Translations under genes and position numbers: made by a program
NCBI GenBank assembly: GCA_016214035.1
Contig: JACRPF010000022.1
Location: forward strand, 230,611 to 294,610
DNA length: 64,000 nt
Reading direction: 5' to 3'
Source of the DNA: Spirochaetota bacterium
GTDB taxonomy: Bacteria; Spirochaetota; Brachyspiria; Brachyspirales; JACRPF01
Shown: one piece after another, positions 1 to 64,000 of the stretch
How positions within the stretch are numbered: position 1 is the stretch's first letter
How the letters are laid out: each line of letters begins with the position of its first letter
Notes under the pieces: generated by a model
Databases searched by the model: none
Told to the model about the DNA's origin: nothing
What the model saw: the letters and a program-made list of their open reading frames with translations, nothing else

Positions 1-645
1 TTTGCGCTGCGAAAGCCAGCCGCGGATGTCAACAGGGACTTCGTTGAACACCTTGAGCTCCGGTTCATAGCTGAACGCCGCACCGGCACGGAACGAGCGC
101 GCGGCAAAATCCATATCCTCATGGACAACCTTGCGGAATCCGCCGAGTTTCATAAAGAGTCCGTGTTTTACCGCGAACGCCGCGCCGTTCATTGACGGGC
201 AGCGGCCGGAAAGCCTGGTGAAAATGAACTCCGTCATCGCGATGGACAGAAATTCATAGCTCATCATCCGCGATATGAGCGTCGACTTCACCGCTTCTTT
301 CGGGAGTTCCGCAATGTCGTGCTTTTCCATGACCTTCGCGAGCTTTGCAAGGAATGTATCGTCTTTGGGGACGATGACATCATTGTCAAGGAACAGAATG
401 ACATCGGTTTTCAGCGCAGTCACGGCGGTGTTCAGCGATGTCACTTTGCCGAGTCTTTTTTTATTGTAGCGGACGCGTATTTTTTTACGGTACGGTGCAA
501 GCGCTTTTTCTATCGCAGGGTTGGTCGCGTCGTCAACGATGACGACTATCGCTTTATCCGGATACCGGTCGGCAAGCAGTTTGTGTATGATGTCTCCGGC
601 ACGTTTTGGATCGCGGTATACCGGTATGACGGCGGTTATCTTCAT
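1..645 (-). CDS. Family 2 glycosyltransferase, 3' end cut by window edge
   Basis: Only the first 215 codons lie in the window; no stop is reached. The start at 645 is preceded by GAGG six bases upstream. GT2 hallmarks are visible: AVIPVYRDP at residues 5-13, an acidic VDDA at 37-40 for nucleotide-sugar binding, the DND metal/UDP motif at 87-89, NGAAF near 153 and an HED pair at 175-177 in the acceptor region. The fold is the GT-A inverting type that transfers sugar from an NDP donor. Acceptor and product cannot be told. No membrane span is seen in the visible part; such spans are often C-terminal in this family. Confidence 0.85.
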   Translation of the reverse strand, partial: MKITAVIPVYRDPKRAGDIIHKLLADRYPDKAIVVIVDDATNPAIEKALAPYRKKIRVRYNKKRLGKVTSLNTAVTALKTDVILFLDNDVIVPKDDTFLAKLAKVMEKHDIAELPKEAVKSTLISRMMSYEFLSIAMTEFIFTRLSGRCPSMNGAAFAVKHGLFMKLGGFRKVVHEDMDFAARSFRAGAAFSYEPELKVFNEVPVDIRGWLSQRK

Positions 646-728
646 TCATTCCTCGTTCGATAATCGTCCACGGACTGTCATGAAGAATGACTATACCCAT
701 TATATCGGATAAATTCAATACCCTCGGT

Positions 729-778
729 GATTGACAACCGCAAGCGAGGATAGATATCCTCGCCTGCGGTTGTCAATC
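729..778. terminator. Long near-perfect hairpin between glycosyltransferase and GH127-like remnant
   Basis: Arms 729-750 and 757-778 are 22 bp long with a single G-T mismatch and enclose a 6-base loop. The right arm overlaps the stop codon of the degenerate minus-strand gene. No T-run follows on either strand, so it is either a factor-assisted terminator/RNA-stabilising structure or a palindromic element. Confidence 0.55.
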
Positions 779-2056
779 ATTCGAACGCGAGAATATCCGC
801 GCACGAGGCGAAAGCCTGCAGCGGTTTATCGCCGCAGGCCGGAACACCTGTCACGCGGATGGCAACGGCCGGTACCGGTGTGAACGACAGCTCGAATTTG
901 GTGCCGGGTTTCAGCCCGCGCGCATCAGTGGATGTGGTCTCAGGATACGCCGTGAATTCTCCCACAGATTCCCAGGGGCTGTCGGCTGTCCGCTTCACTT
1001 CGAAACGGGGTTTTCCCTTCGATGCATCATGCCAGCCGCCGTCATGAAATACATTTCCTGCCGTATACACCGCACGGCTCACCATTACCGGAGCATCGAT
1101 GGCGACGCCGAAGAACGCCTCTGCCTGTGCTTTGCCGTTATAGCTCACGCGGAACGTCCCCGCATCGCCGTCGCTGATAAAACCGTTGACATTGCCGGGC
1201 TCGCTGTAGATCTCGCGGCCTATCATGAACGGACTTCTGCCGGCAAGCTGATACCCCGGCGATTTCATCCACACGGTAAAGGGCGTTCGCCACGAACCGG
1301 CATCGAAGAACGGCCGGCGCACCGTCTTGAACGGCGTCATATCGCCACGTTTTGCCTTGAGCATGTCGATGGCGTCCGTTTCAAGGAAGACATCATCGTT
1401 CCATGCCTTTCGAGCGCTGCCGGGAACGCACCCGCAAGTGATACGGTCACCGGTGTTCCGTTCACGGATGTCTTCCAGAAGCACGGTGCGAATGTGTTGA
1501 TGCGAAGACCGGCTCTGTCGGCGGTGGCGAGAAAGGTGAGCGCAAGCGCAAGTCCGCGCTGGCCGGATGAATTGCAGCAGGTCATGTTTGCGGGCGGATA
1601 GTTCTCCGAAAATTCCTTAAACCCGTTGATGGGGTTGTAGTATGCGAGGCACGATAACCGTCCGGCTCCTGCGCGGCGATAAGCCCCTGCGCGACGCGTT
1701 CGATCTTTTCCCGAAGTGCGATGTCATGCGAGCATTGCCGGAGGAGGCACGATGCGTGAAGCCATTTGCCGACATGTTCCCCAGATCCGGGGATGAATAC
1801 CGGGCTTTTTTCTGAAACCGCCGAGGAATATGTCCTCGTCAATGCGTATCATCCTGTTTGTCAGATGCCGACGGATGCGGTCATTGAGAAATCCCGACAC
1901 GGCGACATCAGCCGGAGCGAACGGTGAGGTGATATCGGCAATTGCGGGGTCGACAATGGCGGTTACGGGAACCGATGATGCTTTTGCGTCCCAGCCTCCG
2001 GCGAAAAGACCGGCGGTATGAATCTTGAGCAATGCGGATATAACCTGTGTTCTCAT
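777..2056 (-). pseudogene. GH127-like (DUF1680, beta-L-arabinofuranosidase type) pseudogene with several frameshifts
   Basis: Homologous pieces are spread over at least three reading frames. The first (from an ATG at 2056 behind GGAG) carries a DVAVSGFLNDR N-terminal segment. The second (about 1820-1640) has GEHVGKWLHA and LIAAQEPDGY, typical DUF1680 motifs. A third frame (about 1655-1490) has ENYPPANMTCCNSSGQR, resembling the CC catalytic-cysteine region. The last (from about 1480 to 777) holds the C-terminal beta-rich part. EPDGY and the CC motif are normally far apart but here nearly touch, so there is also an internal deletion. Intact relatives remove L-arabinofuranose from plant glycans. 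Family assignment rests on motifs only. Confidence 0.6.
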
Positions 2057-2155
2057 AATGTTCTCCATAACGTTCACTATAACCATAGGATGATTACGGG
2101 ACGAAAGCGAGATGAATTCGATTATTTTTCTATGTTTTTCGATTATAGACCGGCG

Positions 2156-3280
2156 TTATTTGAATTGTCCGGCAGCCCATTCCATTTCGTCGGGTATGGC
2201 GAGTTTCTGCGTGCATTTGGGGACGCATTCGCCGCAATTGATGCAGGCACTCGCGTTTTTGCCCTTCACCCATCCGTTCGTGCCGATGCCTTTATAGGAT
2301 GACAACGCCGCTTTTTTCATATCGAGAAAGCGCGCGTGATAGATGGCGCTCATCACTTCGGGGATATTGACGTCCTGCGGGCAGGGCATGCAGTAGCCGC
2401 AGCGCGTGCAGAAGTTCACGCTTTTATTCGAGACCGATGCGGCGCGTTCATTGAGCGCGGCAACGTTGTCCTGCGCTATCGGTCCGCGTTCAAGCGCTGT
2501 GAACGCGTCGTCGACATCCTTCTTTTTGCTGATGCCGACTATCATCGTGTCTATCGACGTATTGGCGAGCACATACCGCAGCGCCATTTCAGCCGTTGAC
2601 GAGCAGCCCGCGCGTTCGGCCATCGGTGAAAACACTGACGACGGTTCGGCAAGTTTACCGCCGCCCATGGGGTTCATGATAATCGTGCCGATGCCCTTTT
2701 CATGCGCTTTGGCGAGGACTTCGGTGTATGCGGTGTTGAGATAGTTATACGTGACGAGGAGTATCTCGCACCAGTCGACTTCATCGAGATAGGTGAGCAG
2801 GTTTTTCGGCGAGTCATGGCTTGTGAAACCGATATGTTTTACCAACCCGCGTTTTTTCGCTTCGCGTATGCCGTCCACGAATCCGCCCTTTTTCACCGCG
2901 GCGTCGTAGTTGTCGCGGTTCATGATGTTCCACACCTGATAGAAATCGAGACAGTCAACATCGAGCCGCTTCATCGACGCTTCGATGTGCCGGAGCACCG
3001 AATCAACATCAGCCGCGTCGCGCTCCTCGACCTTTTTTATCCACGGCGACCACTTCGTCGATAGAATGACCTTCTCCCGGTAGCCGCCTTTCAGCGCAAC
3101 ACCGATCTTTTTCTCTGATTCACCGTAGCCCATGCTCGTATCGAGATAGCGCATTCCCTTGTCGATGCCGTAGCGGATGAGCTCCGCAGCTTCATCGATG
3201 TCGCCGGGCAGGCGCATGCATCCCATGCTGACGCGTGGTACCGTATAGCCGCTTCGGGTGCCGAACGGGATGGTATCCAT
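2156..3280 (-). CDS. Aldo/keto reductase with C-terminal 2[4Fe-4S] ferredoxin domain
   Basis: 374 residues. The AKR barrel shows DTSMGYGESE with catalytic Asp47 and Tyr52, Lys76 in ILSTKW, and KHIGFTSH near 149. A bacterial ferredoxin-like tail follows: C291-x2-C294-x2-C297-x2-C300-P and C346-x2-C349-x2-C352-x3-C356, enough for two cubane clusters. This architecture (YdhF/YghZ-like barrel plus ferredoxin) is common in anaerobes. Such enzymes are thought to reduce carbonyl groups, here probably of sugars given the neighbours, but the substrate is unknown. The gene is monocistronic by spacing. A second, shorter AKR without clusters lies at 5210. Confidence 0.88.
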   Translation of the reverse strand: MDTIPFGTRSGYTVPRVSMGCMRLPGDIDEAAELIRYGIDKGMRYLDTSMGYGESEKKIGVALKGGYREKVILSTKWSPWIKKVEERDAADVDSVLRHIEASMKRLDVDCLDFYQVWNIMNRDNYDAAVKKGGFVDGIREAKKRGLVKHIGFTSHDSPKNLLTYLDEVDWCEILLVTYNYLNTAYTEVLAKAHEKGIGTIIMNPMGGGKLAEPSSVFSPMAERAGCSSTAEMALRYVLANTSIDTMIVGISKKKDVDDAFTALERGPIAQDNVAALNERAASVSNKSVNFCTRCGYCMPCPQDVNIPEVMSAIYHARFLDMKKAALSSYKGIGTNGWVKGKNASACINCGECVPKCTQKLAIPDEMEWAAGQFK

Positions 3281-3457
3281 GGGGTCTCCTTATGATTACT
3301 GCCGCGATGTTGTTCCGGTATTTTACCCGTCAGCGCCGCAATATCAATACCCTGGCGCCTTTATTTTGTATTGCATGTTGTCATTTATTGAAATATAATC
3401 CGGCCGCACACGTCATTACAATGATGTGAAAGTCTACTATCCCCTCTGGAGCAACTG

Positions 3458-4729
3458 ATGTTGAAACATGCCTTTATCCTTGCCGCCGCCGCACTGAGCG
3501 TTTTCGCCGCGGCGCCCGCAAGCGATTCCAGAACACGCGCGATGAACTACTGGCCGCAATGGCGCGGTCCTGATGTGAACGGTACTGCGCCGCTCGCAGA
3601 ACCGCCGGTGCAGTGGAACGAAAAAAAGAATATCCGGTGGAAGCTCGCGATACCCGGTAAAGGACATGCCACGCCTGTCATCTGGGAAAATACTATCGTC
3701 GTGCTGACTGCCGTGCCGTTAGAAAAGGACGCAAAGACGCTGCGCTTCGTTGTCATCGCCGTTGATCGGGAACGCGGTACGGTGCTCTGGGAAAAGACCA
3801 TGTGCGAAGTGAAGCCGCATGAAGGCGCCCATCCCGACGGGAGTTTCGCTTCCGCCTCGGCCATGATCGACGGCGAACGGATATATGCCCATTTCGGTTC
3901 GCGCGGCATCTATTGTCTTGATATGAAAGGGAAACTCCTCTGGAAAAAGGACCTCGGCCGCATGAAAATAGCGCGCGGATTCGGCGAGGGAAGTTCTCCG
4001 GCGATGTCGGAGAAAGCGGTATTCATCGTCTGGGACAATGAGACGCCGTCGTTCATCGCGGCACTTGATAAAAAAACGGGCAGCGAGATCTGGCGCACGC
4101 CGCGCGACGAGAAGACGTCGTGGTCTACGCCGGTGGTCATCCGTCACGGCGGAAAAGAAATTGTCATCACCAGCGCCACAAAACGGATGCGCGCGTATGA
4201 CGCCGACAAAGGATCGCTCATTTGGGAGGCGGGCGGCATGACGCTGAGCACAATACCGTCGCCGGTGTATGACGAAGCGAGGCTCTATGCGATGAGCGGT
4301 TTCCTCGGGAGCGCACTCATCGCCATTCCGCTCGACGTCAAAGGCGAAGTCGCTGAAAAGCAGTTCGCGTGGAAATATTCGCAGGATGCATCCTATGTGC
4401 CGTCGGCGCTTCTGTACAACGGCTCGATCTATTTCATCAAGTTCACCGAGGGCGCATTAAGCTCGCTCGATGCGAAGACGGGAAAAGTCCGGTATGCGAA
4501 AGAAAAAATCCCGGGGCTGAAAGGCGTATATTCCTCGCCGGTAGCGGCAGCAGGGCGCGTCTATGTGACCGGACGTAACGGCGTTACCGCGGTCATCTCG
4601 GACACGGCGCCGTTTAAAATACTCGCGACCAATACGCTTGACGATCAGTTCTCGGCGTCCGCGGCTGTCGTCGGAAAAGAGATAATCCTTCGCGGACACC
4701 GTTCACTCTACTCGATAATGGGTCGCTGA
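3458..4729 (+). CDS. Secreted PQQ-type (BamB-like) beta-propeller protein
   Basis: 423 residues with an N-terminal signal peptide (positive MLKH, hydrophobic run, AAPA near 22). The mature part begins NYWPQWRGPDVNG, the signature of the PQQ-like beta-propeller proteins abundant in Planctomycetes, Lentisphaerae and some spirochaetes. Repeats of the type GxxxWxx recur along the chain (GTVLWEKT, GKLLWKKD, GSEIWRT, GSLIWEAG). The cofactor-binding residues of true quinoprotein dehydrogenases cannot be verified, so a structural or scaffold role in the periplasm is as likely as an enzymatic one. GGAG lies upstream of the ATG. Confidence 0.8.
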   Translation: MLKHAFILAAAALSVFAAAPASDSRTRAMNYWPQWRGPDVNGTAPLAEPPVQWNEKKNIRWKLAIPGKGHATPVIWENTIVVLTAVPLEKDAKTLRFVVIAVDRERGTVLWEKTMCEVKPHEGAHPDGSFASASAMIDGERIYAHFGSRGIYCLDMKGKLLWKKDLGRMKIARGFGEGSSPAMSEKAVFIVWDNETPSFIAALDKKTGSEIWRTPRDEKTSWSTPVVIRHGGKEIVITSATKRMRAYDADKGSLIWEAGGMTLSTIPSPVYDEARLYAMSGFLGSALIAIPLDVKGEVAEKQFAWKYSQDASYVPSALLYNGSIYFIKFTEGALSSLDAKTGKVRYAKEKIPGLKGVYSSPVAAAGRVYVTGRNGVTAVISDTAPFKILATNTLDDQFSASAAVVGKEIILRGHRSLYSIMGR

Positions 4730-4762
4730 TCGGCGCAGTATGAATAGCGGACATCGTTTTTC

Positions 4763-4790
4763 TTGACAAACCGATTGAATTCCATAAAAT
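4763..4790 (+). promoter_or_regulatory. Sigma-70-like promoter for the HhH protein gene
   Basis: TTGACA at 4763-4768, 16 bases, TAAAAT at 4785-4790. It lies about 30 bases upstream of the ATG at 4820 and is correctly oriented. Confidence 0.6.
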
Positions 4791-4819
4791 AGCGTATCAA
4801 GTCATAAGCGAGGTATCTC

Positions 4820-5200
4820 ATGAAACGTTCACTGCTCCTTTCACTGGTCTCGTTCGTTCTCGTTGCTTTTATCGGATCGGCCGCGACGCCCACGACATCG
4901 TCGAAAAGCACCAACGCCAAGGCTGCGACGACAACTGCCGCCGCGAAAGCATCCACAAACGCTGCTGCTCCGGCAAAGACTGCCGTGACGAATGCAGCTG
5001 CTGTGAAAACTGAGCTCATCGACATCAATTCGGCTACAGCTGCCGAGCTCAAAAAGCTTCCCGGTATCGGCGACGCGTATTCGAAAAAGATCATTGCCGG
5101 CCGGCCGTATGCGAACAAGACACAGCTGAAGACCAAGGGCGCGCTGCCGGATTCTGTGTATGAAAAGATTGCAGATCTCGTGACCGCGAAACAGAAATAG
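4820..5200 (+). CDS. Secreted ComEA-like helix-hairpin-helix protein
   Basis: 126 residues. A signal peptide (about 1-21) is followed by an Ala/Thr/Lys-rich low-complexity linker (22-65) and a C-terminal helix-hairpin-helix domain: IDINSATAAELKKLPGIG (67-84), then a second hairpin ending in YEKIADLV. This matches the DNA-binding C-domain of ComEA, the periplasmic receptor for DNA uptake. The linker is longer and more biased than usual and no comEC is nearby, so a competence role is inferred from the domain alone. It ends 9 bases before the next gene, suggesting co-transcription. Confidence 0.8.
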   Translation: MKRSLLLSLVSFVLVAFIGSAATPTTSSKSTNAKAATTTAAAKASTNAAAPAKTAVTNAAAVKTELIDINSATAAELKKLPGIGDAYSKKIIAGRPYANKTQLKTKGALPDSVYEKIADLVTAKQK

Positions 5201-5209
5201 CAGCACCGT

Positions 5210-6127
5210 ATGCCGGACATGCCGAAGATTTTCTCTCCGCGGCGTGAACTCGGAACAACAGGATTTAAAGCAACACAGCTCGGTATCGGCGACGTGGCCG
5301 ACCGGGCTGTTGCTTTTATTGACTGCGTTGCGACGATTCGCCGGACGCTCGACGCAGGCCTGAATATCATCGACACCGCGCCGATGTACGAAAACGGCTA
5401 CAGCGAGGAGATAGTGGGCGCCGCACTGCTCGGACGGCGCGACGATGTTTTCGTTATCGACAAGATTGATCATCACGACAAACCCGTACTGCCGCAGGCG
5501 GATGAAAGTCTTTCACGATTGAAGATGGATCATACGGATCTATTTTTGTTTCATGCGGTATCATCAGTAGACGCCTGGAAAAAAATCGCTGCACCCGGCG
5601 GCGCTATGCATGAGCTCACGGAATGTGTTCGCTCGGGGAAAACACGATTCCGCGGCATATCAACGCACCGGTCCGACGTGGCGCGGGAAGCCGTGCTGTC
5701 CGGATTGTGCGACGTCATCATGCTTCCCGTCGGCCCCGTTTGCGATGAATTGAATATCAGCGAGATTCTTTCGCTGGCGCGGCGTCATGCCGTAGGCACC
5801 ATCGGCATCAAGACGTTTGGTGCGGGAAAACTTCTCGGCGACACCGAGGGATACAATCGCCCGCTGCAGGAGCGTCCGCGCGGAAAAGTAAGTTCAGGCG
5901 GCGGGAGTACCGCACCGCTGCTGCCGCATCTGAGTGTTGCCGAATGTCTTTATTATTCACTTACCTGCGATCCCGATGTGACGCTTCTGGGCATGAGCTT
6001 CCCCAACGAACAGGACGCGGTATTCGAGGCGATGAAAAAATTTTCGCCGCTTGGTACGGATGCGATGGAACAGATACGCCAGAAGGCGGCTGAGGCCATG
6101 AAAGGGAAAGGCAGCCGCTGGTGGTGA
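5210..6127 (+). CDS. Aldo/keto reductase family protein
   Basis: 305 residues. It begins RRELGTTGFKATQLGIGDV, has NIIDTAPMYENGYSEEIVG (catalytic Asp and Tyr), and DQxD-like strands later (MDHTDLFLFHAV). It starts 9 bases after the HhH gene, probably in the same transcript. Unlike the enzyme at 2156-3280 it has no cysteine clusters. The expected activity is NAD(P)H-dependent reduction of an aldehyde or keto group; substrate not predictable. The C-terminal part contains a short Gly/Ser-rich insertion (SSGGGS). Confidence 0.82.
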   Translation: MPDMPKIFSPRRELGTTGFKATQLGIGDVADRAVAFIDCVATIRRTLDAGLNIIDTAPMYENGYSEEIVGAALLGRRDDVFVIDKIDHHDKPVLPQADESLSRLKMDHTDLFLFHAVSSVDAWKKIAAPGGAMHELTECVRSGKTRFRGISTHRSDVAREAVLSGLCDVIMLPVGPVCDELNISEILSLARRHAVGTIGIKTFGAGKLLGDTEGYNRPLQERPRGKVSSGGGSTAPLLPHLSVAECLYYSLTCDPDVTLLGMSFPNEQDAVFEAMKKFSPLGTDAMEQIRQKAAEAMKGKGSRWW

Positions 6128-6143
6128 CCGCCGGTGATGTTTC

Positions 6144-7205
6144 TCAGAGCAGATAATCTTTTTTCGACAGCGAATATCCGCGTATCTGTCCGCGCGGCCA
6201 GTCGTCGACGATGTAATTGACGATATAAATCTCTCCGTCGTCGAATTGAACCCAGCCCGAATATCCGAGGTCCGTTTTTGCGCTCCTGTCGTAATCGATC
6301 GGGAATATTCTCGTCCACGCGTCGTTGCGCTTAACCGCAAGCGCCGATGGGACATCGGTGAACGCGGCAAAAAAGTTCTGTGTCCATGAGCCGAGCCAGC
6401 CTTTGCCGCCCTGCATGAACCGGTGCGTGATGAGCACTGCAGCACCGTCGGCGAGCATGCCGGCCACCGGGCGATGACAGCCGGGAAGCGGAAACTGATA
6501 CGGCCCTTCCCAGGTGCGTCCGCCGTCATGTGATATCGATTTGTAGCAGTCAAGCCCGCGGCCCGAGTTCTCGCGCATGAAGCAGGCAAGCGTTCCGTCC
6601 GGGCACTGCATGACGCTTCCTTCGCAGAGCATAAGGTCTTTGACCGCGGCAATGGTGAACGGCCCGCTCCAGGTAATACCTTTGTCATCGGTAATCCATG
6701 CGCGTTCTTTGTATACGCCGCCGTCACCGTTGTCAAGCGCCGTGTGCGCGCTTACTATCCAATCTCCGTTGTTGAGCTCGATCACTTTATCCGGGACAAT
6801 ACCCGTTACCGGTATCTCCCGCGGCGGTGTCCATGTTTTTCCCTCATCGTCGCTGATCCAGATCCAGTTCGACTGTATACCGCCTTTCGACGATCCTTCT
6901 TTTCCACCGGCGACAAGATCGCAGACGGCAACGAGTCTTCCGTCTTTAAGCGCGGTGATGCGCGCGCAGTTCCAGAACAAATCGCTCTCGCTCTTCCGGT
7001 GCTTTGCATCTGACAGCGGCCGTTTCGGACCCCATGTCCTGCCGCGGTCGTTTGAATCGCAGAGCATGATGCGTGTGTACGAGCGGTCGCCGTGATGCGT
7101 GCATTCGCTGAACACGCAGACGAGCTTGCCGCTTTTCGTGAGCGCAACGTCCGGCCATGCGAGATACCACTGCTCGTCTTTGCATACGGAATATTTCTGA
7201 AGCAT
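6144..7205 (-). CDS. Sialidase-like BNR/Asp-box repeat protein
   Basis: 353 residues, no signal peptide visible. Four Asp boxes of the S/T-x-D-x-G-x-T-W type are present: SNDRGRTW, SDDEGKTW, TDDKGITW and SHDGGRTW, diagnostic of the six-bladed sialidase propeller. The ATG overlaps the stop codon of the N-acetylneuraminate lyase gene (TAATG arrangement), so the two are translationally coupled. Pairing with a sialic-acid-type lyase supports exo-sialidase activity, but many BNR proteins act on other sugars and the arginine triad was not confirmed. Lack of a signal suggests intracellular hydrolysis of imported glycans. Confidence 0.8.
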   Translation of the reverse strand: MLQKYSVCKDEQWYLAWPDVALTKSGKLVCVFSECTHHGDRSYTRIMLCDSNDRGRTWGPKRPLSDAKHRKSESDLFWNCARITALKDGRLVAVCDLVAGGKEGSSKGGIQSNWIWISDDEGKTWTPPREIPVTGIVPDKVIELNNGDWIVSAHTALDNGDGGVYKERAWITDDKGITWSGPFTIAAVKDLMLCEGSVMQCPDGTLACFMRENSGRGLDCYKSISHDGGRTWEGPYQFPLPGCHRPVAGMLADGAAVLITHRFMQGGKGWLGSWTQNFFAAFTDVPSALAVKRNDAWTRIFPIDYDRSAKTDLGYSGWVQFDDGEIYIVNYIVDDWPRGQIRGYSLSKKDYLL

Positions 7206-8113
7206 TATTTCACCTCTCGTGCCGTATCGATGAACGTCACAATCTCTTTCCCGAGGAGTGCAGACTCATCGTCTGAAACATGCCTGAGCGGGAAACGTAC
7301 CGGTCCACAGTCGATGCCGCCCGCCAGTCTCATGATCGCCTTGCCCGCGCGAAGTCCGCCGAACCGTATCATCACCGCAATCATGTTAACGGCTTTTGTC
7401 TGAGCAGCCCGCGCACTTTCAATGTCACCCGCGGCGAATGCGCTCATGATGCGACGATACAGCGGCGCGGCGAAATTATAGGTGCTCCCGATGGCGCCCT
7501 TCGCGCCCACGGCAAGCGACGAGAGCAGTATTTCATCGCGCCCGAACAGTATATCATATTTGCCGTTCTGAAACGAGAGGCATTGCGCATAGTCCATGAT
7601 GTTTTCATGCGTGAATTTCACGCCGGCCAGATTCGGAATCCTGCCGTCAGCGGTGCGGAGAAAGTCCAGCATCGGAAATGTCACGCCGGTAAGCGATGGA
7701 ATGTGATAATAATAGACGGGGGTTTTCGGGCAGGCGGCCGCAACCGCGGCGCAGAATGACACGAGTTCCTCAATGCCGGACGGTCTGAAGAAATACGGGG
7801 GCATGAGACCAACAGCATGGGCGCCTATCGCTTCCGCATGTTTCGCAAACGCAATACATTCCGGCAGCGCGGTGTGCCCGGTGTTGATGATTATCCTGAA
7901 TGAATCCGATCCGAAACGCATCCAGGTTTCCGCTGTTTTCAGACGTTCCCCGCTTGAAAGCGACTGTCCCTCGCCGGTGGTGCCGTTGACGAAAACGCCG
8001 GCAATACCGTCGGCGATGAGCTTTTCTGCATAGCTTGGTATGACGTCGAAGGCGATGCTCCCGTCGTCGTGCATCGGTGTGAACGGCGCGGCGATAAGTC
8101 CGTTGATATTCAT
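7205..8113 (-). CDS. nanA: N-acetylneuraminate lyase / dihydrodipicolinate synthase family aldolase
   Basis: 302 residues, the usual family length. The class I aldolase signature is complete: GTTGE at 44-48, Tyr136 in YYYHIP, and Schiff-base Lys166 in AGVKFTHEN, aligning with E. coli NanA Tyr137/Lys165. It cleaves N-acetylneuraminate (or a related keto acid) to pyruvate and a hexosamine in the cytoplasm. First gene of a two-gene operon with the sialidase-like protein. DapA itself is an alternative, but the TH after the lysine and the neighbour favour a NAL-type enzyme. Confidence 0.8.
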   Translation of the reverse strand: MNINGLIAAPFTPMHDDGSIAFDVIPSYAEKLIADGIAGVFVNGTTGEGQSLSSGERLKTAETWMRFGSDSFRIIINTGHTALPECIAFAKHAEAIGAHAVGLMPPYFFRPSGIEELVSFCAAVAAACPKTPVYYYHIPSLTGVTFPMLDFLRTADGRIPNLAGVKFTHENIMDYAQCLSFQNGKYDILFGRDEILLSSLAVGAKGAIGSTYNFAAPLYRRIMSAFAAGDIESARAAQTKAVNMIAVMIRFGGLRAGKAIMRLAGGIDCGPVRFPLRHVSDDESALLGKEIVTFIDTAREVK

Positions 8114-8302
8114 GTGTGCTCCATGGTCGGCGATTTGCGAATCAGTATGGTAAGTATACGCACAAAACCGTTTCCGGTCTTGTAAAAAAGCGGCGGATAT
8201 TTGTAAAATATTAGGGAACGGGCTGTTCCATCGGCGGAAACCTTGCTGGATTTATCCATTGCTCTGTTGTATACTGAAGTCAATCAGCGGTGATGTAAAG
8301 CG

Positions 8303-9691
8303 ATGCGGGAGCCTCCGGTGACTCGAAAGCTCAAAAGCAATAAACCGCGGGCGGCAGTGAATAAAGAGACGCCGCCGCAAGCGGGCGGACATTCGCATAT
8401 CCGTAAACGCATCAATGATGCGCTCATCATACGCGGCGCGGCATTCGCGCCTATCGCGTCACTCATCATCCTTCTTGCTGTGGCCGCAATGTCGCTTGTG
8501 TTCCTTTTTCTGGAACGAAACGCGCTTATCGAACGCACGCACGATACCTGCCGGACCATCGCGGTGGGCCTGAGCAGCGTTGCAATCGAATCGATCGCGC
8601 AGAACAAGCCGCTCACGCAGGAATATATAAATGAGCTGTCGAAACGGCGCATCCCGGGTCTTACGAACGCGTACGTCGTCAAATTCATCTCTGAGCGCGT
8701 TGAAGGGAAAAAAGGAATCACCGGCGGTGTCATCATCGCCGCGTATCAGTATGCGGGGCGCCCGGGCGACACACTGCCCTATAACAAGGTGCGGGAGCTG
8801 GCGGCAATTCGTGAGTTCAGAAAAGATCTCGTCATCGATGAAGGAAAAAACGACGCGGTGCCGCAGGCGGCAGATGCGCGGAGCAGTACGACGTCATATC
8901 TCGCGGAATTCAGCGACACCCTGAAGGACATTTTTTTCGGCGGCTCGTCGGGAACCTATTACCAGTACTCATATCCTATCGTGTGGAAATTCACGCTGCA
9001 TCGCGAAGAGCAGATCGCCCACCTCGGCATGGTGCGTCTGCGGTTTCTAAAAAGCGAGATGCTCAGGACGTTCTATCAGACCCGTACGATATCGTTCACG
9101 GTGATAATCATAACGCTCGCGCTTGTCGGCGGTCTCGTCTTTTTCTATGTGCTCCTCGTCAACACGCTCAAGGAAAAACTCCGTGTCATCGAAAAATTAT
9201 CTGTCACCGATCCGCTCACGGGACTATGCAACCGTAAAAAATTGAACGACACGCTGGATTATGAAATAGCACGCATACGCCGATACGGCGGCACGCTTGC
9301 CGTCATCATGTTCGATATGGACCACTTCAAGCTCGTGAACGACACGTGCGGGCATGACGCCGGTGACGCGGTGCTCGTGGGGATGGCGAAGCTCGTTGCC
9401 GAGGAACTGCGCGAGACTGATACGTTTGCACGGTGGGGCGGCGAGGAATTCGTCATCCTTCTGCCGGACAATACCGGCCGGGAGGCGGCGCATCTTGCCG
9501 AACGGCTGCGCGTAAAGGCCGAGGCTGCCGGACTTGCGGCAACGCATGCGGTCACGGCGAGTTTCGGCGTGGCGCATTTCGCCAAAGACCAGACGCGTGA
9601 GACATTCCTGAAATCGGTTGACGAGGCGCTCTATGCGGCGAAAGACGGCGGACGCAACCGCGTGGTGATGTATGCCAAAGCGATGCAGTGA
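8303..9691 (+). CDS. Membrane-anchored GGDEF diguanylate cyclase
   Basis: 462 residues. Two membrane segments (about 46-70 and 262-288) flank a periplasmic sensor region of roughly 190 residues without recognised family. The cytoplasmic GGDEF domain follows: KLSVTDPLTGLCNRKKL start, FDMDHFKLVNDTCGHDAGD, and the active site RWGGEEF. The inhibitory I-site RETD sits exactly five residues before GGEEF, so product inhibition is expected. It makes c-di-GMP from two GTP. Monocistronic. A basic cytoplasmic N-terminus of about 40 residues precedes the first membrane span; a later start is possible. Confidence 0.9.
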   Translation: MREPPVTRKLKSNKPRAAVNKETPPQAGGHSHIRKRINDALIIRGAAFAPIASLIILLAVAAMSLVFLFLERNALIERTHDTCRTIAVGLSSVAIESIAQNKPLTQEYINELSKRRIPGLTNAYVVKFISERVEGKKGITGGVIIAAYQYAGRPGDTLPYNKVRELAAIREFRKDLVIDEGKNDAVPQAADARSSTTSYLAEFSDTLKDIFFGGSSGTYYQYSYPIVWKFTLHREEQIAHLGMVRLRFLKSEMLRTFYQTRTISFTVIIITLALVGGLVFFYVLLVNTLKEKLRVIEKLSVTDPLTGLCNRKKLNDTLDYEIARIRRYGGTLAVIMFDMDHFKLVNDTCGHDAGDAVLVGMAKLVAEELRETDTFARWGGEEFVILLPDNTGREAAHLAERLRVKAEAAGLAATHAVTASFGVAHFAKDQTRETFLKSVDEALYAAKDGGRNRVVMYAKAMQ

Positions 9692-9700
9692 CGAACCGGA

Positions 9701-10972
9701 TTACGGCAGTACCGTTCCGACGATGAGGATCTGTCCGGCATAACTGGAAATACCTTCCGGTAATTCTTTGATACGGAGCACCGCGGTGTGTTCTCCGGGC
9801 GCCTGTTCCGGCAGATAAAAAAAGCGCGCATATCGTTTTATCTTTTCCGTCTGCGGACGCTTGATGACGAGCGGCGTTGCGGCATTATCGATGGTCACTT
9901 CAACTTCCATGCCGCTTCCCTGCGGTATATCGCTGAAACCAATCGTCGTGCCGTTCCATTTCACCGTGATGGTCTCGCCTGCCTTGTCGCATTTCACCGC
10001 ACCGCGGAGCATCGCATGCGTGCGGCCGAAATCCTCGCGATACACCGCGTCTTTGGCCGTGTCTAACGGAGTCCATCCGGCGCTGAGGACAACGTTGGTT
10101 GCCGGGATGAGCATCGCCGTTTCCCAGCATTTCGCTTCGAGCGGCGTGATGATGGTATGTTCCGCAGGTTTTCCCTCGGGCTTCATCGTGAGCATCGAGC
10201 GGGCGATGACATCGCGATAGACATCGTGCCCGTCATTTCCCGGATGCGTGCCGTCGGCGGAAAACACCAGTTTTCCTTCAACAGGAGCGCTTGCTTTGAA
10301 AATAAGCTCTCCCGCTTTTTCGCGTTTGGCTATCTCCACGCCGAGGTCTATCGACGGGATGCCGTACGCGTTGGCAACCGTTTCCATGATGGCGCCGAAC
10401 CAGGGCGTTTTACCCGCCTGAATATCCTTAAGCATGCCGAGTGAAATGGTGTACACCAGACAGATGTCGGTGCGCGGATTCTTTTTCCATATCTGACGGA
10501 CGATGCCTTCCGCGGATTTCGCCTCATATCCGCCGCCGCCGTTGACGCGGTGCTCCATGAAAACGAGATCGGGGTCCTTCGCGAGCACGTCGCCGGCGAG
10601 ACGGCACGCGCCGTAATCAGAGCCGGTTCCGGATATCGCCGCGTTGATCTCTACGAACTCGGTGTTCGGATACTGCGCCTTGAACCAGGCGAAACTTTTC
10701 GGCCGCCATCCATTAGCCGCAGTGATGCTCCCGCCCAGATACGCGATGCGTACCGGTCCTCCGGCCGCGCACTTGGCGAAGAAATTGGGCAGTCCGTCAC
10801 GGACGCGGAGTTCCTCTGGTATTTTCGGGTCGTAGGAGCCCGTCGCTCCCCCGGTGATCTTTCCCTGTGTGCGGTTCATGGCGCCTCCCGTCGTTTCATC
10901 GGCAAAAATAAAAAATGATGCGATACATGCAAGTGTAACGATACAAACGGAACGAGCGATTGACTGTTTCAT
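9701..10972 (-). CDS. Secreted SGNH/GDSL-type esterase with C-terminal beta domain
   Basis: 423 residues with a signal peptide ending near FADE (25). The SGNH fold shows block I AYLGGSITA (nucleophile Ser82), a block II/III region with AISGTGSD, and block V DGTHPGNDGH containing the catalytic Asp/His pair (about 240). The last 130 residues are beta-rich and carbohydrate-binding-like. In this neighbourhood of glycoside hydrolases the likely job is removing acetyl or other acyl groups from polysaccharides outside the cytoplasm. Similar proteins are labelled acyl-CoA thioesterase/GDSL lipase; the substrate is not known. Confidence 0.8.
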   Translation of the reverse strand: MKQSIARSVCIVTLACIASFFIFADETTGGAMNRTQGKITGGATGSYDPKIPEELRVRDGLPNFFAKCAAGGPVRIAYLGGSITAANGWRPKSFAWFKAQYPNTEFVEINAAISGTGSDYGACRLAGDVLAKDPDLVFMEHRVNGGGGYEAKSAEGIVRQIWKKNPRTDICLVYTISLGMLKDIQAGKTPWFGAIMETVANAYGIPSIDLGVEIAKREKAGELIFKASAPVEGKLVFSADGTHPGNDGHDVYRDVIARSMLTMKPEGKPAEHTIITPLEAKCWETAMLIPATNVVLSAGWTPLDTAKDAVYREDFGRTHAMLRGAVKCDKAGETITVKWNGTTIGFSDIPQGSGMEVEVTIDNAATPLVIKRPQTEKIKRYARFFYLPEQAPGEHTAVLRIKELPEGISSYAGQILIVGTVLP

Positions 10973-11004
10973 TATTCGCCTCGATGTTATTTACTCTTCC
11001 GCAT

Positions 11005-11032
11005 ATTATACGCAGTTCGATGGTTATCGCAA
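11005..11032 (-). promoter_or_regulatory. Promoter for the SGNH esterase gene
   Basis: On the minus strand TTGCGA (11032-11027), 16 bases, TATAAT (11010-11005), about 33 bases upstream of the ATG at 10972. Confidence 0.55.
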
Positions 11033-11084
11033 TATGATTTTCTGCGTGGTGATGACCGGACTGCCGCTGCCAATACCGTTTTTT

Positions 11085-13448
11085 TTATTTTAAAGCATCT
11101 GTATTACGCGCAAGCCCGCGCTTGACGACCTTGGCACGCTCCGTTTCTTTCTCCGCGCGTTTCGGTGTCTTTCCTTTTCCGGGGAATACGCCTTCTTCGT
11201 GTTCAAGGCTCCAGCCCTGATATTCGCGAAACGCGTGATATGCCCATGACCAGCCGTGCTTTTCGAACAGGTCGATAACATCCGTAAGCCATGCGACGGC
11301 GCTGTCCACCGGCGCCCAGGCGATAACGCTGAACTCACCGACGAAAATGGGAACGCGCCATTTCTGCTGAAACGCAATGACATTTTTGCAGCCGCGTTCA
11401 AGCGCCTCGCGGTTATAGGTGCTGCCGCTGATGACGCCGGGATACGACACTGCGGCCGGCGACGCGTCCACACGGAGTCCGGCATCCTGCAGTTGGGATA
11501 CGCCCTGATGGGTGAATGTGCCCGGGTCGTAAAAATGGAAACTGTAGATGACACGCGCGTCGGGCAGCGGCAGAAGATCATCAAACCCGCGGGCACCGCC
11601 GCCGGGACCGACTTCATAGATGATCCAGGTTGACGGATCGACGCTTCGAATGGCTTTTATGATCTTCACCGCGAGCGGCCGCCATTCACGCGGGGCGTAC
11701 GGCAGCTGTCCCCGGTCGAGCGGTTCGTTGAAGAGATCGTATCCCCAGATCGTTTTGCGATAGGGCGTCATCCGTACCGCGATGGCTTTCCACAGCGAGC
11801 AGAACGCGGTTTCAAGTTCGGGGTCGTTCCAATATGCCGCGCTCTCATCTGGTTTTCCCGTCGGCAGTCCATGACAGTCGAGTACCACTTTGATGCTGGC
11901 ATGCTGCGCGTTCGACACCGCGTTTTCCAGCCAGTCGAGAAATACCGGCAGATGATCCGGCTTCCAATATTCAGTATTGCGTTTGGACGCGGAATTGGGT
12001 CCGAACTGCAGACGCACCACATTCGCGCCCCAGTGCCGCATATCGACGAACGCCTTTCCTTCCTGCAATGCACCGGACATGAAACCACGCACCACCGGCG
12101 GATCGGGGCGTTCACGCTCAAGGAGCGCGACATTGGTAAGTGCTTCACCGGCCGTGCGCAATTTTTTCCGCACAAGCACCATCGGTGACGCCGTCGCGGG
12201 TATGAACGGACGGTCGACGCTGCCTGCCGTCACGAGCGCGCCGAAGACATCGGTACGGCTCCACGACGCGTCGCCCGTGTCCTGCCGGCTCCAGGTGATC
12301 TTATGTCTCCGGCCGGAGCCGCTGTCATTGTCGTTATACGAGATGTTGAATCCGATGGGCAATCCGTCGCAGGGACGTATGATGAAATAGTCGTTTGATA
12401 ATGGCAGCGACGCTTCAAAGGCCCATCCGTTATTGACCGTCACCGCTTTTACACGCATCGGGACTTTCCCTTTGGCGACGACATCCTGAACATTGCCGCT
12501 TGACGGCGTTACGAATATCTGCATTGAGCTGTCGTCGTATTGGGGCAGGCGGAGGAACAGCGGATCGATGAAAAGTTCGATGCAGTCATTCTCGTACGGC
12601 GCATTCTTTTTGGCGAATTGCAGAACATCATCCGTGATGCGGACATTCAGGAAGAGTTCATCATCGGAGCATGCGGCCTTGAAAGAAACGGACGCGTCGC
12701 TTTCCGCGGGCAATGCCGCGGCACCGTTCATCGTCGATAACGTTCCGGTGACGGGAATCGCATTCCAGTCGGCATCATCGCCGTCGATGGTCATGGCTGC
12801 CGGATGCGGTATCATCGCGATCAGTCCCGGCGCCGCCGATCGTTCAGCGGATTCACGCAGCTTTTTTCCCGCAGAACTTCCGGACTCGTTTTTTGCGGCC
12901 TCATATCCGGCGAAGAGTGATTCCATCGCCTGCTCGCGCGACACGGAAGCAGCATCCTGCTTCGGTGCTGGTTTCGGCGATATCTCAAGCCACTCCAAAC
13001 GGGCGCTATCTGATGGCCCGTCGATATGGGCAACAATCAGCGTTTCGCCGCCGCGAAATGAAAACGGGCGTTCCTCGATATGCATATCGCTGCCCGACAG
13101 ATTGATGAATCCGGCGATGGTGCCCCACGAACCGCCCTTGAACGGATTATTGCTGAGTACATAGACCTTTATCTTCCCCGAGCCTTTGCCGGAAAGAAGA
13201 TAGTCTCCCGCCGGAAGCGTGGCGGTGTGCCACATCTTCGCATCCCATGTCGTTCCGCGGAGCTGAAAGTATCCGTCGGCCGGCGTTACGGTCAGTGATG
13301 ACGTTTTCGACCAGCCAACGGGCGGTTTTCCGTCTGCAAATGAAAAACGCTGTCCGCCCGATTGCGCGAACAGTGAAATGCAGAAAAAAAGCAGTACGGC
13401 ACAGAATGTCAGCCGGGTCTGCAACAGAAGAGGTCTGATAATAGTCAT
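11085..13448 (-). CDS. Secreted multidomain GH5-type glycoside hydrolase with N-terminal binding modules
   Basis: 787 residues. Order: signal peptide (to about 29), a beta-sandwich module (30-155), a CBM9/DOMON-like module (about 205-400, starting PAAMTIDGDDADW), then a GH5 TIM barrel (about 440-770). Barrel motifs are complete: WGANVVRL, VVLDCHG, WGYDLFNEP (acid/base Glu), YSFHFYDP and FVGEFS (nucleophile Glu). GH5 enzymes retain configuration and hydrolyse beta-glucans, mannans or xylans; specificity is not readable. The start is preceded by GCGGAG. It follows the minus-strand XylR-like regulator gene by 97 bases and may be controlled by it. Confidence 0.88.
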   Translation of the reverse strand: MTIIRPLLLQTRLTFCAVLLFFCISLFAQSGGQRFSFADGKPPVGWSKTSSLTVTPADGYFQLRGTTWDAKMWHTATLPAGDYLLSGKGSGKIKVYVLSNNPFKGGSWGTIAGFINLSGSDMHIEERPFSFRGGETLIVAHIDGPSDSARLEWLEISPKPAPKQDAASVSREQAMESLFAGYEAAKNESGSSAGKKLRESAERSAAPGLIAMIPHPAAMTIDGDDADWNAIPVTGTLSTMNGAAALPAESDASVSFKAACSDDELFLNVRITDDVLQFAKKNAPYENDCIELFIDPLFLRLPQYDDSSMQIFVTPSSGNVQDVVAKGKVPMRVKAVTVNNGWAFEASLPLSNDYFIIRPCDGLPIGFNISYNDNDSGSGRRHKITWSRQDTGDASWSRTDVFGALVTAGSVDRPFIPATASPMVLVRKKLRTAGEALTNVALLERERPDPPVVRGFMSGALQEGKAFVDMRHWGANVVRLQFGPNSASKRNTEYWKPDHLPVFLDWLENAVSNAQHASIKVVLDCHGLPTGKPDESAAYWNDPELETAFCSLWKAIAVRMTPYRKTIWGYDLFNEPLDRGQLPYAPREWRPLAVKIIKAIRSVDPSTWIIYEVGPGGGARGFDDLLPLPDARVIYSFHFYDPGTFTHQGVSQLQDAGLRVDASPAAVSYPGVISGSTYNREALERGCKNVIAFQQKWRVPIFVGEFSVIAWAPVDSAVAWLTDVIDLFEKHGWSWAYHAFREYQGWSLEHEEGVFPGKGKTPKRAEKETERAKVVKRGLARNTDALK

Positions 13449-13545
13449 ACTGATACTCCGCGATGTTTCAGTCAGTGGATGCTGTATACATATAGTAACC
13501 TGTTGTCGCGGCTTCGGCTACAAGTATTTCACCGTCATGATGCAA

Positions 13546-14727
13546 CTATTTCTGTTTCCGCCGCCCCGCATGCTTCAGCCGGAATTCGCTGGGAGTACAG
13601 CCGTGTTCCCGCCGGAAAAACGTCATGAAGTTGGTGTGATTGTTGAATCCCGTGTTCATCGCAATCGTGGTGACCGATTCCGCGGTGTCTCTCAGCAGGT
13701 ATTCCGCCTGCCCGATGCGATGCCGGTTGACGTATGCCACAAATCCCACACGGAACGCATTCTTGAACGTACGCGAGAACTGCGACGGCGTCATACCGAG
13801 TGTTTTCGGCAATTCCCGGAGCATTTCAGGATAGGCGTAATTGGTACGGACGTACATCTCGACAAAGTGTCTGAAATCCGATACGTGTCCGCCGTAGAGC
13901 GTACGCCTGAGCGACGAGCGCCGTATCACCAGCGCGGAATCCACCAGTACGCGCTTCACGGTGCGTTCACCGCGGATACGCGCAAGCAGAAGACGTGCGG
14001 CTTCCCGTCCAATGGTGACACCGTCATGCCGCGTTGTCGTGAGCGGCACCGGTATCGGGTATTCCGGCGAGTCATTCATGCCGATGATGCCGATATCATC
14101 AGGGACGCGCACGCCGGCCGCGGCGGCGGCGCGTTCGAATCGGGACGCAAAAAAATCTGATTCAAAGACTATCGTATGCGGACGGTGTTTGCGGCAGTGC
14201 GCGAGCAGATCCTCCGCGGCCCGGTCGGGGGCGTACGCTCCGTGTACCCTGTATAAGTGTGCATACTCATGGACCGTCACGCCGATCTTTTTTCCGGAAG
14301 CGAAACGGATGAACGCATCGCGCCGCGTATCGCTGAACTGCTCCGTGCTCAATGTGGCGAAAAAACAGGAACGATGCCCTTCATCGGCAAGATGATCAAC
14401 GATTTTCCGGACCGTCGATACTTCGTCGGGGCCCACATACGGTTCATCATCCGCAGTGCATGACATGATGGCGATACAGGGCCGTTCTGCACGGACCTGA
14501 CGCCACACCGCCGCGAAGATATCAGACCCGCCCGGTATCGCCCCGATGCATCCGTCGAATGCGCGGAAGTCTCCGGACATTTTTTCCATATCATACATGT
14601 CAATGCAGGCGACATGCACCTGCTCCATCAGCGCGATATCATGGATCCCGGACAATATCTTTACCCAGTAGCCATTCGGAAGTGAATGGCTCCATGTATC
14701 ATATCCGTTTATAACGGCGATTTTCAT
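13546..14727 (-). CDS. XylR-like transcriptional regulator (LacI-type sensor + AraC DNA-binding domain)
   Basis: 393 residues. The N-terminal 270 residues resemble periplasmic-binding-protein/LacI sugar-sensing domains (KIAVINGYDTWSH, YVGPDEVSTVRKIVDHLADEGHRSCFF, DDIGIIGMNDSPE). The C-terminal 105 residues form an AraC double helix-turn-helix (TLGMTPSQFSRTFKNAF, AMNTGFNNHTNFMTFFR). There is no N-terminal HTH. It is a cytoplasmic one-component sensor, probably for a pentose or oligosaccharide. Last gene of a minus-strand run with PHP, AraC and methyltransferase genes, 14 bases after the PHP gene; the GH5 gene downstream is a plausible target. Confidence 0.88.
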   Translation of the reverse strand: MKIAVINGYDTWSHSLPNGYWVKILSGIHDIALMEQVHVACIDMYDMEKMSGDFRAFDGCIGAIPGGSDIFAAVWRQVRAERPCIAIMSCTADDEPYVGPDEVSTVRKIVDHLADEGHRSCFFATLSTEQFSDTRRDAFIRFASGKKIGVTVHEYAHLYRVHGAYAPDRAAEDLLAHCRKHRPHTIVFESDFFASRFERAAAAAGVRVPDDIGIIGMNDSPEYPIPVPLTTTRHDGVTIGREAARLLLARIRGERTVKRVLVDSALVIRRSSLRRTLYGGHVSDFRHFVEMYVRTNYAYPEMLRELPKTLGMTPSQFSRTFKNAFRVGFVAYVNRHRIGQAEYLLRDTAESVTTIAMNTGFNNHTNFMTFFRREHGCTPSEFRLKHAGRRKQK

Positions 14728-14741
14728 CTTGCCTCATCAGA

Positions 14742-15398
14742 TTATATTATCAGATTAAAATCACCGACGACGATCGCCCGGGCGAATGCGGCGCTGTCGC
14801 TCACGCGCTCACGGAGGACGATGCCGCCGCGGGCGATGTCCTCATGCCGGTGAAAATCCGATCCCGACAACTCGCGCAGGCGGTGCTTTGCCGCAAACGC
14901 CTTCGCCCGGTCGTTCCGTGAGTCGTGCCGCGCGTTGCCGTTATGCACCTCGACGCCGTCGATGTGATCCGGTTTCGCCCGGCTCATGCCGTTCCGGTAC
15001 GGATGCGCCTGATAGATGACAAGACCGCTCTCAGCCGCGAGCAGTTTGAACCTGGCGGGAGTCATCCGGTGGAGCATGGGATGTTCCATGATAAAATCCT
15101 CGGTGATGCCGTACACCAGATAATCATTGGCGTGATCGGTGAAGCGCATCTCGCAGCCGAGTATCACATCGAAATCGAGACGGGACGCTTCATCATACGC
15201 CTCGTGATATCCCGAGAGAAAACGTTTCGCCATATCCCGCCATGCGCCGGGTCCGGAAAAAAAACCTTCATAATAATGATCGGTAATCACCATGCCAGCG
15301 TATCCAGCATTTTTATAGATGCGCACCGCCTCGCGCGCCGGCACCTTGCCGCAGGAACTCACTTCGGATGTGTGTGCGTGTGTCTCGTATCGGTACAC
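14742..15398 (-). CDS. PHP-domain metal-dependent phosphoesterase
   Basis: 218 residues. The first PHP motif ETHAHTSE supplies His7 and His9 and a second motif VITDHYYEG supplies an Asp/His pair; LVIYQAHPYR and LSGSDFHRHED are the third and fourth metal-ligand motifs. The family includes histidinol phosphatase-like and 3',5'-nucleotide phosphatase enzymes with a trinuclear metal site. Located between two AraC-family regulator genes with gaps of 12 and 14 bases, so clearly co-transcribed. The substrate is unknown; a sugar phosphate or small signalling nucleotide would fit. Confidence 0.85.
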   Translation of the reverse strand: MYRYETHAHTSEVSSCGKVPAREAVRIYKNAGYAGMVITDHYYEGFFSGPGAWRDMAKRFLSGYHEAYDEASRLDFDVILGCEMRFTDHANDYLVYGITEDFIMEHPMLHRMTPARFKLLAAESGLVIYQAHPYRNGMSRAKPDHIDGVEVHNGNARHDSRNDRAKAFAAKHRLRELSGSDFHRHEDIARGGIVLRERVSDSAAFARAIVVGDFNLII

Positions 15399-15410
15399 GG
15401 TATCGGCTCC

Positions 15411-16208
15411 TTACGGCATGTCCCGGAACTGGCCCGGCGACATGCCCATTTTTCTGCGGAAGAATTTCGCGAAATAGTTCGGGTCGATGAAACCCGCGGC
15501 ACGGGCAACTTCCGCGGTGGTGCGTCCGCCTTCGGAAAGCATGGTGAGCGCGCGCTCGAGCCTGAGCGAGTCGACGTATTCCTTTGCCGGCATGCTGAGC
15601 AATTCCCTGCAGTGCCGGTTCACCGTAGCTCTGTTGACGCCGAGCCGTTCAGCGACCGACTGCACCGAACAGTCCGGATCGGTGAACGTTTTCGTGATAT
15701 CATCGAGTATCGCATCATCGTTCCCTTCCGGAACATGACGGACCGATGCTGTCGCAAGCGTTGCGAGTATGCGATATACTTCGGCGCTTGCGGCGGCTTC
15801 ACTGCCCCGCGCACGGCTCCTGATGACGCGGGCCAGCAGATTGAAATCCTTTTGCGTGATATTCGCGGGAAACGGCGTCTTCGGAATGGCGAGTGATTTG
15901 ATAACGGCTGCGGCATATGTTCCGTCAATGGTGAACCAGCGGTATTCCCAGGGTTTGGCGCCGCTTGCAAGACGATGCTCGCTTTCCGGCATGCACACCG
16001 CGGCATGATGTTCTGAAACGCGGCAGTCGTTCTTCCCGATGCGGACGAAACCTTCACCGCGCACCGTCCACAGCACCTGCACGAAACGTATGCGGCGGGA
16101 CCCGCTCTCCGCATGCGGTTGAAACACCGCACGCCCCACGGAACGCAGTCCGAACGGCACACCGTGAGGCGCCCGTGACGGACGGTAGATGACATGTTGC
16201 TGTATCAT
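15411..16208 (-). CDS. AraC-family regulator with N-terminal cupin-like sensor
   Basis: 265 residues from the ATG at 16208, which overlaps the stop of the upstream methyltransferase gene by four bases (ATGA). The N-terminal domain (about 1-140) is cupin-like, containing VLWTVRGEGFVRIGKNDCRV. The C-terminal AraC double HTH runs from about 160 to 263 (RLGVNRATVNRHCRELL, AARAAGFIDPNYFAKFFRRKMG, then GQFRD at the end). A longer start at 16346 would overlap the upstream gene extensively and lacks support. Probably senses a sugar through the cupin and regulates neighbouring catabolic genes. Confidence 0.87.
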   Translation of the reverse strand: MIQQHVIYRPSRAPHGVPFGLRSVGRAVFQPHAESGSRRIRFVQVLWTVRGEGFVRIGKNDCRVSEHHAAVCMPESEHRLASGAKPWEYRWFTIDGTYAAAVIKSLAIPKTPFPANITQKDFNLLARVIRSRARGSEAAASAEVYRILATLATASVRHVPEGNDDAILDDITKTFTDPDCSVQSVAERLGVNRATVNRHCRELLSMPAKEYVDSLRLERALTMLSEGGRTTAEVARAAGFIDPNYFAKFFRRKMGMSPGQFRDMP

Positions 16209-17008
16209 GATATCCCGCCGATGTGATAGCGGAAAATGCCGGTAGCTTTTGCAATGAACGGCAACAGCCGCATCCATCCGAAGGCACGCAGCCGCGGTTC
16301 GGGTTTGTCGAAGTAATACCATCGATCGATCAGCCGAAATCCCCACGGTTCAATCGCTTCGGGACCTTTGGCGTCCCAACGCGCGCGCGCGCCGGAGCGT
16401 TTGAGTACGGAGCTCATGCGGTTATGATGCCGGGAGATGAACGGCGATGCCGCGTCGAATACAAGCTCGCTTCCGGGGAAACGCGCCGCCATCTCCGTGA
16501 GGAGCGGCTTGACATCGCCGGTGCTGAAATAGGGAAACACCCCTTCGGCAAGAAACAGCACGGGACGATTATGGCGTGCCGCTTCATCAAGCCAGGAAAC
16601 GTCCAGCATGGATATCCCGATTGTTTCAGCCCGATCGGTATCGGGAACAACGGAACGCCTGAGTTCGATTACTTCAGGCAGGTCGATGCCGAGCCACGAC
16701 ATCCGTCCGTTGTCAAGCCGATGGAATCTTGTGTCTAATCCGCACCCGATATCCACCACCAGGCCGTCGGGATTTGTGTCAAGAAAAGTGCGCGTGAATG
16801 TATCGAATTGCCGGGCGCGCATCACCGTGATGAACGCATCCGTTGCGCGCATACCCAGCAGGAATTCAGGATTTCCGCCAAGCGCATGGTAGATCTCGAC
16901 GGCGCGCGGGTCGCGGAGGATGGCATCGGGACGTATCGACTCGACGGCACGGCATGCCAGCGGGACGAGCAGCGTGCGGGCGACTCCGTGAAGATCGGAA
17001 ACGGTCAT
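16205..17008 (-). CDS. Leucine carboxyl methyltransferase (LCM/PPM1) family class I SAM methyltransferase
   Basis: 267 residues. The SAM-binding motif I is VVDIGCGLDTRF, and the following strand ends WLGIDLPEVIELR, with FLAEGVFPYF as motif IV; the GCGLDTR and AEGVFPY pair is characteristic of the LCM family that includes many bacterial methyltransferases of polyketides or unknown substrates. First gene of a four-gene minus-strand operon, overlapping the cupin-AraC gene by four bases. Why a methyltransferase is coupled to sugar regulators is unclear. Confidence 0.85.
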   Translation of the reverse strand: MTVSDLHGVARTLLVPLACRAVESIRPDAILRDPRAVEIYHALGGNPEFLLGMRATDAFITVMRARQFDTFTRTFLDTNPDGLVVDIGCGLDTRFHRLDNGRMSWLGIDLPEVIELRRSVVPDTDRAETIGISMLDVSWLDEAARHNRPVLFLAEGVFPYFSTGDVKPLLTEMAARFPGSELVFDAASPFISRHHNRMSSVLKRSGARARWDAKGPEAIEPWGFRLIDRWYYFDKPEPRLRAFGWMRLLPFIAKATGIFRYHIGGIS

Positions 17009-17138
17009 GCCGGTCTCACGTGTATATCATAATTGCCATGCCGCAAAATTACCCTCCGGTGCAACATAAATACTCTTGCCGACTGCGCATATCGGAACGA
17101 TTATACTGTCGTACCCGATAACGTCAAGGAGAACGACT

Positions 17139-19364
17139 ATGAACGCACAAGCATTGACCGACGAGATAAAGCAGTTCGCACGCACTGAAGGCGCCGACCT
17201 GGTGGGGATAGCACCGATTTCCCGGTACGAGGGCGCACCGCATATGCTCAGACCCCAGGCGCATCTGCCGGAAGCGAAAGCGGTTATCGTCATGGCGGTG
17301 CATCACCCCGACGCGTCGGTTGAATGGGCCGGGGAACCGAATCCGAATTTTTCGGGACCGTTTCAGATAGGCATGATCGCGAAACTTGACACCATCGCGC
17401 TCCGCGTGTCGCGGTTCATCGAATTGAAAGGACATACCACGATGCCGCTCTCATGCACGTTCTACTGGCGTCATCGTCCGTACAAGGATATTCCGTACGC
17501 GCAGGCTGCATCGTTCAGCCACATGAACGCGTTCGTTGCCGCGGGGCTCGGTGAATATGGCTGGCACGGCATGGTCATGTCGCCGGAGTACGGTCCGCGT
17601 CAGCGCATTATCTCGGTGATCACCGATGCGCCGCTTGCCGCCGATCCACTCTATAACGCCGAACCGCTCTGCGACCGATGCAATCTCTGTGAGAAAAAGT
17701 GCTGGGGCAATAACTATGTGCCGGAGCATCTCAACAAAGACCCGGAAATATCGTTTACTATAGAAGGAAAGACGTTCCGGTATGCGAACGTGAACCGCTG
17801 GCGCTGTTTCTGGGGCGAGCAGTGTCACCTCGACATGAACGAACTCGCGAAGCGTCCGATAGCAGATGAACACGGCATATTCCAGGCTATGAACGAGGGC
17901 GTCAAACGGGCCGGTCAGGGTGCCGCGGGATATCAGTGCAGTTCGTTCAAGCACTGTATGGCAAAACCGATACGTACCTGGGATAAAGCCTTAAGCCCTG
18001 GACCACGCAGAAAAAAAGCGCTGTCGCCGGAATCCGGGGCATCGCTGATTAAGAAGGTAAAAGAACTTGCAGCACGCAATAACGCGCATCGCATAAGTAT
18101 TCAGCCGCTCTCAACGCTTCAGAACGCTCCGCTCGAATTCTATAAAGGTTTCAGAAAGGATGAACTGTTCAGGACATTCACCTGGGCGGTGACTATCGCA
18201 CAGCCGGTATCGAATGCGTATGCGGACGGCCCGGCCATTGCGAAAAAGAACGCGCAGACGATAAAGCTTCTCACGCACGGCAGGATGATGATGGGGGTAC
18301 TCGATATAGCGCGTTACCTCGACGACGCCGGTTACGAGGCGATGCAGATGTGGCGCACGACTGCCATGGCCGAACACGGAGTATCGCAGGCGAATTGGAA
18401 GATCGACGGGCAGACTTTCATTGCCGAGACGGTTATCACAACGGCGCCGCTTGACGAGTTGAACGAGATACTCATCGATCATAAAAACATCACCGGCGAA
18501 GCGATAGCACAGCGCACGCTGCCGTCACTCAGCCATGTGGATGCTGCCGCTATCGTGTCGCTCGACGACTGCGCGCCTGAAATTGCAAAATCCATCCGTG
18601 AATCGATGCCGGATGCGAAAACACTCGTCGCCGTATCGGCAGGAATTCCGCGCCGCGTGGTGGAACTTGCCGGGAAACAGGAAGCCGAATGCGGCGTGTC
18701 ATATCAGTACCTGCATTATCAGTCGCAGCGTGAGAGCGCGTGGGCGGCGCAGGACATCGCGTCCGATCTTGCGGCTGAGGGACATGCGGCGCTCGCACTC
18801 GTGGACCTTTCGCTCGATTCACGCGGGACTATGTCGAATTATCTCGGCGTACTGCCCGATCTGCATGCGCAGTCATCGTTCGCGGCGGCTGCCGGCCTCG
18901 GTGTTGTCGGAAAGAATGGACTGCTACTTACCGAAAATTTCGGCCCGCGTCAGCGGTATGCGTTTGTCGTAACCGACGCCGTGCTCACGCCGACAAAACG
19001 CGCCGCTGGATCATTGTGTCCGCAGGGCTGCACCGCATGCGCCGATGCCTGCCCGATGAAAGCACTCAATGCGTCGTGCACGCTGCAATGCGCATCGGCA
19101 AAGAACGTCACACATGACGTGTTCCCGCGCGACGAAGTGAAATGCGAATGGGCGCGTTCGCTCGGTATGGTTGACGGCGAAGGCGTGGAACTTCTCGGCT
19201 GGCAGGTGCCGAATGTGGCCGCACCCGCTGCACTTACCGACGATGAACGGAAAAAAGCGAAAGAGCTCAAGGACCCGGTGCAGCGTATCTGTTACGGGAA
19301 TCCGAATCACTCGGATACCATTATTGAGCGTTGTCTGCAGGCGTGTCCGGCGGGTAGGCGGTGA
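17139..19364 (+). CDS. Double-length epoxyqueuosine reductase (QueG)-like iron-sulfur protein
   Basis: 741 residues from ATG 17139 (AAGGAG seven bases upstream). Two QueG-like halves are joined. The first has GADLVGIAPI near the N-terminus, AAGLGEYGWHGMVMSPEYGPRQR, and the cluster motif CDRCNLCEKKC. The second repeats the pattern: AAAAGLGVVGKNGLLLTENFGPRQR, then CPQGCTACADAC, plus additional cysteines to the C-terminal CLQACPAG. Ordinary QueG is about 350 residues with one such unit and uses cobalamin plus two [4Fe-4S] clusters in the last step of queuosine synthesis. The duplicated form is probably a paralogue with another reductive role; reductive-dehalogenase relatives share the fold. Confidence 0.7.
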   Translation: MNAQALTDEIKQFARTEGADLVGIAPISRYEGAPHMLRPQAHLPEAKAVIVMAVHHPDASVEWAGEPNPNFSGPFQIGMIAKLDTIALRVSRFIELKGHTTMPLSCTFYWRHRPYKDIPYAQAASFSHMNAFVAAGLGEYGWHGMVMSPEYGPRQRIISVITDAPLAADPLYNAEPLCDRCNLCEKKCWGNNYVPEHLNKDPEISFTIEGKTFRYANVNRWRCFWGEQCHLDMNELAKRPIADEHGIFQAMNEGVKRAGQGAAGYQCSSFKHCMAKPIRTWDKALSPGPRRKKALSPESGASLIKKVKELAARNNAHRISIQPLSTLQNAPLEFYKGFRKDELFRTFTWAVTIAQPVSNAYADGPAIAKKNAQTIKLLTHGRMMMGVLDIARYLDDAGYEAMQMWRTTAMAEHGVSQANWKIDGQTFIAETVITTAPLDELNEILIDHKNITGEAIAQRTLPSLSHVDAAAIVSLDDCAPEIAKSIRESMPDAKTLVAVSAGIPRRVVELAGKQEAECGVSYQYLHYQSQRESAWAAQDIASDLAAEGHAALALVDLSLDSRGTMSNYLGVLPDLHAQSSFAAAAGLGVVGKNGLLLTENFGPRQRYAFVVTDAVLTPTKRAAGSLCPQGCTACADACPMKALNASCTLQCASAKNVTHDVFPRDEVKCEWARSLGMVDGEGVELLGWQVPNVAAPAALTDDERKKAKELKDPVQRICYGNPNHSDTIIERCLQACPAGRR

Positions 19365-19385
19365 GAGTTCGCGCGTAGTGGTTCG

Positions 19386-19496
19386 GAAGGAATGCCTTTT
19401 TCTGAAACGCACCGCTCGGCGTTCATCTTCCTGATGAATCACTCGCTCTCGCCGCCGTCCGGGCGGCTCGTGCGTCTCAGAAAAAGGCATTCCTTC
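19386..19496. repeat. Long inverted repeat in the gap before the GH31 gene
   Basis: Arms 19386-19412 and 19470-19496 are 27 bp each with a single mismatch, separated by 57 bases. The gap 19365-19654 holds no gene. The arms could form a cruciform or a long RNA hairpin ending the QueG-like transcript, or be ends of a small non-autonomous element. No target-site duplication is obvious. Confidence 0.75.
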
Positions 19497-19570
19497 CTCA
19501 CGTATCGCGCGTTAGATAATTAGAAAAAAATGGTACTAATAAAATGTTATCCTGACTGTTCCGACCCTGC

Positions 19571-19598
19571 TTGACGTTCCGGTGAAATGGTCTATACT
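19571..19598 (+). promoter_or_regulatory. Promoter for the GH31 gene
   Basis: TTGACG at 19571-19576, 16 bases, TATACT at 19593-19598, about 57 bases upstream of the ATG at 19655. Confidence 0.6.
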
Positions 19599-19654
19599 CG
19601 CGGCGAATCGCGTGATGCGTGACAGCTGAGCGCGAATAATTTCACCGGGAGTTC

Positions 19655-21946
19655 ATGATGTACTTTCACAAATACCATGCCGCGGATAATTTCAAGGTAA
19701 CGGGCGATGTAAAATTGTCGCTTGAGAAGCTCAACGGCAGCAGCATATACCGGCTCACGGCGAAGTCAAAACGCTGGACGAAGAACCACAGCCAGGCGGT
19801 ACTGTCACCAGAAAAGATAAAGCGCGATGTGAAGTGTTCATGCTCACTTTCCGGCAAGCGGCTCTCGCTTTCGATAAATGGAAAGCGTTTTCTCGAAAGC
19901 GATGCATCGCTCCCGTTCGGCGTGTCGGGCAATGCGTGGGCCATGTCGTTCGTATACGATAACGACATGCAGTTCTACGGACAGGGCGAAAAGAACAACG
20001 GTTTTGAAAAGTCCGGGTCGTTCACCAAATTCTGGAACACCGACGTCTGGGGCGATTTTACCCCCGAGCAGTATAAAAACGGCGTCACCGATCCGATGTA
20101 TGTGTCGGTACCGTATCTCCTCATCAAGCGCGGCAACACCTACGCGGGTATTCTCGTGAACGATCCCTATCCGGTATTCATGACGCTCAACGCAAAACTC
20201 GATTGGCTTCCCGACGGCGCGAAAAGCGGTGTCGTCATCGGCGCTTCGGACGGAGTCCCCGATATCTATATCATTCCGGGACCTACGCTTGATGATGTAA
20301 CCACCGCGCTCCAGAGACTTGTAGGCACAACACCGCGGCCGCCGCTCTGGGCGCTGGGGCATCAGCAGTGCAAATGGGGATACCGCTCACACGATGACCT
20401 CTCCGCGATTGCCGCACGATACAAAAAGGAAAATATCCCCAATGACGGTCTCTGGCTCGATATCGATTATATGGACGGGTACCGCGTTTTCACGTACAAC
20501 AAAAAACATTTCGCGGCTCCAAAACAGCAGATCGGAAAACTCACCGATGCGGGCGGCCATGTGGTTCCCATCATCGACCCGGGTGTCAAGCGCGAGAAAG
20601 GCTATGCCGTATACGACGACGGCATGAAGAACGATGTGTTCTGTAAGACATCCGACGGCGAGCCGTATATCGGTTTCGTGTGGCCGGGCGCGACAGTGTT
20701 TCCGGATTTTTCGCTTCCCGCGGCGCGTGCGTGGTGGGCGAAACAGGTGAAGACATTCGTCGATACCGGCATTCACGGCGCATGGATAGACATGAACGAT
20801 CCGTCCACGGGAAAAAGCGAGCTGGCCGATATGCGCTTCAATAATGGAAAACTGCCGCACGAAAGCTATCACAACCAGTATGCGCTCGGCATGGCGATGG
20901 CCACGCGCGAAGGATTTCTGAAATCAAACCCGTTGGCGCGTCCGCTTCTCGTCTCGCGCAGCGGTTTCATCAGCACGAGCCGGTATGCGGCCGTCTGGAC
21001 GGGTGACAACTTCAGCAATTTTCATCACCTGAAAAAATCCATAGAGATCACGCTCAATCTGTCGCTTTCCGGGATTCCCTTCAACGGCCCCGACGTTCCC
21101 GGCTTCGGCGGAACACCCACGGAGGAACTTGCGCGCAAATGGTACAAGGCGGGATTCCTGTTCCCGTTCTTCCGCAATCACGCCATACTCGACGCGCCGC
21201 ATCAGGAACCGTGGTGTTTCCCGACGGCGACTAAAAATGTCATCGCGAAGTTCATCAAGCTCCGGTACAAGCTACTGCCGTACATCTATAATCTTTTCAT
21301 CGAGCAGGAGCACTCCGGCCGTCCGATGCTCCGGCCGCTCATGTATGATTTCGCCGACACGGTAGCATTGCCGCTTTCGAAGGTAAGCGATCAGTTCATG
21401 GCGGGCGACGCGCTCATGCATGCGCCTGTCATCACTGAAGGCGCCGAGAAACGCGATATCGTTTTCCCCAAAGGCATGTGGTACGACCTGTCGACGGGTG
21501 CATGGATATCCGGCGGCAGACGCCGGTCATATGACTCGAAGCAAGACGCAACGCCGCTTTTCGCCGCCGATGGATCCATCGTGATGATGCAGACGGGTGA
21601 ACGGACCGATAACCAAAACGATCTGACGGATGTCGAAGCGCATATCTTCATGCGCACGGCAATTCATGCGTCGGTGCGGTACACGATTGACGACGGCAGC
21701 AGTTTCAATTACCGCCGCGGCGGTGAAACACACGTCGATATAGTTGTAAAAAAAAACGGGACATCACTCGCGGTCACAATCGCGAAGAACGGCGCGTCGC
21801 TTCCGGTCGGGATTTCTTTCATCATTCATGGAGCGGCGGCGGCGATCTCGGTAAACGGAGGCGGAAACACTACACTGCGTAAGGGACGCGTGACGCTTGC
21901 GGGAAACCCGCTTGCGGTGAAGGTATATTCCCGGTTCATGGTGTGA
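19655..21946 (+). CDS. Glycoside hydrolase family 31 (alpha-glucosidase/alpha-xylosidase type)
   Basis: 763 residues, no signal peptide. GH31 motifs in order: galactose-mutarotase-like N-domain with MQFYGQGEKNNGFEKSG, WLDIDYMDGYRVFTYN, the nucleophile strand GAWIDMNDPS (catalytic Asp; the usual Glu of DMNEP is Asp here), VSRSGFISTSRYAAVWTGDN (acid/base Asp), PDVPGFGG and PFFRNHA. Retaining alpha-glycosidase, presumably cytoplasmic, acting on alpha-glucosides or xyloglucan fragments. Its own promoter lies at 19571-19598 and two ATGs (19655, 19658) are possible starts behind GGGA. Confidence 0.92.
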   Translation: MMYFHKYHAADNFKVTGDVKLSLEKLNGSSIYRLTAKSKRWTKNHSQAVLSPEKIKRDVKCSCSLSGKRLSLSINGKRFLESDASLPFGVSGNAWAMSFVYDNDMQFYGQGEKNNGFEKSGSFTKFWNTDVWGDFTPEQYKNGVTDPMYVSVPYLLIKRGNTYAGILVNDPYPVFMTLNAKLDWLPDGAKSGVVIGASDGVPDIYIIPGPTLDDVTTALQRLVGTTPRPPLWALGHQQCKWGYRSHDDLSAIAARYKKENIPNDGLWLDIDYMDGYRVFTYNKKHFAAPKQQIGKLTDAGGHVVPIIDPGVKREKGYAVYDDGMKNDVFCKTSDGEPYIGFVWPGATVFPDFSLPAARAWWAKQVKTFVDTGIHGAWIDMNDPSTGKSELADMRFNNGKLPHESYHNQYALGMAMATREGFLKSNPLARPLLVSRSGFISTSRYAAVWTGDNFSNFHHLKKSIEITLNLSLSGIPFNGPDVPGFGGTPTEELARKWYKAGFLFPFFRNHAILDAPHQEPWCFPTATKNVIAKFIKLRYKLLPYIYNLFIEQEHSGRPMLRPLMYDFADTVALPLSKVSDQFMAGDALMHAPVITEGAEKRDIVFPKGMWYDLSTGAWISGGRRRSYDSKQDATPLFAADGSIVMMQTGERTDNQNDLTDVEAHIFMRTAIHASVRYTIDDGSSFNYRRGGETHVDIVVKKNGTSLAVTIAKNGASLPVGISFIIHGAAAAISVNGGGNTTLRKGRVTLAGNPLAVKVYSRFMV

Positions 21947-21970
21947 ATGAACTGATTCCGGGCACACCCG

Positions 21971-23869
21971 TTACGGGAGATCAAGCTTCGGCGCAGTGAT
22001 GTGACGCAGCCGGTTCACCGAATTCACCGGCTGCAGTTTTTTATCAGAGACGAAAAAGCCGTCAATAGCGACGCCGCCGCCCGTCGGAAACGCATTCTTT
22101 GTGACGAAGCGGATGATATGTTTTCCGGCGGTGAGCGGAAAGATAGGTACTGCCGGCGTGAATGCGACGCCCTTGCCCGATCCTTTGCACAGTACCGCCC
22201 CCGCATCACGGCCGTCAACGATGATCGTCAGCTCATAATCCTTTTCGGATTGATAGCGCAGATATATCGACGCCTGCTGCATGTCGTATGCATTGAACGC
22301 GTATTCAATCCATCCGTCCGCTTCCGCGCCCCAGACGGGTTCCGCCGCGCCGGGCCAGAGCGTGGTGAACAGATCATTGTTGTACCGCTTTTTGAACGAG
22401 CCGCACTGCGCTGCGGGCAGACTGCCGATGACCCAGACGAACTGCTTCAGGTCGGCGTAAAGCGATGACGCGGTATAGGCGACCGATGGCGCAGGCACAT
22501 AGCGGAGTTTTCCGAGCGCGATGTCGTAACTGCGGCTGTTGAACTCGACCACGTGATCCCTGAAATCATGGTATACCTCGAGCGTCTCCGCGATGACGCC
22601 GAAGTTATTGCCCTCGCCGGCGCTCTTTTCACCGGGACGTCCCTCGCGTGACTGGTCGAGCAGGATGAACCAGTGTTCACCCACGATGCATCCGCGCGAC
22701 AGAAGATCGGCGAAGGCGGTCTTGTACGCGAGCCCGCGTTCGTGCTGATTATCCGGCTGGGCGGGCCAGTCCCTGAGCTTTTCGTTCTTGTGCACCGAAT
22801 CTTTGCTGATAAACGACCATTCACCGATGATGAACGGCTTGTCGACGCTTTTCATCCGCTCGGCGCTCGCGGGCGGGAGAAATACATATGTATTGAAACT
22901 GATGACATCGACATATTTCGCGGCGACGGCAAGCACTGCGCTGCTGTCCACATTGAGAAGCCTGTCGCCGAGGATGAGCACATCGGGCGCGGCCTCGCGT
23001 ATGGCTGCCGTCGTCGCGGCGTAATACGCCTCGGCGAGTTCTTCCAGGATTTTAGGATCGGTGATCTTTCCCCAGGGCAGCTCGTTGTCGGTGAAAACGC
23101 CGAGGATATGCACCGAACCGCGTTTGATCTTGTAATCCTTCATGCGCTCAACGCACGCCCTGCGGAAGTCGGGATGCCGGAAATCGGGTATCTTGGGAAT
23201 GATCATAGGTATTTTGTATTTTTCGGCGGCCTTGAGGAAACCGATGACCGGTGTCGTCAGGATGATGTTCCCGCGCGATTCGAGATATCCCGGGGCACCC
23301 GACCACGCGCCGATGGTGTTGAATCCGAGATCGTTTATCACCGCAAGCTGATAATCGTAAAAACTGTTCACATAATCCGCGCCCCATTTTTTCCAGGCGT
23401 GATAATACATCATGCTGAAGTGATCGCGTCCGAAGAATTTCGCCCACGGTCTGTTCCCCTCGCCTGCTGCTACCGCTTTCGCGTCGGCGAATGCGTCGAA
23501 CCGTCCGCCGTTGTTCTCGCTGTATGTGTCGTAGGCGCATTCGAATCCGCAGATGCCGGTACTCAGGAACAGATTCCCTTCCGGTGTGACCAGCCACCAG
23601 CGGCCGTTGGTCTTCAGCGTCCGGAACGTTCCCGTCGCGGGCGCGCTCCATTCGGTGATGATGCCGCCGAATCTGTCCCGCGGATATTTCGTGTACTCGC
23701 GCGTGAGCGTGCCGGTTCTCGTGTCGATATATCCGTCCTCGACGGGCTGAGAAGCGCGTATTCTCCTCTGAATCGGTTTCGCACTGCCGGTATAATTCGG
23801 AACAGCGGTGTCATCTGCGAAAAGGCACATGGTGAAGATGATGAACGCACTGCAAATCAGATGCCGCAT
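21971..23869 (-). CDS. Secreted agarase-like (GH50/GH-A clan) glycoside hydrolase
   Basis: 632 residues with a signal peptide ending near CLFADD (19). A short segment GRWWLVTPEGNLFLSTGICG (about 89-108) is very like the entry of GH50 beta-agarases. The TIM barrel follows with LGVFTDNELPWG (candidate acid/base Glu) and PFIIGEWSF (candidate nucleophile Glu). About 150 residues of beta-rich C-domain end the protein. The expected substrate is a beta-galactan such as agarose, but family membership rests on motifs. Convergent with the GH31 gene (24 bases between stops) and transcribed away from the XylR-like regulator's end at 24047. Confidence 0.68.
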   Translation of the reverse strand: MRHLICSAFIIFTMCLFADDTAVPNYTGSAKPIQRRIRASQPVEDGYIDTRTGTLTREYTKYPRDRFGGIITEWSAPATGTFRTLKTNGRWWLVTPEGNLFLSTGICGFECAYDTYSENNGGRFDAFADAKAVAAGEGNRPWAKFFGRDHFSMMYYHAWKKWGADYVNSFYDYQLAVINDLGFNTIGAWSGAPGYLESRGNIILTTPVIGFLKAAEKYKIPMIIPKIPDFRHPDFRRACVERMKDYKIKRGSVHILGVFTDNELPWGKITDPKILEELAEAYYAATTAAIREAAPDVLILGDRLLNVDSSAVLAVAAKYVDVISFNTYVFLPPASAERMKSVDKPFIIGEWSFISKDSVHKNEKLRDWPAQPDNQHERGLAYKTAFADLLSRGCIVGEHWFILLDQSREGRPGEKSAGEGNNFGVIAETLEVYHDFRDHVVEFNSRSYDIALGKLRYVPAPSVAYTASSLYADLKQFVWVIGSLPAAQCGSFKKRYNNDLFTTLWPGAAEPVWGAEADGWIEYAFNAYDMQQASIYLRYQSEKDYELTIIVDGRDAGAVLCKGSGKGVAFTPAVPIFPLTAGKHIIRFVTKNAFPTGGGVAIDGFFVSDKKLQPVNSVNRLRHITAPKLDLP

Positions 23870-24046
23870 AAACGCTCCTTATGGTACGTAGAGTATAGTT
23901 CCCCGGTCCCGAATAGCAGCCGGTCCGGGGCGCGATGCGCTTTCTTCCATCGCGTTGTTATCAGGATACGATAATTGCACTCGTCTGTCCTATGTCTTTT
24001 CCCCTTCCGGTTTTCCATATCCATGACGGCGGAGCCACCTCCGTAT

Positions 24047-25315
24047 TCAGCTTTGCAGACGGCGCTTCCTGTAGACGGACGGCGTACATCCGAATTTTTT
24101 TCTGAACAGGGTGTTGAAATTGGGGACGCTGTTGAACCCCGAACCGAACATGATGTCGATTACCGGACGGTGGGTGCCGGCGAGATACCGCGCCGCCTTG
24201 TCGAGACGGAAATCGTTCACCCGCGTCACGAAGGTCGATCCGAATTCCCGTTTGAACTTCTGCGAGAAATATTTCTTCGACATCTCAAATCTGTTCGACA
24301 GCTTTTCAGACAATCCCGATTCGCGATAATGCTCCTCGATGAACGATGCAGCGCTGTTGTAAAACTGCACATCCCCGTGCGGACGTACGGCGCTCCGTTT
24401 CACCGTTGAGCGTCTGACGGCCAGCCGCGGCGGCAGCAGAATCTTCCGGTCGGCGGGAATATCCATTCCGGACGCGATATCCGCGAGCATATAGACGCCC
24501 ATGCTGCCGATGTCATAATACGGCACCGAGACGCTTGTCAGAAACGGCTTTTCGAGATACGCATCCGGAACGCGGTAGCGTTCGCCGAAATATCTGCCGT
24601 CGTCGATGCCGCATACGGCGACGTGTTCGGGGATGCGCAATCCGTTTGCGGCGGCCTCCTCCATGAAGACCCAGGCCATCGCATCGGTGCAGCAGATCAC
24701 CGCTTCGGGCAGCGGCGTCCGTTTCAGGTATTCCCTGACCGTCATGCGTATAAAATCCCAGTAGGGCATGTCCTTCGCGCGGGGCCGGCGGCGATAATAG
24801 ACTTCCGTAGAAAACGAGTCTTTCGCTATGTCGATGCCGTATACATGACGCTGCTCGAGCGGCAGACCGCGTACGGCAAGCGCATCGCGGTATCCGCGAT
24901 ACCGTTTCAGACAGTAGCTGGTGTAGGCGGGCGCGAAAAAACCGATGCGTCTGAATCCCTCCGAGGCAAGGTGCCCGACCAGAAGATCGAGCGCGGCCGT
25001 CTCATCCACGCCGACGTAACGGCACGGTTCCCGATGCTCCTCGATGATGCATACCGACGGAACTTTGCTGCGGATAACATCCCAGCAATCGCGTTTCCAT
25101 GACGGCGCGAGATCGACCTTGCCGATGATGCCGTCGAACTGCATATAGGCGCCGCTCCGGTACAGTTCCTTGAGATCCACATGCTGGTCGTAGATCATGA
25201 TGCCGGCGTCGATATCGCGGATTGCGTCCATGATGCCCCGGTGCAGATTGGTGAACGACGGTATATTGAACGCCGACTCGATGACATACGTATTGGGGAG
25301 GAAAAGTATTTTCAT
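24047..25315 (-). CDS. XylR-like transcriptional regulator (LacI-type sensor + AraC DNA-binding domain)
   Basis: 422 residues. Sensor part: MKILFLPNTYVIESAF, FDGIIGKVD, YVGVDETAALDLLVGHLASEGFRRIGFF, ICCTDAMAWVF, VAVCGIDDGRYFGE. C-terminal AraC domain: FEMSKKYFSQKFKREFG and MFGSGFNSVPNFNTLFRKKFGCTPSVYR. The same architecture as the proteins at 13546 and 32896. It is directly upstream, on the same strand, of the agarase-like glycosidase gene, its probable target. A good promoter lies upstream (25341-25370). Confidence 0.88.
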   Translation of the reverse strand: MKILFLPNTYVIESAFNIPSFTNLHRGIMDAIRDIDAGIMIYDQHVDLKELYRSGAYMQFDGIIGKVDLAPSWKRDCWDVIRSKVPSVCIIEEHREPCRYVGVDETAALDLLVGHLASEGFRRIGFFAPAYTSYCLKRYRGYRDALAVRGLPLEQRHVYGIDIAKDSFSTEVYYRRRPRAKDMPYWDFIRMTVREYLKRTPLPEAVICCTDAMAWVFMEEAAANGLRIPEHVAVCGIDDGRYFGERYRVPDAYLEKPFLTSVSVPYYDIGSMGVYMLADIASGMDIPADRKILLPPRLAVRRSTVKRSAVRPHGDVQFYNSAASFIEEHYRESGLSEKLSNRFEMSKKYFSQKFKREFGSTFVTRVNDFRLDKAARYLAGTHRPVIDIMFGSGFNSVPNFNTLFRKKFGCTPSVYRKRRLQS

Positions 25316-25340
25316 TGCGTATCTTGTTATTCCTGACTTC

Positions 25341-25370
25341 AGTATAGTGTATTACGTTTCATACTGTCAA
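25341..25370 (-). promoter_or_regulatory. Promoter for the XylR-like regulator at 24047-25315
   Basis: Minus strand TTGACA (25370-25365), 18 bases, TATACT (25346-25341), 26 bases before the ATG. Confidence 0.6.
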
Positions 25371-25505
25371 GCAGTATTCTGTATCTGATTGCAGATTTTT
25401 CAGAAACGGTACCGGCTATTCTCGTTTACTCGATGCCTTTTTTTTACCACGAATGCCGATATCTGACAAAAAGAACATCACTCTTAAAACCTGTATGGTA
25501 ATAAT

Positions 25506-25709
25506 TCATGTTTTTAACATTTCCGCAATTGCAGCATGTTCTGCGCAAAAGCCTATTCCGCATGCCACATCGATGCATATTCCGGTATAAACTTTTCCCG
25601 TAGATGACAGTATCGCCGCGCTGACATTTCCGGCACGAAAATAGTCATTTGAAAGCTTGAATTCTCCAAGGACACTTTTGGCATGCGTTATCAGTTCGTC
25701 AATATTCAT
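25506..25709 (-). pseudogene. Cytidine deaminase, C-terminally truncated
   Basis: 67 residues. The sequence GNVSAAILSSTGKVYTGICI and GFCAEHAAIAEML (zinc ligand Cys and catalytic Glu of the CAE motif) is plainly cytidine deaminase. The protein stops right after the first zinc motif; the second motif PCGxCR and the rest of the fold are absent, and the other frames downstream do not supply them. The active site cannot form. It begins behind an AGGA signal at the left end of the AT-rich island and may be a cassette cut off at its 3' end. Confidence 0.75.
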
Positions 25710-25735
25710 TTTAATGTCCTATTGATGGTGATTTC

Positions 25736-25791
25736 ACACAACGTCCTGCGGGGTTGCGACGTTTGCCGAATGTTATATGCCGTGCCACGCC
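25736..25791 (-). repeat. attC-like site A, 3' of the nuclease gene
   Basis: Read on the minus strand: GGCATATAAC (R''-like, 25781-25772), then a hairpin with AACGTC/GACGTT arms, then GTTGTGT (25742-25736), which can pair with ATATAAC using two G-T wobbles. The outer 25772-25791 is an inverted copy of 26851-26865 on the other side of the nuclease gene, differing by a 5-base insertion. Core-to-core length is only 43 bp. Confidence 0.4.
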
Positions 25792-25817
25792 TCTTTACTG
25801 CTAGCTTTCGAAATATT

Positions 25818-26825
25818 TCATTCAAGATATTTTTCAACAAGCTCACTGTCAATCACACCACCTTGGAAAAGGAGTTCTTTAAATTTCGACAAATCATTTT
25901 TATTAGGATGCTGTATTTTATTAGAAAGTATCTTTAAAAGATCTTTTGCAGATAAAAAACTTGTTTTCACATTTGTTTCTTTGAAGATGTTATTAATCGC
26001 GGTGCTAGTAATGTTACTGAAGTTACTTGACACAACTAAAAAATAGCAAAATTCATAACCTTCTTTTTTTAGGATGGGTAAGTATTTTTTAATATATTCA
26101 ATAAACTTTCTATCTTCAGTTCCAATAGAATACTTCTCTTTCCTAGATTTTGAATCAATTATTATAGCATAATGATTTTGTCTGTTTTTTGCAATTCCAT
26201 CTGGATTTCTACCTGTGCCTTGTCCCATTTCATCAACATCAAAACCAAGCAATTGGAAAACGACGTTTACTTTTTTTTCAAATTCAAGTGATTTAGTTTC
26301 ATTCACGGATAAATTTTCTAAATCATGTATTATTAAAGGCAAATAGTTTTTATAACTGTCGTTTTCGCTCTCATCAATCAGGATCAATGATGTTTTATCA
26401 TCAGCTTCAGTGAGTGTTATAAGTTTTATTACATCATCCCATTCTGATTTATTTTTTGCATAATCGTAAAACAACTTAGGCAAATCAGTCCACTTTATCC
26501 CATGATTTTTTTTCATATTACCAATAGACGGTGTGCATTTATAAAACAACCAGTCAGCTTGAGAGGGATTTTTATTTTCCGTTTTTAAAATATTACCCCA
26601 TTGCTCGAGAATGCTTTCTTTTGTCACTTTTTCCGTTGAAAATATATTAGGATCATCTCCGCATTCTATAACCAGCTTACCATATGCATTACTTCCGAAT
26701 AACTTGCTAAGTGTACGATCAGAAATATTTGCATATTTATAAAATTCTCTTGAAGAAGGTGACTTGTTATGTGTTTTTTTATATTCAATATATTTTTCAA
26801 TAAGTTTGACTTTTAGTTCATCCAT
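25818..26825 (-). CDS. FokI-like PD-(D/E)xK nuclease with N-terminal repeat DNA-binding region
   Basis: 335 residues, AT-rich codon use. Residues 1-130 hold two related helical units (around SPSSREFYKYANISDRTL and NPSQADWLFYK) resembling homing-endonuclease-associated/HTH repeats. Residues 178-300 match the FokI cleavage domain in order: an acidic helix LEFEKKVNVVFQLLGF, RNPDG (Asp209), YAIIIDSKSRKEKYSI (Asp224-x-Lys226), then a strand FCYFLVVSSNFS and LSAKDLLKIL. These correspond to FokI Asp450, Asp467, Lys469. AAGGAG precedes the ATG. The partner is probably the ATPase encoded just upstream on the same strand. A restriction or defence role is inferred; no methylase is present. Confidence 0.65.
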   Translation of the reverse strand: MDELKVKLIEKYIEYKKTHNKSPSSREFYKYANISDRTLSKLFGSNAYGKLVIECGDDPNIFSTEKVTKESILEQWGNILKTENKNPSQADWLFYKCTPSIGNMKKNHGIKWTDLPKLFYDYAKNKSEWDDVIKLITLTEADDKTSLILIDESENDSYKNYLPLIIHDLENLSVNETKSLEFEKKVNVVFQLLGFDVDEMGQGTGRNPDGIAKNRQNHYAIIIDSKSRKEKYSIGTEDRKFIEYIKKYLPILKKEGYEFCYFLVVSSNFSNITSTAINNIFKETNVKTSFLSAKDLLKILSNKIQHPNKNDLSKFKELLFQGGVIDSELVEKYLE

Positions 26826-26850
26826 AAAAACTCCTTAAAATCATAAAGGC

Positions 26851-26972
26851 GGCGTGGCATATAACGCTCCGTGAGTTTGCGACGTGCGGAAACTCGGTGA
26901 TATAGCGCGCAGTGCAGCCGAATTGGAGCATGTCATGAACACGTTGTTGTCTGAAGTTATGGCGCGCATTAA
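26851..26972 (-). repeat. attC-like site B between the ATPase and nuclease genes
   Basis: On the minus strand it begins with CCATAAC (26962-26956), inside a 25-base block matching 28241-28217 in inverted orientation, and ends with GTTATAT (26865-26859), inside a block that is the inverse of site A's outer end. Core-to-core length is 104 bp with internal palindromic pieces (GCTCC/GGAGC, GAGTTT/AAACTC). It has higher GC than the genes it separates. Confidence 0.45.
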
Positions 26973-26975
26973 ATA

Positions 26976-28199
26976 TTACATATTTTCAATTGTTTTTAGC
27001 TTGACAAAACTAGACATTCTTGGATCACTAAATCTGTAAATGCCTTTTGTAATTCTATGCAATAACTTTGATTCATCATCAGCTACTAATCTAATTAGAT
27101 ATTGATTTAGTTCGTTCTGAGTGATTTGGAGGTTAAACATAGAAAGTAACTTTTCTCTCAATACTTTTGCTTTAATTTCATTTGCTTGCAATGCTGCACA
27201 AACCATTAATATTTGTAAATATATTTCACTTTGCAACGTCTGCATAGTACTATTCCAAGTGTGTTGAAGGAATTCCTCCGTATCTTGGATTGAATCATTT
27301 ATTGACTCAATTAAAAGTTTATACTCTACCACATTTAAATTATTTTTGATTGCTTTTTCACCAGATTTTAACGCCAATAAATGTGCAAAATGAGGGTATC
27401 CAGAAGATACATCTAATATTTTATTAATTACATCATCATTATAGGTTAATCCTATTTTACTTGAACCGGAAACTACCAATTGTTTAATTTCATCATTTGT
27501 CATTCTGCTTAATTTAATTTGTTTAACATGTCTACTAATTGAAGCATTTCCTGACATTAATTCAGCAATACTATTACCTACACCAACTATAAGTAATTTA
27601 AAAGGTGATTTCTCATCACTTAATAACTTAACTAACTCGCCAACTTTTTCTTTTGTTTCTTTGCTAAGAGAATCAAACTCATCAATAAATAACACACCTT
27701 TTTTTGATGCCAATTTTTCAGATATATAGCTTGGTGTAATTGAATTGGGCTTATATGTTATTTGTTTTTCATTCCCATCACTGCCATTTATTTTTACAAC
27801 TTTAAAATCTAGTCCTGCATTTATACCTGACAATTCTTTAGTGATTGAACTCACTTCAAAAACATTTACACCAATTGAAGCAAGCGGTTTTTCAAATAAT
27901 TCTTCAATTGTAGTTTGCCTGTCACATCTTTTTACAAAAGTACAATCTTTGTATAATGTATTTATGACTAACTCAACAGTAATGTTTCCTAAAGAGCTTT
28001 TGCCTACACCCCGTTCACCATATAATAGGAAATGAAGCCCAGGGGTATTTAATGATTGAATTACTTTACTTACCTGTTCTGTTCTACCAAAAAAAAATTC
28101 CTTAGAATTTATTGGTTGATGCGGAGTAAATATATTTCGTATATTTGATTCTAATATTTTTATTTCGCCATCTAGTCCAAATGAATCATTCATTTCCAA
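26976..28199 (-). CDS. AAA+/ORC-like P-loop ATPase of the island
   Basis: 407 residues, AT-rich. FFFGRTEQVSKVI (35-47) is the box preceding the P-loop of AAA_16/ORC-type ATPases. Walker A GERGVGKSS is at 61-69, Walker B GVLFIDEFDSLS at 168-179, and a sensor-like LLIVGVGNS follows. The C-terminal 130 residues are helical, with a winged-helix-like end (LRVADDE...GIYRFSDP region). Such ATPases act as NTP-driven switches or loaders; next to a nuclease gene on the same strand the inferred role is activating or delivering that nuclease. RBS is AAGGAATTGGA. A 25-bp inverted repeat brackets the gene within 17 bases of its start and 3 of its stop. Confidence 0.75.
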   Translation of the reverse strand: MEMNDSFGLDGEIKILESNIRNIFTPHQPINSKEFFFGRTEQVSKVIQSLNTPGLHFLLYGERGVGKSSLGNITVELVINTLYKDCTFVKRCDRQTTIEELFEKPLASIGVNVFEVSSITKELSGINAGLDFKVVKINGSDGNEKQITYKPNSITPSYISEKLASKKGVLFIDEFDSLSKETKEKVGELVKLLSDEKSPFKLLIVGVGNSIAELMSGNASISRHVKQIKLSRMTNDEIKQLVVSGSSKIGLTYNDDVINKILDVSSGYPHFAHLLALKSGEKAIKNNLNVVEYKLLIESINDSIQDTEEFLQHTWNSTMQTLQSEIYLQILMVCAALQANEIKAKVLREKLLSMFNLQITQNELNQYLIRLVADDESKLLHRITKGIYRFSDPRMSSFVKLKTIENM

Positions 28200-28216
28200 T
28201 TCCTTATATAAGAGTA

Positions 28217-28241
28217 TTAATGCGCGCCATTATTTCAGACA
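28217..28241 (-). repeat. Outer inverted repeat of the ATPase gene (site C)
   Basis: 25 bases matching, inverted, 26948-26972 with two mismatches. It lies just upstream of the ATPase start. Its core reads ATAATGG instead of a GTTATGG-type integron core, so if this was a recombination site it is degraded here. Confidence 0.7.
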
Positions 28242-28466
28242 TCTACAAATAGGCGAAATTCGTCTAATCTCCCCAATGTCATCAATTGCGACATAAATCG
28301 CCCTCACGTAATTACAAATAATCAAAAGACCAACAATAAAAATGATGATACCCCCGCAACCCAAATTGTCAAGCAAAAATTTTACAATACCATATGCTGC
28401 AGAATATGGTACTTTTTTCTTCACCCGTCTTGACAAAAAATGCTGTCTATTATAAATTCCCCGCAT
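28230..28466 (-). CDS. Possible small membrane protein upstream of the ATPase gene
   Basis: 78 codons with one strongly hydrophobic segment (GGIIIFIVGLLIICNYV, about 38-54) and a basic N-terminus. Not recognised. Its reading frame runs over the palindrome at 28388-28411 and over a good promoter at 28345-28372, and no convincing ribosome-binding site is seen, so it may be only an open frame. It ends inside the inverted repeat upstream of the ATPase. Confidence 0.25.
   Translation of the reverse strand: MRGIYNRQHFLSRRVKKKVPYSAAYGIVKFLLDNLGCGGIIIFIVGLLIICNYVRAIYVAIDDIGEIRRISPICRCLK
28345..28372 (-). promoter_or_regulatory. Promoter driving the ATPase-nuclease genes
   Basis: Minus strand TTGACA (28372-28367), 16 bases, TATCAT (28350-28345), about 145 bases before the ATPase ATG. 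It is the only strong sigma-70-like site seen upstream of the island genes. Confidence 0.5.
28388..28411. promoter_or_regulatory. Palindrome upstream of the island promoter
   Basis: Perfect 8-bp arms TACCATAT/ATATGGTA around 8 bases, 16 bp upstream of the -35 element at 28367-28372. It could be an operator; on the plus strand a C then six Ts follow, so a terminator reading rightward is an alternative. Confidence 0.35.
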
Positions 28467-28629
28467 ACTTGTACGTGGACTTGATATACAAAAGGTGCGT
28501 GTAAACGAACCGAACTAAACACAGCATCCGGATACCGTTCCCTCCGGTGTATTGTATGCGGTTCACATTACACACTCCATTCAAAGGTTAATTACGGCAC
28601 TGCCGTAAAATATATATCAGGAGTGTTTT

Positions 28630-29418
28630 ATGTCGGAAAAATCGAAGTCAATGGAAACCGCCCCAGCTGCCGCGAAGGAATCAGCAGCAAAGACGGTGCG
28701 GAAGATATCGAAGGAGGAAAGCGGCGACACTATGAACCTCGCCGCGATGGACGACACCATCGTATTCGCCGAAGGTCTCGGTGAACGGTACAACCCCGCG
28801 TACGATACGATCAAACTTGCCGGGCTGAAAACGTGTCAGGCCGGATGCAAAGCCGCGTTCGAATCGCTCAGGGAAAGCGATTCCCGGGCGGACGACGCGC
28901 GCAACAAACGCGCCGCAGCTTTCAGCGCGCTCGGAAAACTGTCAACGCGGGTGTACAACGCGTTTTATATTGCCGCGTCGAAGAAGCAGGCCGCGGACGC
29001 GCAGGCCATCGTGAAGAAGGTGCGCGGCGGCGGCAAACGGCTGAAGGACACGCAGAACCCGGACGCGAAGACGATATCGACATCGCAGATGAAGATGGAA
29101 AGCCGCATCGAGAATATGCGGAGGCTCGTGAGCTATGTCGCGGGCACCGGTATCTATGCGTCAAACGAGACCGATCTCACCGCGAAGGCGCTCGGTACGC
29201 ACATCGATTCGCTGGTAACCCTGAACGATCAAGCCACACGTCTGTCCACTACCGTCGCTGCCGACCGCATCAAGAAAGACAAGCTGTTCTACGACGGTGA
29301 AGGATCTTTGGTCGACCGCGGCCTCGATGTGAAGAAATACATCAAATCGGCGTTCGGGGCGGGCTCTCCGGAGTATGCGGCAATATCGAAAATAAAGTTC
29401 AAGAACAAAAAACGCTGA
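28630..29418 (+). CDS. Hypothetical alpha-helical protein
   Basis: 262 residues, not recognised. AGGAG sits eight bases before the ATG. The first 35 residues are Lys/Ala/Glu-rich and disordered-looking; the rest is predicted helical, rich in Ala and Lys (pI clearly basic towards the C-terminus, ending FKNKKR), with no signal peptide, cysteine motif or membrane span. The central part (CQAGCKAAFESLRESDSRADDARNKRAAAF, quoted loosely by its ends) suggests a coiled coil. GC-rich codon use like the chromosome, unlike the AT-rich island just left of it. Role unknown; an abundant DNA- or surface-associated protein would fit the composition. Confidence 0.7.
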   Translation: MSEKSKSMETAPAAAKESAAKTVRKISKEESGDTMNLAAMDDTIVFAEGLGERYNPAYDTIKLAGLKTCQAGCKAAFESLRESDSRADDARNKRAAAFSALGKLSTRVYNAFYIAASKKQAADAQAIVKKVRGGGKRLKDTQNPDAKTISTSQMKMESRIENMRRLVSYVAGTGIYASNETDLTAKALGTHIDSLVTLNDQATRLSTTVAADRIKKDKLFYDGEGSLVDRGLDVKKYIKSAFGAGSPEYAAISKIKFKNKKR

Positions 29419-29431
29419 CGGGAACAACGAT

Positions 29432-29692
29432 GTGTACGTGAGCAATGCCGGTGTGTATATCGGCATTGTTCACGTGTATTATTCCGTTGTCGTCGTGTAC
29501 ATGGTTCAGGTGTTTGTGTATAAAGGAACCGATGCCGTGTACAAAGCTTCCGTATTGGTGTATTACGGCGATGATGCTGTGTACAAAGACCCGGCAATTG
29601 TGTACAAAGGCATTGCTGTTGTGTACAAGGATTCCATAACCGTGTACATGCCCGTTATCGTCGTGTACAAATGTCCGGCGTTTGTGTATTAG
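29432..29692 (+). repeat. 21-bp tandem repeat array, twelve units plus a partial unit
   Basis: Every 21 bases the hexamer GTGTAC or GTGTAT recurs, from 29432 to 29689, thirteen times without a slip, often followed by AAA. The 15 bases between are largely different in each unit. Units 1-2 also form a 15-bp-arm hairpin (29436-29450 with 29461-29475, one mismatch). The array lies between the helical protein gene and a convergent zinc-ribbon gene. Confidence 0.92.
29432..29692 (+). CDS. Possible heptad-repeat peptide (VYxxxxx x12)
   Basis: The array is open in one frame from GTG (29432) to TAG: 86 residues made only of heptads starting Val-Tyr, with Lys often third and a hydrophobic residue usually seventh (VYKASVL, VYKDPAI, VYKGIAV, VYKDSIT). 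Such a pattern would suit a beta-solenoid or stacked strand repeat. There is no signal peptide and only a weak GGGAAC upstream, so translation is uncertain. Since 21 is a multiple of three, absence of stops is only moderate evidence for coding. Confidence 0.4.
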   Translation: MYVSNAGVYIGIVHVYYSVVVVYMVQVFVYKGTDAVYKASVLVYYGDDAVYKDPAIVYKGIAVVYKDSITVYMPVIVVYKCPAFVY

Positions 29693-29714
29693 GATTGAAA
29701 ATTGAACCGGACGT

Positions 29715-29990
29715 TTAAACGCCTATCCTGTCTACGATAAGCCCTATCGTCCTGCCGCAGGCGCTGCAGCGGTAGCGTATCACCGGTTTTCTGCCCACTT
29801 TGCCGGGCTGAATCTCCGATTTCGTCCATGCCTTTTTGCCGCAGGCCGAACATTTACCTATTGTCATCGTATATCCGCAGCGGATACAGCGGTAACGCGT
29901 AACCGCATCGGCTTTGAGCTCATGCATATCCTCCCAGTTCTGTGCATGGCATGACGGGCACTTCGCAAAATCGAGTAACGTTTCGCTCAT
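29715..29990 (-). CDS. Small multi-zinc-ribbon protein
   Basis: 91 residues with four CxxC pairs: CPSC (11-14), CIRC (35-38), CSAC (47-50) and CSAC (near 75-78). Paired they would make two treble-clef/zinc-ribbon units. No other domain. Such proteins commonly bind nucleic acid or act as adaptors; function unknown. Convergent with the repeat array. Confidence 0.72.
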   Translation of the reverse strand: MSETLLDFAKCPSCHAQNWEDMHELKADAVTRYRCIRCGYTMTIGKCSACGKKAWTKSEIQPGKVGRKPVIRYRCSACGRTIGLIVDRIGV

Positions 29991-30161
29991 GTTGTTGACC
30001 TGACTTCTGTCGAGAATGCACTGGTATGTACTTTATCGAAAAGCGGCTTTGCGATAATATCCTGACAATGAGCTTTTTGCCAGATACTTCAGTTTGAGTA
30101 AAATGAATTTGCAGAGGCAGTATTCTTGTTATTTTCCGCTATGGTTGATATAATCGGGCAT

Positions 30162-31187
30162 ATGAGACGGATATTTATTCTCCTCTTTGTTCTTATTTCA
30201 TCCGGTATGCATGCAGAGGTCATTTATCTGCATTCCGGCGACACTATCAAAGGGAGTATACTTTCATGCGGAGAGCAGACGGTAACCGTAAAGACGGATT
30301 ACGGTACTGTCTCCGTCGACAGGACAAAGATCAAGACAATCGACTTTACTGAAACAACGGATCCGGCGCTTATACAAAGAGAGCATCTTTCGCCACGGTC
30401 AAAAGACATCGAGCTGACCGCGATGTTCTTTTCTATTGCATTGACCCGATCTATCGCCGTAACAGATGCCGATGATCATCACTATACGAATCGGATGACC
30501 AGCTCAGGCATGGCCGCATCGATTTTGATCGAAAAAGAGCTGCAGAGCAATGCCGGTATCTTTTTATTCGATCTGTACTCGTCCGTTTCGTCCGTTGTCG
30601 TAAGCACCAACCTGAGCGACTACCAGATGATAAGCGCGGGAAGGAACAGTGTCGCTGCCGGCTTTTATTGGGATTATATACCCGGATATTCGATGAGCCT
30701 CACGAAGAAGATGCGGAAACGGACATTGCATATGAGTGCCGGGATCGGTTTGGCGTTCGTTGCCGAATCCCTTGCATCAGGATACTATCAATTTGCATCG
30801 CATTATACACCCGATATTCCCCGTTATTCATGGACAAGCGGAGGTATCGTGCGATATGCCGCCGGTGCGCACGTATTCTCAAAGATCGAGGCGCCGCTGC
30901 TCCCGTGGCTGGTATTGGAAAATTATTTCGCACTGCAGTCACTGTGTCTTATCAATACCGCGGCGACGAACAGGATCGAGACCGGATACATCTGCACGCT
31001 CGATGCGGTATTCATCCCGTTCGATTTTCTGAGGAATCTGGAGCTCAAATTATCGATGGGCGCACTTATGTATCTGTATCCGTGTGAATGCAGTTCAAAA
31101 ATGGTCGGCGATCTTTTCCCGCTGGTGGGTATCGGTGTCTCATATAAATGGGGAAGTTACTATGACACGAAAACAGATGCACATTGA
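30162..31187 (+). CDS. Exported outer-membrane-like protein, unknown function
   Basis: 341 residues from ATG 30162, chosen because a clean signal peptide (MRRIFILLFVLISSGMHA) starts there; an ATG at 30126 is possible. The mature N-terminus VIYLHSGDTIKGSI with YGTVSVDRTKIKTIDF is a small beta domain seen at the start of many spirochaete and Bacteroidetes surface proteins. The remainder alternates aromatic/hydrophobic strands typical of an outer-membrane beta-barrel. It overlaps the next gene by 26 bases, so the two are coupled. Confidence 0.7.
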   Translation: MRRIFILLFVLISSGMHAEVIYLHSGDTIKGSILSCGEQTVTVKTDYGTVSVDRTKIKTIDFTETTDPALIQREHLSPRSKDIELTAMFFSIALTRSIAVTDADDHHYTNRMTSSGMAASILIEKELQSNAGIFLFDLYSSVSSVVVSTNLSDYQMISAGRNSVAAGFYWDYIPGYSMSLTKKMRKRTLHMSAGIGLAFVAESLASGYYQFASHYTPDIPRYSWTSGGIVRYAAGAHVFSKIEAPLLPWLVLENYFALQSLCLINTAATNRIETGYICTLDAVFIPFDFLRNLELKLSMGALMYLYPCECSSKMVGDLFPLVGIGVSYKWGSYYDTKTDAH

Positions 31188-31938
31188 TATGACGTACAGG
31201 ATTATTTCCCTTCTGGCGGCGGCGGTCATATTCGTCTCATGCGGATTGCATAATCCGTTCGGGACGGAGACAATTGCCGATCCGGGATATATTAACGGAA
31301 CGAATTCTCCGGGAATACCTCAAAATGTCCATGCGTCCGTCGATGGTTCTCAGTATGCAATAGATATCACCTGGGATGCGACAAGCAACTGCAGTTCATA
31401 TAAACTATTCAGGAGCAACCGGTATTCGACGAACTGCCAGTATATCGCTTCAATGGGTGCGTATGCTTCGCCGTCCTATTCTGATGCATACGACTGTCCT
31501 ATCGTGCCGTGGATAACCAACAGCTATTACATCATGGGATATGCGTATCCGCTGTCAAGCAGGCTGAGTATTCCCGCAAGCGCCCCTGTCGGCTACTCGC
31601 TTATGTCGAATATTTCCGGAGCGACGAGCTGGATATCGAACAGTATCGTCATCAATCAATTTCAATGGTATTATTTCCCGGGGACTGCCGGAAGTAATTA
31701 CGCGCTCTACATTGATGACAGGTACGGTTCGACAAATGCTTCCGGGGCTACGAATTATACGGCAGATATCTATGTGTATGTGTTTGGAGAATCAAACGCA
31801 TTTTATTATTCCAGTATAGATTCCCCATATGTCGCGCCCATAACGATTTCCGCGCTCCGAAATGAACGTGTCTATCTGCGTGTGAGGTGCTATTCCTCCG
31901 GTTCCGGCACATATGCCATTCGCATATCGAACATCTGA
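31162..31938 (+). CDS. Lipoprotein with fibronectin III-like and C-terminal beta domains
   Basis: 258 residues from ATG 31162 (GGGAAG upstream). Signal peptide ends in a lipobox-like VIFVSCG, so Cys27 is probably lipidated. Residues 45-130 look like a fibronectin type III domain (PGIPQNVHASVDGSQYAIDITWDAT split over two strands). The last 100 residues resemble the PPC-type bacterial pre-peptidase C-terminal beta-sandwich (WYYFPGTAGSNYALYIDD, RVYLRVRCYSSGSGTYAIRI). Predicted surface or periplasmic lipoprotein, co-expressed with the barrel-like protein before it. Confidence 0.7.
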   Translation: MTRKQMHIDMTYRIISLLAAAVIFVSCGLHNPFGTETIADPGYINGTNSPGIPQNVHASVDGSQYAIDITWDATSNCSSYKLFRSNRYSTNCQYIASMGAYASPSYSDAYDCPIVPWITNSYYIMGYAYPLSSRLSIPASAPVGYSLMSNISGATSWISNSIVINQFQWYYFPGTAGSNYALYIDDRYGSTNASGATNYTADIYVYVFGESNAFYYSSIDSPYVAPITISALRNERVYLRVRCYSSGSGTYAIRISNI

Positions 31939-31980
31939 CCATCTTCTTCCATAATATCCATCATTCTTCCCTATAATCTA

Positions 31981-32008
31981 TTGACAATGCCGCCCCGGCG
32001 GTTATATT
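31981..32008 (+). promoter_or_regulatory. Promoter for the HpcH/HpaI aldolase gene
   Basis: TTGACA at 31981-31986, 16 bases, TATATT at 32003-32008. The spacer contains a GC-rich palindromic piece (GCCGCCCCGGCGG). Confidence 0.6.
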
Positions 32009-32070
32009 TTTATTGTCACTGTACGATCCGGCTCGAGAAACATGATTGTCAGTGAACCATGGAGCTTTTA

Positions 32071-32841
32071 ATGAACACTATTCGCAAAGCACTGCGCGAA
32101 CGAACGGTAACGCTCGGGAGCTGGATACAGATAGGCCACCCGGTATCCGGCGAAGTGCTCGCGCGCGCGGGATACGACTGGCTTGCCGTTGATATGGAAC
32201 ATACCGATATCGGCTATGAGGGATTCACCAATATCGCGCGCGGCATAAAACCGCTGCCGGTGCTGGCGCGCGTAGAACAGAACGATACGCTTGCGATACG
32301 CCGTGTGCTCGATGCCGGCGCTTCGGGCGTCATCGTGCCGCTCGTGAACACGCGCGAAGAGGCGATGGCCGCAGTTGCCGCGGCGAAATATCCGCCGAAG
32401 GGTGTGCGCGGTTTCGCGTATTGCCGGCCCAACAATTACGGCGTCGACTTCGACGAGTATGTACGCACCGCGAACGACGACATCGCCGTTGTGGTGATGA
32501 TAGAATCCAAGGAAGGCGTCGCGAACATCGATGCGATACTCGCGGTTGACGGTGTCGACGGCGTGTTCATCGGTCCGTACGACATGAGCGGCTCATACGG
32601 CGTTCCCGGCGAGACGAAACATCCATTGGTGGTGAAAGCGTGTGAAGATGTCGTAGCCGCATGTGCGCGCGCGAAGAAATCGGCGGGACTTCATGTGGTC
32701 GTGCCTGACGAAGCGGCTATCGACCGGGCGTTCGTTCAGGGATTCACATTCATCGCGCTCGGTGTTGATACATACTTCATCGCATCGGCGGCAAAAACGG
32801 CGTTGACTAATGCGCGGGAATGCGCATCGCAGCGGAGTTGA
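32071..32841 (+). CDS. HpcH/HpaI family aldolase
   Basis: 256 residues from ATG 32071 behind GGAG; an in-frame ATG at 32059 lies before the ribosome site and is unlikely. Family motifs: LGSWIQIGHP, DWLAVDMEHTDIG, GASGVIVPLVNTREEA, RGFAYCRPNNYG, VVVMIESKEGV (metal-binding Glu) and GVFIGPYDMSGSYG (metal-binding Asp). Class II metal-dependent aldolases of this family cleave 2-keto-3-deoxy sugar acids to pyruvate plus an aldehyde. Next to a XylR-like regulator and polysaccharide-degrading enzymes, a role in sugar-acid breakdown is likely. Confidence 0.9.
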   Translation: MNTIRKALRERTVTLGSWIQIGHPVSGEVLARAGYDWLAVDMEHTDIGYEGFTNIARGIKPLPVLARVEQNDTLAIRRVLDAGASGVIVPLVNTREEAMAAVAAAKYPPKGVRGFAYCRPNNYGVDFDEYVRTANDDIAVVVMIESKEGVANIDAILAVDGVDGVFIGPYDMSGSYGVPGETKHPLVVKACEDVVAACARAKKSAGLHVVVPDEAAIDRAFVQGFTFIALGVDTYFIASAAKTALTNARECASQRS

Positions 32842-32895
32842 GTTAACATCCCTGCGGATTGACATTCCATGTGCTTGTCGTATGCTTACCCCGTA

Positions 32896-34146
32896 ATGAC
32901 AACGATAGCATATCTGCATGCCGGGATGGAATTCGAATACTATCTCGGTTCTCATATCTACAGCGAAATTTACCGCGGCATCATCGACGGCTGCCGTGAC
33001 CGCGGCGTTCGCTGTGATTTCTTCGATGCACGAACCCCAATTGCCGCATGGCTTCGCACGAAACGCTTTCGCGAGTATGACGGCATCATCGGAACCGTGC
33101 CGACGGCGCTTTCCGCGGCCGCAGCAGCATGGCGCGCGCTTGAACGGAGACACCCGTGCGTGAACATGATGATCGCATCAAAAACGCCGCAGGGCAATTT
33201 CGCGGGAACCGACGACGCATCCGGCATGCGGCTCATCATGGAACATCTGACGCGCGAAGGGCATGAACGCATCGGCTATTTCGGTATCGCCGATGAGCGT
33301 TATTCGCGGGAACGATTCCGCGGCTACTGCGAGTTCATGCTTGAGAAAAAAATGCCGCTCCGGCAGGAATGGGTGCACGGCTTCAGCATCACCACGGGGA
33401 AACCGGTGCGCCCCCTTGCGCAGACGCTGTTCTATGCCGGCCGTCCGGATCCGGCATTTGAGCGCGCCGTCAAAATACACTGTGAACGGTTTCTTTCCAT
33501 GAAGGAGCTGCCGACCGCCGTCGTTTTCGAGACGGACCTTGCCGCACTCATGTTCACCTCGGCTGCGCTGGTACGCGGTATGCGCATACCCGGGGACATA
33601 GCCGTCGCCGGGTATGATAACAATAAGATTATGTACCCCGGCTCGGGACGCGTTCAGCTTACCACGGTGGAACAGGATTTCTATACGGTCGGTAAAGCGG
33701 GAGTGGCGCTGCTCGACGAAGTGATCAGGGACAAACAGCAGAAAAGCAAATCGGTGCTGATTCCGCCGCGGCTTATCGTGCGTGAATCATCGCTCAGGCG
33801 ATCGCTCAAGCGCCCGAGAGCGGACGCCGTTTTCAGCGAAAAAGTGAGCGCCTATATCGCCGGGCATTACGGTGATGATAACCTGTCGCATGCGCTTTCC
33901 GCCATGCTCGGGATGAACCACAAATATTTTTTCGAGAAATTCGCGGCCGTTTTCGGCGTATATTACGTGGATTATGTCAATGACATACGGCTTGATAAAG
34001 CGGCTGAACGATTGCGCACCACCGGCGATGATATCGTCGGTATTCTCATCGATATGGGTTTCGGCACGCATCAGAATTTCACGCGTCTATTCAAGCGCAA
34101 ATTCGGCGTCACCGCGCTTCGCTACCGCAAACAGCACACCGGCTGA
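32896..34146 (+). CDS. XylR-like transcriptional regulator (LacI-type sensor + AraC DNA-binding domain)
   Basis: 416 residues if started at ATG 32896 (MTTIAYLHAGMEFEYYLG), the position where similarity to the sister proteins begins; 32869 is an alternative. Sensor features: YDGIIGTVPTAL, NFAGTDDASGMRLIMEHLTREGHERIGYFG, VVFETDLAALMF, IAVAGYDNNKIMYP. AraC domain: LGMNHKYFFEKFAAVFG and DMGFGTHQNFTRLFKRKFGVTALRYR. It lies 100 bases upstream of a promoter with an internal palindrome that serves the next two genes, its likely target. Confidence 0.88.
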   Translation: MTTIAYLHAGMEFEYYLGSHIYSEIYRGIIDGCRDRGVRCDFFDARTPIAAWLRTKRFREYDGIIGTVPTALSAAAAAWRALERRHPCVNMMIASKTPQGNFAGTDDASGMRLIMEHLTREGHERIGYFGIADERYSRERFRGYCEFMLEKKMPLRQEWVHGFSITTGKPVRPLAQTLFYAGRPDPAFERAVKIHCERFLSMKELPTAVVFETDLAALMFTSAALVRGMRIPGDIAVAGYDNNKIMYPGSGRVQLTTVEQDFYTVGKAGVALLDEVIRDKQQKSKSVLIPPRLIVRESSLRRSLKRPRADAVFSEKVSAYIAGHYGDDNLSHALSAMLGMNHKYFFEKFAAVFGVYYVDYVNDIRLDKAAERLRTTGDDIVGILIDMGFGTHQNFTRLFKRKFGVTALRYRKQHTG

Positions 34147-34177
34147 AAAATTTACATTGCGTATCTGGAAATCGTTG

Positions 34178-34206
34178 TTGCGCGTCTGCGGTATCCGCAG
34201 TATACT
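34178..34206 (+). promoter_or_regulatory. Promoter with a palindromic operator in its spacer
   Basis: TTGCGC (34178-34183), 17 bases, TATACT (34201-34206). The spacer holds a perfect palindrome CTGCGG-TAT-CCGCAG at 34186-34200, and its right half GTATCCGCAG recurs at 34227-34236 just before the ribosome-binding site. A regulator bound here would block RNA polymerase; the XylR-like protein encoded immediately upstream is the obvious candidate. Confidence 0.6.
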
Positions 34207-34246
34207 GATACTGTTATTACAACGCGTATCCGCAGAGGAGCAGCGT

Positions 34247-35548
34247 ATGAACATTCGAAACATCATTCTCGGTTTTCTATGCATTACGGCCTTCGCATAT
34301 TCCCAGACGGCGCGGCATCTTTTCCCCGGCAACGCGCTTGAAGCTGCGGCGGCGGTAGGCGCTGACGGGAAAATGAAAATGATCGACATTGCCGGACAGC
34401 CGTTTCCGAAAGCGATGGCCGTATCGGTCGCGGCAAAAACGAAAAACCCCTGGGATATGCAGTGCATGATACCCAGCATCGATGCTGTTACGGCGGGCGA
34501 AAAACTTACGCTCACAGTGTCGCTGCGTGCGGCAAGCGGGAACGGGTATATTGTCATCAAACTCCAGGACGACAAGAACATGGCGCTCATCCGGCAGGAC
34601 GTAAAGTTTGACGGTGCCTGGAAAGTGTTCACCTTTACCACGAACGCTCCGGCGAATCATCCGAAAGGCGGCCTCACGCTCGCGTTTTTTCTCGGGATGC
34701 AGCAGCAGGAAATCGAGATAGGCGGCATATCACTTGTTGCCGGCGCCGGTGACGCGGCCGCTCCCGCAGTTACAGCACCCGCGCCCGCAGCACCGACAGA
34801 AGCAATATCACTTCCGCCGCTCGGGGACATAGCGTACCGCCGTTTTGTCATGTTCAAGTTCGATGATTTCAAACCCGCCGGGAATAAAACGGTGTTTCAT
34901 GCGCGCTTCCGCCGTGTCGTCGATCACGCGCTTTCAAATAACATGCATGTGAGCTTCGGCATCATCTGCAATTCGCTTGAAGCCGATGACGAGCCGTTCA
35001 TGAACTGGGCGAAATCGAATTCCGTTGACAACGGCGGCAGTTTCGAATTCTGGCATCACGGTTATACGCACGGTATGGGATTCACGCTTGACGGCGCAAA
35101 GATGAGCGCCGAGTTTAGCGGTCCTCCCTATGAATACCAGTCATCCAATTTTTCGCGGGCGATGAAGGTATATAATGAAAAGACGGGATTGACGTTCCAT
35201 ACATTCGGTTCCGCCGGGAATGCAACTGACACTACTGGTGTCAAAGTCCTTGAAGAGAATCCCGATATCAAAGTGTGGCTTTACGGCGACACCAAGGCAA
35301 AATCGTCGAAGCTCGTGCTCGGCAGAACGGCGAACCTCGAATATGCCGTGGGCAAAGTGGCGACGGATAAATTTATAAAAAATTATCAGTGGCAGCGGAC
35401 GAACGAATATTTCGTGCTGCAGGGACATCCCGCCATGTGGACCGACGAGTCGTGGGCGGAATACACGCGCATCGTCGAAGTGCTGAAGACCGATAAGTTC
35501 GAGTTTGTTACGCCGTATGAATTCTATAGTTTTAAACAGCAAAAATAA
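34247..35548 (+). CDS. Secreted polysaccharide deacetylase-like protein with N-terminal binding module
   Basis: 433 residues from ATG 34247 (GAGGAG six bases upstream). Signal peptide to about AYSQ (19). Residues 20-170 form a beta-sandwich module closely related to the N-terminal module of the next protein. A Pro/Ala linker follows (about 172-192), then a NodB-like deacetylase barrel starting RRFVMFKFDDF (metal Asp pair) with FEFWHHGYTHG supplying the two metal histidines. Likely removes acetyl groups from a polysaccharide outside the cell. It ends 13 bases before the large glycosidase gene: same operon. Confidence 0.8.
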   Translation: MNIRNIILGFLCITAFAYSQTARHLFPGNALEAAAAVGADGKMKMIDIAGQPFPKAMAVSVAAKTKNPWDMQCMIPSIDAVTAGEKLTLTVSLRAASGNGYIVIKLQDDKNMALIRQDVKFDGAWKVFTFTTNAPANHPKGGLTLAFFLGMQQQEIEIGGISLVAGAGDAAAPAVTAPAPAAPTEAISLPPLGDIAYRRFVMFKFDDFKPAGNKTVFHARFRRVVDHALSNNMHVSFGIICNSLEADDEPFMNWAKSNSVDNGGSFEFWHHGYTHGMGFTLDGAKMSAEFSGPPYEYQSSNFSRAMKVYNEKTGLTFHTFGSAGNATDTTGVKVLEENPDIKVWLYGDTKAKSSKLVLGRTANLEYAVGKVATDKFIKNYQWQRTNEYFVLQGHPAMWTDESWAEYTRIVEVLKTDKFEFVTPYEFYSFKQQK

Positions 35549-35561
35549 CGAGGAGCTTTTC

Positions 35562-38500
35562 ATGGATCACATCGCACGCATCATCGCAGTACTGTCTCTG
35601 TTCGTCATGTTCACCGCAGGTACGCTCATGGCGGCGCTTTCCGGCGCGGAAATACAGGGCACCATGCCCGAGCCGAATGACAAGTTCTCGCTCATCTCTG
35701 TGACCGGCAGACCGTACGCCAAGGCGCTCTTTGCCGCTGTCGCCGAGAAGTCGAAGAATGTCTGGGACATTCAGGCGATGGTGCCCGTCAACGGCGCTGT
35801 GGCAGAAGGCGACACGATCGCCATCGTGCTCGATGCGCGGGTCCGCAGCGGCGAGGGACTGTTCAGGCTCAAGATGCAGGACGGCAAGTACAATACCGTC
35901 ATCACCGGTGATGTGAAATGCGGTACGGAATGGAAACAGCATATAACCGCGGATACCGTTAAAGGAAGCTATGCGAACGGCGAACTGTCGCTCGCGATAT
36001 TTCTCGGTCTCGCGAAACAGGAACTCGAGATCGGCGGCATACGTATCATCAATCTGGGAAAGAACGTGAAACCCGGCGACATCACGGCCGAAGCGCTGGC
36101 AGCGGCGTCGATAAAGAAAAAAGATGAAGCCGCGGCGCTCAAGGCCATGGATATGCCGCCCGCGTACAGCAAATGGGGCAATACGCTCGATTTCCCCGCG
36201 AAGGAAAGCGCTCTTTCAATGCGGTATCTGAACGATATTGACATCGACAAGAACGGCTTTGTTTTCATCAAGAACGCGCAATTCCACACCAAGGCCGGAC
36301 GCGTTCGCTTCATCGGCTTGAACCTCACATTCGATTCCATGTTCCCCTCGCATGAGCAGGCGGAAAAGGTCGCATCGCATCTCTCCGGTCTCGGCGTCAA
36401 CGCGGTGCGCATCCATCACATCGACAACCGGCACATCTGGGGCAAGAACGCGGGCACGTATGACAAATTCGACGACGACATGCTCGATAAGATGGATTAC
36501 CTTGTGTATCAGCTCAAGAAGAACGGCATTTATGTGAACCTTAATCTGCATGTGTCGTGGAATTATCCGAGCACGAAAAACGTCGATTACAAAGCGGTGA
36601 TCGCCGGCAACCCGAGCTTCAAGTACGGCAAGGGACTCGATAACTTCATGCCCGAGCTCATCGACATGCAGAAAAAATATGCGACCGACATACTCAATCA
36701 TGTCAACCCCTACACCAAGCTTGCGTTCAAGGACGACCCGGTTATGGCGATGACTGAGATCAACAACGAGAACGCGTTCTTCCGGTTCGTGTATGCAAGC
36801 AGCCAGATGGATGCGCTGCCGGATGCGTTCAAAGCAGTACTGCGCGAAAAATGGCAGGCATATCTCACCGACAAATATAAAGATTTCACGGCGGTAGCGG
36901 CCTCGTGGGCGAAAGGCATACCGAATGCGCAGCGCACGCCTGTCGAAGGTGTCATGCCGTTTACAGCTGAGAACAACTGGCGTACGGAGATCGTCAACCC
37001 CATGCACGGCACCATGACGTTTACCGGAAACACCATTGAAGTCACGTCGAAAAGCGACGACCGCACATCGTTCTTTCAGCTCATGAAAACGGGGATTACG
37101 TTCGCAAAAAACGAGCATTATACCATCATCATCGAGGCGAAAGGCAAAAAGGGATCGATCATCGGCGTGAATACGATGTTCGACCGCGCGCCGTGGACCG
37201 GACTCGGTCTGTCGACATCCATTCCGCTCACGTCCGACGACTACCGCGAATACGCCGTGGGATTCAAGGCAAAGGAGGACGCCGACGCATGCGGACGGGT
37301 GACGTTCAGACAGTTCACCGGCGGCGACAAATTCAGCATACGCTCCGTACGCGTTGAAAAAGGGCAGTATGTTGAGCAGGCGCTCACGAAGGAAAAGAGT
37401 ATTGCGGACATCACGCTGCCGAGCCAGGGAAGGCTCAGCGTCATGCCGCCCGCCTTCCGCACCGATTTCATCACCTTCATCCATGATATGGAACAATCGT
37501 ATTGGAAGGAGATGATGACGTTCGTGAAAGGTCTCGGCGTGAAAGTGCCGGTCACCGGAACGCAGCTCGATTACAGCTACATCGACACCGCGTACTGCTA
37601 TGATTATCTCGACCGCCACGCATACTGGAAGCATCCGCATTTTCCCGCGCGTCCGTGGGACGGCAACAACTATTATGTGCAGAACGTGTCCATGCTGGGC
37701 AGCCCCCAGAATACGCTCACCACGGCGGTCGTCTGCGACCGGGTGAAGGGCATGCCGTACACCACAAGCGAATACGACCATCCGTATCCCAACGAATACT
37801 GCGCGGAAAGCGCACCGTTCATGGCTGCGGCCGCGGCATTGCACGACCACGACGGTTTCTTCTTCTTCGATTTCGGTTCGACATCGGGGACCATCGGTTA
37901 TTTCGATTACTACAACAATTTCGCGAAAAAGCATCTCTTCCCGTTCGCCGCTGCGATATTCCGCACGGGCAACGTGGCGCCGCTTGCCAATGACATCACG
38001 CTCACCATCAGCAAAGAAAACATGCTCAGTGACGCGCTCTCGGGCATCGCCAATCCGTTCTCGCGGATATTCCCCGTGCCGCTCATCACCGGCGGACGCG
38101 TATCGATACGCGTGGGCGAGAACCCCCGTACACCGGCCGAGGAAATAGCCGCACAGACGCTCTCGCCGGAGTCACGCGCGCAGTGGGTCTGTTCAACGAA
38201 CGACTACAAGGAGAGTTTTTTCAAACTCGACGAGAAGCATGCGAAACTCCTCATGGCGTTCGCGAAAGGCGACGAGACATACTCGTTCTCGGGCATGTCG
38301 CTCGCGAAGGTGACATCGCCGGGCGGGAACTTCATATTCTCCGCGTTCAACAAGAGCGGCGTCATCGGCGCCCGCGGGACGTACATTATCACGCTTGCCA
38401 GCCGCAACCGCTACGAGAACGTGGAATATCTTGAGTATACGAAGCGCGAACCGCTGCCCCCCGGGGATAATCACGGCGCGAAGGTCATGGCGAAATCACG

Positions 38501-38708
38501 TTCACGGGACAATGTGGAATATGTGGAATGCTTCGGCGCGTCGATATCGATCGATCTGAAAGGCGTTCCTGAAAGCGTTGTCGCATATTCGATAGACAAT
38601 ACCGGTATGAAGGCGACCGATGTTCCCGTGACGAAACAGGGAAAGACCGTCTCGTTCAACGCCGACAGAAAATACGGCACTATCGTCTACGTGCTTGAGG
38701 TAAAATAG
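35562..38708 (+). CDS. Large secreted TIM-barrel glycoside hydrolase (GH5/GH-A-like)
   Basis: 1,048 residues from ATG 35562 (GAGGAG upstream). Signal peptide to about LMAA (24), then a module paralogous to the deacetylase's N-domain (25-170). The catalytic barrel starts near 240 (RVRFIGLNLTFDSMFPSHEQ), with LGVNAVRIHHIDN, YVNLNLHVSWN, AMTEINNENAFF (candidate acid/base Glu), an inserted beta module around 490-600, and YTTSEYDHPYPNEY (candidate nucleophile Glu). The C-terminal 200 residues are beta domains. Overall a retaining clan A glycosidase; the exact family and substrate are not readable. Acts with the co-transcribed deacetylase. Confidence 0.78.
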   Translation: MDHIARIIAVLSLFVMFTAGTLMAALSGAEIQGTMPEPNDKFSLISVTGRPYAKALFAAVAEKSKNVWDIQAMVPVNGAVAEGDTIAIVLDARVRSGEGLFRLKMQDGKYNTVITGDVKCGTEWKQHITADTVKGSYANGELSLAIFLGLAKQELEIGGIRIINLGKNVKPGDITAEALAAASIKKKDEAAALKAMDMPPAYSKWGNTLDFPAKESALSMRYLNDIDIDKNGFVFIKNAQFHTKAGRVRFIGLNLTFDSMFPSHEQAEKVASHLSGLGVNAVRIHHIDNRHIWGKNAGTYDKFDDDMLDKMDYLVYQLKKNGIYVNLNLHVSWNYPSTKNVDYKAVIAGNPSFKYGKGLDNFMPELIDMQKKYATDILNHVNPYTKLAFKDDPVMAMTEINNENAFFRFVYASSQMDALPDAFKAVLREKWQAYLTDKYKDFTAVAASWAKGIPNAQRTPVEGVMPFTAENNWRTEIVNPMHGTMTFTGNTIEVTSKSDDRTSFFQLMKTGITFAKNEHYTIIIEAKGKKGSIIGVNTMFDRAPWTGLGLSTSIPLTSDDYREYAVGFKAKEDADACGRVTFRQFTGGDKFSIRSVRVEKGQYVEQALTKEKSIADITLPSQGRLSVMPPAFRTDFITFIHDMEQSYWKEMMTFVKGLGVKVPVTGTQLDYSYIDTAYCYDYLDRHAYWKHPHFPARPWDGNNYYVQNVSMLGSPQNTLTTAVVCDRVKGMPYTTSEYDHPYPNEYCAESAPFMAAAAALHDHDGFFFFDFGSTSGTIGYFDYYNNFAKKHLFPFAAAIFRTGNVAPLANDITLTISKENMLSDALSGIANPFSRIFPVPLITGGRVSIRVGENPRTPAEEIAAQTLSPESRAQWVCSTNDYKESFFKLDEKHAKLLMAFAKGDETYSFSGMSLAKVTSPGGNFIFSAFNKSGVIGARGTYIITLASRNRYENVEYLEYTKREPLPPGDNHGAKVMAKSRSRDNVEYVECFGASISIDLKGVPESVVAYSIDNTGMKATDVPVTKQGKTVSFNADRKYGTIVYVLEVK

Positions 38709-38714
38709 GACCGA

Positions 38715-40772
<2,058 letters not shown>

Positions 40773-40858
40773 TCAGTGCAGCCGTTCATTCATTGATCGC
40801 AGTATAGCATCATCCACTGGTCCCGTCAATCAGTATTCCGGACAATCCCGCGCCAGAC

Positions 40859-40886
40859 TTGACGTGATACACCGTCAGCGTATACT
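40859..40886 (+). promoter_or_regulatory. Promoter for the double-FAD oxidoreductase gene
   Basis: TTGACG (40859-40864), 16 bases, TATACT (40881-40886), 35 bases before the ATG at 40922. Confidence 0.6.
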
Positions 40887-40921
40887 CGGCAGTACGTACC
40901 GATGTCTGCCGGAGTCATTCC

Positions 40922-43882
40922 ATGAAAAAAAAAGCAACGCCTGATGTTCTGATCATCGGAGGCGGCATTATCGGCTGCATGACCGCAGTTGCCGTAAAGA
41001 AACGCGGTTTGGATCCGCTTATCATTGAAAAACGTTCATATCTGGGGAGCGAAGTAGCGGCGTTCAATCACACGTTTGTGGGTTGCGAGTCAGACGACGC
41101 GTCATTGCGCCGGATACCGGATCCGTTCAAGGAACTGTTCCTCCAGCACGGCGGTAATGAGCTTGTGGTGCCGGAAGGTCTCATCCGTCAGCAGCTCATG
41201 AAGATCATCGAAGCACACTCTATACCCGTATTGTTTGAAGCGGAAGTCGTCGCCGTTTCACATGCATCGAAAAAAATAACGGGACTTATGATCGCCTGTC
41301 CGGCGGGTCTTGCATGGGTTCCCGGTAATGCGGTGATCGATGCGACCGAACAGTTGAACGTGCTGCGCATGCTTAACGACATACCGCACATCGCTGCGGG
41401 TGCGGCTGTGACACATTCGGTATTTGAAATGGAAATGCCGGGAAAGGTCGATTCTGTAATAGCGGCGGTCGACACAGCACTGGTCGAGCGGATCGCTGCG
41501 GACAACGGACTAACGAAGGGAAGCATCCGTTTGCATACAACACAGCGTGCCGACACCGTTGTCATTGAGTACGCGTTCGCCGCTGTCTCAACCGGTGCAT
41601 ATTTTGAAACACGAAGCATGCTGGACGCACAGGCCCGGAACAGATCCGTAGATCTTGCCGCATATCTGCGCGCGAATATTCCGGTGTTCAAAGATGCGCG
41701 TCTTACCCATATCGCACATGAAGCGCATATATCGGATTCAATTGCCGGCGTACAGTCGCCGTACAAAAATGCAGTCGCTGCACCGCTTCTGCCGTGGGGG
41801 TTTTCACTCAAAACTGTTGCCGACAATGCTGCTGCAATCCAGTATATCATCGCAGGTCTCACGCCCCTGTCCCGCACAAATAATGATACAGCGGAAATGC
41901 TCACCGGCCGGGGCTTTTCAGTTGAGACGGGGTCGCTCATGATGACGCCGTATGTCGACAGCGCATTGCCGGTACCGCTGCATACGCTCGCATGGACTCC
42001 CGCGCTCACACCCGCAGCAACGTTCTCATCCGATGTCTGCGTAGCCGGTATCGGTGCCGGGGGCGGCATGACGATGCTTGCGGCCGCTGAACACGGCTCT
42101 TCGGTCACTGCGCTCGAAGTGAACCGCGAACCGGGCGGCACATACACCGCCGGACGCGTGGTAGGATACTATGAGGGCTACAAAGGCGGTGTCAATGTTT
42201 TCGCTGCCGATGAAGCCGTCATCATGATGAAGCCGGCGATGAACAATCCCGGTCACGGCGGTTTGAGCCACAGCAATCTCCTTACACGGAAAGCGGGCGA
42301 ACACAATGTCCGTTTCTTTACCGGTACACGTGTGTGCGGTGTTCTGCGCGACAAAAATAACGTAACGGGAATAATTGCCGCCAACGAGGACGGACTTTTT
42401 GCGGTCAAGGCACGGGTGACGGTAGACACCACCGGTGACGCCGACCTCGCCGCGCTTGCCGGTGTACCGTATTCGATCGGGGATGCCCGTGACGGTATGA
42501 TGCAGTCCTACAGCATGTGGGGAACCGAGGTGTATCCCTGTCCCGATTTCAAGGCCAACCGTTTCCTCACCGACCCGGACATCATACGGCCCGATGTGTA
42601 TTCCGAACGCCTCAGAGCGGTATCGCTCGGTCATCGTGACAATTCGCCGTTTCATATATCGCCCATGTTCACCGTCCGCGAGGCGCGGAGGATCGCCGGC
42701 GAACATGCGCTTACCATGCGCGCCATTCTCGACAACACGCTCTATGACGACGTCATTGCCGTTGCAAGCACGTCGGCCGACAGCCATGCGCACACGTCGA
42801 ACGATCTGGCAAAGATAGGGACCATCGGTGCCGGTGAACCGCTCAAGGTGCGCATACCGTACGGATGCTTCATCCCGAAAGGCCTCGACGGCATGCTGGT
42901 CGCGGCGAAGGCGATATCCGGCGAACGTGATGCCACCTGCTTCTGCCGCATGAATGCCGACATCAAGAATGCCGGCTATGCGGTAGGTGCCGCGGCGGCG
43001 TTTGCCGCAGGCGCGGGATGCAACGTCCGTGATATCGATATGAAAGCACTGCAGCAGAAGCTGCGCGACAACGGTGTACTTCCCGCGTGGGCGTTCACTG
43101 CGGAGAATCGCACGACCGACCTGTCGAAAATCGATGACGGCGACCTTGTACAGCTCGATCGCATACTCAGGCTCGAGCCCTCGGAAGCCGTGGTGCCACT
43201 GGTGCGCCGTTATGCCAAGAGCGCGGCTGCGGCAGCCGATGTCTATTTTTCAGAAAAGACGCTCATTGCGACGGCGCTTGCATGGCACGGTTCGTCCGTC
43301 GGTGCCGATCACCTGTCATCGGTGCTGACGCAGGCCGTGGCGGAAGGCCGTCATGTGACACCGCCGCGATTGGGAGTGCTCCGGACATCGCTCATCAGCG
43401 GCGGACACGGACATGATGATCATTCCATCGTTAACCGTCTCATCGTCATGGCGGGAAAAAGCGGCGATGCGAAAAAGTTTGTAAAACCGCTTGCAGCTGT
43501 CATCACTGCGGTGCCGGGACTCGGCGTGATAATACCGAAACAGATGCCGTATGACCGGAACCGTAAGGATATCATCTCCGAGCCGTTCTACGCGCGTTTA
43601 CGGAACATAGCCTTCGCGGTAGACCATATTCCCTGCGCGGCGCTTTTGAAACCCATGGAAAAACTGCTTCACATCGACGGCATTACCGGATACGACACGC
43701 CGGTGGGGAGCGGCAGGTCTCCGCGGTATATGCTCGCGTATCTTGAACTCTGCCTGGCCGCCGCCGCGGCGAAATGCGGATCGCCGATAGGAATAAAGAT
43801 ACTCAGGCGGTACACCGGCGATACGCACTGTTTCATGCGGGATTACGCCCGTTCAGAGCTTGCGTCGATAAAAAAGCGTTAA
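40922..43882 (+). CDS. Large FAD-dependent oxidoreductase with two FAD-binding regions
   Basis: 986 residues, no signal. Two dinucleotide-binding folds are visible: VLIIGGGIIGCMTAVAVKKRG at the N-terminus (8-28) and VCVAGIGAGGGMTMLAAAEHG near 370 followed by EPGGTYTAGRV. Between and after, STGDAD-like VDTTGDADLAALAG and the closing FAD motif GMLVAAKAISGERDA suit the FAD_oxidored family. The last 250 residues are helical, HEAT-like. Proteins of this kind cluster with polysaccharide-degrading genes in many environmental bacteria. A sugar or polyol oxidation role is inference. Convergent genes none; flgJ-like gene follows on the same strand after 54 bases. Confidence 0.75.
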   Translation: MKKKATPDVLIIGGGIIGCMTAVAVKKRGLDPLIIEKRSYLGSEVAAFNHTFVGCESDDASLRRIPDPFKELFLQHGGNELVVPEGLIRQQLMKIIEAHSIPVLFEAEVVAVSHASKKITGLMIACPAGLAWVPGNAVIDATEQLNVLRMLNDIPHIAAGAAVTHSVFEMEMPGKVDSVIAAVDTALVERIAADNGLTKGSIRLHTTQRADTVVIEYAFAAVSTGAYFETRSMLDAQARNRSVDLAAYLRANIPVFKDARLTHIAHEAHISDSIAGVQSPYKNAVAAPLLPWGFSLKTVADNAAAIQYIIAGLTPLSRTNNDTAEMLTGRGFSVETGSLMMTPYVDSALPVPLHTLAWTPALTPAATFSSDVCVAGIGAGGGMTMLAAAEHGSSVTALEVNREPGGTYTAGRVVGYYEGYKGGVNVFAADEAVIMMKPAMNNPGHGGLSHSNLLTRKAGEHNVRFFTGTRVCGVLRDKNNVTGIIAANEDGLFAVKARVTVDTTGDADLAALAGVPYSIGDARDGMMQSYSMWGTEVYPCPDFKANRFLTDPDIIRPDVYSERLRAVSLGHRDNSPFHISPMFTVREARRIAGEHALTMRAILDNTLYDDVIAVASTSADSHAHTSNDLAKIGTIGAGEPLKVRIPYGCFIPKGLDGMLVAAKAISGERDATCFCRMNADIKNAGYAVGAAAAFAAGAGCNVRDIDMKALQQKLRDNGVLPAWAFTAENRTTDLSKIDDGDLVQLDRILRLEPSEAVVPLVRRYAKSAAAAADVYFSEKTLIATALAWHGSSVGADHLSSVLTQAVAEGRHVTPPRLGVLRTSLISGGHGHDDHSIVNRLIVMAGKSGDAKKFVKPLAAVITAVPGLGVIIPKQMPYDRNRKDIISEPFYARLRNIAFAVDHIPCAALLKPMEKLLHIDGITGYDTPVGSGRSPRYMLAYLELCLAAAAAKCGSPIGIKILRRYTGDTHCFMRDYARSELASIKKR

Positions 43883-43936
43883 TCACCGCCGTTTTTCTCC
43901 GATAATAGAGATACGAACTTTTACCGGAGCAGCAGC

Positions 43937-44263
43937 ATGATAAACGTGCAGAACACCCTTGTCGATAACCCCATGGAAAAAAGCGTCATGGACAGCGCAC
44001 AGCGCACGGCGTCGAAAGGCAACCCGCGCGGTGCGGAACGCGAACGGCTCAAAAAGGTCGCCGGTGAAATGGAATCGATATTCGTTAAAAAAATGCTCGA
44101 CGCGATGCGCGCATCGGTACATAAAGAGAAATTCATAGATGGCGGCATGGCCGAGGATATCTTTCAGGACATGCTGTACGACAAATACGCCGAGACCATG
44201 TCGAAGACGAAATCGTTCGGCATCGCGGATATGATCACCAAGCAGCTTGAGCGGTATATTTAG
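43937..44263 (+). CDS. flgJ: Flagellar rod-binding protein (FlgJ N-domain type)
   Basis: 108 residues. It matches the rod-binding domain: LKKVAGEMESIFVKKMLDAM, a conserved helix, and a C-terminal block DMLYDKYAETMSKTKSFGIADMI. The peptidoglycan hydrolase half of enterobacterial FlgJ is absent, as is usual in spirochaetes and many other phyla. It would help assemble the flagellar rod in the periplasm, and is the only flagellar gene in the window. A ribosome site GGAG lies about nine bases upstream. Confidence 0.85.
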   Translation: MINVQNTLVDNPMEKSVMDSAQRTASKGNPRGAERERLKKVAGEMESIFVKKMLDAMRASVHKEKFIDGGMAEDIFQDMLYDKYAETMSKTKSFGIADMITKQLERYI

Positions 44264-44269
44264 CCGCTG

Positions 44270-45541
44270 CTATTTTTTCAATAGACTTTCCATATCGGCG
44301 ATATACACACGCCGTGTTCCGCCGACAAAACCGTTGAACGTCACATAACGCCATGTCCTGTCCCATGCCGGATGCGGATCTATGCGCAGCACACCGTCGG
44401 CTGCCAGCGGTTTTGTCTGAATACGGACGATATGTTTTTCGCTGCCGTCATCGAGACTGATCCAGCGCAGCGGTATGGTGCCGTCATTGTATGAAACTTT
44501 TTCAAAAGTATAGGTGTCGGTCAGCACATAGCTCACATCGGGATGAACGGTGGGATGCCCGGAGCCGATGACATCATCACGCATCTTATGAAGATCACTG
44601 CCGTCGGCGTTCACCTGCACGAGGCGCATGACGTCGCGGTCGATGTTGAGGTTCATCGATATCCGCTTGCCGTCGGGAAACCAGGTGCCGTGATGACCGC
44701 CTTTCACCCATTGTTCGGGACCGACAGCGCAGTGTACATCGCTGCCGTCAAGGCCTATCGTCACCCACGCGAAGCGGACGTCGTTATGCCCTGTGCGGAA
44801 GAGATCCCACTGCGGTTCGTCTTTCATCGGGAACCAGCGCAGACTCAGCATCAGCCGATCGCTCTGCGGATTGAACTTACTGTGAAATCCGTATATCTCG
44901 ACGTTCGATAGATCATCGATCTGAACCTGCGGATTTGCGCGCGACAAAAGACTGCGTATCGACGCGAACAGCCGCGTTTTGCCGGTGGACGTGTCGGTAA
45001 TATAGAATCCGTCATCGTCGACGGCGCCTTTGTTCCAGCGGACATGTTCATCGGGGACACGTACACCGTAACCGGGCTGTGTCTTTCGCATGGTTGTCAT
45101 GTTCGCCGATATCAGCCAGCGTCCGTCGGCAGAGGCGTGGTACACGGTGCCTTCCATCTTTTCGCGTTTGCCGGTAAGCGGATCAAGCTTCCATGCGAAG
45201 GGTTTCCATGCGGCTGTAGTATCGACGTCGTTAAAATAGAGCGCATTGTCGGTTGAACCCCAGTTGATATTCGCTCCCATCTGAGGTTCCCATCCGCATG
45301 ATTGCGCAACGACCTTTTCCTTTCCCGTCTCCAGATCGATCACGATGATATCTCCCGCATCACCCGGCGCCGGCTGACGGTCTTCGAACGGCATGCGGAA
45401 CACGGCGAGGTACCGTCCCGAGGGACTTATCGGCGAGGTGTCGAAAAAACGGTGTATACAGCCGCCCGTCTCCGGCGTGACGCACCACACGGGCACCTTC
45501 GGGTCATATTCGGTATAGCGCGGGAATTTGCTCAGGTCCAT
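44270..45541 (-). CDS. Oligogalacturonate lyase-like / TolB-type beta-propeller protein
   Basis: 423 residues, no signal peptide. Propeller blades of the WD40-like/TolB type are visible (DTSPISPSGRYLAVFR, GHHGTWFPDGKRISMNL, GSGHPTVHPDVSYVLTDTY, DPHPAWDRTWRYVTFN). Overall design and length fit cytoplasmic oligogalacturonate lyases (PL22), which use histidines and Mn2+ to cleave unsaturated digalacturonate. The exact metal-binding set could not be aligned, so a non-enzymatic propeller is possible. Convergent with the flgJ-like gene, six bases apart. Confidence 0.58.
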   Translation of the reverse strand: MDLSKFPRYTEYDPKVPVWCVTPETGGCIHRFFDTSPISPSGRYLAVFRMPFEDRQPAPGDAGDIIVIDLETGKEKVVAQSCGWEPQMGANINWGSTDNALYFNDVDTTAAWKPFAWKLDPLTGKREKMEGTVYHASADGRWLISANMTTMRKTQPGYGVRVPDEHVRWNKGAVDDDGFYITDTSTGKTRLFASIRSLLSRANPQVQIDDLSNVEIYGFHSKFNPQSDRLMLSLRWFPMKDEPQWDLFRTGHNDVRFAWVTIGLDGSDVHCAVGPEQWVKGGHHGTWFPDGKRISMNLNIDRDVMRLVQVNADGSDLHKMRDDVIGSGHPTVHPDVSYVLTDTYTFEKVSYNDGTIPLRWISLDDGSEKHIVRIQTKPLAADGVLRIDPHPAWDRTWRYVTFNGFVGGTRRVYIADMESLLKK

Positions 45542-45647
45542 TTTGTTTGCTCCGTCATTTATAGTGCCGTTCTACAATAGCACAAAAACCATGGATTGTC
45601 TTTGTCCGCAAAGGAAATATATTTATCTGATGGAGATCATATATTCC

Positions 45648-45676
45648 TTGACAAATTCCGCATCTTTGCGTATATT
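45648..45676 (+). promoter_or_regulatory. Consensus promoter for the LamG glycosidase gene
   Basis: TTGACA (45648-45653), exactly 17 bases, TATATT (45671-45676), 40 bases before the ATG at 45716. Directly repeated GTTAGA(A/T) words at the expected start region may be an operator. Confidence 0.7.
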
Positions 45677-45715
45677 CAATGTTAGAATGTTAGATAAACG
45701 GTATCCGGAGTGCTT

Positions 45716-48700
45716 ATGAAGCATCATTCACTACCCGCCGCCCTTGCCATACTGGCCGCTGTCGTAGTAGCTTTGTCGCCGACTGCATTTCCGGCGGTTC
45801 CGGCCGCATACTGGAACTTTGATGAGGGCACCGGCGACACGGTGAAAGACGTCGGGCCGAACGGATATGCCGGAAAAATATCCGGCGCGGCGGAATGGGT
45901 TGACGGAAAGTTCGGCAAGGCCCTCAGGTTCAACGGCGTTGACAGCCATGTGACGTGCGGTCCGACGGCAGCTCTTAACTTCACATCCGACTTTACGATA
46001 ATGTTCTGGCTCAAAACGGCGAAAGCCGGTTCCGACAAAAATCCCTACTCCGGCGTGCTCGGTAAGTTCATGTACGGCGCGGGAGGAAAAGGCATTAATC
46101 GATACGACATTATCATGCATAATTCCGGCATGCTGCGCACGGCGATACGCGGCGAAAAAAACATCGACACCGGAACGATAGGCCCGAATCTGCTTGATGA
46201 TACCTGGCATCATGTTGCGGTAGCCGTCACGAAGTCATCGGTCAAATTGTATGTGGACGGAACGCTGGTGAAGGATACTCCGGGCGAATGGCAGCCGAAT
46301 GCGAACGAAGCGCCGTTGACCATAGGATATCGTGACGGCGGCATGCCGGCATTCAACGGCTGCATCGACGAAGTAAAACTGTACGATGCCGCGCTCAGTG
46401 CGGCGGATATAAAATCACAGACACGTGCGGCGCTGCCGTCGGGGGAAGGGACGGGTGATATGCAGAAAACAGCCTCAGCGAACCTCCTGCAGAACGCAGG
46501 GTTTGAAGAATCATCGGAATTGACCGGATGGACGCTCAATAACTGGGCGAAGAACGAGGTCGAAGGCGGCATTGACACCATGAACCCGCATTCGGGAAAA
46601 CAGTGCATGCGTATCACCATGAGCAAGATCAACAATTCGCCGAACCTGCAGTTCCAGCAGAAAGTGGCGGTGAAGCCGGGCATGGGAATGGAACTGCGTT
46701 TCTGGATGCGCGGCAGACCGAATTCAAAACCGATCAACATCCAATTCCGCAAGATGGGCGCGCCCTATACGACGTTCTATCAGGTGGATGCGGCGCTCTC
46801 GCAGGAATGGCGGGAATATGTCTACACCGTCATGCTTCCGCCGAAGACGGATCCCGAAGACACAGCGCTTTATTTTAATCTCAACGAAGAGAACACATAC
46901 TGGCTCGATGATATTCAGGTAACGCTTGTACCGCCGAAGGATACGCGCCCGCCGCTCATCGGCAACCAGGTGCTCAACGGCTCGTTCGAGGTCGGCATCG
47001 ACAAATGGTGTGCGACATTCCGTGAATGGGGCACCTCGGGCGATGTCTCTGATGAAAGCAACTCGACGGCAATGCTCACGTCCGTCGCGGCGGCTGATGC
47101 ACCGCACGGCAAACGCGCACTGTCCGTCCCGGTTCGCGGCGGATGCCAGGTGGCATTAAACAGCGGTTATTTCCCGCTTCGCTACGGACATCCGGCGAAG
47201 GCTGGCATATGGGTGAAGGCTCCGGCAATCGGAAAAAAATTCTCGTTCCGGATAATACACGGCCTATTTCCGAATCTCACGGTCGTCGGCGAGAAAAATG
47301 GAGTGAGCACGAAAAATGATTGGGAATATCATTCGTTTTCATTTACGCCGGGTCTTTCAAGTTCAAAATCGTATTTTTTTGAATTCTTCTGTGCCGACCC
47401 GGGTGAGTATCTCATCGATGCGGTCACGGTGGGCGAGGGTGATGTGACGTCTGCGCCGAATCCGTTCAATGCCGGACACACCGCTGTTGATCCGCGGCCC
47501 GCAAACATCTATTTCAAAGGCGATCGTATCGATTTCAGCGTCAACCTCGAAAGTGCCGACAGGAAACCGGCCCAGAAGCTCTATGGCCGCATCATCAATG
47601 CCTGGGAACAGACGGTGAAAAAATTCACGCTTGATATTCCGCTCGCGGCAGACGGCACCGGTTCAGTAGCGGTCACCTTTCCGTCCGACACCTACGGCGG
47701 TTTCAAATGCGAGCTGTTCACCGATAAAAACACCGACGCATTGCCGGCAACCGAGATAATGTTCTCCGTGGTTCCGAAACTGAAATCCCCGAAAGAATCC
47801 ACCGACCAGTTCTTCGGCGGACATGTCAGGTTCACGCCGCATAATCTCGCCATCGCGAAGCTTATGGGATTCCGGTCGCTCAGGCTGCATCCTCCCATAA
47901 CGACAAAATGGATGAATATAGCGAAGTTCGGTTATTTCACCGACGGTGTTGCCCGTGCATATGATATGGGCTTCCGGCTTCTCGGGAATTTCGACACCGT
48001 GCCGCCGGAGTTCGCCGACGCCCCCGCGGGAATGCCCAAAGAAAAATACAGCGCATGGTATAACAGCTTCGGTCCGAAAGAGCCCGAGCCGTGGAAAAAA
48101 TATGTGAAGGACACCTACAAAGTGTTCGGTCCGTTTATCAAGGAGTGGGAAGTCTGGAACGAGCCCGACGGCGGCTTTCTGCAGGTGAAGCCGGGGCTTG
48201 AAAAAGAGCGTGTGTACACGAACATCGTACGTCTCACCCGTGAAGCGCTCGATGAAGTGAACGCCGATGCAAAGATTGTCGGCGGAGTTGTCGCGGGACT
48301 ATCCCGGAATTTTCTTGAGAAGGCGCTGGGATACGGCATGAATAAGGATATCGATATCGCATCGTATCATTGCTATTATGAAGACGCGTCGCCGGAGGAA
48401 CCCGTGGTGCGCCCGTCGGCCATTGAACGGTCGAAAAAAATGCAGGCGATGGTGAACCGCAAGGGCGAGCCGCTTGAGGTCTGGCATACCGAAGGCGGCA
48501 TGTGGCTGTCTGAAGGCGTGAGCTGGATACGTACCATGCGCATTCCGTCGGCATCGACACTCGGGATGAAGGACGCGGCGAACACCATCGTGCGTTCCGC
48601 GGCGTCGCTCAAAGCTGCGGGTGTGAAGCGGCACTTCCATTATGCCGACTATGTACATCAGTCAGGACACACGGTGAACCGGCTTGAATGTTCAAGTACG

Positions 48701-49003
48701 TTCGACGTTAACGGCATGGCAAATCCCGCGGTGGCGGCCCATGCGGTATGCGTCATGTTCCTCGAAGACGCCGAGGGCACTGGTCTCGATGAGATACGCG
48801 CGGGTGATGCTAAAGTAGCCGTTGCGCATTTTAAAAAGAACGGGAAAAATATCGACGTGGTGTGGTCGCGCATACCTGCTGCATTCGCGGATGTGCCGCA
48901 GGTGAAAACCGCCGGTAAAAAGATGTTCGATATGATGGGAAATCCGGTTACCGTGGAGAATACCCCGATGATAACGCTGAACCCGGTGTATGTCACTGAA
49001 TAA
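45716..49003 (+). CDS. Large secreted LamG/CBM/TIM-barrel glycoside hydrolase
   Basis: 1,095 residues from ATG 45716 (CCGGAG five bases upstream). Order: signal peptide (to about 27); LamG/concanavalin-like domain (30-245: AAYWNFDEGTGD, DTWHHVAVAV, IDEVKLYD); CBM4/9-like module (260-405); second such module (415-590); then a clan A TIM barrel (about 690-1010) with EWEVWNEPDGG (acid/base Glu) and LEVWHTEGGMW (nucleophile Glu), resembling GH39/GH5 enzymes. A short beta tail ends it. Built to bind and hydrolyse an insoluble polysaccharide outside the cell. A small CBM-like secreted protein follows by 36 bases. Confidence 0.82.
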   Translation: MKHHSLPAALAILAAVVVALSPTAFPAVPAAYWNFDEGTGDTVKDVGPNGYAGKISGAAEWVDGKFGKALRFNGVDSHVTCGPTAALNFTSDFTIMFWLKTAKAGSDKNPYSGVLGKFMYGAGGKGINRYDIIMHNSGMLRTAIRGEKNIDTGTIGPNLLDDTWHHVAVAVTKSSVKLYVDGTLVKDTPGEWQPNANEAPLTIGYRDGGMPAFNGCIDEVKLYDAALSAADIKSQTRAALPSGEGTGDMQKTASANLLQNAGFEESSELTGWTLNNWAKNEVEGGIDTMNPHSGKQCMRITMSKINNSPNLQFQQKVAVKPGMGMELRFWMRGRPNSKPINIQFRKMGAPYTTFYQVDAALSQEWREYVYTVMLPPKTDPEDTALYFNLNEENTYWLDDIQVTLVPPKDTRPPLIGNQVLNGSFEVGIDKWCATFREWGTSGDVSDESNSTAMLTSVAAADAPHGKRALSVPVRGGCQVALNSGYFPLRYGHPAKAGIWVKAPAIGKKFSFRIIHGLFPNLTVVGEKNGVSTKNDWEYHSFSFTPGLSSSKSYFFEFFCADPGEYLIDAVTVGEGDVTSAPNPFNAGHTAVDPRPANIYFKGDRIDFSVNLESADRKPAQKLYGRIINAWEQTVKKFTLDIPLAADGTGSVAVTFPSDTYGGFKCELFTDKNTDALPATEIMFSVVPKLKSPKESTDQFFGGHVRFTPHNLAIAKLMGFRSLRLHPPITTKWMNIAKFGYFTDGVARAYDMGFRLLGNFDTVPPEFADAPAGMPKEKYSAWYNSFGPKEPEPWKKYVKDTYKVFGPFIKEWEVWNEPDGGFLQVKPGLEKERVYTNIVRLTREALDEVNADAKIVGGVVAGLSRNFLEKALGYGMNKDIDIASYHCYYEDASPEEPVVRPSAIERSKKMQAMVNRKGEPLEVWHTEGGMWLSEGVSWIRTMRIPSASTLGMKDAANTIVRSAASLKAAGVKRHFHYADYVHQSGHTVNRLECSSTFDVNGMANPAVAAHAVCVMFLEDAEGTGLDEIRAGDAKVAVAHFKKNGKNIDVVWSRIPAAFADVPQVKTAGKKMFDMMGNPVTVENTPMITLNPVYVTE

Positions 49004-49039
49004 AAATATCATGAAACAATAAAACGTAAGGAGCATCAC

Positions 49040-49633
49040 ATGAAAGCAGTTCTTCTCGTCATCGCAGCGGCCGTATTTGCATTCGCAGAGGTGCCGCAGA
49101 AAACGCGCATCGATGTCTACGGCGCGGGAGCCAAGGTTGAGTACACGAACATCAAGGCCGTGGGAGACGGTAACGCCGCCATTCACGGCTGGGACAAGGT
49201 GAACGGAAAGTACAATATCTATTCCGACCTGACGGTCAAGTCCGGTGAATGGACACAGGTGGGAATCACCTTCACGCCGCTCATGGACGGCATCGTCAAT
49301 CTGCAGCTCAAAGGACCGTACTACAAACCCGAAGGCGAAAAATCGAATCTTCCGGTCTTTGTCATTTATGACGACGTGACGGTCAGCGGAGCAACTGCGC
49401 CGGCAAACCCCGGTTTTGAGACGCTCAACGACGACGGCAAGCTTGGCGGATGGTGGATGCCCGATCCCACGGATGACGGCAAGTCGGTTACACTTATTAC
49501 CGACGCCGCGATGGTGAAAAGCGGCACACGCAGCGTGCGCGTGAATCATGACCGCAACGTATCGCAGAACATCACCGTGAAGGCGAACGTGCCGGTGACC
49601 GTGAAGGCGTGGGTATTTTTCCCGGCGCAGTGA
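49040..49633 (+). CDS. Small secreted carbohydrate-binding-module-like protein
   Basis: 197 residues. Signal peptide to about AFAE (17). The mature chain looks like a single CBM4/9-type beta-sandwich: NPGFETLNDDGKLGGWW with a later KSGTRSVRVNHD strand, the phrasing used by the modules of the protein encoded just upstream. No catalytic residues recognised. Ribosome site AAGGAG. Probably co-transcribed with the LamG glycosidase, acting as an accessory glycan-binding protein. Confidence 0.65.
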   Translation: MKAVLLVIAAAVFAFAEVPQKTRIDVYGAGAKVEYTNIKAVGDGNAAIHGWDKVNGKYNIYSDLTVKSGEWTQVGITFTPLMDGIVNLQLKGPYYKPEGEKSNLPVFVIYDDVTVSGATAPANPGFETLNDDGKLGGWWMPDPTDDGKSVTLITDAAMVKSGTRSVRVNHDRNVSQNITVKANVPVTVKAWVFFPAQ

Positions 49634-49640
49634 CCGCGTC

Positions 49641-50675
49641 ATGAAGATAGCCACCGAGGGCAGACGTTCATACACACGGCAGCTCACCGACATCCTGGTG
49701 ACACGCATCGTCGCCGAGGCTGAAGGGAACGGCGGACGTGTGCCGTCGTTCCGGGAACTCGCCAGGCGGTTTTCCACAAGCATCAACACGGTGCATTACG
49801 CCGTGAGAAGGCTCGTGAAGGACGGTATTCTCACGTCGCGTGCGGGCAAAGGAACGTTTCTCGCCACCAGACACAAAGCCCGCGTGCTGGGGCTTACACG
49901 CAGGACGCGGATATCCATTGCGTTACTCGTTTCAGACAGCATGGGCAATCATGCATGGCTGAATCCGCATCTTGAGGCGCTCACCGCGTACCAGAACAGG
50001 CATCCCGAGATGTCGTTCTCGGTGCACTACTTCCGCGGTTTTGATATCTTCTCCGATGCGAATGCGTCGATCGCCGATTTCATCACCAAAGGATTCGTGC
50101 AGGGTGTCATCATCATCTCGCCGGTGTATGCGCATAATATACACCGCTTCATCCGCGACGATATCCCGGTTGTCCCCATGTACAACAATTACCCGTATCG
50201 CATCGACAATGTGCAGACGGATTACACGCCGCTGTATCAGGAAATGCTGCGTGTGATGACGGAGACAAAGCGCACGCGCATGCTGCTGGTAACCGGAAAG
50301 GACCGGAACACAAAACAAAACCGTTTCGTTGCGGGGTTCGACGCGTTTCGGAAAAACTCCGGCGCTTCGTTTTCAGCCGACGCGCTCTATTTTCAGCGCG
50401 ACGGGCGCGACGCCATCAAGGCGTTCATCTCGGCACAGCGCGATGTGTTTGCTCAGGCTGAAGTCATCGTAACCACCGGCGATGAAGCGGCGATGGCATG
50501 CCGCTCACTTCTCAACGAAATACGCAGCAGCGCGCTCATCATCAGCCACTACGACTACGTGAGCACAATTGGCGATTACAACATCGAAAAGACCAGCCGT
50601 GCGGAGATGACTCACGCACTGACGCTGATCATGACCCGCATAGCGCAGCCGGATGTACACAAAGAGCACGCATAA
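49641..50675 (+). CDS. GntR-family regulator with LacI-type sugar-sensing domain
   Basis: 344 residues. An N-terminal winged HTH of the GntR type (RVPSFRELARRFSTSINTVHYAVRRL, quoted by its ends, KDGILTSRAGKGTFLA) covers residues 1-75. The remainder is a periplasmic-binding-protein fold (ISIALLVSDSM, GVIIISPVYA, IVTTGDEAAMACR, ALIISHYDYVSTIGDYNI). AraR of Bacillus has the same combination, binding L-arabinose. It starts 7 bases after the CBM-like gene and precedes the enolase-superfamily gene, so it may regulate the whole unit. Confidence 0.88.
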   Translation: MKIATEGRRSYTRQLTDILVTRIVAEAEGNGGRVPSFRELARRFSTSINTVHYAVRRLVKDGILTSRAGKGTFLATRHKARVLGLTRRTRISIALLVSDSMGNHAWLNPHLEALTAYQNRHPEMSFSVHYFRGFDIFSDANASIADFITKGFVQGVIIISPVYAHNIHRFIRDDIPVVPMYNNYPYRIDNVQTDYTPLYQEMLRVMTETKRTRMLLVTGKDRNTKQNRFVAGFDAFRKNSGASFSADALYFQRDGRDAIKAFISAQRDVFAQAEVIVTTGDEAAMACRSLLNEIRSSALIISHYDYVSTIGDYNIEKTSRAEMTHALTLIMTRIAQPDVHKEHA

Positions 50676-50735
50676 CAGAGATGAACGACCGGCGACAGAT
50701 GAGTGCTTAGTGTATAGCATAGCCCGGAGGCGACA

Positions 50736-51883
50736 ATGAGCGACCGCATCAAACCGAGATTGAACGAAATCGTTGAACAGATCGAGCTTTTCCGCTACGA
50801 CGTTGATGTGCCGCGGCATTACAGCTGGGGCAACTGGGACAGCCGGCAGATCGGTTTCATACGAATAGCATCCGGAGGTCACTCCGGCTGGGGAGAGAAC
50901 CGCATCACCTCGAACGACAAGCATGTTGACATCGTGAAATGGGCGTCATGTTTTGCCGAGTTGAAAGGCCGCACTATCACCGAGGCGCTCGATCTTGTGG
51001 CGGACAGGCTCAAAGTCTGGGGAACACTCCGCTGTGAAATGGCGGAGATGGCGCTGTTGGATCTTGCCGGTAATTGCGGGGGATACCGGCAATGGACCTT
51101 CTTGATATCGGCGGCATCGACCCCGTCCCCGGACTCTATTGCGTTCTAGAAAACGAACCGGAAAAAGCCGCTGCAATGGCGGCTGCGGTCAAAGAGATGA
51201 ATTTCAAGACGCATATCAAGATAAAATTATACGGCAAACATGATCTGGATAAAAGCATAATAACCGCGGTGCGAAACGTTATGGGCAGCGATACGTATAT
51301 CGTGGGCGATGTGAATTGCGGGTACCGCGTGACAAAATCAACGGAACCGCTTGACGAGATCGCACGCCTGCTCCTGGAACTGCATGCCGTCGGACTGAAC
51401 GCATGTGAAGACCCCGCCGATATGAGCATTGAACAATGGGTAGCGCTTCAGAAAAAAGTGGACACGCTCGATCTGATACCCGATCACATCATGCGTCCGG
51501 CCGCCGCAGCAGTCAACACGATAGTTCCGGGCATGGGCAGTATTTACAACATACATCCGGGCTGCATGGGCTCGGTCATCGATGCGGTGCGGCTTGCCAC
51601 GAAAGTGAAATCGTTCGGCGCGAAACTGATGATCGGCGATGACAGCCTCATCGGTCCGTCGCTCACGGCGTGGCAGCAGGTCGCCATCGGCACGCAGGCG
51701 GAATGGGTTGAGGCGGTTGAAAAACAGGGCGAGTCCGAGGTTTTCCTCGAATGTGTCCGTTCACAGGTGACATTCCGGGATGCGAACGGAAATATGGCGA
51801 TGAAAAAACCGAAACCCGGATTCGGTCAGGATATCGATGTCGATGCCGTGCGCAGCAAAGCGGTGGCCTCGATCGTAATCTGA
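50736..51883 (+). pseudogene. Mandelate racemase/muconate lactonizing enzyme family protein, single frameshift
   Basis: Two frames join into one 382-residue enolase-superfamily protein. Frame one (50736 to about 51072) gives the capping domain up to EMAEMALLDLAG. Frame two continues LRGIPAMDLLDIGG, then the barrel with KIKLYGKHD, YIVGDVNCGY (metal Asp), LNACEDPADM (metal Glu) and MIGDDSLIGPS. Restoring one A at 51071-51073 (AATTG to AAATTG) gives LLDLAGKLRG, the expected family sequence. The rest is intact, so this is either a very recent mutation or a homopolymer assembly error. The family dehydrates or epimerises sugar acids. Confidence 0.82.
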
Positions 51884-51915
51884 TATCGGCACTGTCGCTG
51901 CTCTGTAAATACACG

Positions 51916-52713
51916 CTACCGTTTTGTAACGTTGCGCATCATCACGAAAACAAGATGCGACAGTATCTGTTTCGGTATAATCTTCATGACGAAATATCCG
52001 ATGCGATTGGTTAATCCCGCTACGGCAAGCGCCCTGCCGGCAAGCACCGTTTTTACCGCACTACGCGCCACTTTCTGCGCCGACATGCCGGCGGCTCCGG
52101 ATATCTTCTTGTATCCTTCGGATGCAACGCCCGCATTATCATCGAAACCCGTCTTGATATAGCCCGGAAGGAAAACGGAAACTGACACACCCGCCGGACG
52201 TAGTTCACTGCGGAGCGACCGTGAATAACTGATTACGAATGCCTTGGTAGCCGCATAGACGCTGAAAAACGGAACGGCGAACGTCCCCACGAGCGAAGCG
52301 ATATTGAGTATCCTGCCGCTGCCGCGTTCCTTCATAGCCTTGCCGAAAAGCATGCAGAGCTCAGTGAGCGCATTGATGTTCAGCCGTATCATCGACGTCA
52401 CGTCGTCGATCTTCTGGTCCATATTCTCGCCGAAAAGCCCCGAGCCCGCGTTGTTCACAAGTATGTCGATAGTGATCTTTTTTTTCTGACAGGCGTCAAA
52501 GACCGACTGCGCTCCTTTCGGCGATGCGAGGTCCGCGGCGATTACCGTGACCGTGATGCCCCAGCGTTTCTGAAAATCGATCTTCATCGTTTCGAGTTTT
52601 TTGACGCTTCTGCTCACCACGACAAGATCGAACTTTTTCGCCCCGAGCAGTTCAGCGATAGCATATCCGAGTCCGCCCGATGCGCCGGTGACAAGTGCTG
52701 TTAGATTTCCCAT
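51916..52713 (-). CDS. Short-chain dehydrogenase/reductase
   Basis: 265 residues from ATG 52713 (AAGGA upstream); an upstream ATG at 52752 lacks a ribosome site. Complete classical SDR motifs: TGASGGLGYAIA (nucleotide binding), VNNAGSG, catalytic Ser in LNIASLVG, YAATK with catalytic Tyr and Lys, and LPGYIKTGF. The long hydrophobic C-terminus (RIGYFVMKIIPKQILSHLVF) suggests membrane association, as in DltE/YqjQ-like SDRs. Substrate unknown. Confidence 0.9.
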   Translation of the reverse strand: MGNLTALVTGASGGLGYAIAELLGAKKFDLVVVSRSVKKLETMKIDFQKRWGITVTVIAADLASPKGAQSVFDACQKKKITIDILVNNAGSGLFGENMDQKIDDVTSMIRLNINALTELCMLFGKAMKERGSGRILNIASLVGTFAVPFFSVYAATKAFVISYSRSLRSELRPAGVSVSVFLPGYIKTGFDDNAGVASEGYKKISGAAGMSAQKVARSAVKTVLAGRALAVAGLTNRIGYFVMKIIPKQILSHLVFVMMRNVTKR

Positions 52714-52835
52714 GGTGTCGTCCTTGATGGTATGTTGAACCCATTCTCGCACACATTGCCAAGATAGTCAATGCGCAGCGCCGTACTGTCGAATATTGTA
52801 CTCAATCGCCTGCCGTAATATCCGATAATACAACT

Positions 52836-53516
52836 ATGAATATACGTGTATCATTTCTGTATCTTCTGCTGTCAGGTGCGGCATTTACCGCCCCTCCCGA
52901 CGCAGCGGAACTCTACCGTGCGGTGCAGTATGCATATGCATCGACGACACCGGCGAGTTATACCGCTGATGTTTCCGGCGATATCATCGACAAACAGATA
53001 GGCACCATACCGCAGAACCAGCTTACCGTGAGCCGCGACCGGGTGAAACTCACGTTCTATTTCAAGCAGGGTTTTGCGCCGAAAATGATACTGAATAACG
53101 TGACGCCGTTCTACGAAGGCATGTTCTCGATATTCCTGCCGCATCTGAAATTCCTCGGCTGCTTTTCGCTTGCCGGCGAGTATAACAGCTATGCGAAATT
53201 CAGCACGCGATACAGTATTGTCGATATCAGGGAAAAAGGTGGTATGTACAGCGTTAAGGTACGTGACCTGAAAGAGGATGCGTCCGCCTACGGCGTACTC
53301 GCCATCGACAAAACAAACTACCTGGTGACGGGCGGGGAATTCTTTTACGACGGTAAACTGCTCAAGCGTGCGGCCATCACCTACAGCAATGACAGCAGAT
53401 ATGCGTTCGTATCGCGCATCGATTTTTCAGATAATGACGCGAAACGTCCGGTCGCGTCGTTCATTGCGTTCAGCGGACAGGTAATAACCAAACTGAGCGA
53501 CGAGGTATTCAAATGA
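52836..53516 (+). CDS. Exported protein, LolA-like fold possible
   Basis: 226 residues. Signal peptide to about FTAP (18). The mature protein alternates strands (SYTADVSGDIID, QLTVSRDRVKLTFYF, YSIVDIREKGGMYSVKVRD) as in LolA/LolB-type half barrels that carry lipoproteins, but no diagnostic motif is seen. It overlaps the next gene by four bases (ATGA), so they form an operon of two exported proteins. Function unknown. Confidence 0.65.
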   Translation: MNIRVSFLYLLLSGAAFTAPPDAAELYRAVQYAYASTTPASYTADVSGDIIDKQIGTIPQNQLTVSRDRVKLTFYFKQGFAPKMILNNVTPFYEGMFSIFLPHLKFLGCFSLAGEYNSYAKFSTRYSIVDIREKGGMYSVKVRDLKEDASAYGVLAIDKTNYLVTGGEFFYDGKLLKRAAITYSNDSRYAFVSRIDFSDNDAKRPVASFIAFSGQVITKLSDEVFK

Positions 53517-54253
53517 TGCTGCGTTTTTTATTCACCGTACTGTGCGCGTGCGCATTCGTTTTTGCCGAGACAAACATTACGGCGCTGTTCTCGCTCTCGA
53601 ACGGGGCCATCGCGTATTACGCCGGGACACCGATGAACGCCAGCGACTACGCGCGCGCTTCCGGTATACGCGACACCATGCGTGCGTCAAAAACGCTGGT
53701 CCGCGCGCTTATCATCGCCGATGTGCTTCCCGAACCCGGCAATGAAATCGTCGCGCTGTTCAATAACGGCCACGAAGGCTACACCATCTTCAACACGCAG
53801 GGGAAAAGCGCCTATACATTCTCGATTCCCGACGCATCGCCGTTTGTGAATGCCGCATTCGATATTGCCGGTTATAAGGAACCTGAGGCGTCGTACAAAG
53901 TGCTTTCATATTATGTGCTTCGGCAGAAACCGATGGAGCGTCACGCGGAATGTTATATGTTCCGTATAGACGCCGACCGGAGTATCAACTATATCACCGA
54001 GGTGCGTTTTTTAAGCGAGATAAAAAATCAGCGCGGTCTGTTCTCTACAATGCTCGACAGCATGTTTGTCGACGTCAACGGCGACGGATACCTCGACCTC
54101 CTTATCGCCGAGATACAGCGCGGGGTGAAGAGGAACCGCATCGAATATCAGGTGTATGCATACGATCCGAAAGCGAAGACCTATGTGTTCACGCTCAATG
54201 AACTCGGCCAGGAAGAATCGGCAAACTTTTCCTCGTTCTTCGTGAAAAAATAG
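53513..54253 (+). CDS. Exported protein with one FG-GAP-like calcium motif
   Basis: 246 residues. Signal peptide to about FAET (19). Near residue 190 the segment VDVNGDGYLDLLIAEI matches the calcium-binding DxNxDGxxD loop of FG-GAP/integrin-like propeller repeats, and GNEIVALFNNG may be another blade. Coupled by a four-base overlap to the gene before it. Probably periplasmic or surface; role unknown. Confidence 0.65.
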   Translation: MMLRFLFTVLCACAFVFAETNITALFSLSNGAIAYYAGTPMNASDYARASGIRDTMRASKTLVRALIIADVLPEPGNEIVALFNNGHEGYTIFNTQGKSAYTFSIPDASPFVNAAFDIAGYKEPEASYKVLSYYVLRQKPMERHAECYMFRIDADRSINYITEVRFLSEIKNQRGLFSTMLDSMFVDVNGDGYLDLLIAEIQRGVKRNRIEYQVYAYDPKAKTYVFTLNELGQEESANFSSFFVKK

Positions 54254-54296
54254 CGCGCTGTATTTTTTCACATTTTGTGGTATAGTTCCGTTTCAT

Positions 54297-55424
54297 ATGA
54301 AAGCACACGAACACGCAGCAGGGACGACCATCGTCGTCAAAATCGGGAGCGCCCAGCTTGCCGGCAGCGACGGAACACTCGCAAAGAAACGGGTTGACCA
54401 TTTTGCTGAGCGCATCGTTGCACTCGCCGGAAAAGGGCATCGCATGGTGCTCGTTACCTCGGGCGCGGTGGCGTCGGGAAGCGGCGTGATATATCGATCG
54501 CGCAAACCGGTAACCATCCCTGAAAAGCAGGCCGCGGCGAGCGTGGGACAGATTACGCTTATGGCGGAATATCTGCGGGCGTTCGCACTCCACGGACGAA
54601 CCGTGGGACAGATGCTTCTGTCCGAATATGTGCTCCGTGACCGCGTGAGCTATCTCAACGCGCGTGCGACACTGAACGAACTCCTCGCCAACGGCGTCAT
54701 ACCGGTCATCAACGAGAACGATTCCATAGCCACGGAAGAACTCAAGTTCGGCGACAACGATTATCTCGGCGCCATCGTCGCCTGTCTTGTCGAAGCGGAC
54801 CGGTATGTGATACTTACCGATACCGAGGGACTGTACCGAAATTATAATGACAAAAAAACGCGTGAACTTATCAGCGTTGTGGAAAAGATAACTCCCGAGA
54901 TACGCAGTGAAGTATCCGGAAAGACGACGAAGTTCTCCACCGGCGGCATGGAAAGCAAACTCCGCGCAATGGAACTGGTCATGCGGGCCGGCATCACCGG
55001 CGTTATCGCTCCGGGAGCCGAGGACGATGTGCTTCTGCGTATCGCTTCCGGTGAACGCGCGGGGACGAGCTTTCTTCCCGTGGAACAGGGCGTGTCGCAG
55101 CGTAAAAAGTGGATACTGGGCAATGTGCATCTCAGAGTGAAAGGCAGCATCACGGTTGACCGCGGCGCGGTTACGGCACTCGTCGAGAAGAATAAAAGTC
55201 TGCTGCCCGGCGGCATCATCGCCGTTGCGGGACGTTTCTCACTCGGTGACGCGGTGAACATCGTCGATGAAAAAAAGAACATCGTCGCCCGCGGCATGGT
55301 GAACTACAGCAATGTCGAGATAGCCATGATCAAAGGCAGAAGATCGTCCGATATCGCTTCAATACTCGGCAGCGCTGATTATGAAGAGATCGTCCATCGC
55401 GACAATATGGCTCTTGTGGAATAA
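54297..55424 (+). CDS. proB: Glutamate 5-kinase
   Basis: 375 residues. Amino-acid kinase domain: IVVKIGSAQLAG at the N-terminus, VLVTSGAVASG, PVINENDSIATEE, FGDNDYLGAIVA, ILTDTEGLY and STGGMESKLRAM. A C-terminal PUA domain (about 275-355) is present as in the long bacterial form. It phosphorylates glutamate in the first step of proline synthesis. No proA adjoins it, and no strong ribosome site is seen before the ATG. Confidence 0.95.
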   Translation: MKAHEHAAGTTIVVKIGSAQLAGSDGTLAKKRVDHFAERIVALAGKGHRMVLVTSGAVASGSGVIYRSRKPVTIPEKQAAASVGQITLMAEYLRAFALHGRTVGQMLLSEYVLRDRVSYLNARATLNELLANGVIPVINENDSIATEELKFGDNDYLGAIVACLVEADRYVILTDTEGLYRNYNDKKTRELISVVEKITPEIRSEVSGKTTKFSTGGMESKLRAMELVMRAGITGVIAPGAEDDVLLRIASGERAGTSFLPVEQGVSQRKKWILGNVHLRVKGSITVDRGAVTALVEKNKSLLPGGIIAVAGRFSLGDAVNIVDEKKNIVARGMVNYSNVEIAMIKGRRSSDIASILGSADYEEIVHRDNMALVE

Positions 55425-55427
55425 AAG

Positions 55428-55880
55428 CTACCTAATATCGATATCAAGCATATTCGAACGGACGAATCCGCGCATGTTGCGGTCGAGTATCGTACAGTAG
55501 GCAACGGTGATGAGCGTATAGGTCCCTTTTAACGGAAACGTATCCGTAGAAGGGAAGATGATGGTGCGTTTGACCGTTTCACCCGGCTTAATGGGTATCA
55601 CCTTCTCGGTTGGCTCGATACGGATAGGGTCACGGTCGGGAACATCCTTGCGTGTAATAAAGACGGCGATGACATGCGTCTGCAGTTTAATCGTTTTTTT
55701 CGAGACGTTTTTTTTCTCAAGGATAAATGCGATGCCGTCATTCGTATCGCCGCGTTTGAGCGTGAGGTCGAGCATGCCGGTGATATCGGTGAATGCCGGC
55801 TCTTTTACCGACGGCGTGCATGAACGGACGAACGGCAGCACGACAAGCAGCGCAAACAGGACGGTGATACATCGGAACAT
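55428..55880 (-). CDS. Putative lipoprotein with immunoglobulin-like domain
   Basis: 150 residues from ATG 55880 (GGAGGG upstream); a longer start at 55973 would put 31 residues before the signal. The signal peptide MFRCITVLFALLVVLPFVRSC ends at a lipobox-like Cys21. The rest is one beta-sandwich resembling intracellular proteinase inhibitor (BsuPI)/DUF4352-like domains (GIAFILEKKNVSKKTIKLQ, PGETVKRTIIFPS). Tail to tail with proB, 3 bases apart. Function unknown. Confidence 0.65.
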   Translation of the reverse strand: MFRCITVLFALLVVLPFVRSCTPSVKEPAFTDITGMLDLTLKRGDTNDGIAFILEKKNVSKKTIKLQTHVIAVFITRKDVPDRDPIRIEPTEKVIPIKPGETVKRTIIFPSTDTFPLKGTYTLITVAYCTILDRNMRGFVRSNMLDIDIR

Positions 55881-56073
55881 AACGCCCTCCGGCGAACGGT
55901 CGATCATCGGCGGAACGGTCACAACGGGACATAATATAGTATAATCTCGTTTTGTGTATAAAACAACAAACAATGCGACAGCGTTCCGATGCGTTGCTAT
56001 AAAAAATATTCCGCGCTATAATCATGCCGCTGTTGTGCCCCCGCAGCAGGAATCTCAATTCAGGACACATGCG

Positions 56074-57489
56074 ATGGCTGAAGAAAAAGCGACCGTAAAA
56101 CCGGGGAGCGTCCCCCGCCAGCACATGCCGGAACAACCGGCAGAGCAGCGAGTAAAGAATTTCAGTGAAGTCCTGCTCGGCTATGACGAGGAGACCGCCA
56201 AACGCGAGGCGTCGCGGTGTCTCCAGTGCAAACATAAACCGTGCGAGAACGGCTGCCCCGCGAAGGTGAAGATCCCCGAGTTCATCGCGCTTACCCGTGA
56301 GGGAAAATTTCTTGCGGCGGCAAAAAAAATAAAAGAGACCAATTCGCTTCCCGCCGTCTGCGGACGCGTGTGCCCGCAGGAAACGCAGTGCGAGGAAGTG
56401 TGCGTGCTCGCCAAACGCTTTGAACCGGTAGCCATCGGCAAGCTCGAGATGTTCGTCGCCGACTACGAACGGAAGATGCGTGTTGCCCCGGAAACGCTTA
56501 CGGTGCCGAAAAACGGATTCTCGGTGGCCATCGTGGGCGGAGGACCGGCCGGCATAGCATGTGCGGGAGACCTCATCCGCATGGGATACAAAGTCACCGT
56601 GTTCGAGGCGCTGCATCAGGTGGGCGGCGTGCTCGTGTACGGCATACCGGAGTTCCGGCTGTCGAACGACACCGTCGAATACGAAGTTGAGAATTTGAAA
56701 AAGCTCGGCGTGGAATTCAAGACGAATTCACCCGTGGGTCTTGTCGTTTCCGGTGAAGAACTGCTTAAGGAATACAGCGCCATATTCGTTGGTTCCGGCG
56801 CGGGACTTCCCGCATTTCTCGGCGTTGAAGGCGAAAATCTCAACGGCGTCTATTCGGCCAACGAATATCTTACCCGTGTGAATCTCATGTCGGCATACCG
56901 GTTTCCCGAAAGCGATACGCCGGTGATACGCCATAAACGCATCGCGATATTCGGCGGCGGCAACGTGGCCATGGATTCATGCCGCACGGCGCTCCGGCTC
57001 GGTGCCGAAAAAGTATACTGCGTGTACCGGCGCACGGAAAAGGAAATGCCCGCGCGCGTTGAGGAAGTGCATCACGCGAAAGAGGAAGGCGTCGAATTCC
57101 GCCTCCTGCGCGCACCGGTCGTCATCACCGGGGATGAAAAAGGATTTGTAAACGGCGTACGCACACAGGTCATGGAACTCGGTGAGCCGGATGCGAAGGG
57201 CCGCCGCAGACCCGTTCCCGTGAAAGACGCATATGAAGACATCGCAGTTGACGGCGTTATCGTGGCTATCGGCAACAATCCGAATCCCATCATACCGAAG
57301 ACGACGCCGATGATACAGGTGAACGATCACGGCAATATCATCATCGATGAGAATCATATGACGGCAATGCCCGGCGTTTTTGCCGGCGGCGACATTACCC
57401 GCGGCGCAGCAACCGTCATACTCGCCATCGGGGACGGCAAAGAAGCGGCACTCGCCATCGACCGGTATCTGAACGCGAAAAACGACTAA
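56074..57489 (+). CDS. gltD: NADPH-dependent glutamate synthase small-chain-type oxidoreductase
   Basis: 471 residues from ATG 56074 (CAGGA upstream). N-terminal ferredoxin-like domain with CLQCKHKPCENGCP and CGRVCPQETQCEEVC holding two clusters; then FAD site VAIVGGGPAGIACAGDLIRMG (about 153-173), NADP site IAIFGGGNVAMDSCRTALRLG (about 290-310), and closing GVFAGGDITRGAATVILAIGDG. The homotetrameric GltA/GltD-like enzymes of anaerobes, including NfnB-type electron-bifurcating subunits, look like this. No large glutamate-synthase subunit or NfnA lies next to it, so its partner is unclear. Confidence 0.9.
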   Translation: MAEEKATVKPGSVPRQHMPEQPAEQRVKNFSEVLLGYDEETAKREASRCLQCKHKPCENGCPAKVKIPEFIALTREGKFLAAAKKIKETNSLPAVCGRVCPQETQCEEVCVLAKRFEPVAIGKLEMFVADYERKMRVAPETLTVPKNGFSVAIVGGGPAGIACAGDLIRMGYKVTVFEALHQVGGVLVYGIPEFRLSNDTVEYEVENLKKLGVEFKTNSPVGLVVSGEELLKEYSAIFVGSGAGLPAFLGVEGENLNGVYSANEYLTRVNLMSAYRFPESDTPVIRHKRIAIFGGGNVAMDSCRTALRLGAEKVYCVYRRTEKEMPARVEEVHHAKEEGVEFRLLRAPVVITGDEKGFVNGVRTQVMELGEPDAKGRRRPVPVKDAYEDIAVDGVIVAIGNNPNPIIPKTTPMIQVNDHGNIIIDENHMTAMPGVFAGGDITRGAATVILAIGDGKEAALAIDRYLNAKND

Positions 57490-57678
57490 TACGCGGAATG
57501 TAACATACACAGTTATGAAAAAAAAGCATCATGAAGACAACGCGCAGGAGGCGCGACAGTAACACGTAGAAGGTGATTTTCCGCGTAGGTCGAGCGCAAG
57601 CGGTCCTGGATGGATCGCGAAAGCGACAACATATTATTCGAGAACAGAAATCATATAATTATTTGCACGGAGCAACTC

Positions 57679-59025
<1,347 letters not shown>

Positions 59026-59058
59026 TCCGCGGCTTGGCTCCGTTCTTGTGCATTCTTG

Positions 59059-59087
59059 TTGACATTTCACGGGGAAAAGCGTAAGAT
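59059..59087 (+). promoter_or_regulatory. Promoter for the ompH gene
   Basis: TTGACA (59059-59064), 17 bases, TAAGAT (59082-59087), 28 bases before the ATG at 59116. Confidence 0.6.
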
Positions 59088-59115
59088 AATCCTGTTGCCG
59101 GACGAGGAGTTTCGT

Positions 59116-59646
59116 ATGAAAAAACTGCTGCTTATCGCATCACTTGCCGCCATGATCTCGGCGTCGCTTATAGCCGAGGAGCGCTTCACGAAAGTGGGCA
59201 TCATCTACATCGAGCAGGTCTTTGTCATGCTCGCCAAGGACAAGGAAGTGCGCGATGCGCTCAATATCGTCGTGAGCGAGGCGAAGAAAAAGATAGAGAC
59301 GCTCGCCGCAGAGGTCAATCAGCTCAAACAGAAACTCGAAAAGGACACCACGCTTTCCGACAACCGCAAGAAAGAGATCAAAAACGACATCGACTGGAAG
59401 ACCGACGAGCTTGCGCGGCTCGTGAAGGAACAGGAAACGGGCGTCGTACAGAAAGGCGAGGAATATTCAAAAGATACGCTCCGGAAAATATCCGAAGCGG
59501 TGAAAGCGGTGGCGCGCAAAGACGGTTATACGATAATCCTCATGAAGGAAGAGTCCGGCGTCATCTTCGCGGAGCCGGAATATGACATCACGGTCAGGGT
59601 CATCGATTATCTGAAAAAGCTCGCGCGGGAAGCGGAAAAGAAATAA
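59116..59646 (+). CDS. OmpH/Skp family periplasmic chaperone
   Basis: 176 residues from ATG 59116 (GAGGAG upstream). Signal peptide to about LIAE (20). The mature part begins VGIIYIEQVF, as in Skp (cf. VDMQ..), followed by a long charged coiled coil (about 45-125) and a return strand GYTIILMKEESGVIFAEPEYDIT. Skp trimers hold unfolded outer-membrane proteins. lpxD follows 113 bases downstream, the usual bamA-skp-lpxD order, though bamA itself is not here (a GH1 gene is upstream). Confidence 0.85.
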   Translation: MKKLLLIASLAAMISASLIAEERFTKVGIIYIEQVFVMLAKDKEVRDALNIVVSEAKKKIETLAAEVNQLKQKLEKDTTLSDNRKKEIKNDIDWKTDELARLVKEQETGVVQKGEEYSKDTLRKISEAVKAVARKDGYTIILMKEESGVIFAEPEYDITVRVIDYLKKLAREAEKK

Positions 59647-59759
59647 TAGAGCTCACGCTCAGCTCTATCGCTCCATTACTGCGAACGGAAAGGCTATTTC
59701 CTTTAAATCGCGCGATACTGTTATAGAAAACAAGAACACAGATTACGATGGAGACACCC

Positions 59760-60788
59760 ATGAGTATCCTTTTCACACAGACAACTGCAGCCGCTGTCGC
59801 CAAAGCCGTCGGCGCGCGTGAGATCTTCGGCGACGCGTCCACGGTCATAAAAAATTTCTGCGGTATCGATGAAATCAGTGAAGGTTCGGCAGTCTGCCTC
59901 GAAGATAAAAAATACGCCGAACTCATCCTGAACTCGGCGGCGGCGGTGATAATAACTGCCGAAAAAATGGACACCGGAAAAGTACAGATCCTCGTGGAGA
60001 AACCGAAAGAGGCGTTCATCACGCTGCTGTCATTCCTGTACCCGGACAAACCCGTTGCTTATACCCGGGCGCCTACTGCTGTTGTCGGGAAGGACTGTTC
60101 CATCGCCGCGAAGGTGAAGCTGGATGCGTATGCGGTCATCGGTGATTCGGCAGCCATCGGCGAAGGGTCGATCATCGGCGCACATTCGGTCGTCGGTGAC
60201 AATGTGTCCATCGGCAGAAATACCGTGCTCTTCCCGAACGTCACCGTGTATGCCGATACGGTCATCGGCGACAATGTCATCATACATGCGGGGACAGTCA
60301 TCGGCGCTGACGGTTTCGGATACCGGCTTGAGGACGGCAGACGCGAAAAGATCCCGCAGCGGGGCAACGTGCGCATCGGCAATAATGTGGAGATCGGCGC
60401 GAACGTCACCATCGACCGCGCGACACTCGGATCAACAGTCATTGGAAACGGCGTAAAGATAGACAACCTGGTGCAGGTGGCGCATAACTGCCGCGTAGGC
60501 GAGAACAGCGTGCTCATTGCGCAGGTCGGCATTGCCGGAAGCACGACGATTGGGAAAAGCTGCATACTCGCCGGACAGGTGGGCATATCCGACCACTGCG
60601 TCATCGGGGACAACGTCATCATCGGCGCGCAGGCCGGCGTCATGTCCAACACGAAAATACCGCCGGGCAAATTCATGTGGGGCTCGCCGGTACAGGAAAT
60701 GAAGGAAGAAAAGCTGACGAAGATTTATCTGCGCAAACTCGGCTCGCTCGTCCGCGCCGTTGAAGAAAAACTCGGCGTTAAGATCTGA
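59760..60788 (+). CDS. lpxD: UDP-3-O-(acyl)glucosamine N-acyltransferase
   Basis: 342 residues from ATG 59760, for which GGAG inside the preceding ATGGAG serves as ribosome site. The N-terminal uridine-binding domain (1-100) is followed by about ten left-handed beta-helix hexapeptide turns (AVIGDSAAIGEGSIIGAHSV and onwards), catalytic His in LVQVAHNCRVG, and the C-terminal helical extension. It adds the second acyl chain in lipid A synthesis, so the organism has an LPS outer membrane. Length is typical. Confidence 0.95.
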   Translation: MSILFTQTTAAAVAKAVGAREIFGDASTVIKNFCGIDEISEGSAVCLEDKKYAELILNSAAAVIITAEKMDTGKVQILVEKPKEAFITLLSFLYPDKPVAYTRAPTAVVGKDCSIAAKVKLDAYAVIGDSAAIGEGSIIGAHSVVGDNVSIGRNTVLFPNVTVYADTVIGDNVIIHAGTVIGADGFGYRLEDGRREKIPQRGNVRIGNNVEIGANVTIDRATLGSTVIGNGVKIDNLVQVAHNCRVGENSVLIAQVGIAGSTTIGKSCILAGQVGISDHCVIGDNVIIGAQAGVMSNTKIPPGKFMWGSPVQEMKEEKLTKIYLRKLGSLVRAVEEKLGVKI

Positions 60789-60896
60789 CGGCAGAGCGCA
60801 CCGGACATTACGCATACCGGCGATTTCTATGCGTACTCGATTCGGCGAAGAACAGACGGATGGAAGCGCTTAGTGAAGTGTACGAGATTTAATGGC

Positions 60897-62462
60897 TCAA
60901 GGGTTATTTCTGAACATACGCACTGTTCTTGTCGTATTACTTGGGCTTCCGCCGAGAAAAACATCGCAGTCTCCGTCATTGTCAGCATCGAACATGATAC
61001 TGAATCCATAAAAAACATTTGTAAGCGATCCCGATAAAATTTCAATAAAGCCGCCGCTGCCGTCATTGCTATATATTTTTGAAACGCCGACAGGCCCGCC
61101 GCTATTGCCCGTTAGCAATACATCAAGGTTGTTGTCCGAAGTAATATGCCCGAATGAAAGTGCGCCGTTATATGTGCCGGTGAGCATGGTCGTCGATAAG
61201 GTTGAAAAAACACCCGTACCCGTATTCGTATAGACGATTGTTTTATATCCTGCACCGGTATCGCCTGAAATAACAAGATCAAGATCGCCGTCATTGTCGA
61301 TGTCGCCCAAAACCGCAGCGCTTTGTGATACCGGTGTCAGTGTTGACGTTTTGAGACCGAATGACCCGTTTCCTGCGTTCGTGTAGACTGCTGCCGCATA
61401 ACCCGTTGTCGCGTTTGCCGAAGTAATTATCAAATCAAGGTCATTATCCCCGTCAATATCGCCTAATACGTTGTTGCCGCCGCCGGAATCAATAAGTGTA
61501 CCTGTATGTATCTCGGTGAATATCCCGCCGCCAGTGTTGCGATATATTTTTGAACGGAAGCCTCCCGGGGTAAAGGCAAACGGATTGCCCCCGGTTACAA
61601 TCAGATCAAGATTTCCGTCATTATCTATATCACCGAACGAAGCGGAAGATACAGTGACCGGCGCTATCTGTCCGGCGCTTATCTCAGTAAAAACTCCGCC
61701 GCCGTCATTGCGGTATACGTTAGCATGATATCCGGACGAGTTATCAGTGCCGGTGATCAACAGGTCGAGATCGCCGTCATTATCGACATCCCCGAAAGCG
61801 CAGGATTTTGAACCTCCGGTCGACGGATACACCTGCGAGAACTGAGCACTGTTGCCTTCAGTAAAAGAACCGAGTCCGTTATTAAGATAGAGCTTGGTGA
61901 TCTTGGCTGTTCCTGCCCAGCCGGTCATGATGATATCAAGATCGCCGTCACCGTCAATATCCCCATATACGGCACATCCGCCTTCCGAAGCGGTGAATTG
62001 ACCATTATTTATTTCGGTGAAAGAACTGCCGCCGCCGGCAGATCGGGGATGAAGCGAATATACACCGGGCTTTGCAGTAATTTCCTTGCCGCCTTTCAGC
62101 CGGATGGATACGTTCAGCACCCCGCCGCCTTTTGTCGTGTTTGCGAATGCGACCGAGCGTCCCTGTACCGTCCGCCAGTCCGCTGCGGTGATGCTTCCGC
62201 CGATATGCGCCGCCGCTTTCTCAATAAGCCCGGGTCCTATCGAAAAAACTATCTGATATATCCCGGGGGAGAGCGGAATGACCTTGAAATCGGGAACGCC
62301 ATCCGCATTTGTATCGGGGGTATCATATATCCAATTTGTCGACTTGCGGTCCGCGGGGTTTACCCGTTTGTAGGTGTCGTTTAAATTTCTATTCAGTAAA
62401 AGCGATGCGAACAATACGGATGCTGTCAGTAATGAAATAACGATGAATGCTATGCGTTTCAT
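60897..62462 (-). CDS. Secreted FG-GAP/VCBS repeat protein
   Basis: 521 residues. A signal peptide/anchor (about 1-19) precedes a 130-residue N-domain, then six or seven FG-GAP blades with calcium loops of the form DIDGDGDLDIIMTG, DVDNDGDLDLLITG, DIDNDGNLDLIVTGG. These form an integrin-like beta-propeller, as found in surface adhesins and extracellular enzymes. No catalytic domain is present. Ten bases after the stop of the PEGA-protein gene's reading direction start, i.e. downstream of it on the same strand, so probably co-transcribed. Confidence 0.82.
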   Translation of the reverse strand: MKRIAFIVISLLTASVLFASLLLNRNLNDTYKRVNPADRKSTNWIYDTPDTNADGVPDFKVIPLSPGIYQIVFSIGPGLIEKAAAHIGGSITAADWRTVQGRSVAFANTTKGGGVLNVSIRLKGGKEITAKPGVYSLHPRSAGGGSSFTEINNGQFTASEGGCAVYGDIDGDGDLDIIMTGWAGTAKITKLYLNNGLGSFTEGNSAQFSQVYPSTGGSKSCAFGDVDNDGDLDLLITGTDNSSGYHANVYRNDGGGVFTEISAGQIAPVTVSSASFGDIDNDGNLDLIVTGGNPFAFTPGGFRSKIYRNTGGGIFTEIHTGTLIDSGGGNNVLGDIDGDNDLDLIITSANATTGYAAAVYTNAGNGSFGLKTSTLTPVSQSAAVLGDIDNDGDLDLVISGDTGAGYKTIVYTNTGTGVFSTLSTTMLTGTYNGALSFGHITSDNNLDVLLTGNSGGPVGVSKIYSNDGSGGFIEILSGSLTNVFYGFSIMFDADNDGDCDVFLGGSPSNTTRTVRMFRNNP

Positions 62463-62471
62463 AACGTCCCC

Positions 62472-63716
62472 CTAAAACTTCAACGAATATCCGACGGCAA
62501 GACCGGCAGGAGACAGCTGCAGCTTGAGCGCACCGGCATTCAGCCTGCGGCACTGTTCGTCGTACGATGAAAAACTGACGATATCAAAGACAAGCCATGT
62601 GCCGAACACCGCCGTGAGCACTATCGCGCTTTCTGCCACATAGAATAATGTGTCGGCGGTATTGAACAGCGAGGTGAAACTGTCGCCGAGCGATGTGGCT
62701 TCCGTGCTGCTGACGGTATTCATGTATGTTGCATAGACACTCTTGCCGTTTTCATTGAGAAGAATTCCCGTTAACAGCGATCCCGCAAGCACTCCGGCGC
62801 AACCGCTCGTAATCCAAATATTCCGCCACATACTGTCTCCGGTCTCCCGTCGTTTTTTAAATAACTCTACGGTCGATACTTCGAATTTAAATGGCACCAT
62901 CATGGTATTTGTCTGATTTTTCTTCAGCTCGACAGCGACTTTTTTCCGTGGAAGATCCGGAGTTTCCAGAATCAATTCATACGAACCCGGCTCCAGCGTC
63001 ACGACGCACGGCGTAATGCCGATCGGTTTTCCGGCTAGAAATATCTGAGCACCCGTCGGTTCTGACTGCAGCGACAGCGACCCTTTATCCTTTTCGACCA
63101 ATACAGCAGTCTGCTCATTGGTGATCTTTTCCCTGATCGTCACCGGTATACGCTTAGTGATATAATCGTCTTTGGCAATCACCACCTCGTAATCGCCTGT
63201 ATCCACTTCGCGGATGAACGGCGATTCGCCTTCACCAATGCCTTTCATTGAAACATTAGCCTTCGACGGCATCGTACGTACCACTAATGTGCCTTTCGCC
63301 CGTGTAAGTACTGCGTGCACATGTGTTTCTTCGTCCGATGTAATATATACCTTGCTTTTCTTTATTTCATATCCTGCATACGAGACCTCAACGGAATACT
63401 CGCCCGGTTTCAGTGAAGCGGTATACGGGGCAACACCCGCATAACTGCCGTTGATGCTCACCTTCGCGCCGGCGGGATGTGCGGTAATCTTCAGCTTTCC
63501 ATCGCGCTGCACAGCGGGTGGCGTATACGCCGCTGATCCGCTCACCGCAAGAAGGTCATACACGATCTTTTTCAAGGTATCCTGCACATCATCGAGTTTG
63601 GCGAATTTGTCCTTTGATGTTTTTACTATCTTCGTTGTCTCAATATCCACCATTTCAGCGGTTATGAAAAAACTTTCGCCGAGCTTGATCACATTCCCGT
63701 ATATCATGTACTGCAT
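62472..63716 (-). CDS. PEGA-domain protein, 5' end lost
   Basis: Four PEGA-like repeats (about 75-290: KITAHPAGAKVSINGSYAG, VRTMPSKANVSMKG, LQSEPTGAQIFLAGKPIG) and two membrane segments near the C-terminus. The ATG at 63716 is internal: the frame stays open leftward of it on the minus strand up to a TGA at 63800-63798, and those codons encode EFQQTGC..ACAVQIGKILN, the end of a family N-domain. About 80 or more N-terminal residues and the signal peptide are missing, and no ribosome site precedes 63716. Probably a non-functional remnant. The FG-GAP gene follows ten bases downstream. Confidence 0.75.
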   Translation of the reverse strand: MQYMIYGNVIKLGESFFITAEMVDIETTKIVKTSKDKFAKLDDVQDTLKKIVYDLLAVSGSAAYTPPAVQRDGKLKITAHPAGAKVSINGSYAGVAPYTASLKPGEYSVEVSYAGYEIKKSKVYITSDEETHVHAVLTRAKGTLVVRTMPSKANVSMKGIGEGESPFIREVDTGDYEVVIAKDDYITKRIPVTIREKITNEQTAVLVEKDKGSLSLQSEPTGAQIFLAGKPIGITPCVVTLEPGSYELILETPDLPRKKVAVELKKNQTNTMMVPFKFEVSTVELFKKRRETGDSMWRNIWITSGCAGVLAGSLLTGILLNENGKSVYATYMNTVSSTEATSLGDSFTSLFNTADTLFYVAESAIVLTAVFGTWLVFDIVSFSSYDEQCRRLNAGALKLQLSPAGLAVGYSLKF

Positions 63717-63769
63717 GTTCAGTATTTTCCCGATCTGAACGGCGCAGGCGGTTTCCGTACATCCCGTCT

Positions 63770-63886
63770 GCTGGAATTCCTGTTCTCCATGGTTTTTTCA
63801 TACCTTTTTGCTCTGTTCCATATGGTTTTTCCATAAAGAATTCATGCTTGTTCCAGCAGAATCGCCCCCCTGAGACTGTCAACCTT
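63770..63886. repeat. Imperfect repeats at the break point of the PEGA gene
   Basis: An inverted pair (CTGCTGGAA... at about 63770 and ...TTCCAGCAG ending near 63867) encloses two imperfect direct copies of a TATGGAAAAACCAT-like word about 33 bases apart. Beyond, TTATAAGG is directly repeated near 63890. The stretch 63800-64000 holds no gene I can recognise. The pattern suggests an insertion or rearrangement. Confidence 0.4.
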
Positions 63887-64000
63887 ATAAAACCTTATAA
63901 TTTTTGCTATAGGTGCAGGGCCAAACGCCCTCCAACGAGCACCAAATGGCACGAATTATTTCGTCACAATGCACGGGGGTTAAAGATATGTCTCTCATAA

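What the first reader, a model, noticed from the sequence alone, without database searches (positions are those of the whole stretch)
25736..28241. Each island gene is bracketed by its own inverted repeat, like integron cassettes without an integrase
The ATPase gene lies between 26948-26972 and 28217-28241 (25 bp, two mismatches); the nuclease gene lies between 25772-25791 and 26851-26865 (15 bp plus a 5-base insertion). In integron cassettes the start of the cassette is complementary to R'' of its own attC, which produces exactly this pattern, and the cores GTTATAT/ATATAAC and GTTATGG/CCATAAC resemble GTTRRRY/RYYYAAC. One gene per unit, same orientation and a truncated third gene also fit. 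The repeats extend further than normal and one core is degraded, so another mobile unit is possible.
Basis: partly seen in the sequence, partly recalled or inferred. Interest (0 to 1): 0.75.

Follow-up and report, generated by a model that had tools for sequence, protein, structure and literature searches.

The report
A second kind of integron
Two foreign genes and a fragment of a third lie here as gene cassettes of an integron-like system that is likely moved by a recombinase other than the known integron integrase, and because sister arrays in the same genome carry predicted anti-phage genes, bacteria would have a second way to collect and swap such genes.

Summary
The inverted repeats are real, and the island is a cassette array, but not of the known integron kind. 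Minus strand: ATPase unit 28242-26865, nuclease unit 26864-25742, then a cytidine-deaminase fragment. The array begins at a leader (28243-28263) found at only three other places in the genome; each starts another AT-rich array, one with a predicted DUF4297-HerA anti-phage pair, one with an Mrr nuclease. Sites of the same class form arrays in five further genomes of the phylum. There they have a covarying 11-bp stem with a 1-nt/5-nt spacer and no extrahelical base, unlike canonical attC, and two covariance models separate the two classes. Unit ends carry inverted repeats of up to about 20 bp with an A.C mismatch at position 11 in 16 of 19 units, both window units included; the listed canonical units have none. 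The recombinases beside such arrays in which it can be measured lack the insertion that all 31 IntI tested have. The genome also holds a separate, canonical IntI integron. The window array is decayed: its sites have lost most of the stem, and no intact recombinase of this kind was found in this genome. Movement of cassettes is inferred, not shown.

The parts
28243..28263 (-). core of the leader (attI-like): ACGAATTTCGCCTATTTGTAG, crossover expected just after 28243
   Evidence: pattern with up to 3 mismatches gives 4 places in 5.2 Mb, this one exact (control pattern 1); nhmmer model from the other three leaders finds it as best hit in the window, E 3.2e-4
26865..28242 (-). cassette 1 (1378 nt), ATPase
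   Evidence: leader at one end, site 1 at the other; end repeat 24 of 27 with A.C at position 11
26976..28199 (-). nSTAND1/AAA-type ATPase gene, 407 aa from TTG (ATG at 28193)
   Evidence: PF20703 54 bits, PF00004 39 bits; 3 of 392 phylum genomes match at E 1e-20, this one at 639 bits and two others at 165-182 bits
28217..28243 (-). 5' end repeat of cassette 1
   Evidence: 24 of 27 complementary to 26946-26972
26946..26972 (-). 3' end repeat of cassette 1
   Evidence: 24 of 27 complementary to 28217-28243
26859..26952 (-). site 1, attC-like; R'' AGACAAC 26952-26946, R' GTTATAT 26865-26859; stem partly decayed
   Evidence: nhmmer models without window sequence: 3' half E 3.1e-6 and 5' half E 2.7e-5, each the best hit in the window; folds no better than shuffles
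25742..26864 (-). cassette 2 (1123 nt), nuclease
   Evidence: end repeat of ten perfect pairs from GTTATAT/ATATAAC, then A.C at position 11
25818..26825 (-). nuclease gene with FokI-type cleavage domain, 335 aa
   Evidence: PF09254 36.8 bits, cutoff 25; found in 1 of 392 phylum genomes, this one
25736..25778 (-). site 2, attC-like, 43 nt, shorter inside than site 1
   Evidence: best hit of model R3 (built from other genomes only) in 25000-29000: 14.8 bits, E 0.017; second-best nhmmer hit in the window, E 1.7e-4
25506..25709 (-). gene of a third, truncated cassette that starts at 25741: cytidine-deaminase fragment, 67 aa; its own site is missing
   Evidence: NCBIfam cytidine-deaminase models at 21-23 bits, below their cutoffs; tblastn to four plasmid records at 44-50% identity, one annotated cytidine deaminase

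Best explanation
The island is a decayed array of three gene cassettes of an integron-like system that is likely moved by a Xer-like tyrosine recombinase instead of the integron integrase IntI. Shown by sequence: a leader shared by four arrays of this genome; head-to-tail units with one or a few genes; long inverted repeats at unit ends that start at the core G|TT...AA|C and carry an A.C mismatch at position 11; between units a site that, in other genomes of the phylum, has a covarying 11-bp stem with 1 nt unpaired on the 5' side and 5 nt on the 3' side; and recombinases without the IntI insertion next to arrays. Inferred: the site folds as single-stranded DNA, the recombinase joins it to the leader and so inserts or releases circular cassettes, and it did so in trans at several leaders of this genome before the system here broke down. 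Inferred from domains only: ATPase and nuclease serve defence against phages or other foreign DNA, like the DUF4297-HerA and Mrr cassettes of the sister arrays.
For: Leader: exactly four places with up to 3 mismatches, control 1; in three of them two direct repeats stand 35 bp apart. Each leader heads an AT-rich array; a fifth island, C6, has sites but no leader hit. C22 array: predicted DUF4297 (104 bits) and HerA (690 bits) pair in PADLOC, bracketed by a 25-bp repeat, 96%; C11 array: Mrr PF04471 109 bits. Window features recovered with models that contain no window sequence: site 1 halves E 3.1e-6 and 2.7e-5, site 2 E 1.7e-4, leader E 3.2e-4. Stem on 14 sites of four other genomes: 94.8% of cells paired against 65.9% in shuffles, covariation 0.692 against 0.150, 0 of 500 shuffles reach either; slid controls 28-49% paired. 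Model R3 from those sites finds C22 (33.5 bits, E 1.3e-5) and further arrays in G055, G135:C58, G292:C24 and a site in G151 (25.9-45.2 bits) and nothing at E 5 in five canonical-array loci; canonical model R1 finds none of the sites in nine loci of the new class but 10 of the 12 sources it was meant to find or not are as expected in its control run (canonical arrays 20-51 bits). Unit ends: A.C at position 11 in 16 of 19 units. Recombinases: 31 of 31 IntI have 127 residues between GLRxxE and HxxRH, the G147 one 91 and XerD 92; K-box spacing 100 in 30 of 30 IntI where the motif matched, 64 in G147, 58 in the G292:C24 fragment. Recombinase next to array in five cases: C22, G135:C72, G135:C58, G292:C24 upstream and on the same strand, G147:C136 at the far end and convergent.
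Against: No movement was observed and no assay or strain comparison exists here. Four of the five recombinases next to arrays are broken; the intact one (G147) sits at the other end and on the opposite strand. Its TIGR02249 score, 204.7 bits, is under the curated 265 but not far. The window sites pair poorly: site 1 folds no better than shuffles (z 0.58), and so do three sister sites of this genome (z 0.55, -0.58, -0.40), while three G147 sites and one G135 site do (z -4.1, -3.2, -5.6, -2.2). R3 gives the window only 14.8 bits (E 0.94 over 219 kb) and misses site 1, C2a, C6b and the first C11 site at E 5. On six sites of this genome alone the stem's covariation does not exceed shuffles clearly (39 of 500 reach it). 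The simple 1/5 grammar also hit 6 places in 21 canonical loci and the 4/4 grammar 1 place in 9 new loci. Three of 19 units lack the A.C pair, and one more pairing, C22_2x, was left out of the count (A.G).
Confidence: 0.78

Rival explanations
1. An ordinary, decayed integron remnant (CALIN): the sites were canonical attC that mutated beyond recognition.
For: Relatives of the ATPase sit beside canonical attC in BD1-7 (L096, R1 34.0 and 40.1 bits), less surely in Pseudoalteromonas P1-25 (L079, 20.8 bits, E 0.04) and HM-SA03 (L083, by grammar only); R1 gives its best island hit, 10.9 bits, exactly at site 2.
Against: Intact members of the same site family in other genomes have another geometry and are not called by R1; unit-end A.C mismatch and longer end repeats; leader shared with sister arrays of the same family.
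Confidence: 0.12
2. An integron of the new site class that is served in trans by the canonical IntI of contig C16.
For: C16 IntI is the only full-length integron-type recombinase found in this genome.
Against: No attC of the C16 type was seen in these islands (in one search only 150 of 1500 candidates were scored). G147, G135 and G037 have sites of this class and are not among the 58 genomes with a TIGR02249 match at E 1e-60; G147's own recombinase just misses that limit.
Confidence: 0.05
3. Separate small transposon-like units, each gene between terminal inverted repeats and moved in trans by a transposase.
For: Inverted repeats at both ends of each unit, up to about 20 bp.
Against: Repeat sequences differ from unit to unit while the site between units is shared; units stand head to tail behind one leader in one orientation. 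No target duplication was seen by eye beside the ATPase repeat.
Confidence: 0.03

Closest known systems
Integron (IntI, attI, attC cassettes)
   Same: Leader, head-to-tail cassettes, end complementarity at G|TT...AAC, hairpin sites with strand asymmetry, tyrosine recombinase next to the array; recombinase pointing toward the leader as described for Treponema integrons (PMC3607928 passages).
   Different: Sites have a 1/5 spacer, an unbroken stem without extrahelical base, end repeats of up to about 20 bp with A.C at position 11; the recombinase lacks the IntI insertion.
CALIN (cluster of attC sites lacking an integron integrase)
   Same: Cassettes without an integrase beside them (definition from PMC9024848 passages).
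   Different: The sites are not called by a model of canonical attC, and a leader is present.
XerC/XerD/XerA tyrosine recombinases
   Same: Spacing between catalytic boxes 86-92 residues, as in the recombinases of this class.
   Different: The G147 recombinase has about 140 residues before the matched core and scores below the cutoffs (XerA 201 of 220, XerC 169 of 335, XerD 168 of 330).

Membership tests
Canonical integron | attC fold: unpaired central spacer and extrahelical bases on the R''-L'' arm | tested here: not met
   Unbroken stem with 1/5 spacer in 14 sites of four other genomes; R1 calls none of the sites. Features of attC from PMC2727003 passages.
Canonical integron | IntI with its additional domain | tested here: not met
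   91 residues (G147) against 127 in 31 of 31 IntI; 58 and 64 against 100. C22 and G135:C72 remnants have lost the region and cannot be tested. That the domain is needed for activity: title of a cited paper seen in a reference list.
Canonical integron | primary site at the head of the array | tested here: met
   Leader at four arrays of this genome; recombination at it not tested.
Canonical integron | integrase-mediated capture and excision of cassettes | not testable with these tools
   Needs an assay or strain comparison.
CALIN | two or more attC sites by covariance model, no IntI nearby | tested here: not met
   R1, filters off, 25000-29000: best 10.9 bits, E 0.28. IntegronFinder's own model was not available.
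Site class described here (1/5 spacer) | A.C at position 11 of the unit-end repeat | tested here: met
   Both window units; 16 of 19 units in all.
Site class described here (1/5 spacer) | sequence of the site family of this genome | tested here: met
   nhmmer models without window sequence, E 3.1e-6, 2.7e-5 and 1.7e-4.
Site class described here (1/5 spacer) | paired stem with 1/5 spacer | tested here: inconclusive
   Site 1 pairs 4 of 7 stem positions counted by eye and folds no better than shuffles; site 2 is too short to hold it.

The most novel reading that the evidence does not exclude
A second, separately evolved integron: a cassette-capture system of likely spirochaetes in which a Xer-like recombinase without the IntI insertion recombines folded sites that take their strand choice from a 1/5 spacer and an A.C mismatch instead of extrahelical bases, and which collects anti-phage genes at several leaders of one chromosome beside a canonical integron.
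Probability: 0.5. Interest if true: 0.93.

Novelty: new variant of a known kind. Interest (0 to 1): 0.82.

Why it matters
Integrons are taken to depend on one enzyme lineage, IntI, whose extra domain reads extrahelical bases of the folded attC. A working cassette system with a recombinase that lacks this domain and sites that lack those bases would show that capture of cassettes through folded single-stranded DNA arose, or can be done, in another way, and would make the question of how Xer enzymes became integron integrases testable. It would also explain islands that tools built on canonical attC pass over, and add a route by which defence genes gather in bacterial chromosomes.

Tried and rejected
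Folding of the sites as first delimited gave nothing. A first attC grammar with symmetric pairing failed on known arrays and was replaced. Whole-island DNA search in 61 genomes gave only short AT-rich matches outside this genome. DNA and pattern searches for the junction and the end repeat in plasmids and viral contigs gave one weak match and none. The nuclease had no relative in the viral contigs or phages and one partial one in plasmids. The nuclease profile was absent from the 80 ATPase loci kept of 146, so the two genes are not a fixed pair. A transposon reading was dropped for the reasons under rivals.

Full report
1. Observation. The two inverted repeats are present. The ATPase repeat is 24 of 27 pairs flush with a core at 26946/28243, or 26 of 30 if three more bases are taken; 1 of 40 local shuffles reached 24 of 27, so length alone is not decisive. 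The nuclease repeat has ten perfect pairs from GTTATAT/ATATAAC, then an indel. The island is AT-rich (29-32% G+C in 26001-28000 against 52-60% around it).

2. A canonical integron exists elsewhere in the genome. A full IntI (TIGR02249, 375 bits, cutoff 265) lies on contig C16, followed by an attC array that runs off the contig and goes on at the start of C7. I built a canonical attC model, R1, from 27 sites of integron arrays of the phylum, of this genome and of one gammaproteobacterium. In its control run it found canonical arrays at about 20-51 bits and nothing in the window at E 10. In the island with filters off its best hit was 10.9 bits, E 0.28, at 25736-25778.

3. Sister sites and leaders. 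A DNA search with the junction 26826-26975 gave a weak match on C6, and the C6 stretch in turn matched C2, C22 and the window. Reading these places showed AT-rich arrays of genes in one orientation. Directly before the first unit of the arrays on C22, C2 and C19 (the window) stands the same sequence. A pattern search with up to 3 mismatches found it at exactly four places in 5.2 Mb, the fourth on C11 with one mismatch, control pattern one; C11 too heads an array. In C22, C2 and C11 the leader holds two direct repeats 35 bp apart; in the window only the inner one was found.

4. What the arrays carry. C22: DUF4297 (PADLOC 104 bits) and HerA (690 bits), a known anti-phage pair, inside a 25-bp repeat of 96%; the NCBIfam models of the pair match below their cutoffs (134 of 300 and 710 of 850 bits). 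C11: an Mrr endonuclease (PF04471, 109 bits). Window: FokI-type nuclease and nSTAND1/AAA ATPase, a cytidine-deaminase fragment; PADLOC gives the window genes only weak matches, at most 23 bits. Several other cassette genes had no match. The nuclease occurs in 1 of 392 and the ATPase in 3 of 392 genomes of the phylum sample, this genome counted in.

5. The site class in other genomes. Model R2 was made from six sites of this genome (it contains window site 1). In 363 genomes it matched 14 at E 0.1, this genome with its six training sites. Fetched loci showed arrays in G147, G135, G292 and G037, and later G055, G135:C58 and G292:C24. There the site reads ...AAC-A-stem-loop-stem-GGAAC-GTT... with stems of 8-13 bp. 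On 14 such sites 94.8% of cells pair (shuffles 65.9%), covariation 0.692 (0.150), 0 of 500 shuffles as high, and sliding the partner by 1-3 columns drops pairing to 28-49%. With six sites of this genome added the score is 0.512 against 0.136. Three G147 sites and one G135 site fold better than shuffles (z -4.1, -3.2, -5.6, -2.2), four sites of this genome, the window one among them, do not.

6. Two classes. R3, from the 14 foreign sites, found C22 at 33.5 bits, a C11 site at 20.8, window site 2 at 14.8 (E 0.94) and a C6 site at 14.6, and nothing at E 5 in five canonical-array loci. In the island alone with filters off its two best hits are site 2 (14.8 bits, E 0.017) and 26859-26905 inside site 1 (10.4 bits, E 0.24). 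R1 called none of the new sites in nine loci. Simple grammars agree with exceptions: 65 hits of the canonical and 6 of the 1/5 grammar in 21 canonical loci, 1 and 10 in nine new loci.

7. Unit ends. In the new class the complementarity of unit ends starts at G|TT...AA|C and runs inward; with sites as first delimited, 17 units had 4-19 matches in the first 20 positions, nine of them 18 or 19, against 5-14 in 66 canonical units (the unit with 4 had a wrong coordinate and pairs well). Position 11 is A opposite C in 16 of 19 units: 15 and one whose coordinate was corrected. One further pairing, C22_2x, was left out of the 19 (A.G). Both window units have A.C. Of the 66 canonical units the call lists the eight commonest pairs, 65 units, none A.C. 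A random pair in the island is A.C in 4.7% of draws. The window's features are also found by nhmmer models without window sequence.

8. Recombinase. Beside the C22 leader lies a 157-aa frame with the N-terminal SAM-like part and the C-terminal end of a tyrosine recombinase and no middle. Similar broken frames stand upstream of arrays in G135:C72, G135:C58 and G292:C24, same strand; G147:C136 has an intact 413-aa one at the far end, convergent. The spacing between catalytic boxes is 127 residues in 31 of 31 IntI, 91 in G147, 86 in G299 (no array on its contig) and in 10 of 11 database relatives read (one without the motif), 92 in XerD; the second spacing is 100 in 30 of 30 IntI with the motif (of 31), 64 in G147, 58 in G292:C24. 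The G147 protein scores 204.7 bits with TIGR02249 (cutoff 265) and 201 with XerA (cutoff 220). Its 120 best listed relatives are, where named, from treponemes and other spirochaetes (7828 matches in all among 8000 scored).

9. Host. That the phylum is Spirochaetota is inferred: a contig of G040, same phylum, has the length (10,355) of a record titled Spirochaetes bacterium that matched the same ATPase search.

10. Literature. Seen as passages: PMC3607928 (Treponema integrons; none found in T. primitia, T. azotonutricium or other spirochaetes; intI transcribed toward attI), PMC2727003 (attC structure), PMC9024848 (IntegronFinder 2, CALIN), PMC4792948 (IntI-specific I2 helix). Search listings showed no description of such a system; the library lacks most subscription papers and preprints, so prior description is not excluded.

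11. Mechanism. Likely: a Xer-like recombinase joins one strand of a folded cassette site to the leader, so that cassettes enter behind the leader, and the strand is chosen by the 1/5 spacer and the A.C mismatch. Not shown: any recombination, the strand, expression, defence by the window genes. The window array has probably stopped moving, since its sites are decayed and no intact recombinase of this kind was found in the genome (E 1e-6).

Noticed in passing
G000 C16:286828-291413 and C7:150-1691 (L010, L240): A canonical integron with near-identical attC sites; three of its cassettes, about 375 bp, are alike and hold no long frame.
   Followed up: partly
window 29432-29692; L009 18238-18416: Runs of 21-nt units built on GTGTAC or GTACAC; similar runs lie near the C16 integron.
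   Followed up: no
window 28325-28640: The intergenic stretch next to the leader recurs at C21:134842-135165 (69%) with the start of a similar gene, and partly at C3:102165-102231.
   Followed up: partly
L289 5200-5750: The first unit of the G147 C50 array shows no long frame but a chain of short imperfect palindromes.
   Followed up: no
L289 5721-5748 and L290 5859-5870: The leader end of G147 C50 (GGTTTAGATATAACTAG) and the sequence after the last site on C136 (TTATCTAAACC) would form a near-palindrome in an empty array, as if the two contigs were the ends of one array.
   Followed up: partly
L096, L079, L083: Relatives of the ATPase (37-40% identity) stand in or beside canonical integron cassettes of marine gammaproteobacteria.
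   Followed up: partly
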